Notes under the pieces: generated by a model
Seen by the model: the letters and a program-made list of their open reading frames with translations, nothing else
The model's database searches: none
Told to the model about the DNA's origin: nothing
Translations under genes and position numbers: made by a program
From: Methanohalophilus mahii DSM 5219
Lineage (GTDB): Archaea > Halobacteriota > Methanosarcinia > Methanosarcinales > Methanosarcinaceae
Assembly: GCF_000025865.1 (NCBI RefSeq)
Contig: NC_014002.1
Location: 558,001-622,000, forward strand
Reading direction: 5' to 3'
DNA length: 64,000 bases
Part shown: positions 1 through 64,000 of the stretch, piece after piece
Layout of the letters: every line of letters begins with the position of its first letter
How positions within the stretch are numbered: position 1 is the first letter of the stretch

Positions 1-1
1 A

Positions 2-313
2 GTATTTATTCAGGTGCCCCAGGAACAGATGGGCGGCGCAACCAAAGAAATACAGGGCCGTCGTGGAATCATATTAAATATGACATCTGAAGGTGACACT
101 ACAGTGATCGAATCCAAGGCTCCGGTATCAGAACTTTTCGGTTTTGCAGGTGACATACGTTCTGCAACCGAAGGACGTGCCATGTGGAGTACTGAATTTG
201 CAGGATTTGATTCTCTGCCTACCAATATGGTCGCAGAGATTGTTAATGAGATAAGAGAAAGGAAAGGTCTCAAGGCAGGCGTTCCACAGCCAGAGGACTA
301 TCTGAGTATGTGA
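2..313 (+). CDS. fusA: Translation elongation factor EF-2, C-terminal fragment
   Basis: This is the last 103 codons of the archaeal ribosomal translocase (GTPase EF-2). The rest lies left of the window. The reading frame is open from base 2. Visible are the EF-2 domain V motifs VPQEQMGG and EIQGRRG, then the [15 protein letters not shown] block and the usual tail with a tyrosine three residues from the end. It is followed by EF-1alpha and S10, the standard order of the archaeal str operon. The TGA stop overlaps a short hairpin (313-329). A TTTAAA box at 351-356 suggests that EF-1alpha also has its own promoter. The assignment is firm; only the upstream part is missing. Confidence 0.97.
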
Positions 314-335
314 GAAGGTATGACCTTCTTACTTT
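313..335 (+). terminator. Hairpin at the EF-2 stop codon
   Basis: Seven-base arms AGAAGGT (313-319) and ACCTTCT (323-329) enclose a 3-base loop and are followed by TACTTTTC. The last base of the TGA stop is the first base of the stem. This is one of several similar 3' ends in the window. Termination activity is inferred. Confidence 0.5.
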
Positions 336-350
336 TCGCCGTTAGAAAGA

Positions 351-356
351 TTTAAA
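351..356 (+). promoter_or_regulatory. Probable TATA box of EF-1alpha
   Basis: TTTAAA preceded by a purine-rich GAAAGA stretch lies 65 bases before the EF-1alpha start. Transcription would begin near 380. A good ribosome binding site (AAAGGAG at about 404-410) precedes the ATG. Confidence 0.45.
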
Positions 357-420
357 CGTCTTAACAACTATTACAGACAAAAACCCTATAATAACATCAA
401 ATTAAAAGGAGAATCGATAT

Positions 421-1689
421 ATGGCAAACAAACCACATATGAACTTAGCGGTTATCGGTCACATTGACCACGGAAAGTCCACCCTTGTCGGTAGGCTCAT
501 GTACGAGACAGGTGCTATCCCACAGCACGTTATCGACAAATTCAGAGAAGAAGCAAAAGATAAAGGAAAAGAATCCTTTGCTTTCGCATGGGTTATGGAC
601 TCTCTCAAAGAAGAGCGTGAGAGGGGTATCACTATTGATATCGCCCACAAAAGGTTTGACACTGATAACTATTATTTCACAATCGTTGACTGTCCCGGTC
701 ACCGTGACTTTGTCAAGAACATGATCACCGGTGCATCCCAGGCAGATGCCGCAATCCTTGTGGTAGCAGCAACAGATGGTGTAATGGCACAGACAAAGGA
801 ACACGTATTCCTTTCCAGGACCCTTGGTATCAACCAGCTAATTATCGCTGTCAATAAGATGGATGCAACTGGCTACAGTGAGGATAAGTACACCCAGGTC
901 AAAAAGGACGTATCCGAACTTCTGGGTATGGTTGGTTTCAAGGCTGCAGATGTCCCATTCATCCCAACCTCTGCCTTTGAAGGTGACAATGTTTCTAAGA
1001 ACAGTTCCAATACCCCATGGTATAACGGTCCAACTATCCTCGAGTGCCTGAACAACCTTAAAGTTCCAGAGCAGCCAGATGACCTGCCTCTCCGTGTGCC
1101 TGTACAGGACGCATACACAATTTCCGGTATCGGTACTGTACCTGTCGGTCGTGTAGAAACCGGTGTAATGAAGAAAGGCCAGATGGTTACCTTCATGCCA
1201 AGTGGGGCAAGCGGTGAAGTAAAGTCTATTGAGATGCACCACGAAGAAGCAAACGAAGCCAGGCCCGGTGACAATATCGGATGGAACGTCAGAGGTGTCG
1301 GTAAAGCTGATGTCAGGCGTGGGGATGTATGTGGTGAATCCAAAAATCCGCCAACCGTCGCAGAAGAATTCACAGGTCAGGTTGTTGTGCTCCAGCACCC
1401 ATCCGCAATCACAATTGGTTACACACCTGTATTCCACTGCCACACAACCCAGACTGCATGCACACTGATGTCAATTGACAAGAAACTGGATCCAAAATCC
1501 GGACAGGTCAAGGAAGAAAATCCAACCTTCATCAAGGCTGGTGACGCAGCAATCATAACAGTCAAGCCAACAAGGCCAATGGTCATTGAACCTGTCAAGG
1601 AAATCCCACAGCTTGGAAGGTTCGCTATCCGTGATATGGGTATGACCATTGCTGCCGGTATGTGCATGAGTGTTAAAGAGAAACAGTAA
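421..1689 (+). CDS. tuf: Translation elongation factor EF-1alpha (aEF1A)
   Basis: This GTPase delivers aminoacyl-tRNA to the ribosomal A site. The 422-residue length is usual for the archaeal family. G-domain motifs appear in order: GHIDHGKST near residue 13 (P-loop), RGITID (switch I), DCPGH near 93 (switch II), NKMD near 149 and TSAF near 185. Two beta-barrel domains follow. The ATG has a ribosome binding site about 10 bases upstream. It lies between EF-2 and S10 as in the archaeal str operon. High expression is expected. The identity is certain. Confidence 0.99.
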
Positions 1690-1724
1690 ACACTCTATTT
1701 ACCCTTTTTAAGGGGGAATGAATT

Positions 1725-2036
1725 ATGGCACAGAAAGCAAGAATAAGACTGTCGGGAATTGATCCGATAAACCTGGACGGTGTCTGCGATCAGGTAAAAT
1801 CCATCGCTGACCGCACAGGTGTAAGTATAGCCGGACCTGTCCCGCTGCCCACCAAAAAAATGGTGGTACCAGCACGCAAAAGCCCAAGTGGTGACGGAAC
1901 CGCTTCCTGGGATCACTGGGAAATGCGTGTACACAAGCGCCTGATAGACATAGCTGCAGATGAGCGTGCTCTCAGGCAGCTAATGCGCATTCAGGTGCCC
2001 AAGGACATCAATATTGAAATCGTTCTTCAGAATTGA
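1725..2036 (+). CDS. rpsJ: 30S ribosomal protein S10
   Basis: A small-subunit head protein of 103 residues, close to archaeal S10/eukaryotic uS10 length. The conserved PLPTKK segment (about residues 41-46), the [12 protein letters not shown] helix and the C-terminal VPKDINIEI strand are all present. It follows EF-1alpha by 35 bases with an AAGGGGGAA ribosome binding site. The stop codon overlaps the left arm of a GC-rich hairpin with a T-rich tail, so this is probably the operon end. Confidence 0.98.
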
Positions 2037-2063
2037 GGGATTTTCCCTCTCTTTCTTTTGTTT
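2033..2063 (+). terminator. str operon terminator at the S10 stop codon
   Basis: GAGGGA (2035-2040), a 3-base loop and TCCCTC (2044-2049) are followed by a long T-rich run (TCTTTCTTTTGTTTTT). The TGA stop lies at the base of the stem. Confidence 0.7.
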
Positions 2064-2150
2064 TTAATTAATTGCTAATTCTCTATTCATGTATGTTTTC
2101 ACACCGTTAATTATATTTATTAATTTTACTTCTTATTCTGGGTGATCTAT

Positions 2151-2351
2151 ATGCCAGAAGAAATAGAGGATGAAACCGAAGGTAAGGTCTATAATGCATT
2201 AAAAGAAAGTGACAAACCGATGCGATCTGGTGAAGTTGCCGAAGCTGCAGATATTGATAAGAAAGTGGTCAGCAAGACAATAACCAAACTTAAGAAAAAA
2301 GGACTTGTATGTTCTCCAAAAAGATGTTATTACGCTGCGTCTGAGGAATGA
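2151..2351 (+). CDS. Small winged-helix DNA-binding protein
   Basis: The 66-residue product has an acidic N-terminus followed by a winged helix-turn-helix: helix, PMRSGEVAEAADIDKKVV (recognition region), then KLKKKGLV leading to the CYY wing. It resembles the small single-domain wHTH proteins of methanogens, and I cannot name a target. An upstream GTG at 2142 would add three residues. I prefer the ATG at 2151 because GGTGAT just before it can act as ribosome binding site. It lies alone between the S10 terminator and the rRNA leader; whether it regulates either is unknown. Confidence 0.75.
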   Translation: MPEEIEDETEGKVYNALKESDKPMRSGEVAEAADIDKKVVSKTITKLKKKGLVCSPKRCYYAASEE

Positions 2352-3037
2352 TTAACTTTCCCGTAGCATTTCTTTTCTCGGAATTCTTGACGTAAAAGTG
2401 CTAACTTTTTTTGTACATTTTCGTATTGTGTTTTGAAATATGCCAGCTTGATAGGTTCTTCATTCTATTTATGCGTTCCATTTATGAATGATTTGTTTTT
2501 TTGCCGTTCTCCACAATTCATTTCAATATTTGTTTGTACGATACCTATTAATACGAGTGAACATATGTAGGAGTCTCGCTCAATGAATGGGTGCAGATGT
2601 AGCATTCACTGTTTGCATCTGCTTGATACCTGTTTGTTCGGTAGAAATTGATAATGCAAATGCTTATATGCGTTCAGTGCGTATATATGTGTCCTGTGAA
2701 TGGCACAGGATTGGTGACCTGTTTCATGCATAAACCCATGCTGGTTTATCGTGTGAGTTGTTCCGGCTCTGTCGGATAACAAGGTTTATATATCAAAAGC
2801 AATATCCATGAGTTCCCGCGCATAACGCGCGTGGAAACATAATCACCTTCACATTAATCAAATGGAGACAGGAGATAACAATTCTGTCTGACACACGCAA
2901 TGGCAGTTCGGTGAATTCTGATCGTTAGTTATTAAGAATTCACTGTGCAGGGCCTTTAATCAGCATCCATGTTGTTTAACAGGTACCCTGCCAACAATTT
3001 CCTTTAACCTTCAAAGGTGTGCTAGAAATTTAACATA
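2352..3037 (+). promoter_or_regulatory. rRNA operon leader with several promoter candidates
   Basis: No credible gene lies in this 686-base stretch. TATA-like elements are TTATATG (2664-2670), GTATATATG (2681-2689) and the best one, TTTATATAT (2785-2793), which would start transcription near 2812. Several tandem promoters are common upstream of archaeal rRNA operons. The distal part holds the 5' strand of the 16S processing stem (2897-2924) and a local 9-bp hairpin, GTGAATTCT (2911-2919) with AGAATTCAC (2935-2943). Confidence 0.7.
2897..2924 (+). other. 16S precursor processing stem, 5' strand
   Basis: This segment pairs with 4528-4555 behind the 16S gene. TTCTGATCG (2916-2924) pairs with CGATCAGAA (4528-4536), TTCGGT (2907-2912) with ACCGAA (4537-4542), and GCAATGGCAG (2897-2906) with CTGTCATTGC (4546-4555), including one G-U pair. 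Three-base bulges GAA (2913-2915) and AAA (4543-4545) flank the central helix, which resembles the bulge-helix-bulge cut by the archaeal splicing endonuclease. The central helix here is 6 bp rather than the canonical 4. Confidence 0.8.
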
Positions 3038-4512
<1,475 letters not shown>

Positions 4513-4527
4513 AAGCAAAAAAACTTT

Positions 4528-4555
4528 CGATCAGAAACCGAAAAACTGTCATTGC
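4528..4555 (+). other. 16S precursor processing stem, 3' strand
   Basis: Complement of 2897-2924, with the AAA bulge at 4543-4545. Together the two strands enclose the 16S gene in the primary transcript. Confidence 0.8.
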
Positions 4556-4597
4556 AATTATATTATATCATATAATCCAACAACGTTGGGAAACCAA

Positions 4598-4670
4598 GGG
4601 CTTGTAGATCAGTTGGAAGATCGCTGCCTTTGCAAGGCAGAGGCCCTGGGTTCGAATCCCAGCAAGTCCA
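4598..4670 (+). tRNA. tRNA-Ala (TGC anticodon)
   Basis: A 73-base cloverleaf in the 16S-23S spacer. The acceptor arms GGGCTTG and CAAGTCC form seven pairs including G3:U70, the alanine identity pair. The anticodon loop TTTGCAA sits in the 5-bp stem CTGCC/GGCAG, and the T arm is CTGGG TTCGAAT CCCAG. The discriminator is A and CCA is not encoded. Spacer tRNA-Ala is the rule in euryarchaeal rRNA operons. Confidence 0.97.
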
Positions 4671-4761
4671 TATTTAATGCACCAGGCAAGTAATTTTGCC
4701 CGGGAAGGATGGATGTGCTCTTTCTGACCAAGGAGAGCACGATGAGATCGTGTATAAGTTG

Positions 4762-4788
4762 CATACCTGACGCTTACTGGAGTAAGCA
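4762..4788 (+). other. 23S precursor processing stem, 5' strand
   Basis: CATACCTGA (4762-4770) pairs with TCAGGTATG (7735-7743). CTGGAGTAAGCA (4777-4788) pairs with TGCTTATTCCAG (7717-7728) with one G-U. Unequal bulges between the helices (CGCTTA and GCGAAA, with a possible CG/CG pairing) resemble a bulge-helix-bulge cleavage site. Confidence 0.8.
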
Positions 4789-4789
4789 A

Positions 4790-7704
<2,915 letters not shown>

Positions 7705-7716
7705 GCCGCTTCCAAT

Positions 7717-7743
7717 TGCTTATTCCAGGCGAAATCAGGTATG
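7717..7743 (+). other. 23S precursor processing stem, 3' strand
   Basis: Complement of 4762-4788. Downstream, ATGACG and CGTCAT near 7784-7799 form a small hairpin before tRNA-Cys. Confidence 0.8.
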
Positions 7744-7828
7744 TAATCATAACAAAATACACGGTCCGATGAAACGCAAAGTTTATGACGGTTGCGTCAT
7801 AGAATCACGCTTCGCACATGACCCATGT

Positions 7829-7900
7829 GCCAAGGTGGCGGAGCGGCTACGCAATCGCCTGCAGAGCGATTCCATCCCGGTTCGAATCCGGGCCTTGGCT
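7829..7900 (+). tRNA. tRNA-Cys (GCA anticodon)
   Basis: A 72-base cloverleaf between 23S and 5S. The acceptor GCCAAGG/CCTTGGC has seven pairs, and the discriminator T (U73) is the cysteine identity base. The anticodon loop CTGCAGA is in the stem ATCGC/GCGAT, and the T arm is CCCGG TTCGAAT CCGGG. No CCA is encoded. Its position before the 5S gene is worth noting, because haloarchaeal operons carry tRNA-Cys after 5S. Confidence 0.95.
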
Positions 7901-7921
7901 TTCATCAATTCCATCTCATAT

Positions 7922-8057
7922 AAGTTGAGTACAGCGGCCATAGCGGCAGGGTAACTCCTGTACCCATCCCGAACACAGAAGATAAGCCTGCCAGCGTTGT
8001 ATACGGTACTAAAGTGCGAGAGCCTTTGGGAACTATACATCGCTGCTGACTCAACTT
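7922..8057 (+). rRNA. rrf: 5S ribosomal RNA
   Basis: The closing helix AAGTTGA (7922-7928) with TCAACTT (8051-8057) encloses a typical 5S body. It contains the loop with CCCATCCCGAACAC and a GCGAGAG segment in the expected place. The true ends may lie a few bases inside the drawn helix. It terminates the rRNA operon, and T-rich stretches follow at about 8070-8095. Confidence 0.93.
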
Positions 8058-8287
8058 ATTGATACTTACCTTTTCTCAATACACACTTTTTTAATATCTG
8101 TCCTGCAATTATTAATCTGTTAGAGAAATCGATATTATGTCTCAAATTTTATAATTATATTTATGTTGGAGTATCGAAAATTTGTACTTTTCCATTTAGA
8201 TCTTTGTCCTGAAAAACAATTTCCTTTGTTCATCCTAAGGATTATTAGTCGGAGATTATCTATATTCATCTATTTATCAGGATAAAC

Positions 8288-8294
8288 TTTATAT
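8288..8294 (+). promoter_or_regulatory. TATA box of tRNA-Arg
   Basis: TTTATAT lies 31 bases before the first tRNA base, a normal spacing for an archaeal tRNA promoter. The 8058-8287 stretch is AT-rich and holds no gene that I can see. Confidence 0.6.
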
Positions 8295-8324
8295 CCATCG
8301 TTATTCAATAAAAGCAATTCTGGT

Positions 8325-8396
8325 GGACCTGTGGTGTAGAGGATATCACTTTAGCCTCCGGAGCTTAGAACCCGGGTTCGATTCCCGGCAGGTCCT
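8325..8396 (+). tRNA. tRNA-Arg (CCG anticodon)
   Basis: A 72-base cloverleaf with acceptor GGACCTG/CAGGTCC and T arm CCGGG TTCGATT CCCGG. The anticodon loop CTCCGGA gives CCG, which reads CGG arginine codons. The anticodon stem TTAGC/GCTTA contains a T-T mismatch at the second pair (28-42), and the discriminator base is T. Both are unusual for arginine. The rest of the fold is sound and a promoter is present, so I take it as a functional gene. Confidence 0.88.
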
Positions 8397-8400
8397 TAAA

Positions 8401-8424
8401 AAAAGATGCCTGTTTTTACAGGCC
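8401..8424 (-). terminator. Terminator of the gene at 8416-8817
   Basis: GCCTGT (8408-8413), a TTTT loop and ACAGGC (8418-8423) form a perfect hairpin. On the minus strand it is followed by ATCTTTTTTT. The TAA stop of the minus-strand gene lies at the loop (8416-8418). It may also limit readthrough from tRNA-Arg. Confidence 0.7.
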
Positions 8425-8817
8425 GTACAGTTGACAAAGGTGATTTTTTATTTTCTTAAAAAGATGAATCCTGTAGACACCTGTATTCTTTATGTCAAAT
8501 ATGACCACTCCCTGAGTATGCCATGAGACATTTTCGATCAGGCCCAGCTCATCCATTTCATCTACAAAGAATCTGGCTTTACTGTAATTGAGATTCTGTC
8601 TCCAGTCCCCAACCTGCATCTTAGATTCGCCACTTTTTTCAAGTTCCATTTCTTCCAGACCAAACTTGTATATTTCAAACCATTGAATATCTTCCTTTGT
8701 GGCTTTGATCCTTCCCTTCTTGGTATCCTCTTTGAGCATTTTGATAACCAGATCTATATCAGATGGAGTTATTGTGCAATCATTGATTTTATTCAGATAA
8801 AGGTCTATTTTTTCCAT
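8416..8817 (-). CDS. Hypothetical protein, 133 residues
   Basis: I do not recognise this family. The product is soluble, charged and mostly helical in its first half (a DIDLVIKMLKEDTKKGRIKATKEDIQWF segment type), followed by a beta-rich end with a WHTQGVVIFDI strand and a basic C-terminus. No signal peptide, membrane segment or metal motif is seen. The ATG start is supported by a purine-rich GAGGTAAT just upstream. It stands alone between tRNA-Arg and the oxidoreductase genes with its own terminator. It is probably real because its coding pattern and 3' structure are ordinary for the window. Confidence 0.65.
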   Translation of the reverse strand: MEKIDLYLNKINDCTITPSDIDLVIKMLKEDTKKGRIKATKEDIQWFEIYKFGLEEMELEKSGESKMQVGDWRQNLNYSKARFFVDEMDELGLIENVSWHTQGVVIFDIKNTGVYRIHLFKKIKNHLCQLYGL

Positions 8818-9353
8818 ATTATTACCTCGTTCTCTTTTTTGTTTATGTGAGGTTTGTATTTTATACAGTATAAGTATTTCTTAACTCAATCAGGGAAAAG
8901 CACATAAATCTTACTGTTTTGAAATCCTATTTACCTTTTGGATAACAAATCCATCTCTTTATTCCCGTTCGCCTAATTCTTCATCAGCCACGTAATTTTT
9001 AGATCTGAGTATACACTATGTATCATAAATTCCCTTTATGCAAAGAATGCTGACAATTATTGTGGAAATTATTACGATAATTAAATATATATCCATACTC
9101 TATCCTGTCTACTTAAACACAATTAAACTTATTAGCAGTCTGGATACTTTTAACCATATATATAGAAGATTAAATGGAAGTCTTTAGGGAAATCGAAAGT
9201 AAAAATGTCTATATAGGGTATTTAGATAGCGATTTTTGAGTAATTTGAACTTTTTTATAGATGAAAGTCTCCTTGGACCATCATTATTTATATTTCAGGT
9301 TTCAACATTATTACAATGATTTTTTGTTAAATAGTGTGATTTCAGGGGGAATC
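8818..9353. promoter_or_regulatory. Intergenic region with the oxidoreductase promoter
   Basis: An AT-rich stretch between divergent genes. The clearest element is TTTAACCATATATATAG at about 9149-9166, a strong TATA region that would start plus-strand transcription near 9188. An open frame from 9261 to about 9350 extends korA upstream, but its translation (rich in H, Y and F) does not look like protein. I treat it as untranslated leader. No RNA gene was recognised. Confidence 0.5.
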
Positions 9354-11066
9354 ATTATCGTCGATATAAATATAAAAATAGGTGGAGAAGCCGGTCAGGG
9401 CATACAAACCATAGGATCGGTTCTTTCAAGGACATTTGTAAGGGATGGTTTCTATGTTTACGGAAATCAGTTCTATCTTTCCAGAGTACGGGGTGGACAC
9501 AATTATTTCCATATAAGGGTGAGTGATCATCCTGTATACACACTGAATGAAAAGATAGACATATTGGTGGCCCTTGACAAACAGACAATTCCTGACCATA
9601 TCGAAGAGGTCAAAGAAGGATTCGTACTTACCGATGAATCCACTGTCGGGGACAATGCAGATGCGAAGATCGTATCTGTTCCTTTCACAGAAATTTCAAA
9701 GGATGTAAGTGGTAAAAAATTATTTTCAAATACTGTTGCTGTAGGAGCTGTATTTGGTTTGCTATGCTATGATCTTGCAACACTTAAAAAGTTCCTTTCC
9801 GAGACTTTCAAAAGCAAAGGTGATGAGGTTGTAGAGAAAAACATAAAAGCAGCAGAAGCAGGTTATGATTATGTTAGAAATGATAAATTTGAAGGAATTT
9901 GCAACTATAATCTCAACCCACAACCGACTAACAGGCGGATTTTGATAAATGGTAATGACAGTGTGGGGGTGGGTGCCCTTGCTGCAGGAGTGCAGTTCCT
10001 TTCGGCATACCCAATGACACCTTCAACCGGTGTAATGACCCGTGTGGCATCACATGCAGATGATTTCAATGCTGTTGTGGAGCAAGCCGAGGATGAGATC
10101 GCTGCCATAAATATGGCCATAGGCGCATCCTTTGCAGGGGTGCGTGCCATGACCACTACCTCGGGTGGAGGTTTCTGCCTGATGACAGAAGGACTGGGGC
10201 TCTCCGGCATCACTGAAACACCGATTGTCATCTTTCTGGGCCAGCGTCCCGGGCCTGCTACCGGCCTTCCCACAATGACCGAACAGGGCGACCTTAATTT
10301 TGTGCTTCATGCGGCACAGGGGGAATTTCCCCGTTGTGTGCTTGCCCCACGTACGGCAAAGGATGCCTTCTACCAGACAATACGGGCATTCAACATAGCT
10401 GAAAAATACCAGATTCCGGTCCTGATATTGAGTGACCAGCATCTTGCAGACGGTCTTTTTACCTATGAGAGATTCGATACATCCGGCCTGAAGATTAACA
10501 GGCATCTTCTGGAAGACAGGGCTGTGGGCAGTGACTACCAGAGATATGCAATTACCAAATCCGGTCTATCACCGAGGGCTATACCCGGCCAGAACGGTGC
10601 ACTGGTGGTTGCAGACAGTGATGAACACAATGAAGCAGGCCATATCGACCAGACTACTGATAATCGCATTCGTATGAATGAAAAACGTCTGCGCAAGGTA
10701 GATGGACTTACGGATGAAATGCAAATGCCGGCTATTCATGGTATAGATGGAGCAGATGTTTCCCTGATAGGCTGGGGATCTTCCTATGGTCCTCTTGCTG
10801 AGGCAGTTGACATCCTCAATCATGATGAGGTATCCATAAATTTGATTCATTTCAGCGATATTTATCCGCTTTCTCATAATGCTGCCAGTATACTGGAAGG
10901 GTTAAACACCACTATCTGTGTGGAAAATAATGCAACCGGTCAGTTTGCACGCCTGCTGCGGGCCGAATTAGGATTTGAAGTATCAAAAAAGATGTTAAGG
11001 TATGATGGTTTGCCCTTTACACCACAATCGGTAATCAGGGAGCTTAAGGGAATGGAGGTGATCTGA
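9354..11066 (+). CDS. korA: 2-oxoacid:ferredoxin oxidoreductase, fused gamma-alpha subunit (KorA-like)
   Basis: This is one half of a two-subunit enzyme that oxidatively decarboxylates a 2-oxoacid with coenzyme A and reduces ferredoxin; 2-oxoglutarate is the usual guess. The N-terminal gamma domain starts with IKIGGEAGQGIQTIG. The alpha (pyrimidine-binding) domain follows from about residue 200, with SAYPMTPSTGVM and the EQAEDEIAAINMAIGA block, and a C-terminal domain ends in the LRYDGLPFTP motif. korB follows directly. The start is uncertain. The family begins near INIKIGG, and a GGGGGA ribosome binding site ends at 9350. Only ATT or ATC codons lie at the right distance; the nearest standard starts are GTG 9336 and ATG 9261. 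Confidence 0.88.
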   Translation: MIVDINIKIGGEAGQGIQTIGSVLSRTFVRDGFYVYGNQFYLSRVRGGHNYFHIRVSDHPVYTLNEKIDILVALDKQTIPDHIEEVKEGFVLTDESTVGDNADAKIVSVPFTEISKDVSGKKLFSNTVAVGAVFGLLCYDLATLKKFLSETFKSKGDEVVEKNIKAAEAGYDYVRNDKFEGICNYNLNPQPTNRRILINGNDSVGVGALAAGVQFLSAYPMTPSTGVMTRVASHADDFNAVVEQAEDEIAAINMAIGASFAGVRAMTTTSGGGFCLMTEGLGLSGITETPIVIFLGQRPGPATGLPTMTEQGDLNFVLHAAQGEFPRCVLAPRTAKDAFYQTIRAFNIAEKYQIPVLILSDQHLADGLFTYERFDTSGLKINRHLLEDRAVGSDYQRYAITKSGLSPRAIPGQNGALVVADSDEHNEAGHIDQTTDNRIRMNEKRLRKVDGLTDEMQMPAIHGIDGADVSLIGWGSSYGPLAEAVDILNHDEVSINLIHFSDIYPLSHNAASILEGLNTTICVENNATGQFARLLRAELGFEVSKKMLRYDGLPFTPQSVIRELKGMEVI

Positions 11067-11067
11067 A

Positions 11068-11922
11068 ATGGTAACAATTGAAGACTATAAAAATGGTGAA
11101 ACGGAATGGTGTCCCGGGTGTGGCAATTTCAACATACTTGAGGCTGTGAAACGTTCTCTTGTGGACCTTGGTAAAAAACCCCATGAAGTTTTGATGGTAT
11201 CAGGCATTGGCCAGTCCGGTAAATTACCACATTATCTGAAATGCAATACTTTCAACAGTCTTCATGGCAGGACCCTGCCTCCGGCTACGGGAGCAAAGGT
11301 TGCCAATCCTGAACTCACCGTAATTGCAGTGGGTGGTGACGGGGATTCCTATGGTGAGGGAGGAAACCATTTTATACATGCCATACGCCGCAATCCCGAT
11401 ATTACCTTGATAGCACATGACAACCAGATATACGGTTTGACCAAGGGCCAGGCCTCCCCTACAAGTGAAATAGGTATGAAAACCAAGGTGCAGACACATG
11501 GTGTTCTCCATACTCCTTTCAATCCCCTGGCAGTTGCCATATCCCTGGATTGTCCTTTTGTAGCAAGAGGTTTTGCCGGGGATGTCGAGCACCTTTCATC
11601 ACTGATATCGCAGGCGATTTCCCATAAGGGATTTTCCCTTGTGGACATTCTCCAGCCTTGTGTTACCTTCAATAAACTCAATACATACAAATGGTATCAT
11701 GACAGGGTCTATAAAATGGACGACGATGGGCATGATCCTGCAAACAGGATGGCAGCCTTTGAGAAAGCTCTTGAATGGGGTGACCGGATTCCCACGGGTG
11801 TGTTCTATAAGAGAGATTCAGAGCCATTCGAGTCCAAACTTGATGTACTGAAAAGCGGGCCACTTACAGCAAAACAATACGATTCCGCAAAGCTGGACAG
11901 TGTGTTTGAGAATTTTTCCTGA
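11068..11922 (+). CDS. korB: 2-oxoacid:ferredoxin oxidoreductase, beta subunit (KorB-like)
   Basis: The thiamine-diphosphate-binding partner of the preceding subunit, 284 residues as usual for the family. The WCPGCGNF motif (about residues 14-21) carries cluster or metal cysteines. [13 protein letters not shown] (about 89-101) and the downstream [10 protein letters not shown] segment form the ThDP-Mg site. The [10 protein letters not shown] and [10 protein letters not shown] blocks are typical of KorB. It starts one base after the korA stop, with GGAGGTG as ribosome binding site inside the korA end. Substrate specificity cannot be read from sequence alone. Confidence 0.92.
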
Positions 11923-11930
11923 GGTTAATC

Positions 11931-13955
11931 ATGAATTCCAAAACCAACAGGCTTGCACGGGAAAACAGTCCCTACCTGAGACAGCATTCCACAAATCCTG
12001 TTGACTGGTATCCATGGTCAGAAGAAGCTTTTGAACAGGCAAGAAGGAAAAACATTCCGGTCTTCCTTTCCATTGGGTATTCAACATGTCACTGGTGTCA
12101 TGTAATGGCAGAGGAATCCTTTGAAGATGTGCATATTGCCAATCTTTTGAATTCCAATTTCATACCTGTAAAAGTAGACAGGGAAGAGAGGCCTGATGTA
12201 GATGAGTTCTACATGGAAGTCTGCCAGGCAATGAATGGTAGTGGTGGCTGGCCGCTGACTATAATAATGACACCTGAAAAAAAGCCTTTTTTTGCAGCCA
12301 CCTATATACCAAAAGAAGCAGCAATGGGGCATATGGGCTTATCCGACCTGCTGATGCAGGTTACAAATATATGGGACAATAAAAGGGATGAGATAAGGCA
12401 GCAGGCGTCGTAGCTGGTTTCAGAAATCAATAATATTCCCGCCGGAAAGGAGCCGGTAACGCTGTCCATTCTGGAGGATGCGTTTTCCGCACTTTTCGGT
12501 ATGTTTGACTGGAGGTATGGAGGATTTGGCCCGGCTCCCAAATTTCCTTCTCCTTCCATACTTATCTTCTTGCTCAACCGATGGAAAATGGATAAGCGAC
12601 CGCAGACCCTCACGATGATAGAAAATACCCTGTCTTCAATGGCAAATGGGGGAATTTTTGATCATCTGGGTGGAGGTTTCCATCGCTATTCTACAGATGC
12701 CAGCTGGAATATTCCGCATTTCGAGAAAATGCTCTACGACCAGGCAATGCTTGCGATTGTTTATCTCATGGCTTATCAGGCAACAGGGAATGTGCATTAC
12801 AGGGCCGTGGTTGATTCAACAATTTCCTATATGGGAACAGTACTTCGCCATCCAGAAGGTGCCTTCTATTGTGGGGAAGATGCTGACAGTGAGGGTCAGG
12901 AAGGCTTATTCTATCTGTGGTCCAGAGGGCAAATCGAAGACTCTGTTGGGAAAGAAGATAGTGATTTTTTCCTGCAGTTCTATGACCTAATTCCTATTGA
13001 TGTTGAAGGGTCTGAATATGGAGGAGTATTGCGCCGGAATGAATATGCTATAAGTGACACTTCAGATGCGAAATTAAAAGAAATAAGAGCACGCCTGTTA
13101 TCCCTTCGCAGTGAAAGGGTCAGGCCATCTCTTGATAACAAGATTCTCACAGACTGGAACGGACTTGCAATAGCTGCCCTTTCAACGGCTTCCAGGATTT
13201 GCGGGGATGTTTCCAGCCTTGAAAAGGCCAAAGAAACTGCTTCTTTTATTCTTTCCTATATGCGCAGGGATGATGGAAGGCTGTATCACCGTTTCCATGA
13301 AGGCAATTCTGGCATTGATGGTTTTCTGGATGACTATGCTTTTCTGGCATGGGGCTTGATAGAACTTTATGAAGCTACATTTGAGACAAAATATCTGGAA
13401 ACAGCAATTGAACTTGTGGATGTAATGGTTGATGTGTTCTATGATGCAGAGCAGGGTGGTTTTTTCTTCTCTGCGTCAGATGTATCTGACATCCCTCACA
13501 GGACAAAAAAAGTCTTTGATGGCCCCTATCCAAGCGGGAATTCAGTGGCTGTATACAATCTTTTCTGGCTATTCCATATTACCGGTAATGTAGGCTACCG
13601 TGAGTTAGCCCTTACAACCCTATCGGGCTTTGGTGGAATGCTGAAGCGTTCTCCACCGGCCTATAGTTATATGTTAACCGGTCTGATGCTTGGGGAGGCG
13701 ACCCTTGTGGTAATGGTTACAGATTCTGAAAAAATTGGGCTTAAGGAAATGATGGATGTTGTAAGGAAAAATTACCTTCCCAAAACAATATTGTTATTGA
13801 AAAATACCGGGTCTGGCAGTGACCTGTCCCGGATTGCCCCTTATACGCTTGATATGGATATAAAAGAAGGGAGAACTACAGCTTATGTCTGCAAAGGACA
13901 AAGCTGCACTCCTCCGGTCAACGACCCCCTGGAATTGAAAAGCCTGTTGTTTTGA
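11931..13955 (+). CDS. DUF255/thioredoxin-fold protein (YyaL/SSP411 family) with internal in-frame UAG
   Basis: The 674-codon frame is interrupted by one TAG at 12411-12413 (codon 161) and otherwise matches the usual full length of the family. Residues 1-150 are the DUF255 thioredoxin-like domain with STCHWCHVM (Cys53, Cys56), DREERPDVD and GGWPLTI. After the TAG come [36 protein letters not shown] and the alpha/alpha-barrel half with NGLAIAALS. Both halves are conserved and in the same frame, so readthrough gives one intact protein. In a pyrrolysine-decoding methanogen UAG can be read as Pyl. Otherwise this is a nonsense mutation or a sequencing error. The biochemical role of the family is not established. 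It sits 8 bases after korB, probably in the same transcript. Confidence 0.88.
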
Positions 13956-13959
13956 TCAC

Positions 13960-14577
13960 TTAAAAGTACAGGGCATCTTTTGGACAGGCTTCTACACATC
14001 GGCCACATTTTATGCAGTCGGGGTTATTGCCTATATCCCTGACCGTAAGTTCCATGGGGCACACTTTTTCGCATTTCTTGCAATCTATGCAAAGTTCATG
14101 TGCCATTTTAAGCTGGTAGCGGTCTCCACCGATTATTCTTTGCGCAGTTCCCATGGGACATACTGTACACCAGGCCCTGGAATTGTAAAATCCACCCAGC
14201 AGGATTGCCAGTGAAGTTGTTACAATACACATTGATACCAGTACGACACCGATTTTTTCGAACATATTCTGTGTGACGAATATCACTGATACCCTGTATA
14301 TCATTACTGTCATCATAAGTACCAAGAGAGGGATTCGCAGCCAGAAACTTTTGAGGATATTCGGTATATCCTGTTTTCTTGATACTTTACTGAGTACGAA
14401 ATCATACAGGCTTCCACGCGGACATAGATTGCCACAGAACCAGCGTCCTCTCACGACAGATGTAGCCAGCAGGGTGATCATTACAACTGCCATCAGATAT
14501 CCAAGATAAGGATACCACAATCCTCCCAATGAGACTATCAGGACAAGCAGCCACAGGTAACGTGTGATCTTCAGCAT
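13960..14577 (-). CDS. Membrane-bound 4Fe-4S ferredoxin-type protein (NapH-like)
   Basis: A 205-residue membrane protein with about four hydrophobic segments. Two half-cluster motifs facing the membrane are FCGNLCPRGSL and WCTVCPMGTAQ, typical of the NapH/CcoG-type polyferredoxin family. The C-terminus carries two ferredoxin motifs, CIDCKKCEKVCP and CIKCGRCVEACP. It probably passes electrons between membrane carriers and a soluble partner; the partner is not known. I chose the ATG at 14577 rather than a TTG at 14592. It lies one base after a winged-helix regulator gene and is probably cotranscribed with it. Confidence 0.82.
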   Translation of the reverse strand: MLKITRYLWLLVLIVSLGGLWYPYLGYLMAVVMITLLATSVVRGRWFCGNLCPRGSLYDFVLSKVSRKQDIPNILKSFWLRIPLLVLMMTVMIYRVSVIFVTQNMFEKIGVVLVSMCIVTTSLAILLGGFYNSRAWCTVCPMGTAQRIIGGDRYQLKMAHELCIDCKKCEKVCPMELTVRDIGNNPDCIKCGRCVEACPKDALYF

Positions 14578-14578
14578 T

Positions 14579-14926
14579 TTACCATGCCTCAAGTTCTTTG
14601 TCGACTTTGTTTACCCATTTATGTACAATTTGCATAATAATTTCCTTTATTTCGTTTTTTTCTTTCAGTTTATAGATATAGGTGTATCCTCCACGATCCA
14701 GGTTTGTTTGGGATTTTGTAAGAATTTCTTTTTCATGTAATTTTTTAACGGATCTCTGGACTGTTGAAAGGTCAAGCCCGGTGTCATTTGATATATCTTC
14801 GGTATTTACCCATTTTTCCGGAGTATCAAAAAATAACCCGATGACCTTCATATCGGCTCTTGTAAGATTCAGGGCACATTTGATGACATCGTTTAAACGG
14901 AATTCTTTGCAGGCAAAGTCTATCAT
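14579..14926 (-). CDS. Winged-helix transcriptional regulator
   Basis: A 115-residue protein. The N-terminus is followed by an ArsR/TrmB-like winged helix: LTRADMKVIGLFF, a recognition region around DISNDTGLDLSTVQRSVKKL, then a wing of GGYTYIYKL and a C-terminal helix that may dimerise. No ligand domain is present. It is the first gene of a pair with the membrane 4Fe-4S protein and diverges from iorA, so it may control either side. The target is inferred only from position. Confidence 0.78.
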   Translation of the reverse strand: MIDFACKEFRLNDVIKCALNLTRADMKVIGLFFDTPEKWVNTEDISNDTGLDLSTVQRSVKKLHEKEILTKSQTNLDRGGYTYIYKLKEKNEIKEIIMQIVHKWVNKVDKELEAW

Positions 14927-15037
14927 TTCAATACCTCTTATTATTTGCAGTACTGTCTATAGTCAACAGTGTATATAAGTGCTTTTAACAACGGCCATTT
15001 ATTGTCATAAAATAGCAGTACTCATGATATTACGAGA

Positions 15038-15046
15038 TATATTTAT
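15038..15046 (+). promoter_or_regulatory. TATA box of iorA
   Basis: TATATTTAT lies 36 bases before the iorA ATG, so the leader would be short. The region 14927-15081 is the divergent promoter between iorA and the regulator gene. Confidence 0.5.
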
Positions 15047-15081
15047 CAATAATGTATATTATGAAGTAGCAGGCGATTACC

Positions 15082-16887
15082 ATGAGCGGTCGTGAATATA
15101 TGCTAGGCAACGTTGCCATTGCCCGCGGTATTGTAGAAGGGGCTGTGGACGTTGTGTCCGGTTATCCAGGGACCCCTTCTTCTGAAATAGTGGATACTCT
15201 GGCTTCTATGAATGAAAGGGACTTCTATATTGAATGGTCCGTAAATGAAAAGGTTGCAATGGAAGTGGCTGCAGGTGCCTCTATGGCAGGAGCCCGTTCT
15301 GTGGTTACTATGAAACATGTAGGTCTGAATGTAGCTGCTGATCCCCTGATGACTCTGGCATACATGGGTGTCAAGGGGGGTATGGTTATTATAGTGGCCG
15401 ATGACCCTTCCTGCCATTCTTCCCAGAATGAGCAGGATACCCGCAGGTATTCCGTGTTCTCACAGATTCCCTGCCTTGAGCCATCAACCCCCCAGCAAGC
15501 CAAGGATATGATTCCTTATGCCTTTGAATTATCTGAAAAATATGAGATACCGGTGATCTTTCGCTCCACAACACGTATTTCCCACGGCAAGTCTGATATC
15601 AAACTTGCTCCTGTCAGGCAGAAGACAGGTGAAATCAAATTTGAAAAGAATCCAGACCGCTGGGTAATGGTTCCTAAAAATGCGAGGGTACGTCATCCTC
15701 ACCTGCTTTCGATCCAGCAGGATATTCGCGGCGAGTTTGAATTTTCCGGCTGGAATGAACTTTCAATTGAAGCAGAAAATAATATTGGTGTCATTGCTTG
15801 TGGAACAGCTGCAGTTTATGCAAAAGAAGCACTTGATAGGCTTGGTATTACAGCTTCTTTTTTGAAGATAGGGACGTATCCAATTCCAGAAGACAGTGTT
15901 CGCCAGCTCCTTGCTAAAACAGAGCAGGTAATTGTGATTGAGGAACTTGAACCTGTTATTGAGGACCAGTGCAAGGTAATTGCAAGAGATGTAGGGTTTG
16001 AAACTGAAATCTTTGGAAAAGCAGATGGGATTCTTCCCCGCACAGGTGAATTCAATGTTGATATTTGCATGGAGGGAATTGCTAGAGCCTTTGGAATTGA
16101 TTCATGCGAATGTAAACCCGCAACACAGGCTATGGAACTTCCTGTCAGGCCGCCTGCAATGTGTCCGGGTTGCTCCCACAGGGGTACTTTCCATGTCATG
16201 AAAAAAGTATTTGGCGAAGATGCGGTATTTCCCAGTGACATCGGCTGTTATACTCTCGGCATCCAGCACGGTACGGTGGATACCACTCTCTGTATGGGGG
16301 CAAGTATCAGTGTTGCTTCGGGAATCTATGATGCCGGCGAGAAAAAACCCATATGCTGTACAATTGGTGATTCCACCTTTTTCCATACCGGAATTAACAG
16401 TTTAATGAATGCTATCTACAATAAATCTGATATCACAGTGTTGATACTTGATAACAGGACTACTGCAATGACCGGCCACCAGCCCAATCCGGGTATGGGT
16501 AAGACAGCAACCTATGAACCAACCGTGGAGGTTGCGTTTGATAAATTGTGCAGTGCAATGGGTGCTGAATTCGTGGAGGTGGTTGACCCCTACGACATGG
16601 ATGCCACGGAGGATGTACTGCAGCGGGCAAAAGCCTATGAAGGGGTTTCAGTTGTGATAGCCAAACGTGCCTGTGTAATTTCCGCAGCAAGGGAAGGTAT
16701 AAGATACACTCCGTTTATGGTTGATACAAATCTCTGTAAAGGTTGCCGGAAATGCTTGAAATTTGGTTGCCCTGCAATTGAATTTGATGAAGTGTCCAAA
16801 AAAGCCTCCATAAATTCAATGTGCAGTGGTTGTGGATTGTGTGTTGAAATATGCAATTTCGATGCTATCATGGAGGTGAAAAAATGA
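15082..16887 (+). CDS. iorA: Indolepyruvate:ferredoxin oxidoreductase, alpha subunit
   Basis: It catalyses CoA-dependent oxidative decarboxylation of arylpyruvates from aromatic amino acids, reducing ferredoxin; in archaea it can also run toward amino acid synthesis. The 601-residue length is standard. The N-terminal pyrimidine domain begins GNVAIARGIVEGAVDVVSGYPGTPSSE. The ThDP-binding half has MCPGCSHRGTF and GDSTFFHTGINS (about residues 350-450). The C-terminus is a 2x[4Fe-4S] ferredoxin domain with CKGCRKCLKFGCP and CSGCGLCVEIC. It overlaps iorB by ATGA. Confidence 0.95.
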   Translation: MSGREYMLGNVAIARGIVEGAVDVVSGYPGTPSSEIVDTLASMNERDFYIEWSVNEKVAMEVAAGASMAGARSVVTMKHVGLNVAADPLMTLAYMGVKGGMVIIVADDPSCHSSQNEQDTRRYSVFSQIPCLEPSTPQQAKDMIPYAFELSEKYEIPVIFRSTTRISHGKSDIKLAPVRQKTGEIKFEKNPDRWVMVPKNARVRHPHLLSIQQDIRGEFEFSGWNELSIEAENNIGVIACGTAAVYAKEALDRLGITASFLKIGTYPIPEDSVRQLLAKTEQVIVIEELEPVIEDQCKVIARDVGFETEIFGKADGILPRTGEFNVDICMEGIARAFGIDSCECKPATQAMELPVRPPAMCPGCSHRGTFHVMKKVFGEDAVFPSDIGCYTLGIQHGTVDTTLCMGASISVASGIYDAGEKKPICCTIGDSTFFHTGINSLMNAIYNKSDITVLILDNRTTAMTGHQPNPGMGKTATYEPTVEVAFDKLCSAMGAEFVEVVDPYDMDATEDVLQRAKAYEGVSVVIAKRACVISAAREGIRYTPFMVDTNLCKGCRKCLKFGCPAIEFDEVSKKASINSMCSGCGLCVEICNFDAIMEVKK

Positions 16888-17477
16888 CTTCCGATCTATC
16901 ATATTTTGATCTTGTGATAGCTGGTGTAGGAGGCCAGGGTGCTGTAAAGGTCTCCGATATAATAGGCAAGGCAGCGGTTTCTGATGAAATGAGTGTTCGG
17001 GCAGCGGAGACTCACGGGATGGCCCAACGCGGCGGTTCTGTTGTGAACTATGTAAGACTTGGCTGTGAGTTGGGTTCCCTTATACCGTGTGGCAGTGCCC
17101 ACGGTATGTTGGCACTGGAACCGGTAGAGGCAATGCGCTATATTCATGATGTTTCAAAAGACGGAATAGTGGTTATGAATATTTCTCCTATTTACCCGGT
17201 CACTGTGACTTCAGGACAATGTACATATCCTGATCCGAAGGAAATAGCTGCCAGAATTGAAAAGGACTACAGGGTCGTGGCCTTTGATGCTGTGGCCCTT
17301 GCCAGACAGGCCGGCAATATAAAGACTCTGAATGTCGTGATGCTAGGGGCAATTTCCTCTTATCTCCCGATCGCCGAAGAAACACTGGTGGAATGCATAA
17401 AGAATCTGGTTCCCCCAAAGACCATTGATACCAACCTGAAGGCATTCAGGCTGGGCAGGGAAACAACAAGACAATAA
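16884..17477 (+). CDS. iorB: Indolepyruvate:ferredoxin oxidoreductase, beta subunit
   Basis: The 197-residue gamma-type subunit that partners IorA. It begins with FDLVIAGVGGQGAVKVSDIIG and holds the family motif RAAETHGMAQRGGSVV. The start is the ATG of an ATGA overlap with iorA, preceded by GGAGGTG at 16872-16878. Longer versions starting upstream in the iorA end are unlikely. It forms one translationally coupled unit with iorA. Confidence 0.94.
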   Translation: MTSDLSYFDLVIAGVGGQGAVKVSDIIGKAAVSDEMSVRAAETHGMAQRGGSVVNYVRLGCELGSLIPCGSAHGMLALEPVEAMRYIHDVSKDGIVVMNISPIYPVTVTSGQCTYPDPKEIAARIEKDYRVVAFDAVALARQAGNIKTLNVVMLGAISSYLPIAEETLVECIKNLVPPKTIDTNLKAFRLGRETTRQ

Positions 17478-17487
17478 CAACATTACC

Positions 17488-18336
17488 ATGTACAGTATAC
17501 CGGTTTCATGCTTTGATCTTGACCACACTCTGGATTGTGGGCAGGTATTTCGCTGGTCAAAAGAAGATGACTGGTGGCACGGTGTGGTACAGGGAGATTA
17601 TGTACATGCCTTCTATGAACAGGAGGCGGAGACCCTTTACATTGATTCCCGTCTCCCTGTTGAGTTTTTTGTGAAATACTTCAGGCTGGATGATGACCTG
17701 CCCTATATCTTTTCTTCAATCGATCATGATTCCTATGTCCATGAAGCAATAGCAAAATACAAGGGTTTGAGATTGGTCATGCAGGATCCCTGGGAATGCC
17801 TTGTATCTTATATGATAGCAACTGCTTCGAATATTCCCCGTATTATGAAATCCATCGAGAAACTGTCCCGGCTACTTGGAGAGGAAATTGTTGATGGAAT
17901 TTACGCCTTTCCTGAAATATCTACTCTTGCAGCCTGTTGTGGTGAGGATCTTTGCGACTGCAGTCTGGGTTTCAGGGCACGCCGACTTGTCAAAGCTGCC
18001 AGGATGATAGAATCAGGGGAGTTAGATCTGTGGGGGCTGTATGATATGGATTATTTTCAAGCCAAAAAGCAATTGATGAATATAGAAGGCATCGGGGATA
18101 AGGTGGCTGATTGTATCCTCCTTTTTTCCTATGGAAAAATGGAAGCTTTCCCTGTAGATACCCATGTTGACAAGGTCATCAGAAATTATTATTCCGATAG
18201 TTTTGAAGGACCTTATACCAAACCCAAAATGGCTGAGTGGGCAAGATCCTATTTTGGATATTACTGTGGTTATGCCCAGCAGTATCTTTTCTATCAGCAC
18301 AGGCTTGAAGGTAAACTGGGCAGTGGAATGGATTAA
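17488..18336 (+). CDS. ogg: 8-oxoguanine DNA glycosylase (OGG family)
   Basis: It removes oxidised guanine from DNA. The 282 residues have the OGG1 architecture: an N-terminal domain (LDCGQVFRW near 15-23, the OGG-N hallmark) and an HhH-GPD domain from about residue 95. The hairpin NIEGIGDKVADC holds the Schiff-base Lys205, and FPVDTHV holds Asp224. The gene follows iorB by 10 bases, so it may share its transcript, and its end overlaps the convergent cca by 4 bases. Placement near oxidative-stress genes fits but is not proof of coregulation. Confidence 0.9.
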   Translation: MYSIPVSCFDLDHTLDCGQVFRWSKEDDWWHGVVQGDYVHAFYEQEAETLYIDSRLPVEFFVKYFRLDDDLPYIFSSIDHDSYVHEAIAKYKGLRLVMQDPWECLVSYMIATASNIPRIMKSIEKLSRLLGEEIVDGIYAFPEISTLAACCGEDLCDCSLGFRARRLVKAARMIESGELDLWGLYDMDYFQAKKQLMNIEGIGDKVADCILLFSYGKMEAFPVDTHVDKVIRNYYSDSFEGPYTKPKMAEWARSYFGYYCGYAQQYLFYQHRLEGKLGSGMD

Positions 18337-19670
18337 AGGAATTCATTGAGGAAAGCCCTATAGTTGATATCCTTTATTTGCAGGATATTTTCTCCGGACA
18401 GGATCTCATATCCTTTTTTAATGCTTTTTGCAACCTGTTTGCCCAGGGAACAGTTGTAAATCTCATTTTCAAGTAATATAGATGCTGTTGTGTATTTGCG
18501 TGGGACTTCAGCGACATATTTCCCGCCTTCGATATAGAATGCAAACACATCTGTTCTGTCGGTATATTTCTCCCTGAACATTTCAGCATGTTGTTTAACC
18601 CATACCGGAGGACCTCTGTGTTTTTTGACAGTTGCAATTTGGGCATTTTCAAGTTCAATGGTAAGTACGACATCTTTGCCTACCCAGATGCCACTTTTAA
18701 TGGGATGAAAATCTTGTTTTTCAAGTAATGCTTCCACTGATTTTTGCATTTTGAAAAGCTGGGGATATAGTATATCTTCGACAATTTTGGGGCTCTGGAA
18801 CTTCAGCACAATTATGGAGCTTGTTCTTTTATTCATTCTCTGGATTATTTCACCATCAGATAGCGGGTTTGCAATCTTCCTTGAAAAGTAGGATTCCTTT
18901 GGCTCTTCTAGGTATTGGCGGCAGAGATCAATGAATAGGCAAAACTTGTCAAGTGATAGAGCAGCAGCTACGTTTCTTCCTGCATCTGTGGGGTCAATCA
19001 CCTGAAGAGGCTCGCTAAATTCTTTTGTAGGCTTCAGGAACTCTATTTTCTGATTCGGCTCCCATGCTGATGCGGCTTCAAGCACGTTTTTGAAAGAGCC
19101 GTAATGGATTATTAGCAGTTCAGTGAGATAGCCCGAGAAACCCCGGGTTTTCAGTTCTGAGCCATATATCCTTCCGGCTTTCATGAATTGTTTGAGTAAC
19201 AGGACATCATCTTCAAGTCCTTTGATTCTCTCTTTTATGAAGCGGTTGTGAAAAGGCGTCCTGTCAACAGCTGAGATTATTCTGGAGGCATCGGTTACAC
19301 GGTAGCAGGGCACGATATCTACATCAAATCCCGCATAGTTCATTTTAGTGTAGGGGTGTTCTGCATAACCTTCCTCCCAGGACCGGGCTTCTTTTGCAAG
19401 TTCGTGCCCTATGAACAAACCATACTCTTCAAGTTTTTCCCGTGGAAGAGTTGGGTCAAAACTTATGAATATATCAAGGTCATGTGTGCCGGTGATCCAT
19501 GTATTGCGAGCAGCTGAGCCTACCAGCTGGACCTTTGCATCGGTAATACTTTCTCTTTTGGCAATCTGGATCACTCTTTTCATCAGATAACCGGCAGTTT
19601 GTTCCAGTTTTTCTTTTTCTTCCAATGAAGGTTTGATATGTTCCAGTACTTTTTTTTCAAGAGGCAGCAT
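18333..19670 (-). CDS. cca: CCA-adding tRNA nucleotidyltransferase, archaeal class I
   Basis: It adds or repairs the 3'-terminal CCA of tRNAs. The tRNA genes in this window do not encode CCA, so it is needed. The 445-residue length is right for the archaeal enzyme. The catalytic nucleotidyltransferase motif GSAARNTWITGTHDLDIF (about residues 52-69) provides the metal-binding acidic residues. The neck and body domains follow, with RGFSGYLTELLI near 165. The ATG follows an AAGGATTTAC leader. Its end overlaps the ogg stop. Confidence 0.96.
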   Translation of the reverse strand: MLPLEKKVLEHIKPSLEEKEKLEQTAGYLMKRVIQIAKRESITDAKVQLVGSAARNTWITGTHDLDIFISFDPTLPREKLEEYGLFIGHELAKEARSWEEGYAEHPYTKMNYAGFDVDIVPCYRVTDASRIISAVDRTPFHNRFIKERIKGLEDDVLLLKQFMKAGRIYGSELKTRGFSGYLTELLIIHYGSFKNVLEAASAWEPNQKIEFLKPTKEFSEPLQVIDPTDAGRNVAAALSLDKFCLFIDLCRQYLEEPKESYFSRKIANPLSDGEIIQRMNKRTSSIIVLKFQSPKIVEDILYPQLFKMQKSVEALLEKQDFHPIKSGIWVGKDVVLTIELENAQIATVKKHRGPPVWVKQHAEMFREKYTDRTDVFAFYIEGGKYVAEVPRKYTTASILLENEIYNCSLGKQVAKSIKKGYEILSGENILQIKDINYRAFLNEFL

Positions 19671-19929
19671 GTAAATCCTTTTGATTTCTGTGTTTTTAGT
19701 TATGTTATGTATGGTATTTCAGTCATCTTTTGCTATATATTATTTGAAGCTATATACTGTTTCTTTTATTGTTATTTTATAATTTAAATAAACATAAAAC
19801 TGTCTAACGATAAAAATTTATAGCTATCGATCTTTTCTTCTATGGATAACGGGAGTTTGACAGATGGAGAACAGGTGGGTGCAGTTTTAACTGTCGTTGT
19901 CTTTTTTGAGTTGATATTTGGAGGAAAAT
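19671..19929 (+). promoter_or_regulatory. Divergent promoter region, cca and ferritin operon
   Basis: AT-rich. TTTATAG near 19817 is a TATA candidate for the ferritin operon. A small palindrome CAGTTTTAACTG (19882-19893) lies in the leader, and GGAGG at 19920-19924 is the ribosome binding site. No DtxR-type TTAGG box was seen here. Confidence 0.4.
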
Positions 19930-20445
19930 ATGTTAAGTGAAAAGATGACCGATGCGCTGAATGAGCAAATTAACAGGGAAATGTATTCTGCCTATCTTTA
20001 TATGGCAATGTCTGCTGCAAGTTCCTATAAAGGACTTGACGGGTTTTCTAACTGGTTCATGGTACAATATCAGGAAGAAATGACCCATGCCATGCGCATA
20101 TATGATTACCTGAAAGGGCAGGGAGCCCAAATTGAACTTAAGGCAATAGAACAACCTCCAAAGGAATTCGGTACGCCCCTTGAGATGTTCAAGGCAACCC
20201 TTGAACACGAACAGTTCATCACGAGGTCCATCAATGAATTGGTAACCCTTGCAAATGAAGAGAAGGATTATGCAACAAATATATTTTTGCAATGGTTTGT
20301 CACTGAACAGATCGAAGAAGAGAGCAACGATAATGAGATAATCAGCAAACTCCAGCTTGCAGGTGAAGAAGGCAATGGCCTGTTCATGATTGACAAGGAA
20401 CTCGAGGCAAGAGTGTTCACCCCGCCAGCACAGGAAGGACAGTAA
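19930..20445 (+). CDS. ftn: Ferritin
   Basis: An iron-storage ferritin of 171 residues that oxidises Fe(II) and stores it as a mineral core. The four-helix bundle shows the diiron ligands: Glu in LNEQINREMYSAYLY, the EEMTHAMRIYDYL motif (E, H), and EQIEEESN late in the chain. I chose the ATG at 19930 because GGAGG sits just before it; a TTG at 19918 would overlap that site. It heads a run of oxygen-defence genes (20467-22188), so iron is likely sequestered as part of protection from Fenton chemistry. Confidence 0.93.
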   Translation: MLSEKMTDALNEQINREMYSAYLYMAMSAASSYKGLDGFSNWFMVQYQEEMTHAMRIYDYLKGQGAQIELKAIEQPPKEFGTPLEMFKATLEHEQFITRSINELVTLANEEKDYATNIFLQWFVTEQIEEESNDNEIISKLQLAGEEGNGLFMIDKELEARVFTPPAQEGQ

Positions 20446-20466
20446 TAAGTTAAAGGAGGATTTGAT

Positions 20467-20853
20467 ATGGAAATTGAAGAGTTAATTAAAGGAAAAGTAT
20501 CGGAAGGCAAAGAGAAACATGTACCTGACATTTCAATTGGTAAGTCGCATGGCTCAGACGTGGAAGATCTTGTGACGGTTCATGTAGGTAAGGAAGTTGC
20601 ACACCCAAATACGGTTGAGCATCATATTGCATGGCTTGAGCTCTACGGTGTTAAAAAAGGAGAGCATGCTGCAGGTTCCAGCTATGGCGGGGATAAATAT
20701 GGTCAGGTCGTGGATCTGGGCCGTGCAGAATTTGGTCCCTCTTTCACCGAACCCCTTGCGAGATTTAAGGTAAATGTTGCAGATTTCAGTGCTTTATTTG
20801 CGATTTCCTACTGCAATGTACATGGTCTGTGGCAAAATATCATCGAACTCTAA
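20467..20853 (+). CDS. sor: Superoxide reductase (neelaredoxin type)
   Basis: It reduces superoxide to hydrogen peroxide without producing oxygen, the usual choice of anaerobes. The 128-residue, single-domain form lacks the desulforedoxin domain. Iron ligands are visible: the KEKHVP segment (Glu, His), AHPNTVEHHIAW (two or more His), and the C-terminal SYCNVHGLW (Cys, His). An AAAGGAGG site precedes the ATG. It lies between ferritin and an AhpD-like protein. A second, frameshifted copy is found at 50604-51031. Confidence 0.95.
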   Translation: MEIEELIKGKVSEGKEKHVPDISIGKSHGSDVEDLVTVHVGKEVAHPNTVEHHIAWLELYGVKKGEHAAGSSYGGDKYGQVVDLGRAEFGPSFTEPLARFKVNVADFSALFAISYCNVHGLWQNIIEL

Positions 20854-20868
20854 AGGATTGGTAAATTC

Positions 20869-21228
20869 ATGGGTACAAATGCAGATAATGTAAAAGAAAT
20901 CAAGGGTTTTCTTCCAAGGTCCATAAGGTATGCCCAGGACATAAATGAAGACTTCTCTGAAGCTCTTGCGTCCTTTTATACTGCTGTGTGGGAAGATAGG
21001 GAGGATGGTCTCTCAATGAAGGAGAAACACCTTCTTGTCTTTTCCATTGCCTGTTCCAATAACAACAGTGAAAGTGCAGTAAAAATTCTTGAAAGACTCA
21101 AGAAATTCGGAGCTACCCGTACTGAGGTCACGGATTGTATGATGATCGCTGCCTGGACAGGCGGGATCCAGAATTTCACTGATTTCAGCAGACAGGTATT
21201 AAAACAGATGGATAAATTGGGATTTTGA
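20869..21228 (+). CDS. AhpD-like/carboxymuconolactone decarboxylase family protein
   Basis: A 119-residue helical protein of the CMD/AhpD fold, with KEKHLLVFSIACSNNNSESAV in the place of the active-site helix. The CxxC of true AhpD disulfide reductases is reduced to a single Cys there, so a classical dithiol role is doubtful. A further Cys lies in TDCMMIAAW. It sits 15 bases after superoxide reductase and 19 before the peroxiredoxin, so it may assist peroxide reduction. That role is inferred from context. Confidence 0.8.
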   Translation: MGTNADNVKEIKGFLPRSIRYAQDINEDFSEALASFYTAVWEDREDGLSMKEKHLLVFSIACSNNNSESAVKILERLKKFGATRTEVTDCMMIAAWTGGIQNFTDFSRQVLKQMDKLGF

Positions 21229-21247
21229 AATAAAGTGGGGATTAATT

Positions 21248-21928
21248 ATGGAAGAAGCAGAACCAACAAGAATGCCTTTGATAGGCGATGAAGCACCGAG
21301 TTTTAAAGCAACAACCACACAGGGAGAAATTAATTTCCCGAAGGATTATAAGGGTAAATGGGTAGTCCTGTTCAGCCATCCGGCAGATTTTACACCGGTC
21401 TGTACTACCGAATTCATGACCTTTGCTACAATGGAGGATGAATTCAGGGAATTGAATACCGAACTCATCGGACTTTCCATTGACGGTATCCATGCACATA
21501 TTGCCTGGCTGCGTACCATTAAAGAGAAAATCGAATACAAGGGTATGAAAGATGTAGAGGTCAATTTCCCTGTAATTGCGGATATCAAGATGGAAATAGC
21601 GAAGAAATTCGGTATGGTCCAGCCTGGTGCATCGGATACTCAAGCCGTACGTGCGGTATTCATTATCGACCCGAAGAACAAGGTACGTGCAATCCTCTAC
21701 TACCCACTCAGTAACGGACGGAATATGGATGAAGTCAAGAGACTTATTATTGCCATGCAGAAATCCGATGCCGAACAGATTGCCACTCCGGCAAACTGGC
21801 AGCCCGGTGACGATGTGATTATACCTCCACCCGGTTCATGTGGCATGGCAAAGGAGAGGGTCGAGACCAAAGAAGATGATAAGTATTGTCTTGACTGGTT
21901 CATTTGCTTTAAAAAGGATAAGAAATAA
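21248..21928 (+). CDS. Peroxiredoxin (archaeal AhpC/Prx6-type)
   Basis: It reduces peroxides, the product of superoxide reductase. The peroxidatic motif DFTPVCTTEF contains Cys52. The 226-residue length with a long C-terminal extension is typical of archaeal peroxiredoxins. The tail holds two more cysteines in SCGMAK and YCLDWFIC that can act as resolving thiols. The gene is part of the ferritin-SOR unit. Its stop codon touches a hairpin with a T-rich tail, so only part of the transcripts may reach the next gene. Confidence 0.94.
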   Translation: MEEAEPTRMPLIGDEAPSFKATTTQGEINFPKDYKGKWVVLFSHPADFTPVCTTEFMTFATMEDEFRELNTELIGLSIDGIHAHIAWLRTIKEKIEYKGMKDVEVNFPVIADIKMEIAKKFGMVQPGASDTQAVRAVFIIDPKNKVRAILYYPLSNGRNMDEVKRLIIAMQKSDAEQIATPANWQPGDDVIIPPPGSCGMAKERVETKEDDKYCLDWFICFKKDKK

Positions 21929-21955
21929 GCAGGCATAGTCCTGCTTTCTTTTATA
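21926..21955 (+). terminator. Hairpin after the peroxiredoxin
   Basis: AAGCAGG (21927-21933) and CCTGCTT (21940-21946) form a 7-bp stem followed by TTCTTTTA. The TAA stop is partly inside the left arm. Because a small gene follows at once, this may be a partial terminator. Confidence 0.55.
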
Positions 21956-21963
21956 GGTGGCCT

Positions 21964-22188
21964 ATGACTTTAAAAGATATATTGCTCGAGGAAAATGTTG
22001 GCGGATTTGATCTGGTTTTCAGGGCCCTAATTGGTTCAGTGGCAACGATAGCATTGGCTATGGACCTTGTGGAAACTTCTCCCTGGAACTGGCTGGTTGC
22101 ACTTGTGGCTTTGGCCGGATTATTTACGGCAATGACAAGGCACTGTACACCCTATCATTACCTGAGTATCAATACCGCAAAAAAATAA
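21964..22188 (+). CDS. Small membrane protein, DUF2892 (YgaP-like)
   Basis: A 74-residue protein with two hydrophobic segments (about residues 18-34 and 42-58) and the family motifs GGFDLVFRALIG and CTPYHYLSINT. The function is unknown, but the family often accompanies thiol or peroxide genes. It is the last gene of the oxygen-defence run, with GGTGGCC as a weak ribosome binding site, and is convergent with the AhbC-like gene immediately after its stop. Confidence 0.8.
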   Translation: MTLKDILLEENVGGFDLVFRALIGSVATIALAMDLVETSPWNWLVALVALAGLFTAMTRHCTPYHYLSINTAKK

Positions 22189-23382
22189 TTATTCCAGCCC
22201 GATCTCTTCATCTGTAAGATAACAGGCCGGGTCATCTGCCCAGACATTGCCATAAACAGCTTCTGCACGTACTCGGAAATTTCCGTTACAGATGTCCAGC
22301 CACTTGCACTGGCCACATCTTTTTGCATTTTCCTTCAATAGAGGTTTGCGATCCTTCAGGCCTGCAAGTAAGTTGTCGCTGAGGTCTGTCCATATCTCGC
22401 TGAAAGGTCTTTCCCTGATATTCCCGATGGTGTAATGGCGCCAGAACTGATCCGGGTGCACTGTACCATCCCAGGACACACAACCAATTCCTACACCGGT
22501 GGAATTGCCTCCGTTCATTTTCATAAGATCGAGGACCTCGGCTGCACGTTCAGGTTCTTTCCCCTTCAATTTCATGTAGAGGTATGGGGCATCACAATGA
22601 TTATCCACTGTGAGTACCTCTGGTTTAATTCCCTTTTCATACAGCTGTTTTGTACGATCCATAATCAGATCTACGGTCTCCCTGCTTTCTTCATGTGTCA
22701 GGTCTTGTTTTATGAGGTCGCTACCTCTGCCTGCATACACAAGATGATAGAAACAGATCCGTGGAATTTTTTCTTCTTCCAGCAGGTCGAATATTGCAGG
22801 GATTTCCCGGAAATTACTCTTATTAATTGTAAAACGCAGACCAACCTTGATTCCTGCTTTCATGCAGTTGTGGACGCCTTCAAGTGCTTTTTTGAAAGCC
22901 CCCTGTTGTCCCCGGAACCTGTCATTTGTCTCTTCCGTGCCGTCAATAGATATTCCAACGTAGGACAGGCCGATTTCCTTTAGTTTTTTTGCCATGTCCA
23001 TATCTATCAGTGTGCCATTTGTGGAAATTACTGCTCTTAGGCCCTTTGAGACGGCGTATTCAGCCAATTCGGGCAAATCTTTCCTGACAAGAGGTTCTCC
23101 TCCGGAAAAAAGTATGACAGGCGTTTTGAATGCTGCCAGGTCATCGATGAGTCTTTTTCCTTCTTCTGTGGAAAGTTCACCTTCAAAATCTTTATCGTCT
23201 GCCTGGGCATAACAGTGAATGCATTTGAGGTTACATTTGCGGGTGATATTCCAAACTACAACAGGTTTCTTGTCTTTTGAGAACTGGAGTAGGTGGGAAG
23301 GTAATCTGGAGGAATGTCTTCCGTATCTCAGGGCATCCGATGGTTCGACAGTTCCGCAATAGAGCTTTGAAATACCTATCAT
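22189..23382 (-). CDS. ahbC: AhbC-like radical SAM enzyme (12,18-didecarboxysiroheme deacetylase)
   Basis: A radical SAM/SPASM protein of 397 residues. The cluster motif CNLKCIHCY binds the catalytic 4Fe-4S, FSGGEPL binds SAM, and the C-terminal cysteines in CGQCKWLDICNG bind auxiliary clusters. In the archaeal siroheme-to-heme route AhbC removes acetate side chains from didecarboxysiroheme. The sibling enzyme AhbD is the main alternative. I favour AhbC from the N-terminus and from its neighbours hemD and cobA, which make the precursor. ATG 23382 with AAGAAGGT upstream is preferred over a TTG at 23403 that overlaps hemD. Confidence 0.75.
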   Translation of the reverse strand: MIGISKLYCGTVEPSDALRYGRHSSRLPSHLLQFSKDKKPVVVWNITRKCNLKCIHCYAQADDKDFEGELSTEEGKRLIDDLAAFKTPVILFSGGEPLVRKDLPELAEYAVSKGLRAVISTNGTLIDMDMAKKLKEIGLSYVGISIDGTEETNDRFRGQQGAFKKALEGVHNCMKAGIKVGLRFTINKSNFREIPAIFDLLEEEKIPRICFYHLVYAGRGSDLIKQDLTHEESRETVDLIMDRTKQLYEKGIKPEVLTVDNHCDAPYLYMKLKGKEPERAAEVLDLMKMNGGNSTGVGIGCVSWDGTVHPDQFWRHYTIGNIRERPFSEIWTDLSDNLLAGLKDRKPLLKENAKRCGQCKWLDICNGNFRVRAEAVYGNVWADDPACYLTDEEIGLE

Positions 23383-23395
23383 TTCTAAACCTTCT

Positions 23396-24184
23396 TTAAT
23401 CAAAGTATTCGTCTTTAATGGTCCTTAGCATTTCATCGAAGGTGTACTTGCAGGGCTTTATAGTTGTTTCCACGCCATATTCCTGAATGGTATTTGCCGT
23501 AGGTGTACCAATTGCAGCCACGATAGATTTTTTCATAACTTCCTTTATGTCATCGGTTTTTCCCATCTCTTCTGCCAGACTGAAGAAATTGCGTACCATC
23601 ATGGAACTTGTGAAGGCAAAAATAGCAATATCCCCGGCTGCCGCTCTTTTGATAAGCTCCTTTTGCGTGTCTCCTTCGGGTCGCACAAGTGTATATACCT
23701 GTGTTTCCAGAACCGATGCGCCACATTTTTCAAGCCCTTCTATGAGCAGGATTGAACCATAAGCACTGCGCGCGGTATCAACTATCTTTCCCTTAACATC
23801 AGGACAGAGATATTCAACCAGTCCTTCTGAGCTGTAGACACCTGGTATACCAAGAACTTCAATATCAAGTTCTTCTAGTCTCTTTTTTGTATTTGGGCCG
23901 ATGGCTATCACTTTTGTTCTGTTCAGGGCATTGGTGAATTCATTCCTGTTATCTACCTTGTCCAGGGTATAGTCGATACCGTTGGCACTGGTAAATATAA
24001 CATAGTCGCTCTTTCCAGAAAGGACATGATCGGTGAATATATCAAACATGTCATCTTTCATATCGGCGAGTTCGATCATTGGTGCCTCGAATACCTCGTA
24101 TCCCATGGATTGTGCCATCTCACGGGATTTTGTGAGGTAACTGCGCGGCCTCATTATTGCTATGGTATTACTCTTTCTATCCAT
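23396..24184 (-). CDS. hemD: Uroporphyrinogen-III synthase
   Basis: It cyclises hydroxymethylbilane to uroporphyrinogen III. The 262-residue protein has the two-lobe HemD layout, with IAIMRPRSYLTKSREMA at the start and the loop VIFTSANGI near residue 75. A late FAFTSSMMVRNFF lies in the second lobe. The family is poorly conserved, but context is strong: cobA lies 1 base upstream and the AhbC-like gene downstream. Start ATG 24184 was chosen because it follows directly on the cobA stop. Confidence 0.88.
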   Translation of the reverse strand: MDRKSNTIAIMRPRSYLTKSREMAQSMGYEVFEAPMIELADMKDDMFDIFTDHVLSGKSDYVIFTSANGIDYTLDKVDNRNEFTNALNRTKVIAIGPNTKKRLEELDIEVLGIPGVYSSEGLVEYLCPDVKGKIVDTARSAYGSILLIEGLEKCGASVLETQVYTLVRPEGDTQKELIKRAAAGDIAIFAFTSSMMVRNFFSLAEEMGKTDDIKEVMKKSIVAAIGTPTANTIQEYGVETTIKPCKYTFDEMLRTIKDEYFD

Positions 24185-24185
24185 G

Positions 24186-24950
24186 TTATCCCCATACGAC
24201 CTCTTGCATACCCAGGATATCATGTACGGAAACCACGTCACCCACAACTGTTATTGCAGGAGCCTTTACACCGGCTTTTTTTGCTTTTTCTGCTATGTTC
24301 TCAAGGTTTCCTGTGGTGATCCTCTGATCGGGGTGGGTTCCTTTTTCGATAATTGCTACCGGAGTTGTTGGAGACTTGCCATATTTTTTCAGTGCATTCA
24401 TATTCTGTTCCAGCCTTTTCACTCCCATAAATATGACCAGGGTCCCCGGGAATCGAGCCAGGTTTTCCCAATCAAGGCCGGTTTCTTTTTTGGTCGGGTC
24501 TTCATGGCCGGTGATGAATGTAACCATTGATGCATGGTCCCTATGGGTTACAGGGATTCCGGCATAAGCAGGTACTGCAATAGCAGAGGTGATACCGGGT
24601 ACAACCTCAAAATCGATCCCTGCCTGCACAAGTTTTTCAGCTTCTTCGCCGCCTCTACCGAACATATAGGGATCCCCTCCCTTTAATCGAACGACATTCT
24701 TTCCTTCTTCTGCCTTTTTCACTATCATATCGTTGATTTCTGTCTGGGTTAGTTTATGATTGCCTGCATATTTTCCTGCATCTATTTTTTCTGCTGTTTC
24801 AGGCATGCTCTGCAGGATTGCTTCTCCTGGCAACTGGTCATAGACTATGACCTCTGCGCTGTCTATCAATTTTCTTGCTTTTATTGTTAGCAGTTCCGGA
24901 TCTCCGGGACCGGAACCAACAAGATATACTTTCCCGTATCCGCTATTCAT
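24186..24950 (-). CDS. cobA: Uroporphyrinogen-III C-methyltransferase
   Basis: This SAM-dependent enzyme methylates uroporphyrinogen III at C2 and C7 to give precorrin-2, the branch point to siroheme, heme (Ahb route), cobalamin and F430. The 254-residue length is that of the stand-alone form. Motifs are VGSGPGDPELLT at the N-terminus, RLKGGDPYMFGRGGEE (about 88-103) and the VVPGITSA block. It heads the cobA-hemD-ahbC set. Heme is needed by cytochrome-containing methylotrophic methanogens, which fits. Confidence 0.95.
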   Translation of the reverse strand: MNSGYGKVYLVGSGPGDPELLTIKARKLIDSAEVIVYDQLPGEAILQSMPETAEKIDAGKYAGNHKLTQTEINDMIVKKAEEGKNVVRLKGGDPYMFGRGGEEAEKLVQAGIDFEVVPGITSAIAVPAYAGIPVTHRDHASMVTFITGHEDPTKKETGLDWENLARFPGTLVIFMGVKRLEQNMNALKKYGKSPTTPVAIIEKGTHPDQRITTGNLENIAEKAKKAGVKAPAITVVGDVVSVHDILGMQEVVWG

Positions 24951-25044
24951 GGTATTAATCCTCTATTGACGTGTTTGAGGAACTAAGGAATTGATTGCTT
25001 AAAAAGGTTATATGTACTGGATAGAAGTTGGAGGAAGAAAAAGT

Positions 25045-25076
25045 GAAAAATATACTCATTGTTTATCGAGTATATA
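25045..25076 (-). terminator. Terminator of the DUF1699-like gene
   Basis: Arms 25050-25057 (ATATACTC) and 25068-25075 (GAGTATAT) form an 8-bp stem on the minus strand, followed by TTTTTCACTTTTTC. The TGA stop (25056-25058) overlaps one arm. Confidence 0.55.
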
Positions 25077-25454
25077 TAATAAAATGTCCTTGTTGAGTTT
25101 TCCTTCTCTTTCTATCTTTCTGGCAATTTCTTCGTCTGCCATGCCCTCTGATTTCAATTCCTTTATTCTTTCATTAACAGAAGGTGAGATGCTGTAATAC
25201 TCATTTATGTCTTTCCTGTGCCCCCACACATCTCCCTCTATAAGTCTGATTCCTTCCATCTCAAGGAACATTTCAATGGATTTTGATACAGTTTTCCTGT
25301 AAGATGAAGGTATCTGGATCACTTCTACATTCTTACATCTTTTAACGAGATCAAATATGTCCTTATTGGAAGGTCGGAAAGCCAGATGAATTACTCTTTC
25401 CCCCTCATCGAGTGTTTCAATTTCTTTCCTTTTACTGACAACTCTGATTTTCAT
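25056..25454 (-). CDS. DUF1699-like conserved protein
   Basis: A 132-residue soluble protein with alternating strands and helices: KIRVVSKRKEIETL, then ERVIHLAFRPSNKDIFDLVKRC, VEVIQIPSSYRKTVSKSIEMFLEM, and a helical C-terminus with GMADEEIARKIEREGKLNKD. I think it belongs to DUF1699, a family of methanogens without known function; this is from memory, not a search. It stands alone with its own hairpin terminator. Confidence 0.7.
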   Translation of the reverse strand: MKIRVVSKRKEIETLDEGERVIHLAFRPSNKDIFDLVKRCKNVEVIQIPSSYRKTVSKSIEMFLEMEGIRLIEGDVWGHRKDINEYYSISPSVNERIKELKSEGMADEEIARKIEREGKLNKDILLYILDKQ

Positions 25455-25540
25455 GATTCCACTCCTGATATTAAGCTCGATGCATAACTCAATAAATTAT
25501 TATTAAGTCTTACCTCTTAAATAATTATCGAGTGAGGAGA

Positions 25541-26827
25541 TCATTCATTTTTCTTCAAACGCAACTTTACAGCATCAGCATGAGCGTACAACCCTTCTTC
25601 TTCTGCAAGTGTGATTATCGTATCACTCAGGGACTGCAAGCCTTTCCTGTCCAGCTGCTGTATTGTGGAATATTTCAGGAAATGATTGATGTTTAATCCG
25701 GAGTAGAGTCTTGTATATCCGGCTGTGGGGAGAACATGATTTGTTCCTGAAGCATAATCACCGGTTGAAACGGGAGCATATTTTCCCATAAAAATCGACC
25801 CGGCACTATCAATTCTGTCCAGGACTGCCTCATCATCTGCTGTCACTATCTCAAGATGTTCGGGTCCGAATTTGTTGGAAAATCCAATACACTCATCAAG
25901 AGAATTACCTATAAGGATGGCCGCATTTTGCAGGGCTTCTTTCACAATCTCTGACCTGGGTGTAGTATCTGCAAGTTCTTCTAAGCGTTGTTGTGTATTC
26001 GCTGCAATTTCCTCAGAAGTAGTCGTTAATACACAGATTGCGTTGGGGTCATGTTCGGCCTGTGCCAGCAGGTCAGCTGCGATGAAATCCGGGTCTGCAG
26101 TTTCATCTGCGATTATCAGGATCTCACTGGGCCCTGCCGGAAAATCTATCTCTGTATGTGTGCGGATAAGCATCTTTGCCGTAGTCACAAATACATTTCC
26201 CGGCCCCACAATCTTGTCTACGGGTTTAACGCTTTCAGTTCCATAGGCAAGAGCTGCAACAGCCTGCACACCGCCGAGTCTGTATATCCTGTCAGCACCA
26301 GCGACCTTTGCAGCTGCAAGTGTCAGGGGATTTACCTTTCCATCGGTCCCGGGAGGAGTACACATGGCTACGTCTTTCACACCTGCAACTTTGGCTGGGA
26401 TTATTGTCATAAGGGCTGTTGAAGGGTAAGATGCTCTTCCTCCGGGTACATAGGCACCTACGGATCTTAAGGGTACGGTTTTCTGTCCGGCTTTAATTCC
26501 AAGGGAAATTTCCACAAACCATTTGTCCCGGGGTAATTGTGCTTCATGGAATTTCCGGATGTTCGATGCAGCCTTATCCAGATGTTTCAACAAAGACGGG
26601 TCTACTTTTGTCATTGCTTCATTAATTTCGTCTTCAGTTACTTCGATGGCACCAATACGGGCTTTGTCAAATTTTTCAGTATAATAACGCAGGGCACTAT
26701 CCCCGTCCTTTTTCACATCTGCAAGGATTGTTTCAACTGCATCCCTAACAGTCATCAGATCTGATGCCCTTTCCATAAGATTATTTAATTCATTATTGGT
26801 GAGGTCTTCAATTTTCTTATAAAGCAT
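25541..26827 (-). CDS. hisD: Histidinol dehydrogenase
   Basis: The last step of histidine synthesis, the NAD-dependent two-step oxidation of L-histidinol to L-histidine. The 428-residue length is standard. Motifs seen are [14 protein letters not shown] (about 126-139), [25 protein letters not shown], the zinc-site region AQAEHDPNA and the FGPEHLE segment. It lies in the same direction as hel308 upstream but with a 43-base gap; no other his gene is present in the window. Confidence 0.96.
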
Positions 26828-26870
26828 GGGGTAAGTCTCCGTCTTTGTATTTATGTATTAGATCGTTATT

Positions 26871-29060
26871 TCAGATAAAATCCTGAAATGTTTTTTGTTG
26901 TTTTTTATTTTCCAATGTTTCCGGCTCTACATAACCATTGCTGTCAGTTTCTCTGCCCAGATATGACAGGATTTTTTGGGCGATCTTTGGCCCGACTATC
27001 CCTGCAAGTTGCTTTTCATCTGCTGTTGCAAGTTTCTGGCGGCTGCGATATCCTTTCTTGAAAAGTTTGCGTGCTCTTGCTCTGCCCACGTTGGGAATTT
27101 CCACCAATTCGATTAGTTCACTGCCTGCGCCATAATGTATCCTTTTTTCAAGTTTAGCACATTCAGTTTCAAGTTGTGGATTTATCCTGGATGCAATCCT
27201 TTGGGTGGCATGCATCAGCCACTCGGCAATATCAGAGCTGGCATAAATGTCTCCTTCTCCGACCTGATAGTTCTCAACAATTTTTTCCAGGCTTTTTTCA
27301 TTGATCCATTCCAGCAGTAACAAAGCGGTCTTGACCTCTGAAAGAAACCATTCATATTCTATCTGCTTGAAAGGACTGGGAACTTCGATAAACTCTTCTG
27401 TATGATTCATAACATAATCATTTATTATTTCATAATCCCTGTTGCGCAAGTAAAGCAGGCGCATATCCGGTGTACTGCAAATCAGTTGCAACAAAGTCAT
27501 ATCTGTGACATGTGTGGTTTTTTCAAGTCCGCGGATAATTTTTGAAGCCGAAAGGGGGTCAATATATAGCGAGGATATCATTTTACCCAGTTCGGTTGCT
27601 CTGATGGTCTCATTGTCCTGTTCAAGCATTCCCTCATTCTTGAGGAAGATCAGGCAGTCTTCCAGCAGTTCTTCGAAATTCCAGCTCTGTTGCTGGTGGG
27701 CAAAAAATGTGGAACCCAAAAAGGTAAGTATCTCCCTGTGGCAATTTGCAAAACCGCTTGCAATAGTTGAAAGGATATGAGTGCGCAGTGCATTCTCGGT
27801 ACCCAGCTTTGACCAGATATCTTCTGCAGAAGCGCTGATATATCTCTCCAGCACATCGGTGAATTCTTCATAGGTTTTCACTATGACTACAGCCTCTCCG
27901 TAAGGGTCCAGATGTGGCCTGCCTGCCCTGCCGGCCATCTGTTTGTAGTCAAGTACAGGGATGGGTTGCATTCCTGCATTGGGATCATAACGTTTGTAAC
28001 TGCGGATGATCACACGACGGGCAGGCAGGTTCAATCCGGCTGCCAGTGTTGGTGTGCTGCAGATCATCTTTATTAAATTGTTCCGGAAAGCATCTTCTAC
28101 GATCCTGCGATGGGCGGAATTCAGTCCTGCATGATGAAAAGCAACCCCTTTTTTTATGCAGTAGGCAAGAGTTTCAGTAAGTTTAGTCTCCCCGTTTTCC
28201 AGAACCTCTTTTGCAACTTCTTCCAGTTCATTGCGATTTTGCCTGTCGAGCAGTTCTCCGACAGCAGGAGCACATTTCTTTGCAAATCCGACGCAATTTC
28301 TCCGACTGCTGTCAAATACAAGACATTGTCCTCCCTGGATAACAGTGTCTATCACAAGGTTCACAGAATCTTCCTTGTGGCGTCTTTCGATAAACGTCTG
28401 GTCTTCATCGAAATTGATGGCATCCCCGTAAAAAATCCCCTCATGTAAGTATGTGGGTCTCCATTCACTCAATACGAGTTTGGCTTCCAGCCACTGTGCA
28501 ATTTCCATCGCATTACCAACTGTAGCTGAAAGAGCAACCACCTGTGCCCCGGGATTGAGTCTTTTGAGTTTTGCCAGGGTTACTTCCAGTGTAGGTCCTC
28601 TGTTTGCCGAATCCAGCAGGTGTACCTCATCAACGATCACAGCGGTGATATCTTTCATCCAGGGTGTGGAATTACGCAAAAGGGAATCTGTTTTCTCGGA
28701 GGTAGCTACTATTATGTCATTGGAACCCAGCCATTCATCCCGTGAATCAAAATCCCCGGTTGATATGGCTGTCTTTATTCCTAGACTCTCAAATCTTTTA
28801 AAATCCCTGAATTTTTCAGAAGCCAATGCACGAAGGGGTACAATGTAAAGGGCTTTTCCTCCCTTTTTAATAGCCTTTAACATCGCCATCTCTGCAAGTA
28901 AGGTCTTCCCTGATGCTGTAGGGATTGCTGCAAGGAGGTTTTCTCCTTGCAGAAGTCCTTTTTCTACAGCATCTGCCTGGGGCGGATAGAGTTCTTCTAT
29001 ACCGGCCTGAAGATATACTTCAATGGCTTCTGAAGGCAGGTCCAGTTCTTCTATTTTCAT
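26871..29060 (-). CDS. hel308: ATP-dependent DNA helicase Hel308
   Basis: A superfamily 2 DNA helicase (Ski2-like) that unwinds lagging strands at stalled forks in archaea. 729 residues, normal for the family. Motifs in order: AAIPTASGKT (Walker A, about 43-52), ALASEKFRDF, DEVHLL (motif II), ALSATVGN (III), FHHAGLN, STPTLAAGLNLPARRV (IVa/V) and QMAGRAGRP (VI). The winged helix, ratchet and C-terminal helix-hairpin-helix with IPNVGRARARKLF complete it. Confidence 0.96.
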   Translation of the reverse strand: MKIEELDLPSEAIEVYLQAGIEELYPPQADAVEKGLLQGENLLAAIPTASGKTLLAEMAMLKAIKKGGKALYIVPLRALASEKFRDFKRFESLGIKTAISTGDFDSRDEWLGSNDIIVATSEKTDSLLRNSTPWMKDITAVIVDEVHLLDSANRGPTLEVTLAKLKRLNPGAQVVALSATVGNAMEIAQWLEAKLVLSEWRPTYLHEGIFYGDAINFDEDQTFIERRHKEDSVNLVIDTVIQGGQCLVFDSSRRNCVGFAKKCAPAVGELLDRQNRNELEEVAKEVLENGETKLTETLAYCIKKGVAFHHAGLNSAHRRIVEDAFRNNLIKMICSTPTLAAGLNLPARRVIIRSYKRYDPNAGMQPIPVLDYKQMAGRAGRPHLDPYGEAVVIVKTYEEFTDVLERYISASAEDIWSKLGTENALRTHILSTIASGFANCHREILTFLGSTFFAHQQQSWNFEELLEDCLIFLKNEGMLEQDNETIRATELGKMISSLYIDPLSASKIIRGLEKTTHVTDMTLLQLICSTPDMRLLYLRNRDYEIINDYVMNHTEEFIEVPSPFKQIEYEWFLSEVKTALLLLEWINEKSLEKIVENYQVGEGDIYASSDIAEWLMHATQRIASRINPQLETECAKLEKRIHYGAGSELIELVEIPNVGRARARKLFKKGYRSRQKLATADEKQLAGIVGPKIAQKILSYLGRETDSNGYVEPETLENKKQQKTFQDFI

Positions 29061-29277
29061 GAAATTTCACATCTAAGGCGAGTTTGGATATCACTTTTGC
29101 TGTTGAAAGGTACAAATACAATTAATAGCATTTATTATTAAAGGGAATACAGGTTATTTTGCAAATAGATATTCTGCTTCAAAGTAAAATCATCGGCTAA
29201 ATCCCGTTCTGGACATTTAATGGTAAAAACTAAATTATAAGCACTATTATTTAGTGAATGTTTTATTAAGAATAAAT

Positions 29278-30225
29278 ATGGTAGGTCCAATGGCAAACAC
29301 ATCAGATGTACTTTCTGAAACTTCGTGGCATTTCGGGAATTTCGGGAATGCACTGGATGTTCTATTCGTAATTTTCATTATTGTACTTACGTTTGTTGCA
29401 TCAAAATTAGTTGGCAGGCTAATTCAGCATCAATTTGAACTGGCCAACCGTAGGATGGCTGTAGATGAAACTGCTTATCGAATGATCAGGCATACCTCCG
29501 TAGCTCTTGTCTATGTATTTGGATTAGTTCTGATAATTATGCGTTTTCCGACACTGCAAAATCTTTCTTTTGCTATCTTTGCAGGTGCAGGGTTTTTGGG
29601 TATAGTTGTTGGTCTTGCTGCCCAGAGCACAATGTCAAATATTATTTCAGGTGTATCCCTTGCCATATTTCGTCCCTTTAGGGTGGGAGATCGTGTTAAT
29701 GTAAGGGATGATTACGGCAAGATTACGGACATCACTTTGCGTCATACGGTCGTTAAAACCTGGGACAACCGCAGGCTTATCATACCAAACCATGTAATCA
29801 GTGACGAAGCGATTGTGAATTGGACTATAGAGGACCCAACGGTATGCTGGCCTATTGATATCGGTATAAGCTATGATTCAGATATTGATCTGGCTCGTAA
29901 GATAATGGTCGAAGAAGGTCGCAAACATAAAAATACGATGTCTTTCTCTGAACTTCGTAAATATGATGAAAACTTCAGTGATGATGATGTTCTTGTCCTT
30001 CTAACAGGACTCGGAGACTTTGCAGTTAACCTAAAATTATTTGTTTGGGTGCGGGATAGAAGTTTTGCTTATGGTGCAGGATGTGAGATTAGGGAAGCCA
30101 TCAAGAAACGTTTCGACAAGGAAGGAATAGAGATTCCATTCCCGTACAGGACATTGGTGTACAAAAAAGACCTGATTGCAGAAAAAAGTTACGTCGGGCA
30201 AAAAGAAGGAAAAGAGGATTTTTAA
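29278..30225 (+). CDS. mscS: Mechanosensitive ion channel, MscS family
   Basis: This channel releases solutes on hypo-osmotic shock. It has three N-terminal membrane segments, then the pore helix region FAGAGFLGIVVGLAAQSTMSNIISGV and the MscS beta domain with FRPFRVGDRVNV and VIIPN-like RRLIIPNHVI. The C-terminal alpha/beta domain ends near the stop. ATG 29278 gives 315 residues; a GTG at 29254 would add eight and cannot be ruled out because no strong ribosome binding site is seen. The stop codon sits in the loop of a hairpin with a T run. Confidence 0.9.
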   Translation: MVGPMANTSDVLSETSWHFGNFGNALDVLFVIFIIVLTFVASKLVGRLIQHQFELANRRMAVDETAYRMIRHTSVALVYVFGLVLIIMRFPTLQNLSFAIFAGAGFLGIVVGLAAQSTMSNIISGVSLAIFRPFRVGDRVNVRDDYGKITDITLRHTVVKTWDNRRLIIPNHVISDEAIVNWTIEDPTVCWPIDIGISYDSDIDLARKIMVEEGRKHKNTMSFSELRKYDENFSDDDVLVLLTGLGDFAVNLKLFVWVRDRSFAYGAGCEIREAIKKRFDKEGIEIPFPYRTLVYKKDLIAEKSYVGQKEGKEDF

Positions 30226-30243
30226 TATCCTCTTCTTTTTTTA
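30212..30243 (+). terminator. Terminator with the mscS stop codon in its loop
   Basis: AAGAGGAT (30212-30219) and ATCCTCTT (30227-30234) form an 8-bp stem. The TAA stop (30223-30225) lies in the 7-base loop, and CTTTTTTTA follows. It may also serve the convergent trpB2. Confidence 0.72.
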
Positions 30244-31542
30244 TTCGTTTCCAAGTTCCCCATTGAAATACTTGTCATAGGAAGTCATATCAAAATGACC
30301 ATGGCCACTCAGATTGAGCAGGATTGTCTTTTCTTCCCCTGTTTCCTTGCATTTCAGTGCTTCATCGATAGCACATTTGATTGCATGGGATGATTCAGGA
30401 GCTGGGGCAAATCCCTCTGTGCGGGCAAAGGTCACACCTGCTTCGAATACTTCGATCTGGTGGTAGTTTGTGGCTTCCATGAGACCTTCATTGACAAGCT
30501 GGCTGATTATGGGTGAACAACCGTGATAGCGCAGTCCACCGGCATGTATTGCAGGCGGGATGAAATCGTATCCCAGGGTATGCATTTTCAACAATGGTGT
30601 CATTTTTGCCATATCACCGTAATCATATCTGAATTCCCCTGCGCTTAAGGTAGGACATGCGGATGGTTCTACACCGATAACTCTCAGATCATTACCATCT
30701 ATTTTATCTTTGATGAATGGAAGCCCGATTCCTGCAAGGTTACTACCGCCACCACAGCAGCCGATTACGATGTCTGGGTAATCCTCGGCCATTTTCATCT
30801 GTTCCTGGGTTTCCAGTCCTATTATTGTCTGGTGATGCATTACATGGTTAAGTACACTACCCAATGCATATTTGGTATTATCATTGAGAGCAGCATCTTC
30901 CACAGCTTCACTGATGGCTATACCCAGACTTCCGCTTGTATCAGGGAAATCTTCCTGTATCTTCCTGCCAAACTGGGTCTCATTGCTCGGGGATGGAATT
31001 ACATTTGCTCCCCAGAGGTTGATGAGGGATTTTCTGTAAGGTTTCTGGTAGAAACTGGATTGTACCATGTATACCTTACATTCAATATCAAAATAGTTGC
31101 ATGCAAGAGAAAGAGCACTTCCCCACTGTCCTGCTCCCGTTTCAGTAGTGATCCTTTCGGTTCCCTCTTTCATGTTGTAGTAAGCCTGGGCAATGGAGGT
31201 GTTGGGTTTGTGGCTGCCAGCAGGGCTCACACCTTCATGTTTGTAGTAGATTTTTGCAGGTGTGTCAAGTTCCTTTTCAAGTCTTGAGGCACGGTAGAGG
31301 GGTGATGGTCTCCAGAGCTTATAGATATCTTTTATTTCATCGGGGATGTTTATGTAACGCTTATCAGACATTTCCTGTTTGATAAGTTCCCTGGCAAAAA
31401 GAGGTTCGAGTTCCTCCGGTTTGATTGGTTCATTTGTTGCAGGATTCAATGGAGGCTCAAGGGGAGTGGGCATGTCAGGTAATATGTTATACCATTTTTT
31501 TGGCATATCATTTTCATCGAGTATATATTTTGTATATTCCAT
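30241..31542 (-). CDS. trpB2: Tryptophan synthase beta chain 2 (TrpB2)
   Basis: A PLP enzyme that joins indole and serine to tryptophan; TrpB2 forms are thought to salvage free indole and usually lack a tight TrpA partner. 433 residues with the longer N-terminus typical of TrpB2. The PLP lysine is Lys112 in AGSHKPNTS. The phosphate loop [10 protein letters not shown] and the ETGAGQWG motif (Glu base) are intact. No trpA lies nearby. The upstream region carries three GTAC motifs at 10-bp steps, a candidate tryptophan-dependent operator. Confidence 0.94.
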
Positions 31543-31558
31543 GATAAGTCACTCTTCT

Positions 31559-31587
31559 GTGTACACTTTAGTACTGTTTTGTACGCA
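31559..31587 (-). promoter_or_regulatory. Putative TrpY-like operator upstream of trpB2
   Basis: Three GTAC cores start at 31561, 31571 and 31581, exactly one helical turn apart, 17-43 bases before the trpB2 ATG. The first is a full TGTACA (31560-31565) inside the palindrome GTGTACAC, the second AGTACT, the third TGTACG. TGTACA is the TRP-box core bound by TrpY in Methanothermobacter. A TTAAATAA element at about 31598-31605 would be the TATA box, placing the motifs at the start site. The regulator itself is not in the window. Confidence 0.6.
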
Positions 31588-31660
31588 CAGTTGTTTATTT
31601 AAGACTATCGGATAATCATACCGGAAAAGGTTGCAAAAGAAAAGATATATTCGTGAATTT

Positions 31661-32194
31661 TTAGGGTTTGCAACCCAGTTTTACTCTTTCTTCTGGTGAG
31701 AGGGATAAATAAAAATCGACGATTTCAAGATCATTATAATGTTTGCTATGCAAAACTTCAAAAAAACGGTCAAGTTTTTGGATAGTTTCCTTGTGCATGG
31801 GCTTTAAAGACATGAATTCTTTTGATTCTTTTTCCAAACCCACTTTTGCAAGCTTGTCTGCCAGTACTTTCACTGTTTCTCTATCCTGTTTCAAAAATTG
31901 TTGCCTTATGTAATCTATGTCATCCCTGGAATTATCAAATCCCTCTTTGTTTTCCCTGAATTCTTTTGCAGTAATATCATCATAAAGATGCATATACCTT
32001 TGATGCAATTTTGCACTTTTTTCCATGTACCAGTACCAGAAACCATTGTCCATATCAGGATTACTTTCCCTTGTACCATGGCTACTTCTTTCTTTTGCCT
32101 TTTTGACCAGCCATTCCCTTCTCCATTTATTGAATTCTGAATCGGGGTTCTGACTGGTCTCAGAGGCTTGGTTTGGACTATCCCCACTCTTCAT
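31661..32194 (-). CDS. Hypothetical protein, 177 residues
   Basis: Not recognised. The product is highly charged and predicted helical throughout, with a Ser/Asn-rich first 20 residues, a W/Y-rich segment (GFWYWYMEKSAKLHQRYMHLYDD) and a long charged helix region after it. The C-terminal part has an LSPEERVKLG helix. No signal peptide, membrane span or cysteine pair is seen. It lies alone between trpB2 and hmgA on the minus strand. It is probably a real lineage-specific protein. Confidence 0.65.
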   Translation of the reverse strand: MKSGDSPNQASETSQNPDSEFNKWRREWLVKKAKERSSHGTRESNPDMDNGFWYWYMEKSAKLHQRYMHLYDDITAKEFRENKEGFDNSRDDIDYIRQQFLKQDRETVKVLADKLAKVGLEKESKEFMSLKPMHKETIQKLDRFFEVLHSKHYNDLEIVDFYLSLSPEERVKLGCKP

Positions 32195-32473
32195 TAGCTC
32201 ATACCACCACGTCTGCTATAAAGGTAGAGAAGCACAACAGATAGCCTAAACTAAGGCTGTTAATGTAAGCTTTCTTGTTGTACCACCTGCTATACCACTA
32301 GCAAGGTTAAATTATATTTATTCTTATTTAACGTTATCCGCATTGTTTTGTATAGTAATCATTAGTATGAGGAATTATGTTTTAATATTTTATTTTCTAA
32401 AGATTATTATGCGTGGAATACTTGTAACAATATGTGCTAATTATACATATTCACAAAATCATTAGTGATCACA
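32195..32473. promoter_or_regulatory. Divergent promoter region upstream of hmgA
   Basis: No gene is visible in these 279 bases. A small inverted repeat, AGCCT (32243-32247) with AGGCT (32254-32258), and two similar ACCACC..GCTATA segments (about 32205 and 32281) are present. An AT-rich TTATATTTATT near 32310 and several further AT runs could serve as the hmgA promoter. Confidence 0.35.
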
Positions 32474-33718
32474 ATGAATCCAGAAAATCAACTTTCTATG
32501 GCAGAAGAGGAATTATTGGGCCAACTTGTAAGTGGCGACCTTTCAATGCATCGTTTGGACAAACATGTCGAAAAGGACAGGGCTGTGCTCCTTCGCAGAA
32601 TGGCTCTGGAAAAAATCAGGGATGTACAATTGGAACATATTGGTAGCTTCAGTATAAATGAAAATGAAGCAAGTAAGCGCAATATTGAAAATATGATTGG
32701 GGCGGTGCAGGTTCCTCTGGGAATAGCAGGTCCCGTAAAAATAAGGGGGGAATTTGCGCAAGGGGATTATTATCTTCCTCTTGCCACGACAGAAGGGGCC
32801 CTGGTTGCCAGTGTTAACCGTGGGTGTTCAGCTATTTCTGCTTCAGGTGGTACTGTAGTGAGGGTCTTCAATGAAGTGATGACCAGGGCACCTGTGTTCA
32901 GGATGAATGATATCAATCACGCAAAAGAATTTGTTGACTGGATAAAAGACGGGGACGTTTTTGAACAACTTCAAAATAAAGCTTCTGAAACAACACGTTT
33001 TGGTAAACTTACCGATGTTGGGCCATATGTCCTGGGTAACAATGTTTACCTGCGTTTTGAATTTGACACCAAGGATGCCATGGGAATGAATATGGTAACC
33101 ATTGCTACCCAGGCAATTGTGGACCTGATCAGTGATGAATTCGGTGTTTATCCGGTGTCGCTTTCCGGAAACATGTGCTCCGACAAAAAACCCGCAGCAA
33201 TCAATAACATCAAGGGCCGGGGTAAAACTGTGGTTGTGGAAGTTGAGTTAACTGCTGAAGTTGTAGAAAAGAAGTTAAAGACCACTCCGCAAGCGATGGA
33301 AGAGGTGAATTACAGGAAAAACCTTCTGGGTTCAGCACGTGCCCAGTCCTTGGGATTCAATGCCCATGCGGCTAATATAATCGCTGCCATGTATATTGCC
33401 TGTGGCCAGGACCCTGCTCATGTTGTTGAGGGTAGCAGTGCGATAACTACAATGGATGTCACAAAATATGGTTCCCTTTATTGTACTGTGACCCTGCCGG
33501 CATTGCAGCTTGGTACCGTAGGAGGAGGCACCAAAATAGGTACTCAGGCAGAATGCCTGGGTTTGCTGGGAGTTGCTGGTGGAAGTGATGTGCCCGGTGC
33601 CAATTCAAAAAAACTGGCTGAAATCATAGCATCAGCGGTACTTGCAGGAGAAATCTCTCTTGTAGGTGCACAGGCAGCCGGTCATCTGGCACGTGCCCAT
33701 GCCGAACTGGGACGATGA
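32474..33718 (+). CDS. hmgA: 3-hydroxy-3-methylglutaryl-CoA reductase
   Basis: NADPH-dependent reduction of HMG-CoA to mevalonate, the committed step toward archaeal isoprenoid lipids. Class I enzyme of 414 residues. Motifs: ENMIGAVQVPLGIAGP, ATTEGALVASVNRG (catalytic Glu), DAMGMNMV, the SGNMCSDKKPAAIN block with catalytic Lys, GTVGGGT and the C-terminal GHLARAHAELGR with catalytic His. I prefer ATG 32474 to a GTG at 32465. It is convergent with the ligase gene, the two stop codons being directly adjacent. Confidence 0.97.
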   Translation: MNPENQLSMAEEELLGQLVSGDLSMHRLDKHVEKDRAVLLRRMALEKIRDVQLEHIGSFSINENEASKRNIENMIGAVQVPLGIAGPVKIRGEFAQGDYYLPLATTEGALVASVNRGCSAISASGGTVVRVFNEVMTRAPVFRMNDINHAKEFVDWIKDGDVFEQLQNKASETTRFGKLTDVGPYVLGNNVYLRFEFDTKDAMGMNMVTIATQAIVDLISDEFGVYPVSLSGNMCSDKKPAAINNIKGRGKTVVVEVELTAEVVEKKLKTTPQAMEEVNYRKNLLGSARAQSLGFNAHAANIIAAMYIACGQDPAHVVEGSSAITTMDVTKYGSLYCTVTLPALQLGTVGGGTKIGTQAECLGLLGVAGGSDVPGANSKKLAEIIASAVLAGEISLVGAQAAGHLARAHAELGR

Positions 33719-35404
33719 TCAGGATCTCTGGGAGTGATATATCTCCCCTATCCTTTCCAGGCTCTCTGCTTCTTCAGGGGATTTATCATCCCTCACATTA
33801 ACAAGCCTGGGAAAACGCAGGGCATATCCGGATTCATAATTGGGACTCTTTTGTATCTCTTCAAAAGCAATCTCAAAGACAATTTCCGGTTTTAATTCTA
33901 TTTTTCTGCCCGCTTCATAGACAACAAGATCAGAAAAAAGTGTGGTAAGTTCTGCCAGTTTTTCATCTGTAATGCCGGTGGCTACCTTGCCAATGGCAGG
34001 GAATTTTCCGGTGTCCGGGTCATAACAACCAAGGGCATAGGAACCAATCAGGTTTGCACGACGTCCATATCCCCACTCAGCACCGATAACCACAAGATCC
34101 AGGGTTTCCATGAGTGGTTTCTTCTTAAGCCAGTTTTTGCCTCTTTTACCAGGGGAATAAGGTGCATCGGGCTTTTTAATCATTATTCCTTCATGGCCTG
34201 CCCTGAGAGCATCTGCATAGATTTCCTGTATCTCTTCCTCATTATCGGTGATTACTTGTCTGTCTACGAGTATCCTGTCACTGCTCTGGACATTCTGGAA
34301 CAACAACTCTCTTCTTTTCCTGAGAGGATTGTCAATCAGACTTTCCCCGTTAAGATAGAGCACGTCAAAGAGGTTTAGTTTGAGAGGGATTGCTTTGGCA
34401 ATTGCTTCAACATCATATTTTCTTCTGAACCGCTTAAGTATGTCCTGGAATGCCCGGGGTTTGCCATCTTTTCCGATCGCCACGGCTTCTCCTTCTAGAA
34501 TAGCCGTGTCTGCATTCACATTTTCCTGCACTTCTTTTACTACATCGGGCAGGGAGGATGTTACATTCTCAAGTCTGCGGGAAAATATGTGTATGTTCTC
34601 TCCTTCTTTATGTATCTGCACTCTTGCCCCGTCAAATTTCCATTCTACGGCAACTTCTCCTAGGTCATTAAGGGCTGACTGGATACTGGATGTTACCTGT
34701 GCAAGCATCATTTTGACAGGGCGATTCAGCTGGATGTCAAGTTTCTGTACTTCTTCATTGCCACCATTGCAGGCTGCAACGGCTACAAGCCCCAGGTCGT
34801 TTGTCAGCATGAGTGCCCGCTCGACTACGTCCACATCAGTTTCAAAAGCTTTGGAGATCGCGTCTCGGACGATTCCTTCTCCCACTCCGATACGCAGCTG
34901 TTCGATAGCAAGCCGGGCGAGGTATCGTGCCTCTATAGGTGTTGCCGAATTGAAAAGATACTGTAGATTTTTTATTTTGGTACCGTGGGAACGTTTACCT
35001 GCAGTATCTGCAATATGGGTAAACCTCTCATAGACTTCTTTGATCTCCATGCCGGGTTTTTCTTCAATAAATGCTGAGAATGTAGATTGTCCGGCAGGAT
35101 TGGAGGATAGGGCTTGTACTGCTGTTTCCCCTATATCCCCGGTTTTGCGGATGATATTTTCTATTTCCTCCTCTGAAACCCCTGATGATTTTGAGAGAGC
35201 AGTATATAGGAGCCTGTTTCCTACACCCATCTGCCTGTCACTCCAGGCAGGGAAAACCGAACCCATTACAAAGTGGGTCACAATAGGAAGTTCTTCAATT
35301 GTGACCTCTTTTAGGAGTTTTGCAATCACATCGGTCATTTCCAGTGAACCGGGGATATGTTCGATGCTCGCACATGTATTTGCAAAATATTCAAAAGAAG
35401 TCAC
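33719..35404 (-). CDS. lig: ATP-dependent DNA ligase
   Basis: It seals nicks during replication and repair. The 561-residue archaeal replicative type has an N-terminal DNA-binding domain, an adenylation domain with Lys256 in WKFDGARVQIH (motif I), EGEAVA (III), FDVLYLNG, EGIMIKKP (IV) and NWLKKKP (V), and a C-terminal OB domain. The start is a GTG at 35404, preceded by AGGTG. It lies 16 bases downstream of the hom gene on the same strand. Confidence 0.97.
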   Translation of the reverse strand: MTSFEYFANTCASIEHIPGSLEMTDVIAKLLKEVTIEELPIVTHFVMGSVFPAWSDRQMGVGNRLLYTALSKSSGVSEEEIENIIRKTGDIGETAVQALSSNPAGQSTFSAFIEEKPGMEIKEVYERFTHIADTAGKRSHGTKIKNLQYLFNSATPIEARYLARLAIEQLRIGVGEGIVRDAISKAFETDVDVVERALMLTNDLGLVAVAACNGGNEEVQKLDIQLNRPVKMMLAQVTSSIQSALNDLGEVAVEWKFDGARVQIHKEGENIHIFSRRLENVTSSLPDVVKEVQENVNADTAILEGEAVAIGKDGKPRAFQDILKRFRRKYDVEAIAKAIPLKLNLFDVLYLNGESLIDNPLRKRRELLFQNVQSSDRILVDRQVITDNEEEIQEIYADALRAGHEGIMIKKPDAPYSPGKRGKNWLKKKPLMETLDLVVIGAEWGYGRRANLIGSYALGCYDPDTGKFPAIGKVATGITDEKLAELTTLFSDLVVYEAGRKIELKPEIVFEIAFEEIQKSPNYESGYALRFPRLVNVRDDKSPEEAESLERIGEIYHSQRS

Positions 35405-35420
35405 TTATGAACACCTGTTC

Positions 35421-36419
35421 TCAATCTTCCCTGTAAATGGATATAAGGTCGCTCAGGATCGCACTTGCGGTCTCGATAGAACCCGCACCCCTGCCAGTTG
35501 AGGTAACCGTGCCTGCCAGGTCGGTCTGCACCGAAATCACATTAAGGGTTCCCCCTACAGCAAGTGGGTGGCTTTCCGGTACAAGACGTGGTGATGTTTG
35601 GATTAATCCGTCCTTTACTTCCCCGATCTGCTTGATGACATATCCTTCGGATTGAGCCAGTGCAAGTGCTTCCGGGGTAATGCTGGTAATACCTTTTACA
35701 TCCACATCATGGTATGTTGCTTTCATATCGAATACATAGTTTGCAAGGATTACAAGTTTACAGGCAGCATCGATCCCTTCCACATCATAGGTTGGGTCGG
35801 TTTCAGCAATCCCTAACTCCTGGGATTCTGCAAGCATCTGTTCATATGATGCGTGCTCTTCCATCATCCTTGTTAAGATGTAATTGCAGGTTCCATTCAG
35901 GATTCCTTCAATACTGATAATTGAGTTGCCTGCTATAGTATCACGTATCAGGTTTATTGCCGGCATGGCACCACCGACAGTTGCCTCAAACCTGAATTTA
36001 GCATTGTTTTTTTGGGCAGCTTCTGCAAGTTCCCCGTATTTGAGGGCCAGGGGGCCTTTGTTGGATGTGACCACATCCATTCCTTTTTCAAAAGCTGTCA
36101 ACATGTTTTCAAGGCCCACTCCTCCGGTTTCAATATCGGTAGGGGTGGTTTCAATGACAACTTCATGTTCTACATTCCTGATAATTTCCAGGCCACTAAG
36201 TGTTTCGGATCCCACTCGTCCATTTTCCTTTTTACTGTTGAGGACCATTTCAAGATCAAGGCCTTTCTCATCGATAGCAGCACTTCTCGAATCTGCCACA
36301 GCAACAACTTTCAGGTCAAAACCCTTTTTTTGAATCTCTTTTTTTTTCTGGAGGAATACTTGAGCTGCTCCCTGTCCTACAGAACCAAAACCGATTATAG
36401 ATGCACGAATCATTTTCAT
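35421..36419 (-). CDS. hom: Homoserine dehydrogenase
   Basis: It reduces aspartate semialdehyde to homoserine for threonine and methionine synthesis. 332 residues, the short form without a C-terminal ACT domain. The Rossmann motif [11 protein letters not shown] is at the N-terminus, [11 protein letters not shown] in the middle, and the family signature [13 protein letters not shown] near residue 170. The missing ACT function seems to be supplied by the separate ACT-domain gene directly upstream. Confidence 0.95.
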
Positions 36420-36431
36420 ATGTATAACACC

Positions 36432-36938
36432 TCAGGAAAATTCTGCCCGTATGGGCTCAACAACAAGCAGGTCTTTTTTCTCTGCAACATCTTTGAGTAT
36501 GCTGATTGCTTCATGCAGTTCCTTTATCCCGACAGCACAAATCTTCAGGGAAGCAGATGAAGTGGTGTTTATGTGGGGCATGGAAAGGGAAATATCCACA
36601 ACTTCTGCATAGCCGGTCCTGTCAATGCTGTCGATGGTGTCCTGAATATCAGTATGGACGATATGGCCAATCAGGATTACTGCTCCTTCCTCGATCAACC
36701 TCTCTTCATCTACTCTGCTGATGCCGATACCATTTTCTTCCAGTTTTTCTATAATTGCATCGAGATTATCAGGTTCAGCCTCAAAAACGAGCTGTACTGG
36801 AATGGTGCCTCTTGGTGTCCTTTCTTCATGATGGTGGACAATTGATTTCAGGTTCCCGCGTAATTCTGATATGGGTGTCAGAGCGCAAAGGAGCTGACCT
36901 GGCGTGTCTTTCAGTTCTATATCCATTGAAACTCTCAT
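36432..36938 (-). CDS. ACT-domain amino-acid-binding protein (partner of homoserine dehydrogenase)
   Basis: 168 residues made of two ACT-like halves: MRVSMDIELKDTPGQLLCALTPISELRGN is a clear ligand-binding ACT start, and the second half ends KDLLVVEPIRAEF. The ATG has a perfect AGGAGGTCAC ribosome binding site, so it leads the hom transcript. It most likely gives allosteric feedback by threonine or another aspartate-family amino acid to the short homoserine dehydrogenase 12 bases downstream. That role is inferred. Confidence 0.85.
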   Translation of the reverse strand: MRVSMDIELKDTPGQLLCALTPISELRGNLKSIVHHHEERTPRGTIPVQLVFEAEPDNLDAIIEKLEENGIGISRVDEERLIEEGAVILIGHIVHTDIQDTIDSIDRTGYAEVVDISLSMPHINTTSSASLKICAVGIKELHEAISILKDVAEKKDLLVVEPIRAEFS

Positions 36939-37028
36939 AGGTGACCTCCTTTTGGTATAATTCGGATTATCTGTTTTACATTCCTAACGGGTAATAGACA
37001 ATTATAGGTTTTGGTGGTCGGGAACTTT

Positions 37029-37865
37029 TCAATCTTTCAATACCAGTATATTTCCTCTTCCTTTTTTGAACTTGTCAATAAGTCCTCTTCTCTGCAGATC
37101 TGCGATCATCAGGCTTGTTTTTGCCTCTGAACAATTAAGTTTCTGCCGGAGGTCTTTCTGGGTGATTCTTCCTCCGGCTTTCTGTATGATTGCCAGAATT
37201 TCCTTCAGGTCTGCGGGTAGTTCCTCTTCTTTTGTTTCCGCCTCTTTTGGCCTTGAAGTATGAGATTTTTCACCCGCTTTCTCCAATTCATGTGCCTGTT
37301 CTATTTCGGATATATCTGGACTGCTGGTAACAGAATTTTTGACATTCTTTTCTTTGTTGTGCCTATAAAAATAGATGGCAACAATAAGTAATGGAATTAT
37401 GAGAATTAGTAGGTAGTAGGAATTGTCCCTGTCATCAGAAGTTTCTTCAACGATTCTTGTGTCTTCCTCTACAGAGGTTGTCAGGTTGTTTAATTCAGTA
37501 TCGTTGAAGTCTTCAATATCTTCTTCATATGCCGGATAAAGGAGAATGTCGATTACGTAATCTCCTTGCTTTTTGATTGTAATTTCTTCTTCGGAGTAAG
37601 ATGTAAGTTTGCCGTTTTCATAACCTCTGGCTTTTATAAGATATGAACCGGGTTCCAGGGTGAATGCATATATCCCATTACTTGCCACTATGGTTTGTGC
37701 AGGAGTTGTGTTTATTTCGAGTATGACATCTTCCTGTGGTTCTAAAGTATACCAGTTATATAGTGAGCCATGGACTGTTGCAGTTTCTTCGGCTGCGGCA
37801 CAGTAACCCAACATCAGCGTGCACAGAAGAACAATCGTGGCTATTCGAAGTTGTTTTTTAATCAC
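37029..37865 (-). CDS. Membrane-anchored winged-helix protein with extracellular carboxypeptidase-regulatory-like domain
   Basis: 278 residues in four parts. Residues 1-25 form a signal peptide or anchor (IVLLCTLMLGYCAAA). About 30-115 are a beta-sandwich like the carboxypeptidase regulatory domain (VHGSLYNW, GSYLIKARGYENG). One membrane span (YLLILIIPLLIVAIYFY) lies near 152-168. The cytoplasmic part ends in a winged helix (about 215-278) with ILAIIQKAGGRITQKDLRQKL and RRGLIDKFKKGRGN. It looks like a one-component sensor-regulator working from the membrane. It is divergent from the secreted-protein genes starting at 38128. The start is GTG with TAGGAG before it. Confidence 0.85.
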   Translation of the reverse strand: MIKKQLRIATIVLLCTLMLGYCAAAEETATVHGSLYNWYTLEPQEDVILEINTTPAQTIVASNGIYAFTLEPGSYLIKARGYENGKLTSYSEEEITIKKQGDYVIDILLYPAYEEDIEDFNDTELNNLTTSVEEDTRIVEETSDDRDNSYYLLILIIPLLIVAIYFYRHNKEKNVKNSVTSSPDISEIEQAHELEKAGEKSHTSRPKEAETKEEELPADLKEILAIIQKAGGRITQKDLRQKLNCSEAKTSLMIADLQRRGLIDKFKKGRGNILVLKD

Positions 37866-38053
37866 ACTCCTAGTTTAATGCAGTATTGCATATATTGTTT
37901 ATTGAAAATATAATTCTTCTTTTCTTGGTATTTTTTGTATATTAATCGGTTTTATTGGCTTTAATTAGATTTTAAACCAAATTTAAACCTTATTTATGAA
38001 AATTAAACCTTTGTAAAGTTTTAAAATCCTTTGTTTTTTTTAAAAATTGCCTG

Positions 38054-38074
38054 TTTTATAAGTATATTTATATT
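38054..38074 (+). promoter_or_regulatory. Promoter candidate for the secreted-protein run
   Basis: Overlapping TATA-like elements (TTTATAAG and TATATTTATATT) lie 55-75 bases before the ATG at 38128. The rest of 37866-38053 is very AT-rich and shows no gene. Confidence 0.45.
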
Positions 38075-38127
38075 CTCATCCGTCCAATATGCAATTGATA
38101 ACGATGCTAAATACAAGGAGGATTGGA

Positions 38128-39870
38128 ATGAATTTCAGAAAAATATTGACATTTATTATGGTCATTGCAATGTGTGCAAGTATGTTTACATCTGTTGCAG
38201 TTGCAAAGCCAGATGATGGAAGGAATATGGACCGGGCCAACATGAGCCCTAACAATACTTCCGTCCCTGATGAACCAGGAAGGAATATGGAAATGAATAC
38301 GGACAGGGGCAATATGAACCCTGGCAATACTCCAAACCCTGAAGCTTCTGCTCGCGACAAGGCTCTTGACCAGAGGGAGCGGATGAAGAACAATTATGAG
38401 AATTCTAGGAATAAACTCCTGAATGTAAAGGACAGGGTCCAAAAGGGACAAATAGCCGCTAATTCCGAAGAGGTATACAATGTATCCAGTGAGTATCTAA
38501 ATGATACGATTAACTACATGGTAACCCGTCTGTCCGATACAAAAGAAGATTTCGAGGATAAAGGTGTACCAGAGGATTCCATCGACAGAATCGATGGATA
38601 TATTGTGCAACTTGAAGATCAGCAGGAAAAACTCGAAAATGCCAAAGACCGGAAAGAGCTTGCAGAGATCGCACGGGATGTACGTAAGATATGGCAGAAT
38701 GCCTCAAAAGATCTCTACAAATTCAGGTCACTCAGCGTTTTGAATGGTGTTGAAAACTATCTTGATAAAGCCGACTCCATTTCCGAGCGTCTTGAATCCG
38801 AGATAGAAAACCTCAATGAAAGCGGTGTGGATACCACAGAGGCCGAGCAGATGCTGGACCAGTATAACAGTTTGGTTGAGGATGCATCCGAATTCCGTGA
38901 ACTGGCTCTGGATGATGAACAAGGTAGCAGTGAATCCCTTGCCTACATGCAACAGTCAGTGAATGCTACACGTCAGGCAAATGATGTGCTCCGTGACATC
39001 CTGGAGTTCCTGAAAGATCACAGGCAGGGATTTGCTGATCTTTCAGAAGATACAAATGTCAGTGCACAAGGAAATGGTACAGCTGTGCTGTCCGGTATTT
39101 TTAATGTAAGCCTCTCGGCAACAGATGCAAAACTTGTTGTGAAGGACCTGGCAGGTGATGCAACCATAGAGATTGATGGGGAATATGAACGGATCACTCC
39201 TGAAGAATCCATGGGTAGGGGTACTCCTGCAGCAGTATACCTTGACTTCACGGGAGATGCTCATATCAACGGCAGCCGTCTTACTATGATGGTATCAGGA
39301 GAGAACATCTCCATTGATGCAGAGGGTCAAGGCAGTACGGTGTTTAGCGGGGAAGGTACCTATTCCACGGATTCTGAAACCATGGATTGGGCCGGAACTT
39401 ATTCTGCGGAAGATGAAGATTCTGTAGATGGGGAAGAAATCGAGATTGAAGTAGAAATTGAGGGCCAGCAATCAGAAGTAAAAATTAAGATCAATGAAAC
39501 AGAGGATGAGTTTACCCTCAATACCACCGATATGAATGAAATAATGGCCGAGATCGGTAATAGAACCTCATTGACAGATGAACAAATCGAACAGTACATG
39601 GAGATTGATGATGGGGAAGATTTTGTAGATGGGGAAGAAATCGAGATTGAAGTAGAAATTGAGGATCAGCAATCAGAAGTAAAAATAAAGTTCAATGAAA
39701 CCGAGGATGAATTTACCCTCAATACCACCGCTATGAACGAAATCATAGCCGAGATCGGTAACAGAACCTCATTGACAGATGAACAAATCGAACAGTTTAT
39801 GGAGATCGATGATGGGGAAGACTCGGTAAACAGTACAATGAATGACAATGACGAGGCGGGAGAGGAATGA
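38128..39870 (+). CDS. Large secreted acidic protein with tandem repeats
   Basis: 580 residues with a signal peptide (FIMVIAMCASMFTSVAVA, cleavage near residue 26). An Asn/Met/Pro-rich linker follows, then long helical, probably coiled-coil segments (about 70-300). A beta-rich domain comes next (about 305-425, with LSGIFNVSLSATDAKLVVKD-like strands). Two 67-residue acidic repeats follow at 429-495 and 496-562, each containing VDGEEIEIEVEIE and SLTDEQIEQ. The family is unknown to me. ATG 38128 is chosen over an upstream ATG because AAGGAGG lies 6 bases before it. The stop overlaps the next gene by ATGA, so it is cotranscribed with the lipoprotein and probably acts at the cell surface. Confidence 0.82.
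   Translation: MNFRKILTFIMVIAMCASMFTSVAVAKPDDGRNMDRANMSPNNTSVPDEPGRNMEMNTDRGNMNPGNTPNPEASARDKALDQRERMKNNYENSRNKLLNVKDRVQKGQIAANSEEVYNVSSEYLNDTINYMVTRLSDTKEDFEDKGVPEDSIDRIDGYIVQLEDQQEKLENAKDRKELAEIARDVRKIWQNASKDLYKFRSLSVLNGVENYLDKADSISERLESEIENLNESGVDTTEAEQMLDQYNSLVEDASEFRELALDDEQGSSESLAYMQQSVNATRQANDVLRDILEFLKDHRQGFADLSEDTNVSAQGNGTAVLSGIFNVSLSATDAKLVVKDLAGDATIEIDGEYERITPEESMGRGTPAAVYLDFTGDAHINGSRLTMMVSGENISIDAEGQGSTVFSGEGTYSTDSETMDWAGTYSAEDEDSVDGEEIEIEVEIEGQQSEVKIKINETEDEFTLNTTDMNEIMAEIGNRTSLTDEQIEQYMEIDDGEDFVDGEEIEIEVEIEDQQSEVKIKFNETEDEFTLNTTAMNEIIAEIGNRTSLTDEQIEQFMEIDDGEDSVNSTMNDNDEAGEE
39412..39813 (+). repeat. Tandem duplication, two 201-bp units
   Basis: Units 39412-39612 and 39613-39813 encode 67 residues each, of which 60 are identical by my alignment. 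A third partial start (GGGGAAGACTCGGTA) follows. The period is a multiple of three and stays inside the reading frame, so the copy number could change without breaking the protein. Confidence 0.9.
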
Positions 39871-40130
39871 ATCGAATGAAAAGAGCCATTTCATTCATGA
39901 TAGTCTTGCTCATGTTTTCATCCCTGATGGTATCGGGTTGTACAGACCAGGGTGATTCAGAAATGGAAAATGAAACTGTATCCAAAGATGTTGCAGAAGA
40001 TATTTTTTCAAAAGAAGGTGCAGCTCTTACAGGTGAGGAGATATCATCATTGGAAGATGACCTCGCAGAACTTGAATCAATGCTTGAAGGGGTGGATAAT
40101 GAATCCGATATAACTGTGGAGGATATATAA
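39867..40130 (+). CDS. Small lipoprotein
   Basis: 87 residues. The signal peptide ends in a lipobox, LMVSGC, with Cys at about residue 25, so the mature protein is lipid-anchored. The remaining 60 residues are acidic with no recognised domain, including LTGEEISSLEDDLAELESMLEG, probably one or two helices. It overlaps the preceding gene (ATGA), indicating translational coupling. It ends in TVEDI, as the next gene does, because the last codons form the left arm of a terminator hairpin. Confidence 0.8.
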   Translation: MNRMKRAISFMIVLLMFSSLMVSGCTDQGDSEMENETVSKDVAEDIFSKEGAALTGEEISSLEDDLAELESMLEGVDNESDITVEDI

Positions 40131-40148
40131 ATTATCCTCTTTCTTTTC
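40117..40148 (+). terminator. Terminator with the lipoprotein stop codon in its loop
   Basis: GAGGATA (40119-40125) and TATCCTC (40133-40139) form a 7-bp stem. The TAA stop (40128-40130) is in the loop, and TTTCTTTTC follows. Confidence 0.7.
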
Positions 40149-40205
40149 AAGTTCCGTTTTGTAAATAAAATTAATTGCAAGTAATTTAATGATGGAGGAA
40201 TAAAG

Positions 40206-41162
40206 ATGAAGAAAATAATATTGTCAGTTTTATTAATGTTCTTGTTAAGTGGTGCAGTTGCTGCACAAACAGAATTGCCTGAAACAGGGATATTGCCTGA
40301 CAGTCCCTTTTATGGTCCAAAAAAAGTAATAGAACGTGTAGGGAATGTCTTTACATTTGGTGAAGAGGCCAAAGTTGATAGGGCACTGGAACATGCAGAA
40401 TTAAGATTGGCTGAAGCCGAGGCGATGGCTGATAAAGGAAAGCCCGAATACATAGACGATCTTACTAGGGAATATGAGGAGAATATCAATAAGTCAACCG
40501 CAATTGCAGCTTCAGCACAAAATAGTGATGATAAAGAACAATTAGCAGAACGTGTTTCGAATGCAACTTACCAGCATATAGTTGTACTTGACGATTTACA
40601 GGAAAGAGTCCCTGAGCAAGCAAAAGAAAAGATTGCTGATGCAAGGGAGAGGTCCATAAGAGGAAATCAGGAAGCATTAAAGGCATTGGCTCAAGAAAAC
40701 CCGGAGAAATCTGCTGAAATAGCAATGGAAGTTGCAGATAATCGGTTGGAAAAAGCTAACGAATCTGCAGAGAACGGAGATGCAGAAGGAGTTGTTGAAG
40801 CATCTGAAGAGTATCAGAAATATGCACGGTTTGGAGAGGAGATATCAGATATTGCACAAGAGGCTGGCAAAGATCCTTCAAAAGCCAATGAGATAGTTGC
40901 AAAAGCAACATCATTACACCTAAGTGTTCTCGAAGATGTAAAGCAAAAAGTTCCTGAACAGGCCAGAGCATCGATACAGGATGCAATAGAGCAATCAGAA
41001 ATGGGCAGAGAGTCTGCTAAAAATGAATTGGAGGAAAGAGGAATATCAGTGCCTAGTATATCAAAAGATATGAACAGATCATCTGGTATTGATGAAGAAG
41101 CAGGAAATAATAATGAAGCAGCGAATGGTACTGGATCCAACACTACTGTAGAGGATATCTGA
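40206..41162 (+). CDS. Secreted DUF5667-like protein
   Basis: 318 residues. The signal peptide (IILSVLLMFLLSGAVAAQ) precedes the motif LPDSPFYGPKKVIERV, typical of DUF5667-type extracytoplasmic proteins. Two similar helical modules follow, each with a conserved VLDDLQERVPEQAKEKI-like segment (about residues 125-155 and 240-270), so the protein is an internal duplication. The tail is low-complexity and Asn-rich. The function is unknown. It lies 75 bases after the lipoprotein gene with GGAGG before the ATG. Confidence 0.82.
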   Translation: MKKIILSVLLMFLLSGAVAAQTELPETGILPDSPFYGPKKVIERVGNVFTFGEEAKVDRALEHAELRLAEAEAMADKGKPEYIDDLTREYEENINKSTAIAASAQNSDDKEQLAERVSNATYQHIVVLDDLQERVPEQAKEKIADARERSIRGNQEALKALAQENPEKSAEIAMEVADNRLEKANESAENGDAEGVVEASEEYQKYARFGEEISDIAQEAGKDPSKANEIVAKATSLHLSVLEDVKQKVPEQARASIQDAIEQSEMGRESAKNELEERGISVPSISKDMNRSSGIDEEAGNNNEAANGTGSNTTVEDI

Positions 41163-41180
41163 CTATCCTCTTTCTTTTTT
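41149..41180 (+). terminator. Terminator with the DUF5667 gene stop codon in its loop
   Basis: GAGGATA (41151-41157) and TATCCTC (41164-41170) form the stem. The TGA stop (41160-41162) is in the 6-base loop, and TTTCTTTTTT follows. It is nearly identical in design to the hairpin at 40119. Confidence 0.72.
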
Positions 41181-41241
41181 GAGGGACATTTACTAATAGA
41201 ATGGTTTAGATAATAAAATATGATGACATCAGGAGATGGTT

Positions 41242-41370
41242 ATGAAAAGCACTAAAAATTATGGAGAGGAAGGTGCACAATACAATCCAGGTGCCGTGCT
41301 CCTCATTTTTGCTCTTGTAATCATGTTTCTGTTAGCCCTGTTTTTTGTAGGCATTGTAGGGGTAACCTAA
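41242..41370 (+). CDS. Single-span membrane microprotein, 42 residues
   Basis: An ATG with CAGGAGAT before it opens a 42-codon frame ending in TAA. The N-terminal 17 residues are polar (KSTKNYGEEGAQYNPG). Residues about 18-42 form one hydrophobic span (VLLIFALVIMFLLALFFVG). It resembles other tiny archaeal membrane proteins but has no name I can give. It lies between the secreted-protein run and htpX. The good ribosome binding site and clean topology support it. Confidence 0.65.
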   Translation: MKSTKNYGEEGAQYNPGAVLLIFALVIMFLLALFFVGIVGVT

Positions 41371-41463
41371 ATTATCCAAAATGTTTTTATAGAATTACAA
41401 ATCATTCTCATTTACTAATATGAGCTTATTTTGACATAATCCGAAGTATGCTCGAGGTATATC

Positions 41464-42318
41464 ATGAAGAACATGCTTAAAACTACAATATTACTTGCGA
41501 CACTCACTGGTCTGCTGGTAATGGTTGGTTCGTACTGGGGTACAGGGGGAATGCTGGTTGCTTTTGCCTTTGCTATCCTCATGAATTTCGGTACCTACTG
41601 GTATAGTGACAAGATTGTGCTTAAAATGTACAAGGCAAAGGAAGTTACAGAAACCGAAGCTCCACAGCTGTACCGGATAGTGCATAATTTAGCTTATAAT
41701 GCCGGCCTTCCAATGCCGCGAGTTTATATCGTTGAGACATCCATGCCCAATGCTTTTGCTACAGGCAGGAATCCTGAGCATGCTGCCGTGGCAGTGACTA
41801 CAGGTATTATGAATATTCTGAATTCAGAGGAGATCGAAGGTGTTCTGGCTCATGAACTTGCTCATGTCAGGAATAGGGATACACTGATCAGTGCAATAGC
41901 TGCAACAATTGCAGGTGTAATCACCCTGGTTGCCACATGGGCCCAGTGGGCAGCAATATTTGGAGGACTCGGCGGACGTGACGGTGAAGGCAATAATATC
42001 ATAGGCTTTCTGGCTCTTGTAATCGTTGCTCCCCTTGCAGCCACGATTATACGCCTTGCAATCTCCAGGTCCCGTGAATTTGCAGCGGATTCAGAAGGAG
42101 CTCGTATTTCCAAAAACCCCCGGGCTCTTGCAAGTGCTCTTTCTAAACTTGAAAAGGGTACAAGCAATTACAGGCAGAATCCCAGGGATGTAAAGGCATC
42201 TGAAAGTACTGCCCATATGTTCATTGTCAATCCTATAAAGAAAAGTACGATTGCCAACCTTTTCCGCACGCATCCCTCTACAGAAGAGCGTGTTAAACGT
42301 CTGGAAAATATGCATTAA
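41464..42318 (+). CDS. htpX: Zinc metalloprotease HtpX
   Basis: A membrane-bound M48 protease that degrades misfolded membrane proteins. 284 residues. Two N-terminal membrane segments (about 6-22, 28-45) precede the zinc motif HELAH (His130, Glu131, His134) followed by RNRD. Two more hydrophobic segments lie near 142-200, and FAADSEGA supplies the third zinc ligand. Its position after the envelope-protein genes fits a role in envelope quality control. Its stop overlaps the convergent DUF488 gene by 4 bases. Confidence 0.94.
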
Positions 42319-42758
42319 AAGGTGAGTGATTCCTGTCCCGTTTCGGTCAGGTGCATCACCTTTATCCCCTCTTTTTCAAGTCTTTCTGCAATATGCCTGC
42401 GATGGCAGTTGCGCGGATTTTTTTCTGCACACATAAGAGCGATCTTTGTATCGTTGTCTGCACTTCTTTTTATCTGGTATAATAGGTCTGCAAACCCCTT
42501 CATGAAGTCTGCACTTTTCATATATTCTATATAAGAACGCTTGCCCCTTCCTCCAAGCAAAGGGTAGTGATAATAGACAATTTCATTCTCTGGGAGTTTC
42601 ATTTTCAGGTTTTCTGCATTGAATTCCAGACGCTGTGATTGCGGATAACTACGTACATCTATAACGATTTTTACGCTGTTGTCCAGTAATCTATTCAGGA
42701 ATTCATTAAAAATGCTATTTCCATAACCAATAGTATAGCATATCCGCCGGTCTTCCAT
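42315..42758 (-). CDS. DUF488 family protein
   Basis: 147 residues. Family hallmarks are [16 protein letters not shown] at the start, [11 protein letters not shown], the [10 protein letters not shown] block and [18 protein letters not shown] near the C-terminus. The biochemical function is not established; the conserved Cys/His cluster suggests ligand or metal binding. It is a single gene, divergent from thyA, whose start is 121 bases away. Confidence 0.9.
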
Positions 42759-42879
42759 AAATACTCTGTTTGATTCCCGGTTTCATTAGTATTTCGATGG
42801 GTTGTTATATATGGGTCTATTCAGGTAAGGATTATATATTCATGAAATTCTATTCCTTTGCATCTGGAGAGGATTTGAC

Positions 42880-43533
42880 ATGGTTCACAACACGCCCATA
42901 GGACGAATAATTAAGGCCGATACGATTAGCGATGCATGGTATCGCGGACTCAATATCATATGGAATCACGGGGAAAATGTAACTGATGAAAGGGGTAGCA
43001 AAATCAAGGAATTCATGAATCTTATGGTTGTTATTAATGATCCTTATTCCAATGAGATACCGGCTGACATTTCCTGGAACCAGGAGCGTCTGGATGAATA
43101 TGCAAAACAGCTGATCACGGGGCAAAATCCTCAGGACTTCGAATATACTTATGGGCAGCGATTACGCAACTGGGATGAGCGAGTGGATCAGATCTCTTAT
43201 GTAATTGACAAACTCAAAAACAGTAAAACCACTCGCAGGGCAACTGCGGTAACATGGATTCCATATATTGATACTGAAGTTGATGAAGTACCATGTATGA
43301 TTCTCGATGATTTCAAAGTCCGAAACAATCAAGTTCATATGACCACTCTTTTCCGCAGTCATGATTTCGCAGGAGCCTATCCTGCAAACCTTTACGGTCT
43401 TTCACAGCTTCTAAAGTATGTGGCACAGAATGCCGGTTATGATACAGGTACGATTACAACGATCAGTGTATCTGCACATATCTATGAACATGACTGGGAT
43501 CGCATTGAAAAGATTGTAACAGGAGTGTGCTAA
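42880..43533 (+). CDS. thyA: Thymidylate synthase, methanogen type
   Basis: It methylates dUMP to dTMP, in methanogens using a methanopterin-type C1 carrier. 217 residues, shorter than the bacterial enzyme. The catalytic nucleophile is Cys139 in DEVPCMILDDFKV. YGQRLR and RSHDFAGAYPANLYGL (nucleotide site) are visible. A strong GGAGAGGA site precedes the ATG. It directly abuts aroA (stop TAA, then ATG), so the two are probably cotranscribed. Confidence 0.93.
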   Translation: MVHNTPIGRIIKADTISDAWYRGLNIIWNHGENVTDERGSKIKEFMNLMVVINDPYSNEIPADISWNQERLDEYAKQLITGQNPQDFEYTYGQRLRNWDERVDQISYVIDKLKNSKTTRRATAVTWIPYIDTEVDEVPCMILDDFKVRNNQVHMTTLFRSHDFAGAYPANLYGLSQLLKYVAQNAGYDTGTITTISVSAHIYEHDWDRIEKIVTGVC

Positions 43534-44817
43534 ATGAGGGTAAAAATAAGTCGTACCAGTGTGGAGGGTGAAGTTTTTGCACCTCCCTCAAAAAGTTACA
43601 CGCACAGGGCAATAACCATTGGTTCCCTGTCTGAGAAGTGTGTTGTTCGCAGGCCACTTATTTCGGAAGATACCAAGGCCACGATTCATGCATGTAAAAT
43701 GCTTGGTGCACAGATTAACGAGGAGAAAGGAGACCTTTTTATTGAGGGAGTGAAGGGCAAACCTCACATTCCTGAAGATGTAATTGATGTGGGTAATTCG
43801 GGTACAACACTGCGTTTCATGACTGCTGTGGCATCCCTTGTGGACGGTGTATCGATTCTTACGGGTGACAACTCCCTGCGAACCAGGCCAAACGGACCCC
43901 TTATTGAAGTTTTGCATGACCTGGGTGTGGAAGTAATATCCACTTTGAATAATGGTTGTGCTCCCCTTGTAGTAAAAGGGGGATTGAAAGGAGCAATAGC
44001 CAAGATAGATGGGTCCATCAGTTCCCAATTCATCTCCGCACTTTTGATAGCATGTCCGCTCACAAGCAAGAGTACTACACTTTCAATAAAGGGTGAGCTT
44101 CGTTCAAAACCCTATGTCAATGTCACTCTCGAAATACTGCGTGAAGCCGGAGCTGAAATATTTGAAGATAGTAACCATAATATCAAATTCATCATCCCTC
44201 CCAATCAGGATTACAATTTAAGGGATTACCTGGTTCCAGGAGACTTTTCTTCTGCATCATATTTACTGGCCGCTGCCGCAATGACCGGCTCCAGGGTAGT
44301 TGTGAAGAACATGTTCCCCTCCCAGCAGGGGGATATGGCTATAATTGGTATACTCAAGCAAATGGGGGCAGGAATATCCTGGGATAAGGATAATGGTCGG
44401 GTCACGGTTAACGGACGTGATCTTAAAGGTGTACGGGTGGATGCTGCAGCAACGCCGGACCTTGTGCCAACCATAGCCGTTCTGGGTGCTGTTGCTGAAG
44501 GACAAACTGTGATAGAGAATGCCGAGCATGTCAGGTATAAGGAAACTGACAGGCTACATGCCATGGCTGTAGAACTCAAGAAGATGGGTGTTTCTGTGAA
44601 GGAAGATCAGGACAAACTGACAATAAAAGGAGGTAAACTTAAAGGAAGTGAACTGCACGGCTGGCATGATCATCGTATCGTAATGGCACTTACGATTGCG
44701 GGTATGGTTGCGGGTGATACAACGGTGGATACGGCAGAATCAATATTCATTTCTTATCCCAATTTCTTTGATGATGTCAGATCTCTGGGTGCTGATGTTG
44801 TTGTGAATAAACAGTGA
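43534..44817 (+). CDS. aroA: 3-phosphoshikimate 1-carboxyvinyltransferase (EPSP synthase)
   Basis: The sixth step of the shikimate pathway, transferring enolpyruvyl from PEP to shikimate-3-phosphate. 427 residues. Motifs: PSKSYTHRAITIGSL (S3P binding), VGNSGTTLRFM (PEP binding, about residues 88-98), LRTRPNGPL, SSQFISALLIACPL, and the C-terminal RYKETDRLHAMAVEL and HGWHDHRIVMAL. The AGGAG ribosome binding site lies inside the end of thyA. Confidence 0.97.
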   Translation: MRVKISRTSVEGEVFAPPSKSYTHRAITIGSLSEKCVVRRPLISEDTKATIHACKMLGAQINEEKGDLFIEGVKGKPHIPEDVIDVGNSGTTLRFMTAVASLVDGVSILTGDNSLRTRPNGPLIEVLHDLGVEVISTLNNGCAPLVVKGGLKGAIAKIDGSISSQFISALLIACPLTSKSTTLSIKGELRSKPYVNVTLEILREAGAEIFEDSNHNIKFIIPPNQDYNLRDYLVPGDFSSASYLLAAAAMTGSRVVVKNMFPSQQGDMAIIGILKQMGAGISWDKDNGRVTVNGRDLKGVRVDAAATPDLVPTIAVLGAVAEGQTVIENAEHVRYKETDRLHAMAVELKKMGVSVKEDQDKLTIKGGKLKGSELHGWHDHRIVMALTIAGMVAGDTTVDTAESIFISYPNFFDDVRSLGADVVVNKQ

Positions 44818-44825
44818 TTGTGACC

Positions 44826-46022
44826 ATGAGGTATGATGTTGCAGTGGTGGGAGCCGGGCCTGTGGGTTCGGTTGCCGCAAGACATGCTGCTCTACACGGG
44901 GCAAAGGTTGCTCTTCTTGAGGAACATGCAACTGTCGGAAGTCCGGTCCAGTGTGCAGGCCTTTTAAGCGTTCGAGCCATGGATGAGTGTGATATAAGTC
45001 CCACTGACCCTTCAGTTATTAACAGCGTCAGGGGTGCTTTTGTGCATTCCCCAGGAGGGACCTGCCTTCCGGTAGATGGTGGGCGTACCCGTGCTTTTGT
45101 GGTATCACGTAAGATGTTTGACAGGAAACTGGCAGCATTGGCAACGTCTGAAGGTGTGCATATTTTCCTGAATTCAAAAGTTGTTGCAATAGATAACAAT
45201 TCAGGCTTTAAAAGGTTGCACGTCCAAAGAGCAGGTAAATCTGAGATGATCGAAGCCTCTGTGGTCATAGGTGCAGATGGTGTACGTCATGGTGTGGCTT
45301 CCATGGTGGGTCTGCCGGCACCATCACGGATCATGTCCGGAATCCAGTTTGAAGTTCAAATGGAAACGATTCGCCAGGACTTTGTGGAGCTTTTCGTGGG
45401 TGCCTGTGCGCCCGGTTTTTTTGCATGGGCAATTCCTTTGTCAGACGGTACTGTAAGGCTTGGACTTGCAACCGATAATCTGGAAAGTCGTGATTCTCTG
45501 TCATATCTCTGTGAACTTAAAAGAAATCTTTCAAAAGTAGGGCGTGCAGTAGACGGTATGCTGGATTTTGTAGTGGGAGGCATTCCTATAGGTGTTGCAG
45601 ACAGGACCTTTTCTGACGGTGTACTGATCTGCGGTGATGCAGCAGGCCAGGTAAAACCAACATCTGGAGGTGGTGTTTATACAGGAGCGGTCTGTGCAAA
45701 GATAGCAGGTGAAGTTGCTGCAAAAGCAGCATTTGAAAAAAATACTTCCAAATCCCGGCTGGAAGAATATGAAATTCGCTGGAAACAGGCTCTGGGAAAA
45801 GAGCTAAATCTGGGAATGAAAGCGCACGATTTCGTTGGTAATTTGTCAGATGAACAGTTCAATGAATTATTTTCATCCCTGACAGAACCGAATGTCATCT
45901 CATTAATTGAAAAGTATGGGGATATGGATCAGCCTTCCATATTATTGCGTAAATTCCTGAACCCTTTAAATTCCAGGCACCTTAAAGGTTTTTTTGTAGT
46001 TTTTTTGAAAACCCTGCTGTGA
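44826..46022 (+). CDS. Geranylgeranyl reductase family flavoprotein
   Basis: An FAD enzyme of the digeranylgeranylglycerophospholipid reductase family, which saturates the isoprenoid chains of archaeal lipids. 398 residues from ATG 44826; a GTG at 44814 overlaps aroA. The FAD motif is VAVVGAGPVGSVAARHAA, with QCAGLLS, the DGVR-type IGADGVRHGVAS, and GDAAGQVKPTSGGGVYTG near residue 275. Methanogens have several paralogues, so the exact substrate is uncertain. Confidence 0.88.
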   Translation: MRYDVAVVGAGPVGSVAARHAALHGAKVALLEEHATVGSPVQCAGLLSVRAMDECDISPTDPSVINSVRGAFVHSPGGTCLPVDGGRTRAFVVSRKMFDRKLAALATSEGVHIFLNSKVVAIDNNSGFKRLHVQRAGKSEMIEASVVIGADGVRHGVASMVGLPAPSRIMSGIQFEVQMETIRQDFVELFVGACAPGFFAWAIPLSDGTVRLGLATDNLESRDSLSYLCELKRNLSKVGRAVDGMLDFVVGGIPIGVADRTFSDGVLICGDAAGQVKPTSGGGVYTGAVCAKIAGEVAAKAAFEKNTSKSRLEEYEIRWKQALGKELNLGMKAHDFVGNLSDEQFNELFSSLTEPNVISLIEKYGDMDQPSILLRKFLNPLNSRHLKGFFVVFLKTLL

Positions 46023-46024
46023 AT

Positions 46025-46038
46025 TCAGTATATACTGA
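46025..46038. terminator. Palindrome between convergent genes
   Basis: TCAGTATATACTGA is a perfect 14-bp palindrome. It includes the stop codon of the minus-strand regulator and begins 3 bases after the reductase stop. It may act as a two-way 3' end or may be chance within coding sequence. Confidence 0.3.
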
Positions 46039-46528
46039 CCCCTTTTACACTTTTTATGCTAAGGATTTCATTTACAGTGTCCCCTGATACCTTTGAATCA
46101 GTGATGATTGTCATTTTAGCCTGATCGGTAAAATATGGATCATCTGAAACTGCTTGCCTGATACTGATACCGTGGGAGGCGATCACACCTGATACTTCTG
46201 AAAGAATACCTACTGTTGCCGCATCCTCAGGTGTAATAATTATTACACCAAGTCCCAGTGCAGGAGCCACATCCCTTAAGAAGGGGATCGAACGCACATT
46301 TTCGAATATGTTTCTAAGGGTTTCATCTTCAAGTATTGTGTTGGTAGTTGCATCTACTATCCTACGGTCCACACCTGCCTCTTTTGCGAGTTGGGTATGT
46401 GCAATATCTATCTTGCCGGAGGTCACTTTCCCGTCCTCTCTTACCTGAAAACCTCTTTCAAATAAAATTTTTAGTACCTTTTGTTGGGCAGGATGTTTTT
46501 CAAACTTTTCAAGTAACATTTTCCACAT
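46025..46528 (-). CDS. Regulator with helix-turn-helix and ACT domains
   Basis: About 167 residues. The N-terminal half has KVLKILFERGFQV and a helix-turn-helix (IAHTQLAKEAGVDRRIVDATTNTIL). The C-terminal half is an ACT domain (VGILSEVSGVIASHGISIRQAVSD) that would bind an amino acid. The arrangement suggests regulation of amino acid metabolism, but the target is unknown. The start is uncertain among GTG 46537, ATG 46528 and ATG 46519; I chose 46528 because GTGATC precedes it. Confidence 0.8.
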   Translation of the reverse strand: MWKMLLEKFEKHPAQQKVLKILFERGFQVREDGKVTSGKIDIAHTQLAKEAGVDRRIVDATTNTILEDETLRNIFENVRSIPFLRDVAPALGLGVIIITPEDAATVGILSEVSGVIASHGISIRQAVSDDPYFTDQAKMTIITDSKVSGDTVNEILSIKSVKGVSIY

Positions 46529-46809
46529 ACAGATCACTATTCATTCAAATTATAAATAGAATTAAGTTCTTTCATAATTTGTTGTCTCTTGCAATGTGTA
46601 TGTGGTCACTTCTTATTTTGTTTTTCTATGTAGGAAGAAAGACATTTTAAGGATAAAGTCCATCTTAATACAACCTGATTTGATCGGTTAAATGTGCTTT
46701 TTACGAATAAACAAATCCCTTTTAGGGGTTATACGCAAATATTTTACAATGTCCAATTGTTAAAAATACGGAATTAAGATTATCATATTTGTGTGGAAGG
46801 AGGTATTTT

Positions 46810-48141
46810 GTGAAGGTATACAAAGATTATGGAGATCTGCCAAAAATCAAGCTTCCTCTTGATCAGGAGGTTTGTATCAGTGATAGTACCATAAGAGATG
46901 GAGCCCAAATGCCGGGAATTGTCTTAAAAAGCGGCCACAAGGTTCGAATTTATGACTATCTGCACGAGATCGGCATTGAAAAACTGGAAACGTTCGTTTA
47001 TAATGAACGAGATCGCAAAGCCATTGAGCTCATGCTTGACAGGGGATATGAAGTACCTGAGGTAACGGGCTGGGCACGTGCAAAAACTGAAGACATAGAT
47101 CAGGTACTGCAGATTGATGGTCTCAATGAAACCGGGATATTGATGTCTGTCTCAGATGTCCACATTCTGGAAAAGATGGGATTGCCCAGCAGAGAAGCTG
47201 CCGAAGAAAGATACCTTGAAGCCCTTCAGTATGCAGTAGACCATGGCCTTGCTACCCGTGCTCATGTGGAAGATATGACCCGTGCAGATAATTATGGTTT
47301 TGTTTATCCAATGATTGAGAAGATAATGGAAATTGACCCGGAATGTACCATAAGGATATGTGACACTATCGGCTATGGCATACCTTTTGATGGAGTGGAC
47401 GAACCCTATGGTATTCCCTCAATTACCAAATATCTCAAAGATGAGATTGGTGTCAAGAACATTGAAAGCCACTGTCATGATGATTTTGGTTTTGGTTTTG
47501 CAAATTCTATGGCAGCTTACTGGTATGGTGCCAACTGGTCCAATGTAACATTTATGGGTATAGGTGAAAGGGCCGGAAATGCTGAAATGGAAAAATTACT
47601 TTTGTTCTTGAATCAACGTGTGGAAGGCTTTGAGAAATATAATCTGGATATAATAACTGAATTCTCTGAATTCATGCAAAAAGAAATAGGCATACGTGTA
47701 CCTCGTAATAAAGCCGTGGTTGGTAAGAATGTATTCTCTCACGAGTCAGGTATACATGCTGCTGGAGCTATTAAGAATCCTTTCACATATGAACCATATC
47801 CTCCGGAGGTTGTGGGTGGAGAACGTATATTCCTTATCGGTGATTCTTCAGGTACCGAGGTATTGAGGTATAAGATTCAGGAGACCCTGAGGGAATTGCT
47901 TGAGGTACAGATCACTGTGGAGAAGAGGGACCCCAGGCTAAAATCCATACAGAAGGATATCCAGGCACTCTATGACAATGAAAAGCGTGTATCCTGTATC
48001 TCTGATGAGGAAATTCAGGGTTATGTCGAGAAATACTTCCTGTTTGAACCAGTTGTAGAAAAGAACATGAGCAGGGAAAGCGAGTATTCAGGTGAGTATG
48101 TGCCTGATCCGCTTTCAAGAAAGAAGAAGAAGGATGTATAA
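46810..48141 (+). CDS. Homocitrate/isopropylmalate synthase-family enzyme, possibly Re-citrate synthase
   Basis: 443 residues of the HMGL-like TIM-barrel family that condenses acetyl-CoA with a 2-oxoacid. ISDSTIRDGAQMPG starts the barrel, HCHDDFGFGFANSMAAY provides the metal-binding His pair, and GIGERAGNAEMEKLL is the family signature. There is no LeuA regulatory domain. Family members make homocitrate (coenzyme B route) or, as Re-citrate synthase, citrate. The convergent isocitrate dehydrogenase favours citrate, but this is inference. The start is GTG 46810, 5 bases after AAGGAGGT. Confidence 0.75.
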   Translation: MKVYKDYGDLPKIKLPLDQEVCISDSTIRDGAQMPGIVLKSGHKVRIYDYLHEIGIEKLETFVYNERDRKAIELMLDRGYEVPEVTGWARAKTEDIDQVLQIDGLNETGILMSVSDVHILEKMGLPSREAAEERYLEALQYAVDHGLATRAHVEDMTRADNYGFVYPMIEKIMEIDPECTIRICDTIGYGIPFDGVDEPYGIPSITKYLKDEIGVKNIESHCHDDFGFGFANSMAAYWYGANWSNVTFMGIGERAGNAEMEKLLLFLNQRVEGFEKYNLDIITEFSEFMQKEIGIRVPRNKAVVGKNVFSHESGIHAAGAIKNPFTYEPYPPEVVGGERIFLIGDSSGTEVLRYKIQETLRELLEVQITVEKRDPRLKSIQKDIQALYDNEKRVSCISDEEIQGYVEKYFLFEPVVEKNMSRESEYSGEYVPDPLSRKKKKDV

Positions 48142-48164
48142 GGTAATTATTCACCTTATACATA
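48133..48164. terminator. Bidirectional hairpin between convergent genes
   Basis: TGTATAAGGT (48135-48144) and ACCTTATACA (48153-48162) form a perfect 10-bp stem with an 8-base loop. The TAA stop of the synthase is in the left arm, and T-rich sequence follows toward the dehydrogenase stop at 48175. Confidence 0.7.
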
Positions 48165-48174
48165 TTTACTGTTT

Positions 48175-49191
48175 TTACTGAATTTTGTTGACAATAGCAT
48201 CTGTCATTTCACTGAGTTTTGCACTGCCACCCATATCATAAGTTACATATTTGCCTTCGGAAATGACTTCTTCGGTTGCTTTGAAAATAGCATTTGCATT
48301 GTCTTTTTCTCCGAGATAGTCAAGCATCCAGGCACCGGCAAGAATTGTTGCAACAGGATTCACTTTATCTTCTCCTGCGTATTTTGGTGCTGAACCGTGT
48401 GCAGGTTCAAACATAGCAAAATTATCTCCGATGTTTGCGGAATATATCAGGCCTATACTTCCAATAAGAGCGGAGCATTCTTCGCTGATTACATCCATGA
48501 ATAGATTAGTGGAAAGTAAGACTTTCTTGTTGAATAGTTGCGGGTTCTTAATAAGTTGCTGGGCTATGTTGTCGATGTGGTATTCCCAGATGTCAATATC
48601 GGGATATTGTTTTCCTATATTCTCGACTTCTTCTATGAAAGTCCCGCATGTCTGTTTGAGGATGTTGCTCTTGTGGATTGGAACGACTGTATCATACCCG
48701 CGCTTCTTTGCTTCTTCAAAGGCGTACCTGGCAATGTTACGGCAGGCCGGCCGGGTAATCTTACGCAGTGCAATATACACATCATCCGTCAGTTTTACTT
48801 CTTCACCTATGTACATTCCTTCCGTTCCTTCACGTACGCAGATAAAGTCAACATCACCAAGGGGTGTATTTGTGTTGGGGAATGTTTTTGTAGGCCGGAC
48901 ATTTGCGTAAAGATTGTATTTCTGCCTGATTGATACTGCGACACTTTTTGGAGAACCTGCACCTCCGGGTGTGGTAGTTGGTCCTTTGAAGCAAGCATGG
49001 GAATTTCCCAGAATTTCCCATGTCTTATCAGGGATAAGGGTGCTTCCTCCATTTTCTTCCCACCATGTAGCACCGGCTTCACAGGTTACAAACTCCACAT
49101 CCGTGCCTGCTGCCTTTGCGACTTTTAACATGGCATCGACAAGTTCCGGCCCGACTCCGTCTCCTTTAATAACTGCTGCAGTTTTACTCAT
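48175..49191 (-). CDS. icd: Isocitrate/isopropylmalate dehydrogenase family protein, probably isocitrate dehydrogenase
   Basis: 338 residues of the beta-decarboxylating dehydrogenase family. AVIKGDGVGPELVDAML is the N-terminal signature, IRQKYNLYANVRPTKTF holds the substrate arginines, and GDNFAMFEPAHGSAPKYAG is the cofactor region. Isocitrate, isopropylmalate and homoisocitrate enzymes are close relatives, so leuB/aksF roles remain possible. The GPTTTPGGAGSPKSVAVSIRQ segment resembles isocitrate enzymes. ATG 49191 is preferred to GTG 49200. It is convergent with the synthase. Confidence 0.8.
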   Translation of the reverse strand: MSKTAAVIKGDGVGPELVDAMLKVAKAAGTDVEFVTCEAGATWWEENGGSTLIPDKTWEILGNSHACFKGPTTTPGGAGSPKSVAVSIRQKYNLYANVRPTKTFPNTNTPLGDVDFICVREGTEGMYIGEEVKLTDDVYIALRKITRPACRNIARYAFEEAKKRGYDTVVPIHKSNILKQTCGTFIEEVENIGKQYPDIDIWEYHIDNIAQQLIKNPQLFNKKVLLSTNLFMDVISEECSALIGSIGLIYSANIGDNFAMFEPAHGSAPKYAGEDKVNPVATILAGAWMLDYLGEKDNANAIFKATEEVISEGKYVTYDMGGSAKLSEMTDAIVNKIQ

Positions 49192-49353
49192 TTTAATCAC
49201 TTCTGTAGTTGCTTATGTTAATAAGGCTAGGTGTGCCTCTGTAATGGTTCCATCATATATATGCTATCTGCCTGCAGGAATATATTAAAGAGAGATTAAG
49301 GTCTTGTCATCTTCTCACTTATTCTTATATCACAGGGAAGCATAATTCCATTT

Positions 49354-50196
49354 ATGCCCTCAAATATTCCTATCACCGATGAACATATCCATATCGATCC
49401 CAGGGCAAAGGGAATTGAAGCCGTAAAGCAATTCCGGAATGCAGGGGGAACTCATATGATGGTGGTCTCCAAACCTACCTGGACGCTTGGGGTCGAAGTT
49501 GTAAAACCAGAAGATTACCGTATTGTATTTGATGAAACGGTGGATATTGTCCGCCAGATTAATGAAATCGGAGTTGGTGGTTTCCCTGTTCTTGGTGTCC
49601 ATCCGGCAGAAATCACCAACCTATGTGAAAGAATGGAAGTCGAAAAGGCCGTCTCCCTTATGAAAGCCGGCCTGGAAATTGCGGCTGAATACGTGGATGA
49701 AGGCCTTGCTGTGGGTTTGAAAAGCGGACGTCCTCATTATCCTGTTTCGGATGAGGTGTGGCAGGCTTCTAACTCAATAATGTCCCATGCCTTTTCCCTG
49801 GGCAAAGACCTGGGATGTGCTGTCCAGCTACATACCGAAAGTGTAGGGGAAGTTGAGCTGGAGGATATTGCCAGCAGGGCAAAGAGTGCTGGTATCCCTC
49901 TGGATAAGGTTGTGAAACATTACGCTCCTCCGCTTGTGGATGTCTGTGAATGGATAGGCCTCTATCCCGGTGTACTTGCCGGCAAAGGAGCAATTGAAGA
50001 GGCCCTTAAGCAGGGTAGTCGTTTCATGATGGAGACGGATTATATTGATGATCCGCAACGTCCCGGGGCAGTACTGGGGCCAAAAACTATCCCCAGGCGA
50101 ACCCTGAAACTTGTTGAAACCTATGGGGAAGAAGTTTTCTGGAAGGTTCATAAGGAAAATATCGAAGCTGTGTATGAAGTGGACATTGAAATTTAA
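49354..50196 (+). CDS. TatD-family metal-dependent hydrolase
   Basis: 280 residues of the amidohydrolase-like TIM barrel. ITDEHIHIDPRAKG gives the HxH metal site, FPVLGVHPAEI a second His, QLHTES a third, VKHYAPPL a fourth and METDYIDDP the metal Asp. This matches archaeal TatD-like proteins of unknown substrate. The gene stands alone with a poor ribosome binding site. Confidence 0.88.
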   Translation: MPSNIPITDEHIHIDPRAKGIEAVKQFRNAGGTHMMVVSKPTWTLGVEVVKPEDYRIVFDETVDIVRQINEIGVGGFPVLGVHPAEITNLCERMEVEKAVSLMKAGLEIAAEYVDEGLAVGLKSGRPHYPVSDEVWQASNSIMSHAFSLGKDLGCAVQLHTESVGEVELEDIASRAKSAGIPLDKVVKHYAPPLVDVCEWIGLYPGVLAGKGAIEEALKQGSRFMMETDYIDDPQRPGAVLGPKTIPRRTLKLVETYGEEVFWKVHKENIEAVYEVDIEI

Positions 50197-50279
50197 AGAG
50201 CTGGAAATCGATTTGTACAGTTTACATTAGCAATAATTATCTATATTCTTGTTTGTTATATTCTATCAGGAGATAATTA

Positions 50280-50576
50280 ATGAAATTTCTCATCGATAAA
50301 TTACCGGAAACTGCAAATGCATTTGCAGACATGCGTGCATCGCTTTTCAAGGACAGCGCTCTGGACACAAAGACAAAAGAATTGATTGCTGTATCCTCAT
50401 CGGTCCTTATGAGATGTGAAAAATGTGTAGAAATCCATGCATCCCGTGCAAAAGACAATGGTGCAACAGAGGACGAAATAGCAGAAGCAATTGCGGTCTC
50501 AATGTTTATTGCCGGAGGTTCACAGTTACACTGGACCCGGAAATATGATCAGATTTTTGAAAATACAAATGAATGA
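50280..50576 (+). CDS. AhpD-like/carboxymuconolactone decarboxylase family protein
   Basis: 98 residues, with the redox motif RCEKCVEIHASRAKDNGAT (CxxC plus His), as in AhpD-type peroxidase partners. This contrasts with the paralogue at 20869, which has lost the first motif cysteine. CAGGAGAT precedes the ATG. It is convergent with the frameshifted superoxide reductase, so this is a second small oxygen-defence locus. Confidence 0.88.
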   Translation: MKFLIDKLPETANAFADMRASLFKDSALDTKTKELIAVSSSVLMRCEKCVEIHASRAKDNGATEDEIAEAIAVSMFIAGGSQLHWTRKYDQIFENTNE

Positions 50577-50603
50577 AACCTGAGGTGACAGTTTTATTAA
50601 AGT

Positions 50604-51031
50604 TTAGACTCCGAATCCTTCCTGCAAACATTTTTCTCTGCGGCATCCGGCTGTTAAACGGAGTTCTTCTCTTATTTCAATACAATTTTGCCATAATCCG
50701 TGAACATTGCAGTATGCAAGGGCGCAGAACTCTCTGTATTTGCCAAAATATATCAGTCTGAATAATGCATCAGGTGAAGTTCCCGGGGCGAAGTTGACCC
50801 TCCGATTTTGATCGTATCCAGCATTTGAGTGCGTGCATACAATTCAATCCATTGAATTTGATGCTGCAGTGAATTTGGATGTTTCACATTTTCCCCGACT
50901 ACAATATGGATATAATCCTTGCCGCTGTTGTCATAATTTTTGAGCACTTCCATATATGGTATGTGCCTTTCTTCCGACATGGAATCATAATATTTTGTGT
51001 CTTCTGCTTTAATGATGTTTTCGAAGTTCAT
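50604..51031 (-). pseudogene. sor: Superoxide reductase (neelaredoxin type), frameshifted
   Basis: The annotated-looking frame from ATG 51031 stops at 50753 after 92 codons. The missing end is intact in another frame. If one base is added near 50796, the frame continues through FAPGTSPDALF to CALAYCNVHGLWQNCIEI and ends at TAA 50604-50606. All iron ligands are present when both frames are joined: EERHIP (Glu, His), KHPNSLQHQIQW (His, His) in the first, YCNVHGLW (Cys, His) in the second. It is therefore either a recent pseudogene, a sequencing error or, least likely, a programmed shift. An intact copy is at 20467. Confidence 0.85.
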
Positions 51032-51068
51032 ATCTTCAACCGGCTATTCTTATTTATGAAGTAAAGTC

Positions 51069-52094
51069 TTAAAATGTCGTTTCTACTCTCCTGACGACTC
51101 CTTTGAGTAATCTTGCAAGGATATCGGAACCCGTCATTATTCTTTTATCATCATCTGTCCAGTAGATTATGACATCCTGATCAATAATTTCCCCCTTATC
51201 ATGATCAGGATACATCCTTAGTTTTGGAATTACTTCTTCTAGCCTGGTTTTTGGTGACATTACGATAACAGGCCTGTGACAATAATCTTCAGGATAAATG
51301 GTCATGTTACCGTAGGCCAAATCTCTCAACAGGTCATCGCTGTTAAGTGTACGTATGGGATTTCCTTCTGGATCTGTGATGATTACCCATTTTTTCCCGG
51401 ATTCACTGATTTTTTTGAGGAACGGATCTTCAAGGGTTTGTTTTAATTCCGGGAACACCGGTTTTCTGTTTTTTGTGGGAAGGGAAATGATACTTTTTGG
51501 GTCAATCGGGTTACCTTCCTTTGTGATCTTTGTATCATCCAGAGTCAAAAAATTGAGAGCTCCCTGTCCCTCCACACTTCCGATATCCGATCTTGCGGAC
51601 TGTATATGCCTCTGGAGGACCTTTTTAAGAGATCGTTCCCTGAAAAATACTATTTCCTCTTTCCCAAGCCACCAGTCAAGCATTATTGCCGTGGGCTTTG
51701 CGAACGGAAACAGGAGCAACTGATATACCCTGACAAGTGGTACAAGGTATGCGCCAGCTTTCAGGGCTTTTCTGGTAAAATATGCTTGCGGCATAATTTC
51801 CCCAAAACAGGTAATAATAATTGTGGAGAAAAGGAAGGCAGCCGTCCCTCCCATTAGAGAATTTGTTAATAGGGTTATAATGACGTTTGCAGCGACATTC
51901 CCCCACAGTAAGGTTGTTAAAAGATAGTTCGAATCGTGCCTGACTTCCAGCACTTTTTTTGCAGCAACATTGCCAGATTCAGCTTCAGTTTCCAGCCCCA
52001 TTCTGCTCAATCCGAAAAGTCCAATGGTAAGGCCGGAAAACATTGCCGATTGACTGACAAAAAATAAAAGTAGAATCCAGGTTATGATTTCCAT
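51069..52094 (-). CDS. CNNM/DUF21 membrane protein with CBS-like domain
   Basis: 341 residues. Four hydrophobic segments form the DUF21 transmembrane domain (residues about 1-140), with SGLTIGLFGLSRMGLETEAESGN and the CFGEIMPQAYF motif, as in CorB/CNNM magnesium transporters. The C-terminal half (about 220-335) is CBS-like, with WVIITDPEGNPIRTL. The region between is longer than in typical CorC proteins. A role in divalent-cation transport is likely but not proven. Confidence 0.82.
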   Translation of the reverse strand: MEIITWILLLFFVSQSAMFSGLTIGLFGLSRMGLETEAESGNVAAKKVLEVRHDSNYLLTTLLWGNVAANVIITLLTNSLMGGTAAFLFSTIIITCFGEIMPQAYFTRKALKAGAYLVPLVRVYQLLLFPFAKPTAIMLDWWLGKEEIVFFRERSLKKVLQRHIQSARSDIGSVEGQGALNFLTLDDTKITKEGNPIDPKSIISLPTKNRKPVFPELKQTLEDPFLKKISESGKKWVIITDPEGNPIRTLNSDDLLRDLAYGNMTIYPEDYCHRPVIVMSPKTRLEEVIPKLRMYPDHDKGEIIDQDVIIYWTDDDKRIMTGSDILARLLKGVVRRVETTF

Positions 52095-52358
52095 ATTTCG
52101 CTTCCACTATAATTGTGTGACAATATATTAAAAGTTACTTGAGCATTTACAGAATCAATTATTGTTCCCACTCTATCACATGAGATAATAAGGTTGCAGT
52201 TTATAGTTTTCGTTGTTGTACATGAAATATATAATATGGGCATTTTTGAATTCGATTTTATATTAGAACTTTTATGTTTTCTATGCCCAAAAGTTATAAT
52301 AGTTTTCGATGTAATATTCATGTGCCTATACAAAATAGGTTTTTGGGTGAGGGTAAAT
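52095..52358. promoter_or_regulatory. Divergent promoter region, DUF21 and DUF378 genes
   Basis: 264 AT-rich bases with several TATA-like stretches, for example GAAATATATAATATG near 52221-52235. The open frame running through it toward DUF378 (from 52194) is hydrophobic and low in complexity, and I do not take it as coding. No other structure was recognised. Confidence 0.35.
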
Positions 52359-52562
52359 ATGACTGAGAAAACAGCATTAGACTGGATAGCAATTGCTCTT
52401 GTAGTAATTGGAGGTTTGAATTGGGGATTGTTTGGTATATCACAGGACTATAATCTGGTAGCACTTATCTTTGGATATAGTGCCATAGCACGTGTAGTCT
52501 ACATTCTTGTAGGACTTGCCGCCCTGTATATGATATACTTTGCAAGCAAAGACCACCAGTAA
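52359..52562 (+). CDS. DUF378 family small membrane protein
   Basis: 67 residues with two membrane segments (about 9-25 and 38-60) and the family motif GGLNWGLFGI between them. The function is unknown. ATG 52359 with GAGGGTAA upstream is the sensible start; the longer open frame begins in non-coding AT-rich DNA. The stop codon is inside a terminator hairpin. Confidence 0.88.
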   Translation: MTEKTALDWIAIALVVIGGLNWGLFGISQDYNLVALIFGYSAIARVVYILVGLAALYMIYFASKDHQ

Positions 52563-52582
52563 TTTGGTGGTTTTATTTTTTA
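52550..52582 (+). terminator. Terminator with the DUF378 stop codon in its loop
   Basis: ACCACCA (52552-52558) and TGGTGGT (52565-52571) form a 7-bp stem. The TAA stop begins in the loop, and TTTATTTTTTAT follows. Confidence 0.75.
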
Positions 52583-52680
52583 TACTTCTCATTTCTGGCA
52601 ATAGCAAACCTTTAATTCTTCCCTACAATATTCTCCTCCCCAAACCAACCTAAAAAAATCCTTTTAATTTTTCAGGACAC

Positions 52681-55506
52681 ATGTCTCTCAAAAACATAAT
52701 GATAAAGGGTGCCAAAGAGCACAATTTAAAGAATATTGATGTAGTGTTGCCCAGGGATAAATTGATTGTTATCACGGGTTTAAGTGGCTCGGGCAAGTCA
52801 TCTCTTGCTTTTGATACTATCTATGCCGAAGGCCAGCGTAGGTATGTTGAATCGCTTTCATCATATGCCCGGCAATTCCTGGGGCAGATGGAAAAACCTG
52901 ATGTGGAATACATTGAGGGTCTCTCTCCTGCTATTTCCATCGAGCAGAAAACTACCAGTAAGAATCCGCGCTCTACTGTGGGTACAGTTACCGAGATATA
53001 CGATTACCTGAGATTGCTGTTTGCCCGTATAGGGGCTCGTCACTGTCCGGATTGTGGGCGTGCCATCGAACCCCAGAGTGTTGACCAGATTGTGGACAAC
53101 ATAATGAAATTCCCTGAAAAAAGCAAACTTCATATCCTGGCGCCTGTTGTCCGGGAGCGTAAAGGTGAATACAGGAAACTTCTCGCTGACATCCGTTCTG
53201 ACGGTTATTCCCGTGCACGTGTGGATGGGGAGATAATCCGTCTCGATGAAGCTGATTCCCTGGAACTGGGGCGCTACAACAAACATAACATCGAGATTGT
53301 GGTTGACAGGCTTTCCATCAAAGAAGGAATAGAAGAGCGCCTCTCTGATTCTGTGGAACAGGCCCTTGCCAGAAGTGGCGGGATTGTTATAGCTGATATT
53401 GTCGATGGTGATGAATTCGTATTCAGTGAGAAACTTGCATGTCCGCATTGTGGAACTGGATTTGAAGAACTGGAACCTGCCATGTTTTCCTTTAACAGCC
53501 CACAGGGAGCATGTGATGTATGTCATGGCCTGGGTACTTCGATGGAATTCGATCCTGACCTGATAATCCCTGACATATCCCTGTCTCTCAATGACGGAGC
53601 AGTTGAACCGTGGGGTACGAGAAAAGATGGCTATTACATGCAGTCTCTCCAGTCTCTTGCTGACCATTTCGGATTTTCTATGGATGCTCCTTTTGAAGAT
53701 CTGGAGCCACAGTACCAGAATATGATTCTCTATGGCACGGCCACCAAAGTTCCGATGGTCCATACTGGTAAAGGTGGAGGGATCTGGAAACGCAATAGTC
53801 GTTTTAAAGGTGTTATTGCTGCCATTTCCAAGATATACAATCGTACAGATTCAGAAAATACCAAGGACCGGCTAAAACGGTATATAAGCACCAAACCATG
53901 TCCTGCCTGTGAAGGTGAAAGGCTCAAACCAGCCAGTCTGTCTGTTTTCATAGACGGGTTCAATATAATCCAGACAACTCATATGTCTATTGAGGATTGT
54001 CTCCACTTCTTTGAAAAACTGGAACTTCATTTGGACCAGCGGGAATTTACCATAGCCCGCCTGATATTGAAGGAAATCAAGTCCAGGTTGGGCTTTTTGG
54101 TTGATGTGGGTCTGGATTATCTTACTTTGAGTCGTTCAGCATCCACTCTTTCCGGAGGGGAGGCCCAGCGTATCCGTCTTGCCACCCAGATAGGCTCCAG
54201 CCTCATGGGGGTACTGTACATTCTGGATGAACCGAGTATTGGTTTGCATCAGCGGGATAATCTCAGGCTTATCAACACTCTCAAACACTTACGTGATATC
54301 GGTAACACCGTTATTGTTGTGGAGCATGACGAAGAAACAATTATGAGTGCCGATCATGTTGTGGATATGGGTCCCGGAGCCGGTATTCATGGAGGTGGTC
54401 TGGTAGCGGAGGGAACTCCTTTGGAAATTATGCAAAACCCGGATTCTCTCACAGGGAAATACCTTGAGAGGAAACTAAAGATTCCGGTTCCGTCGGAAAG
54501 GCGTACTCCTGAGGGTTTCATAAAATTGATAGGAGCTGGTGAAAACAATCTCAAGGAAATTGATGTGGAATTTCCTCTTTCTGTAATGATATGTGTAACC
54601 GGGGTTTCAGGGTCAGGTAAAAGTACACTTATCAATGAAACCCTGAATAAAGTGTTAGCCCGCAAACTCAATCGTGCCAGGGAGAGAACCGGAAAATATT
54701 CCGCTATCGAAGGTCTTGAAAATGTTGACAAGGTGATTACAATAGACCAATCTCCCATTGGCAGGACTCCCAGATCCAATCCGGCTACCTATACCAATCT
54801 CTTCACACCCATACGTGAATTATTTGCCCAGACAAAACTTTCCAAGTCTCGCGGCTATAAACCGGGTCGTTTCAGTTTCAATGTACGTGGAGGCCGCTGT
54901 GAGACCTGTGGTGGCGAAGGAATAATAACTATTGAAATGCATTTTTTGCCAGATGTTTATGTGCCCTGTGAAGTCTGTCATGGCAAAAGGTACAACAGGG
55001 AAACCCTTGAGGTAACTTACAAGGACAAAAGCATAGCCGATGTACTGGATATGACAGTTGAAGAGGCTCTTGGTTTTTTTGAGAATGTCCCTAAAATAAA
55101 ACGTAAACTGCAGACACTTTTTGACGTTGGTCTGGGCTACATCAAACTTGGCCAGTCTTCAACTACGCTTTCCGGGGGAGAAGCCCAGCGTGTCAAACTT
55201 GCTACTGAACTGAGTAAACGTTCTACCGGTAAAACGGTCTATATCCTTGATGAACCAACCACAGGGTTGCATTTTGATGATGTCAGGAAGTTACTTGAAG
55301 TGCTCCAGCGCCTCGTTGAGGGAGGGAATACAGTAATTGTCATAGAGCACAATCTGGATGTTATCAAGGTTGCGGATTGGATTATTGATCTTGGTCCCGA
55401 AGGTGGAGAAGGTGGAGGACTTGTTGTTGCAGAAGGCATCCCTGAAAATGTGGCAAAGGTCGAAGGTTCCTATACCGGTGAATTTTTGAAAAACATTCTC
55501 TCCTGA
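52681..55506 (+). CDS. uvrA: UvrABC excinuclease subunit A
   Basis: The damage-recognition ATPase of nucleotide excision repair. 941 residues, full length. There are two ABC modules: Walker [13 protein letters not shown] (about 34-45) and [12 protein letters not shown] (about 640), and signatures [12 protein letters not shown] and [12 protein letters not shown]. The zinc-finger modules are CPDCG/CPHCG..CDVCHG in the first half and [14 protein letters not shown] in the second. The family is bacterial in origin and present in some methanogens by ancient transfer; uvrB and uvrC are not in the window. Confidence 0.98.
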
Positions 55507-55544
55507 GAATTCGGGCACAAGGTTTATTTTCTTTCAGGAAAAAA

Positions 55545-55569
55545 TTTATATGACCAATAATACTGGTCA
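55545..55569 (+). promoter_or_regulatory. TATA box with an overlapping palindromic operator candidate
   Basis: TTTATA (55545-55550) is followed at once by TGACCA (55551-55556), 7 bases and TGGTCA (55564-55569), a near-perfect inverted repeat. A protein bound there would block the promoter of the small gene at 55593. The regulator is unknown. Confidence 0.45.
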
Positions 55570-55592
55570 CCGGGTTTACCGGGGGTGTATGT

Positions 55593-55778
55593 ATGGTAAG
55601 AAAAATCCGTTGCAAGAATATCAAGAATGACCTTGAATATCTGGGAGACATCATGTCACATCAGGAAGGCAGGGAGCCTACTCCTGATGTGGCCAGGTTT
55701 AAAACTCAGGTAGAATATAAGAAGACATTATGCAAAATACTAAGGAATGAAAAAGAGAAGGAAGAGCTTGATCGCTAA
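55593..55778 (+). CDS. Hypothetical small charged protein
   Basis: 61 residues, strongly basic and acidic in alternation, predicted helical (EYKKTLCKILRNEKEKEELDR at the end). No domain is recognised. A promoter-like TATA box and GGGGGTG just upstream, together with normal codon use, support expression. It ends 5 bases before the end of the convergent FmdE-family gene. Confidence 0.55.
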   Translation: MVRKIRCKNIKNDLEYLGDIMSHQEGREPTPDVARFKTQVEYKKTLCKILRNEKEKEELDR

Positions 55779-55783
55779 TTCCT

Positions 55784-56383
55784 TCATATATCATATTTTT
55801 CAAAACAGGGAAGGCAGTAATAGTTCCCGTTCATAACTCTTGCCCGGCTTTCCATCATTCCTTCGCCGCATTCGCTGCAGATGAGGGTCTGGAAAATAAC
55901 TGCCTTTTCAGGCGGCTTTATTTCGATTTCCTCAATTTTGAACATCTCTTCAAGAGGCATGTTCAGGACTTCATGGGATTTATCTTCATGTTTTTGCTTG
56001 AACCGTTTCTTTTCTTCTTCTGTAGCACTGCCTTCTCTGATCTTTGGGAACAGGTTCTGATGTTCTTCATCATTTTTTATCCCATCAGGTTTTATAACAA
56101 GCCTGAGAGCTTTATCATTTCCCCGGTTGAAGAAAGTGTATACATGTTTTCCGAGATCACGGTATACCAGATTACCTTTACCAAAGGTGCATCCATTGAC
56201 CACCTGTATGGCATCCACAGAGCATGACTTGTTTTCGACTATGCACACGAGCTCTTCGTCTTCTGCCCTTTTGTTTTTGAAATGTTCCTCTGCTGCTTTT
56301 GCGACCCTGAATCCCAGGGACAATCCGGGACATAGATGGCCGTGAAATTTTATTGCGTCTTCTATTTCCATTAAATTCCTCAA
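55784..56383 (-). CDS. FmdE family protein with C-terminal zinc finger
   Basis: 199 residues. The FmdE domain (about 5-140) has the hallmark FHGHLCPGLSLGFRVA and the CSVDAIQVVNGCTFGKGN motif. The C-terminus is a zinc finger with CSECGEGMMESRARV and YYCLPCFEKY. FmdE copurifies with tungsten/molybdenum formylmethanofuran dehydrogenase, but many homologues such as this are orphans whose role is unknown, possibly metal handling. It overlaps purB by ATGA; an internal ATG at 56371 is also possible. Confidence 0.85.
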   Translation of the reverse strand: MRNLMEIEDAIKFHGHLCPGLSLGFRVAKAAEEHFKNKRAEDEELVCIVENKSCSVDAIQVVNGCTFGKGNLVYRDLGKHVYTFFNRGNDKALRLVIKPDGIKNDEEHQNLFPKIREGSATEEEKKRFKQKHEDKSHEVLNMPLEEMFKIEEIEIKPPEKAVIFQTLICSECGEGMMESRARVMNGNYYCLPCFEKYDI

Positions 56384-57723
56384 AGGTATTGTTTTCTTAA
56401 TTTATCAACTGTAATTTCAACTTGTCTAACAGCGGTACCGGTATATCGGTAAGGATCAACAAGTTTCTCGACATCCTCTTCATTAAGATAGCCGGATACT
56501 TCCTTGTTTGCGAGTAATGTTTCACGCAGGTGTTTTCCGCTTTCATGGGCCTGCATAGCAGCTGTACGCACTATCTCATGGGCTTCCTGTCTGCCGACAC
56601 CTCTTTTTGCAAGTTCTATCATGACCGCTTCGCCCATATTAAGTCCTTTGAGCAATTCGAGGTTACGCTTTATGTTTTCCGGATAGAAGCGCAGATTATC
56701 GGTCACACGGATGCCGAGTTTCAGGATGTGGTCGGTTAGCACACATGTTTCAGGGAAAACAATTCTCTCACATGAAGAGTTTGTAAGGTCTCTCTCATCC
56801 CATAATGTGTTATTCATAAGTTCAGGTTCAATCATAGAGCGTACAATTCTTGCAAGTCCGCAGATCTGTTCGGATTTGATGGGGTTACGTTTATGGGGCA
56901 TTGTAGAGGAACCTACCTGTTTTTTGCCGAAACTCTCCTCTACTTCTGCAAGTTCACTTCTCTGCAGTGTTCTCAATTCAACACCAATTTTATCCAGTGT
57001 TGTTACGACATTTGCCATCCACATGACAAATTCCGCATGACGGTCCCTCTGGATGATCTGGTTGGAGACATCCACACCTGTGATCCCAAGATATTCCATC
57101 GCTTTTTTCTGGATTTCAATACCCTTTTCACCAAAAGCAGCCTGGGTGCCTACAGCCCCGGTCATCTGGCCGACCTCTACCCTGGGTTTGAGCTGTTCAA
57201 GTCTCTCGATATGCCTGCCAATCTCGGCTGCCCAGATTGCAAAACGCAGCCCGTAGGTTGTTGGTACACCGATCTGTCCGTGGGTTCTGCCCGCACATAC
57301 AGTTTCTTTGTGTTGCTCAGCCTGGCGCAGGAGTACTTCCAGTAGTTGCCTGATTTTGGGTTCCATTACTCCAATAGCGTCCTTTATCTGAAGGCCTGTG
57401 GCTGTATCCAGCATATCATTTGATGTTGCACCGAAATGGACCCATTTACTGGCATCCTCTTCACATTTTTCGGAGATGGCAAGCACAACTGCCATCATGT
57501 CATGATGGATTTCATCTTCGATTTCTTTGACCCTTTTGAGTTCCACATTTTCAATGCTTTGTTCTATTATATTGGCAGCATCTTCAGGGATTAACCCCAC
57601 ATAAGCTTCTGCTTTTGCAAGGGCTGCCTCTGCTTTCATGACGCATTTAAGGCGGTTTTCCTCACTCCAGACATGTTTCATTTCCTCGGTTCCGTATCGG
57701 TATTCTATGGGATGGATGGCCAT
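56380..57723 (-). CDS. purB: Adenylosuccinate lyase
   Basis: It acts twice in purine synthesis, cleaving SAICAR and adenylosuccinate with release of fumarate. 447 residues. FGATSNDMLDT, AGRTHGQIGVPTT (catalytic His) and the signature loop GSSTMPHKRNPIKSEQ (catalytic Ser) are visible. A clean AAAAGGAG site precedes the ATG. It leads a two-gene unit with the FmdE-family gene. Confidence 0.97.
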   Translation of the reverse strand: MAIHPIEYRYGTEEMKHVWSEENRLKCVMKAEAALAKAEAYVGLIPEDAANIIEQSIENVELKRVKEIEDEIHHDMMAVVLAISEKCEEDASKWVHFGATSNDMLDTATGLQIKDAIGVMEPKIRQLLEVLLRQAEQHKETVCAGRTHGQIGVPTTYGLRFAIWAAEIGRHIERLEQLKPRVEVGQMTGAVGTQAAFGEKGIEIQKKAMEYLGITGVDVSNQIIQRDRHAEFVMWMANVVTTLDKIGVELRTLQRSELAEVEESFGKKQVGSSTMPHKRNPIKSEQICGLARIVRSMIEPELMNNTLWDERDLTNSSCERIVFPETCVLTDHILKLGIRVTDNLRFYPENIKRNLELLKGLNMGEAVMIELAKRGVGRQEAHEIVRTAAMQAHESGKHLRETLLANKEVSGYLNEEDVEKLVDPYRYTGTAVRQVEITVDKLRKQYL

Positions 57724-57914
57724 TTATTTTCTCCTTTTGTGAATTGGATCAGTGCATTAATTACAATGGCATACAGATTGTTTTTAATTATAATTATGTT
57801 TGGGTTTGTAACATTAATTCTTTGATATTGATCTGAAGTTTAAATGGCTGAATTTATGGTCTGCATTTCTAAGTTTCGATTTTGATACCTGTTATATTTA
57901 CGGAAACCCTAACT

Positions 57915-57922
57915 TTTATATA
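57915..57922 (+). promoter_or_regulatory. TATA box of the iron permease
   Basis: TTTATATA lies 48 bases before the ATG, so transcription should begin near 57945, inside the palindrome at 57937-57950. The rest of 57724-57914 is AT-rich without a visible gene. Confidence 0.55.
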
Positions 57923-57936
57923 GTTCACAACGTTAA

Positions 57937-57950
57937 TTAGGAGTACCTAA
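57937..57950 (+). promoter_or_regulatory. DtxR/IdeR-type iron box
   Basis: TTAGGAGTACCTAA has the two half-sites TTAGG and CCTAA with 4-base spacing, as in boxes bound by DtxR/IdeR/MDR1-type iron-dependent repressors. It lies between the TATA box and the ATG of an iron permease, where a repressor would block initiation. Confidence 0.6.
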
Positions 57951-57969
57951 ATATTACAGGAGAACAAAC

Positions 57970-58785
57970 ATGCTGGAAAGTTTTATGATTACATTCAGGG
58001 AAGGCCTGGAAGCTCTTTTGATTGTAGGAGTTATTCTGGGTTATCTGGTACAAACAAACAGAGTTTATTTGAATAAGTATGTATATGCCGGTTTGGGCCT
58101 TGGCATTCTTGCCAGTTTGATGGCTGCAGTGGTCTTCAATGTCCTTTCAATTGAATTTGAAGGCAGGAATGAGGCACTTTTCGAAGGAATAGTGATGTTG
58201 CTCGCAGCTCTTGTGCTCACTTCAATGATCATATGGATGCTCAAAGAAAGCAGCAATATATCTGCAAATATACGCAAGAATGTAGATTCCAAAACGGAAT
58301 ATGGCTTGATGGGTCTGGCTTTTGTGTCTGTATTCAGAGAGGGTATTGAAACAGTACTCTTTATGGGTGCTGCGGCAATGAACACAGAAACAAGTACCGT
58401 TCTGTATGGCGGTTTGCTGGGATTGGCTGCTTCTGCGGTCATAGCGTATCTGGTATTCAAATCCTCATACCACCTGAATCTGGGTATGTTTTTCAATCTT
58501 ACCAGTGTTTTCCTGATACTCTTTGCTGCAGGACTCACTGCCCATGGTATCCATGAGCTTCAGGAAGCGGCTTTCATTCCGATATTCAATGAACATCTGT
58601 GGGATATTAACCACATATTGAGTGAAGATGGAATTGCAGGGTCATTGCTGAAGTCCTTGTTCGGGTATAATGGAAACCCTTCATTGCTGGAGGTAGCTTC
58701 ATACATAGGTTACTATGTAGCACTTGGTATTGGCATAAAAGGTTTGAATTCAAAGAGAATAACCGATATTGTGCAGACGACATAA
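57970..58785 (+). CDS. FTR1 family iron permease (EfeU-like)
   Basis: A membrane permease for iron. 271 residues with about seven membrane segments. The two REGxE motifs that bind Fe(III) are MITFREGLEALLI (residues 7-19) and SVFREGIETVLFMG (about 119-132). A third conserved region holds AHGIHELQEAAFIP. No EfeO or EfeB partner lies next to it. ACAGGAGAAC is the ribosome binding site. A DtxR-type box in the leader suggests repression when iron is plentiful. Confidence 0.93.
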   Translation: MLESFMITFREGLEALLIVGVILGYLVQTNRVYLNKYVYAGLGLGILASLMAAVVFNVLSIEFEGRNEALFEGIVMLLAALVLTSMIIWMLKESSNISANIRKNVDSKTEYGLMGLAFVSVFREGIETVLFMGAAAMNTETSTVLYGGLLGLAASAVIAYLVFKSSYHLNLGMFFNLTSVFLILFAAGLTAHGIHELQEAAFIPIFNEHLWDINHILSEDGIAGSLLKSLFGYNGNPSLLEVASYIGYYVALGIGIKGLNSKRITDIVQTT

Positions 58786-58791
58786 TGTTGT

Positions 58792-58825
58792 AAACATATA
58801 TTCTATCTGGAATATATGTTTTTAT
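58792..58825. terminator. Bidirectional terminator between the permease and the kinase
   Basis: AAACATATATTC (58792-58803) and GAATATATGTTT (58810-58821) form a perfect 12-bp stem with a 6-base loop and T runs on both sides. The minus-strand kinase stop follows at once (58822-58824). Confidence 0.78.
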
Positions 58826-60981
58826 TTATCGGGAATATCCTGTTGTGGAATTGTGAAAATAAACGTGCTGCCCTTTCCTTCTTCACTTTCGACCCACACG
58901 TTTCCTCCATGCATTTCCACGTAACTTCTTACAAGAGCCAAACCCAGGCCTGTACCCTCATATCTTCTGTTTTTTGCAGAATCAATTTGCTTGAATGGTT
59001 CAAAGACCATTTCTTTTTTATCTTCAGCTATGCCGATTCCATTATCTTTTACCGATATACTTGTCTCTTTTTCTCCGGACTTGGCTGTAACAAATACTTT
59101 TCCTTTTTCTGCAGTGAATTTGGTTGCATTGTTGAGAATATTGTACATGACCTGTTTGAACATGATTACGTCCGCATAGAGCAAATTATTTGCATTTTCA
59201 TAATCAACAATGATGTCTATGTTTTTCTTTGAGGCCAGAGGACGTATTAGCATCTCCACATCATAGAGTGCTTTGTGAATGTCAAAAAATTCTGCTTCAA
59301 CCTCTTTTTTCCCTGCTTCAACTTTCGAAATATCCAATATGTCATTGATGAGGTGTAAGAGACTTTTCCCACTTTTTAGGATGTTAGATACATATTTGTG
59401 GTGGGCATTGGTAAGTTCACTGCCGGGAACTTCAAGAAGCATTTGAGAAAAACCGATTATTGAATTCAGGGGTGTTCTGAGTTCATGGCTCATGGTGGTC
59501 ATGAACTCGGATTTAGTGCGGTCTGCTACTTCTGCTTTCATTTTTGCCTGTATGAGGGCATTTTCGTTTTCTTTCCTTTCAGTAATATCCCTGGCTGAGC
59601 CAAGTGATGCATACTCTCCTTCATATGTAATATTGCTTATTGCAATTTCTACATTCCTTTTTCTCCCTTTTTTGGTAACTATACAGGTTTCAAAAGTTGC
59701 AGGTGCATCCTTGCAATCAGCCCTTTTTTGCATGATTTGCCTGATTTTTTCCTTTTCCTCAGGGTGCACAAGGTCAAGCACTTTCATACTGTCGATTTCC
59801 TCTCTTGTATAACCTGTAACTTCACAGATTCTATCATTTACAAACAGAAACCGTTCTCCGCAATAGATGTAGACCATCTCATGAGTATTGCTTACTATTG
59901 CACGATATTTTTCTTCACTTTCACGCAGTATCTCTTCAGTTTTCTTCAGTTCTGATATATTATGTAACAAAATAAGTTTCCCTAAAGGGTTTCCTTGTTC
60001 ATCAGCCAGTGGAGTAATATGGATATTATAGGTGTTTTTCACTTCATTTCTCCATATCTCCTGCTCTCTGTATACATTCCCGCACAGGTCATTTTTCCCG
60101 ACTGTACTCTTCAGGTCAGGAAACAGTTGTCCTATGTTTTTACCGAGTAATTTTTCTGGCTTATTGCTGAATATCTCTTTTGCTGCAGGGTTTATGTCCA
60201 CTATGCGTTCTTTATTGTCAACAACTATAATTCCGTCATTCATCTTTTCCATTAACCGATCGCGAGCCATGGGGACCAGGTCAAGGAATTTGAATTGGTG
60301 GAGGTTGAATGAAAGTACAAGCCCTGTCAGGGTGAATCCTACGATTGTAAGGTCCTGTCCGGGGAAAGGTCCCATATCTAGTAGGTATAAGATATTTCCT
60401 GTCCACGGAAATACAAGAGCAACAATAATCAATTCTAACTGTTGACGATAGATTTTTCTGGAAGTTTTTCCTGAAAACAATAATATCAGTGTGGCAACTA
60501 GCAATATCAGGTAGTTGTATGCTATCATTACCCAGAATCCCGGTCCATGACCGTAAATAATGGTATTGATTGCAGGTTTTGGAGCGGGTGTATAACTTGT
60601 CCATATCAGGCTATGCCATTCGTTGGTTAATGTAAGGATGAATATGACAGCTGGTATCATGCAAAGCAAAGCAATGTTTTTTCGGGTAAGCCATTTTTCC
60701 ATTTTTGTATATTGAATTGCAAAAACAAACAACAACAAAGGTGTAGCCAGTGCTCCTATGTAACAAACCTTCGACCAGAAGATTTTTGCAGGTATCTCTG
60801 TAACAATAGATTCCAAAGCTCCGCAAAGTTGCCATTCTATAATTGCAAGCATCAGAAGAAAAAGGGTGGTCCCTCCGGTAGAGGTGCGTCTATACCACAC
60901 TGTCAATGCTACAAAAACGGATATGATCGTTGATGCCAACAATATTAGAGCGTAGGGAGTCATTTGTAAAGTGATAGCCAC
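58822..60981 (-). CDS. Sensor histidine kinase, 7TM-PAS-PAS-HisKA-HATPase
   Basis: 719 residues. Seven membrane segments (about 8-225) form the 7TM sensor domain common in methanogen kinases. Two PAS domains (about 240-350 and 355-470) follow, then HisKA with phospho-acceptor His499 in MSHELRTPLNSIIGF, and HATPase motifs NILNNATKF, DNGIGIAED and GTGLGLALV. No receiver domain or cognate response regulator is adjacent. The start is GTG 60981 with AGGTG overlapping, or ATG 60963. The signal sensed is unknown; iron genes on both sides are suggestive only. Confidence 0.92.
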   Translation of the reverse strand: MAITLQMTPYALILLASTIISVFVALTVWYRRTSTGGTTLFLLMLAIIEWQLCGALESIVTEIPAKIFWSKVCYIGALATPLLLFVFAIQYTKMEKWLTRKNIALLCMIPAVIFILTLTNEWHSLIWTSYTPAPKPAINTIIYGHGPGFWVMIAYNYLILLVATLILLFSGKTSRKIYRQQLELIIVALVFPWTGNILYLLDMGPFPGQDLTIVGFTLTGLVLSFNLHQFKFLDLVPMARDRLMEKMNDGIIVVDNKERIVDINPAAKEIFSNKPEKLLGKNIGQLFPDLKSTVGKNDLCGNVYREQEIWRNEVKNTYNIHITPLADEQGNPLGKLILLHNISELKKTEEILRESEEKYRAIVSNTHEMVYIYCGERFLFVNDRICEVTGYTREEIDSMKVLDLVHPEEKEKIRQIMQKRADCKDAPATFETCIVTKKGRKRNVEIAISNITYEGEYASLGSARDITERKENENALIQAKMKAEVADRTKSEFMTTMSHELRTPLNSIIGFSQMLLEVPGSELTNAHHKYVSNILKSGKSLLHLINDILDISKVEAGKKEVEAEFFDIHKALYDVEMLIRPLASKKNIDIIVDYENANNLLYADVIMFKQVMYNILNNATKFTAEKGKVFVTAKSGEKETSISVKDNGIGIAEDKKEMVFEPFKQIDSAKNRRYEGTGLGLALVRSYVEMHGGNVWVESEEGKGSTFIFTIPQQDIPDK

Positions 60982-61106
60982 ACCTCATTGAAGGGATATA
61001 AGCAGCCTGTAATGTATTTATGATTAAAAAATAATCATCCATTTTACTTATATATTACTACTATTATATATAGAACTTACATAGTAGATAGGAACAGATG
61101 TGAATC

Positions 61107-61859
61107 TTATTCAACAGGCACGATTACCCTGTAGCCATTGACTTCTCCAATAGTCACTTTGACTCCATACACAGCTTCGATATTTTCAGGTGTAATTACT
61201 TCTTCCTTGCCATGTGCAAATACTTCTCCATCCTTAATAAGGACATATCGATCCGAAAACCGAATTGCCATGTTGATATCATGCATGGTGATTACTGCTG
61301 AAACGTGTTCTTTTCTGGAAACTTCCACAACAGTATTAAGTATTCCCAATTGATTTTTCAGATCCAGGCTGCTTGTGGGTTCATCAAGCAGGAGTATTCG
61401 GGGCTCCTGTACCAGTGCCCTGGCAAGACTTACTTTTTGCAATTCACCACCACTCATCTCATCTATGTAGCGCAATGCAAGTTCTTCCATCCCCATATCC
61501 GATATCACCTGGCGGGTAATTTTTATGTCTTTTTTCTTCATGCCCCATTCGATATGAGGTTTCCTTCCCAGTAAAATTGCATCAAATGCTGTCAGGCGAC
61601 TGGGTTCTGTATTCTGTGGAACATAGCCGAGCCTTTTTGCGATTTCTATGCGGGGAAGTTCCAGAACATTTTCTCCTTCTACAATTATACTTCCGGACTT
61701 TGGAGCAAGAATTGTGTTGATACAGCGAAGCAAAGTGGTTTTCCCTACACCATTAGGTCCCAGAATTGTCAGTACTTCCCCTGGCTTGAGGTCAAATTCA
61801 ATTTCCCTGAGTACTTCTCTTTTTTTATAATCGAAATGAAGTTGCCTTATCTTCAGCAT
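61107..61859 (-). CDS. Iron-type ABC transporter, ATP-binding protein
   Basis: 250 residues of the FecE/BtuD group. Walker A GPNGVGKTTLLR (about 34-45), the signature MSGGELQKVSLARAL, Walker B RILLLDEP and the switch His in ITMHDINMA. It energises the permease encoded just upstream, whose stop overlaps its start as TAATG. Substrate is an Fe(III) chelate or corrinoid by family; iron is favoured by the neighbourhood. Confidence 0.94.
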   Translation of the reverse strand: MLKIRQLHFDYKKREVLREIEFDLKPGEVLTILGPNGVGKTTLLRCINTILAPKSGSIIVEGENVLELPRIEIAKRLGYVPQNTEPSRLTAFDAILLGRKPHIEWGMKKKDIKITRQVISDMGMEELALRYIDEMSGGELQKVSLARALVQEPRILLLDEPTSSLDLKNQLGILNTVVEVSRKEHVSAVITMHDINMAIRFSDRYVLIKDGEVFAHGKEEVITPENIEAVYGVKVTIGEVNGYRVIVPVE

Positions 61860-62932
61860 TAGTGACTATACCCCCTGATAAGCAGGTACAGGAACAAAGG
61901 TGCTCCCATGAATGCAGTAATTATTCCCACAGGGAGGACATAGGGTGCAATAATCAGGCGTGCTGCAACATCAGAAGCAAGCAGGAGCACTGCCCCTACA
62001 ATACATGCAGAAGGTATCAAGAAGCGCTGGTCATCTCCTACAAACCGGCGGGCGATATGTGGGCACACCAGTCCAACAAATCCTATTATTCCCAGGAATG
62101 ATACAGCTGCTGCTGTTGCCAGTGATGCCACAAGCATGCCTATCAGGCGAACCCTGTCAACATTGACCCCTAGCCCCCTGGCAACCTCATCTCCTGCATC
62201 AATCGCATTATAGTTCCAGCGATTATACAGGAAATAGGCTGAGGATAGCAGTGTGATAAATCCCATTATGTAGATACTTTCCCAGTAAGCCCTCCCAAGA
62301 TCTCCGAATGTCCAGAATACTATTTCCGGCAGTTCCGAGTCATCTGCAAAAAACTGTAACAACATAGTGGCAGCAGTAAGCAATGAACTCAATGCAACCC
62401 CAACAAGTATAAGAACTTCTGGAGTTGCATTTTTGTATTTTGCAATTGCCAGAATTGTTAAAGTCGATATCAGGGAAAAGGCAAAAGCTGAAAGCGTTGT
62501 CATATAAGGTATATCCAGCATCGGCAGCCAGTTGCGTGTACCTGCCAGGATCGAAAGGGTGGCTCCAAAAGCTGCTGCATGGGATATTCCCAGTGTGTAA
62601 GGCGACCCGAGGGGATTGCGCAGGATGGATTGCAATACGACCCCTGATATGGAAAGAGCGATACCCGCAATTATTGCAGCAATAGCACGGGGTATTCTCA
62701 GGTTCCAGATAACTGATTTGGAATGTGTCAATTCAGTTGGAATTCCAAGTATCGTGCGGATTATGTCAGTAATTGCTAATTCAGCATTCCCTACAGAAAG
62801 GGAGTACAGGAATATACCTCCAGTCAAAAATATAGAAATGAGGATAAAAGATATCTTTTTCCCAATGTAACTGCGGTATTCTTCAGGAAGTGTCCCGCTT
62901 TCATCCTCATATTTTTGGCTGTAATATTCCAT
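61859..62932 (-). CDS. Iron-type ABC transporter, permease (FecCD family)
   Basis: 357 residues with about ten membrane segments. Family motifs are LRIPRAIAAIIAGIALSISG (about 98-117), QSILRNPLGSPYTLGIS and the coupling region FVGLVCPHIARRFVGDDQR. An extra hydrophilic N-terminus of some 30 residues (QKYEDESGTLPEEYRSY) precedes the first span. It is cotranscribed with the ATPase and the binding protein, 15 bases after the latter. Confidence 0.94.
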   Translation of the reverse strand: MEYYSQKYEDESGTLPEEYRSYIGKKISFILISIFLTGGIFLYSLSVGNAELAITDIIRTILGIPTELTHSKSVIWNLRIPRAIAAIIAGIALSISGVVLQSILRNPLGSPYTLGISHAAAFGATLSILAGTRNWLPMLDIPYMTTLSAFAFSLISTLTILAIAKYKNATPEVLILVGVALSSLLTAATMLLQFFADDSELPEIVFWTFGDLGRAYWESIYIMGFITLLSSAYFLYNRWNYNAIDAGDEVARGLGVNVDRVRLIGMLVASLATAAAVSFLGIIGFVGLVCPHIARRFVGDDQRFLIPSACIVGAVLLLASDVAARLIIAPYVLPVGIITAFMGAPLFLYLLIRGYSH

Positions 62933-62947
62933 GTTAAGTCCTTTGGA

Positions 62948-64000
62948 TCATTCGAAAGAGATCTGTCCAAACCCATGGCCGAAATTGTCAGTCATAGTTT
63001 CGTAGATATCCTCATTTTCAGGCGATTCAGCATAGAGGAATGAATATATTTCATTTGCTTTTTCCTGTGGATTTGTATCCTCGAATTTTGACGGATAAAC
63101 AACTTTTCCTACATACCATGCATCTGCAAGCACATTTCCATGGTTTGTGCTGTACCAGTTGTATGGTATCACTCCATAAAGTCTGCCGGCCTTTGCTGCA
63201 TCCAGCTCAGCATAAACGCCACCCGTAGCAAATGATTCGATTCCATATTTTTCATTGGTATGAGTATTACCATTCTCCGAAAAATCATAGGTTCCAAGAT
63301 CTATGAAAATATAATCGATACCTGGATTGGAATCCCACTGGAAAAGTGCATCATCTCCTATCTGATAACCTTCCCAGTCCCCTGTCTTTGAAACACTGGA
63401 ACCGACATTGTTTACATTGACATATTCAAAGGGTGGATAATCCGGCTGGGTAGAAAGGATGCCATGTGAGCCGCGGTAACTGACTCCAGCTATATAAGCA
63501 TTGACAGTCTCCTCGTCCTTAGTTCTTTCATTGAGTTCGGCAATTTCTTCTTCAAAGAAGGTTATTACTTCGCTGGCTCTTTGTTCCCTGTCCATTACCT
63601 GACCCATGATCCGGAGGGATTGCTTCATGTTTTCATCGCCGGTGTTTCCATCGTTCAGACCAACTACTGGTATTCCTACATCAGAGGACAGTTTATCTGC
63701 ATCCTCGGCATTGGAATAACTATAGAATATGACATCCGGAGCAGGGCTGAGGGTCAGGATGGATTCTGCATCATATTTACCCCTGAAAGCACCTATAAAG
63801 GGATATTTTTCAGAATCTCCGAATTGGGGATTTGCTATCCTGTATGGCCTCTCCGGGGCCTCAACAGATTCTTCCCATTGTTCTATATCTTCAACTCCAA
63901 CTATTGTACCCTGTTCACCCAGATAGGATAGATAGCGTAATGTACCAGCTCCTATGCAGATAGTATGTTCAATCTCATAGGGGACTGTCACCTCCCTGCC
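62948..64000 (-). CDS. Iron-type ABC transporter substrate-binding protein, N-terminus outside the window
   Basis: 351 codons are visible; the frame is open to base 64000 on the minus strand. The segment GREVTVPYEIEHTICIGAGTLRYLSYLG opens the class III binding-protein fold of siderophore-type proteins. SPAPDVIFYSYSN and the helix-rich linker NMKQSLRIMGQVM follow, and then the second lobe. Missing are the signal or lipobox and the first strands. It feeds the FecCD permease and ATPase downstream. Confidence 0.9.
   Translation of the reverse strand, partial: GREVTVPYEIEHTICIGAGTLRYLSYLGEQGTIVGVEDIEQWEESVEAPERPYRIANPQFGDSEKYPFIGAFRGKYDAESILTLSPAPDVIFYSYSNAEDADKLSSDVGIPVVGLNDGNTGDENMKQSLRIMGQVMDREQRASEVITFFEEEIAELNERTKDEETVNAYIAGVSYRGSHGILSTQPDYPPFEYVNVNNVGSSVSKTGDWEGYQIGDDALFQWDSNPGIDYIFIDLGTYDFSENGNTHTNEKYGIESFATGGVYAELDAAKAGRLYGVIPYNWYSTNHGNVLADAWYVGKVVYPSKFEDTNPQEKANEIYSFLYAESPENEDIYETMTDNFGHGFGQISFE

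Follow-up and report, generated by a model that had tools for sequence, protein, structure and literature searches.

An in-frame UAG codon in a DUF255 gene of Methanohalophilus mahii, probably a recent, near-neutral gain of pyrrolysine

Does a TAG triplet inside an otherwise intact gene end its protein, betray a gene in decay or specify an amino acid? The question is raised by a DUF255 gene of Methanohalophilus mahii SLP, found in a stretch of 64,000 nucleotides (positions 558,001 to 622,000 of contig NC_014002.1; hereafter the window), for which an initial annotation had proposed pyrrolysine at codon 161. Our analysis leads us, with considerable confidence, to regard this codon as a recent Gln-to-TAG change that is probably read mostly as pyrrolysine, with full-length DUF255 protein still made and the change close to neutral. 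The features concerned are the following.

11068..11922, + strand: upstream gene, 2-oxoacid:ferredoxin oxidoreductase beta subunit (Pfam TPP_enzyme_C and PFO_beta_C)
11931..13955, + strand: DUF255/Thioredox_DsbH gene of the YyaL/SSP411 type, 674 codons with one in-frame TAG (PF03190, E=2e-76; PDB 7tkv, E=3e-118)
11931..12431, + strand: thioredoxin-like domain, residues 1-167, to the end of its last helix (Pfam, 3ira, predicted structure)
12411..12413, + strand: the in-frame TAG, codon 161; Gln (CAG/CAA) in the three closest relatives
12465..13952, + strand: second domain, mostly helical, residues 179-674, which needs UAG read-through (alignment, model, omega 0.27)
12501..12503, + strand: codon 191, the first in-frame start codon past the TAG

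With the TAG taken as a residue, the gene forms a single open frame that begins 8 bases after the end of the oxidoreductase gene, and homologues span the codon, in agreement with the intact gene described initially. The Thioredox_DsbH match in Pfam (residues 5-166) crosses the TAG, as does the match to the full-length homologue in PDB 7tkv (residues 5-673), and the domain structure PDB 3ira was matched over residues 4-168. Both the TCHWCHVM motif and the full-length architecture of the family, PF03190 followed by a C-terminal helical domain, are present. In an AlphaFold model based on 33 sequences (mean pLDDT 90.8), residue 161 lies within the final helix of the thioredoxin domain (residues 152-167), from which a short linker leads to the second, helical domain. 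The sequence pattern of this helix places hydrophobic residues at positions 155, 159, 162 and 166; residue 161 faces away from them, on the polar face, where long polar side chains are tolerated. A separate downstream gene was considered and rejected, the first in-frame start being 30 codons past the TAG and having no SD-like sequence at the usual spacing before it, so that re-initiation on its own is not evident. A PYLIS-like structure 3' of the TAG was likewise dismissed, as the RNA folding there (z -1.8) was not clearly beyond that of shuffled sequences.

The initial annotation had named pylT, pylS and pylBCD as the genes to look for, and all of them were found. ARAGORN placed a tRNA-Pyl (cta) at 304754-304825 on the minus strand, and PylS, PylB, PylC and PylD, each scoring far above its NCBIfam cut-off, are encoded in one cluster adjoining it. 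The genome thus combines the two marks of pyrrolysine-decoding archaea, the pyl genes and rare TAG stops. In M. portucalensis, a member of the same genus, mass spectrometry has established pyrrolysine in MttB (PMC4928046). The pylB gene (G000:C1:302385-303446, minus strand) has a TAG at its own end with the start of pylC right behind, and a pylB ending in TAG is known from other species, as mentioned in PMC2933860.

The genome is a single contig of 2,012,424 bp with 42.6% G+C. When genes were called genome-wide on 101 joined stretches with a home-made procedure based on codon usage, TAG stood at the end of 31 out of 1945 (1.6%), and many of these ends are internal to longer genes; counted in all frames, TAG makes up 17.8% of stop triplets. 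The only TAG end among the 57 genes called in the window was that of the DUF255 gene itself, and at the all-frame share the probability of no TAG in 57 ends is 1.4e-5, which supports the earlier observation that genes of the window, and with them the genome, avoid UAG as a stop. Five of the 31 TAG-ended calls are methylamine methyltransferases (mtmB twice, mtbB twice and mttB), about 17 are other genes whose coding sequence continues past the TAG, and at most nine, pylB included, look like true TAG stops or are ambiguous. A complementary count of frames that continue past a stop gave nine for TAG (three of them methyltransferases), three for TAA and one for TGA when frames with a nearby start were removed, a filter added because the coding score alone mixed true read-through with operon neighbours. 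In 400 kb of the sister genome G034, TAG ended four of 378 genes, two being mtbB and mttB; coding scores were used for this comparison, ORF length alone being polluted by antisense ORFs. These counts suggest that UAG in M. mahii is mainly a sense codon, read more often as sense than as stop, and with the pyl genes present this makes pyrrolysine the best reading of residue 161, as first proposed from the intact frame and the lack of TAG stops in the window.

The genes interrupted by TAG encode CoaD, citrate synthase (amber codon near codon 60), KsgA, a TtuA-like protein, an acyl-CoA synthetase, an MFS transporter, a glutaredoxin-like protein, a GNAT acetyltransferase, a URO-D type methyltransferase, a TPR protein with two TAGs, four PAS histidine kinases (counted solely from domain hits that cover or flank the TAG), an ABC ATPase, a hypothetical protein and the DUF255 protein. 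The genome yielded no further copy of CoaD, KsgA or citrate synthase. The idea that a thioredoxin-fold protein would be a special new context for pyrrolysine is therefore not supported, the DUF255 gene being one of some 17 of its kind outside the methyltransferases. The same set of genes bears on whether the triplet at 12411-12413 could be a sequencing error. Codon 161 of M. mahii is known from one strain and is one base away from CAG, yet an error is hardly credible, because the genome is finished with a stated error rate of less than 1 in 100,000 (PMC3017947) and many other genes carry an in-frame TAG; random error would not produce in-frame stops so strongly biased toward TAG over TAA and TGA.

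Comparison with relatives points to a young codon. The DUF255 protein is present in 91 of the 112 genomes of the family, and besides M. mahii only G022 (two adjacent stops, one TGA and one TAG, at residues 558-559) and G075 (one TAA) have matches with internal stops. Codon 161 is CAG in G034 and G036 and CAA in G032, the closest relatives, the residue in members further away is Q, E, M, A, S, G or D, and 32 other homologues mostly have K, Q or R at this variable position; in none of 29 other aligned family members does TAG occur at this codon, which makes it private to M. mahii. This is the pattern of neutral drift, a TAG in one lineage with the sisters' sense codon one step away, rather than that of a functional pyrrolysine, for which a conserved TAG in an active site would be expected: the position is variable, polar and outside the conserved motifs. 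The comparison of close relatives proposed initially thus leaves pyrrolysine standing as the reading, with no sign of selection for it, and a special, functional or regulatory pyrrolysine in DUF255 is not supported by these alignments. Similar histories can be traced in the other genes, where the codons aligned to TAG in relatives are CAG for the acyl-CoA synthetase, the TtuA-like protein and KsgA (in most sisters), GAG or GGG/GGT for CoaD, GAA for citrate synthase and TGG for the MFS transporter. Since these are sense codons, M. mahii has gained TAG in many genes, mostly one base from a sister's codon. The TAGs of the GNAT and TPR genes are retained across sister species with both flanks intact, which would make UAG read-through old in the genus.

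We therefore favor the following sequence of events. On the line leading to M. mahii, a single C-to-T change would have turned CAG (Gln) into TAG at codon 161. As tRNA-Pyl presumably holds its own against termination wherever UAG occurs in M. mahii, the mutated codon would still be translated, in most cases as pyrrolysine, and DUF255 would continue to be made at full length; it is this translation of UAG that would have allowed the change without loss of function. The swap itself would be close to neutral because the site is on a polar face and holds K, Q, R, E and others in relatives. The efficiency of insertion may nevertheless be modest. In M. acetivorans, a reporter with an introduced amber codon gave read-through of only 20-30%, as reported in PMC2933860, so a truncated DUF255 product may be common, although M. 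mahii may differ from M. acetivorans in this respect.

Such partial termination could conceivably be put to use, with termination yielding a lone thioredoxin-like protein, read-through yielding the two-domain enzyme and pyrrolysine supply setting the ratio. In the model the TAG is close to the border between the two domains, the thioredoxin-like domain alone is a solved unit (3ira), and the documented termination at UAG in M. acetivorans would provide the means. Against this programmed use, TAG is absent from codon 161 in every other species compared, termination would leave the last helix without its residues 161-167, and the RNA folding past the TAG is unremarkable, TAG-free relatives giving z -1.4 and 0.0 at the same place. 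We consider it a very slim prospect, and a conserved product of the partial termination that the initial annotation thought tolerable is not supported, the TAG being unconserved and splitting a helix.

The pattern of constraint is relevant to the other obvious explanation, that of an ordinary nonsense mutation in a young pseudogene whose sole product is a 160-residue thioredoxin fragment. DUF255 is dispensable in the genus. In G031 (L133, G031:C12, ~5491-6027) an in-frame 1.48-kb deletion at the same locus has removed approximately residues 59-552, joining residue 58 to ~553 in a 186-residue fusion; G035 has only a fragment and G037 no match. Given the deletion and the fragment, a young nonsense mutation could persist as well, and the privacy of the TAG to M. 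mahii and the G022 copy broken by two adjacent stops also agree with decay. The gene itself argues otherwise, as it has no second lesion over 674 codons and retains every invariant residue of the family, second domain included. On the M. mahii branch, omega was 0.08 before the TAG and 0.27 past it (31.5 nonsynonymous and 36.5 synonymous changes), the latter inside the range of 0.18-0.38 found past the codon in sisters, although the branch value may say little if the TAG arose very recently. A pseudogene would, in addition, have to exist in a genome that must read TAG through in its methylamine methyltransferases and that carries in-frame TAGs in some 17 further conserved genes, including several single-copy housekeeping ones. 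Decay is accordingly improbable, if less so than a programmed use of termination, and pyrrolysine at residue 161 remains the preferred reading.

Seen in this light, DUF255 is a further example of a known phenomenon, as gain of pyrrolysine by drift has already been described. The initial statement that known pyrrolysine proteins are mainly methyltransferases is fair for the classical cases and omits Thg1 of Methanosarcina acetivorans, the predictions for 'Ca. Methanomethylophilus alvus' and the citrate synthase of M. mahii itself. MtmB, MtbB and MttB of M. mahii depend on the tRNA-Pyl that would also serve DUF255, and their UAG is conserved with pyrrolysine in the active site, unlike the private UAG of DUF255 at a variable polar site. 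Thg1 (tRNA-His guanylyltransferase), in which pyrrolysine arose by neutral evolution (Heinemann et al. 2009, as cited in PMC2933860), resembles DUF255 in its single-species in-frame amber codon, the sense codon in homologues and the presence of pyl genes. It is a different protein, and according to the same account its pyrrolysine was physically detected and is not needed for activity, whereas for DUF255 we infer both the residue and its near-neutrality. The M. mahii citrate synthase (Mmah_0479) is the same situation in the same genome, and its UAG was already proposed to encode pyrrolysine by the genome authors (PMC3017947); the enzyme was judged indispensable, in contrast to DUF255. 'Ca. M. 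alvus', which belongs to another order of archaea, has the same 1.6% of TAG stops, and the sections of PMC4153887 concerned describe 16 predicted Pyl proteins besides the methyltransferases, half with amber-free homologues in two related genomes, attribute them to neutral drift and give no DUF255 example.

DUF255 would then show clearly how a natural expansion of the genetic code can render a nonsense mutation almost silent, and several apparent pseudogenes and split genes in Methanohalophilus are probably intact. A bolder proposal, which we put forward tentatively and rate as possible but doubtful, is that UAG is effectively reassigned proteome-wide in M. mahii, with pyrrolysine in DUF255 and some 16 ordinary proteins, single-copy housekeeping enzymes among them, and fixed and perhaps used in a few such as the TPR and GNAT proteins. 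Should CoaD, KsgA and citrate synthase require pyrrolysine to be made at full length, the pyl genes would be essential on any growth substrate. Proteome-wide pyrrolysine decoding in other methanogens has reportedly been described by Kivenson et al. in about 2025.

Several of the other TAG genes have distributions of their own. In the TPR-repeat protein (G000:C1:1347600-1348226, minus strand; loci L218-L224, L211 and L234), TAGs at codons 91 and 94 are identical in six Methanohalophilus genomes; as about 59% of its codons are identical in all six, this conservation alone is not proof of function. The gene carries other in-frame TAGs in G037 and G033, of which one is common to both at a position that is usually Lys, and different ones again in G022. 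Directly adjoining it, a CDP-alcohol phosphatidyltransferase-like gene (G000:C1:1346873-1347520, minus strand) ends in TAG in six species, and this looks like a conserved true stop because the downstream sequence varies in length and frame. The GNAT acetyltransferase (G000:C1:935174-935722, minus strand; loci L170, L175-L177, L179 and L182) has its TAG at codon 101, just ahead of a YW motif, in six Methanohalophilus genomes, and the 41%-identical homologue in G033 lacks it. The TAG at codon 290 of the URO-D type (MtbA-like) methyltransferase (G000:C1:1474253-1475296, minus strand; L205) is common to G034. Elsewhere in the window, the region ~2300-8400 is probably one of three rRNA operons, because tRNA-Ala/tRNA-Cys pairs recur with equal spacing at three places in the genome, and the ORFs listed there would be spurious.

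Follow-up and report, generated by a model that had tools for sequence, protein, structure and literature searches.

The window analysed here, a stretch of 64,000 nucleotides from the genome of Methanohalophilus mahii DSM 5219, contains the gene trpB2 on its minus strand (30241..31542, start codon ATG at 31542-31540). The gene encodes a TrpB-like PLP enzyme of 433 aa (NF009057, 735.9 bits; TIGR01415, trpB_rel, 660.5 bits with a cut-off of 519) and is preceded, 19-42 bases 5' of the start codon, by three phased GTAC boxes that lie 10 bp apart and form a candidate operator (31560..31586, minus strand). Read on the plus strand, the GTAC motifs start at 31561, 31571 and 31581 in the window sequence, exactly as had been described in a first-pass annotation, which placed the array 17-43 bases before the start codon and was thus 1-2 bases off. 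In the direction of transcription, on the minus strand, box 1 (31581..31584, within TGTACG on the plus strand) is closest to a TATA-like promoter element, CTTAAATAAA (31594..31603, minus strand), box 2 (31571..31574) reads AGTACT, and box 3 (31561..31564) is closest to the start codon, within the TGTACA at 31560-31565 that the annotation had counted as the first box. The array lies just downstream of the TATA-like box, the centre of which is 16 bp upstream of the centre of box 1. Since the distance between TATA box and transcription start in archaea is usually about 25 bp, we infer that trpB2 transcription starts within box 2 and that the array straddles the start, in line with the location over the expected start that had been proposed before. 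An uncharacterised ORF of 177 aa is found directly upstream on the same strand (31661-32194), and despite its presence trpB2 appears to have its own promoter.

The hexamer TGTACA by itself is uninformative, as it is found 22 times in the window where 12.8 occurrences are expected; the signal is carried by the spacing, with two occurrences of GTAC-N6-GTAC against 0.18 expected, both of them in the trpB2 array. A search of the complete genome (2,012,424 bases) returned the strict GTAC triplet at two places, in front of trpB2 and in front of the gene for 2-amino-3,7-dideoxy-D-threo-hept-6-ulosonate (ADH) synthase (TIGR01949, 374 bits, cut-off 299), the first enzyme of the archaeal aromatic pathway, with which the synthesis of all aromatic amino acids begins. 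When one mismatch was allowed five places were found, including one directly before trpC of trpCBA (C1:1227315-1227338) and one directly before trpD of trpDFEG (C1:1502190-1502213), the genes of both clusters being named from their sequences and homology. The remaining near-match (C1:781295) is located inside an unrelated ORF and was taken as chance. The further phased arrays that the annotation had suggested looking for are thus present, and the relaxed pattern RTAC-N6-RTAC-N6-RTAC matches at exactly four places in the 2.01 Mb. These are the sites in front of trpB2, trpCBA, trpDFEG and the ADH synthase gene, and the distance to the start codon of the aromatic-pathway gene is 3-20 bases in each case. 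A paralogue resembling ADH synthase (C1:268033-268818 of the same genome, 61% identical) has no triplet in front.

The reversed control pattern yielded three matches in the same genome, so the number of triplets is unremarkable and it is their location that is remarkable: the chance that all four fall at aromatic promoters is about 1e-13 in a back-of-the-envelope estimate that allots about 1.2 kb of the 2.01 Mb to the promoters of some 10 aromatic operons. In many genomes, likewise, relaxed RTAC triplets are about as frequent as the reversed control, as would be expected if the 10-bp spacing were a coincidence in an AT-rich promoter. We consider such a coincidence hardly credible, given that every one of the four sites found here is located at an aromatic promoter and, decisively, that conservation is specific to a spacing of 10 in three promoters. 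The latter became apparent when sequences 5' of these genes in relatives were searched for three GTAC boxes at each unit spacing from 6 to 16 and scored (maximal score 12). At spacing 10 the mean best score was 9.9 for trpB2 (n=30), 9.88 for trpC (n=26) and 9.2 for trpD (n=25), and at every other spacing it was 6.6-7.8 (6.9-7.6 for trpB2 alone). A score of at least 10 was reached at spacing 10 by 18/30 trpB2, 20/26 trpC and 14/25 trpD loci and at any other spacing by 0-3, counts that overstate the number of independent cases because the relatives are mutually related. The flanks vary between genera and the 10-bp spacing is constant; GTAC-like boxes are thus kept in front of trpB2 within the family, a check that the annotation had proposed. 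The consensus unit derived from 51 unique arrays reads T, G/A, T, A, C, A, T and hence has the core TGTACA, which is the TRP-box core. The arrays of the relatives are also located downstream of a TATA-like element, mostly with 16-20 bp between its centre and that of the first box.

In a pattern search of 31 genomes of the family there were 40 places where GTAC is matched exactly at least twice, and 25 of these are within 120 bp upstream of trp or aro starts. A trpE promoter was among the matches, although trpE had not been a search target; in one genome the phased array lies directly before trpE (L275:2169-2192; G120:C135). Most of the other triplets in these genomes were set aside, as they fall within coding sequence or simple repeats. 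In the larger genomes of two genera (g6 and g7) the array is present at trpC and absent at trpD; there, both genes are found on the same strand in a stretch of about 4 kb and are likely to form a single operon headed by trpC. The array before the ADH synthase gene was found at 3 of 30 loci, all within the genus Methanohalophilus and none outside it, and ADH synthase was accordingly rejected as a member of the regulon beyond this genus. A gene for a LysE-type amino-acid exporter (PF01810) is possibly an extra member of the regulon in one g7 genome, where an array of three boxes, preceded by a TATA-like element, is located about 150 bp ahead of it (L250:1501-1524, G101:C3:3258-3281). The other families of the order have partial boxes or none before trpB2, and in three of them (f2, f3 and f5) TrpY is present and the trpB2 triplets are weak or absent. 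Several f5 genomes carry ATAC-N6-GTAA-N6-GTTC before trpB2 (L214-L233), a degenerate phased version that may represent a diverged operator.

The proposed regulator of the array is encoded in the same window: the minus-strand ORF at 46025..46528 specifies a protein of 167 aa that belongs to the TrpY family of transcription regulators (NCBIfam NF053754, 227.3 bits, cut-off 180, positions 1-163 of 163). It is the only TrpY that the NF053754 profile search detected in the genome (C1:604037-604525), and within the order 105 of 120 genomes have a TrpY that scores above the cut-off of this profile. The first-pass annotation had read the trpB2 boxes as TrpY-type and had counted against this reading a motif that is not conserved or a genome that lacks TrpY; with the motif conserved and the regulator encoded, the reading gains support, and TrpY would be the protein that binds. 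The C-terminal part of the protein may resemble an ACT domain, judging from a Pfam ACT match below cut-off (23.8 bits, cut-off 27, E 3.7e-05) and from a single-sequence structure model of low overall confidence (mean pLDDT 60) in which residues 94-166 adopt, with moderate confidence, a beta-alpha-beta-beta-alpha-beta arrangement; residues 35-71 are below pLDDT 50 in that model. The protein gave no Pfam HTH match, and a search by sequence found no solved structural relative. It is 41-44% identical to its Methanobacteriales counterparts and has in common with them a DRR segment within the putative recognition helix. Residue G149 is found here and is invariant in seven Methanobacteriales TrpY sequences; its replacement by R is reported to abolish repression in Methanothermobacter. 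The trpY gene is not adjacent to trp genes, and no TrpY gene lies beside trpDFEG or trpCBA. None of 30 trpY promoters of relatives, which served as a negative control, reaches a score of 10, and autoregulation of trpY via such an array was rejected on this basis.

To our knowledge, experimental proof that TrpY has a role in tryptophan control comes from a single methanogen, a distant thermophile. The TrpY of Thermococcus kodakarensis, which is 42% identical to that of Methanothermobacter, does not bind specifically to the trp promoter and takes no part in trp regulation (PMC6737238), and with an identity of 41-44% to the Methanobacteriales proteins homology alone leaves the function of the protein studied here unsettled. 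A true operator of an aromatic regulon could thus be bound by another helix-turn-helix regulator while TrpY does something else, as in Thermococcus, and the trpY gene that is unlinked and without boxes, as well as the members of the order that have TrpY and no trpB2 triplets, would fit such an arrangement. We nevertheless consider it unlikely, given the phasing observed in the Methanobacteriales, which were entered via one Methanobrevibacter MAG (16S probe pattern). At several trpE loci of that order, an ORF of about 167 aa in divergent orientation matches the NCBIfam family TrpY_fam. In the trpY-trpE intergenic regions, GTAC-like pairs number 10, 7 and 8 at spacings of 10, 20 and 30 and 0-2 at others, although the nine loci are mutually related and represent few independent cases. 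The 10-bp phase identical to that of our arrays, found between trpY and trpE, ties the phasing to TrpY. The shared DRR segment also argues against a different regulator, as does the core TGTACA, which has reportedly been identified as the TrpY box.

Most probably, therefore, the three boxes serve as an operator in a tryptophan regulon of the TrpY type, in which TrpY represses when tryptophan is plentiful. The N-terminal part of the protein, which we take to bind DNA, would recognise TGTACA-like TRP boxes, and TrpY units on neighbouring boxes, with their exact 10-bp spacing, would be located on one face of the helix, where they may assemble cooperatively. The TATA box precedes the array by about 16-20 bp, so that TrpY assembled there would lie over the transcription start and prevent initiation. 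In the presence of ample tryptophan, the ACT-like part of TrpY would sense the amino acid and stabilise the repressing assembly on trpB2, trpCBA and trpDFEG, and in this genus on the ADH synthase gene too; when tryptophan is scarce these genes would be expressed. An activating role for TrpY or another protein on the array has a precedent in T. kodakarensis, where Tar (TK0271), a protein different from TrpY and encoded within the aro operon, activates three aromatic amino acid biosynthesis operons (PMC6737238). Such a role is very improbable here, since a protein bound downstream of the TATA box and over the expected start would obstruct initiation and since the TrpY of Methanothermobacter is a repressor (PMC6737238); the position of the array across the start favours repression by blocked initiation. 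The predicted regulon is like that of Tar in that a single regulator would control several aromatic operons, including part of the common pathway, and is unlike it in that the regulator is a TrpY, with repression suggested by the position of the boxes, instead of an activator encoded in the aro operon.

The system of Methanothermobacter thermautotrophicus (trpY-trpEGCFBAD; trpB2) likewise combines a TrpY-family regulator with boxes of TGTACA core over trp promoters. TrpY and TRP boxes are already known from Methanothermobacter, and trpB2 is reportedly among the TrpY targets in that genus, so that trpB2 as a target is no extension of the system. The extension to another lineage, which the first-pass annotation had also anticipated, is supported, and can be widened to trpCBA, trpDFEG and ADH synthase. 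In contrast to Methanothermobacter, where trpY is divergent from trpE and autoregulated, the trpY studied here, in another order of methanogens, is unlinked to trpE and has its own promoter without boxes; the arrays consist of three or more boxes, the trp genes are distributed over three transcription units, and ADH synthase is included in one genus. What is new is the lineage and the make-up of the regulon, along with strictly 10-bp arrays of at least three boxes and a trpY gene that is unlinked and not autoregulated. A literature search, mostly of journals available outside subscription, found no description of such TrpY arrays in the Methanosarcinales. On balance we favour the view that TrpY of Methanosarcinaceae-like methanogens assembles along strictly 10-bp phased boxes throughout its regulon, controls scattered tryptophan operons without autoregulation and took over ADH synthase in this genus, and that the 10-bp phase is an ancestral code, which the Methanobacteriales have in common with them.

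Few archaeal amino-acid regulators with a known operator have been described. For relatives of the genetically tractable Methanosarcina, the analysis predicts which genes form the regulon and which protein regulates it, and adds a rule for the box spacing. It offers a clean case of what may be archaeal repression by cooperative assembly on sites in helical phase. It also bears on the TrpY homologues in further branches of methanogens and haloarchaea, to which no function was assigned previously (PMC6737238). Finally, at 35421-36938 the window contains a homoserine-dehydrogenase-like gene beside an ORF of 168 aa that, judged by its sequence, resembles ACT-domain regulators.
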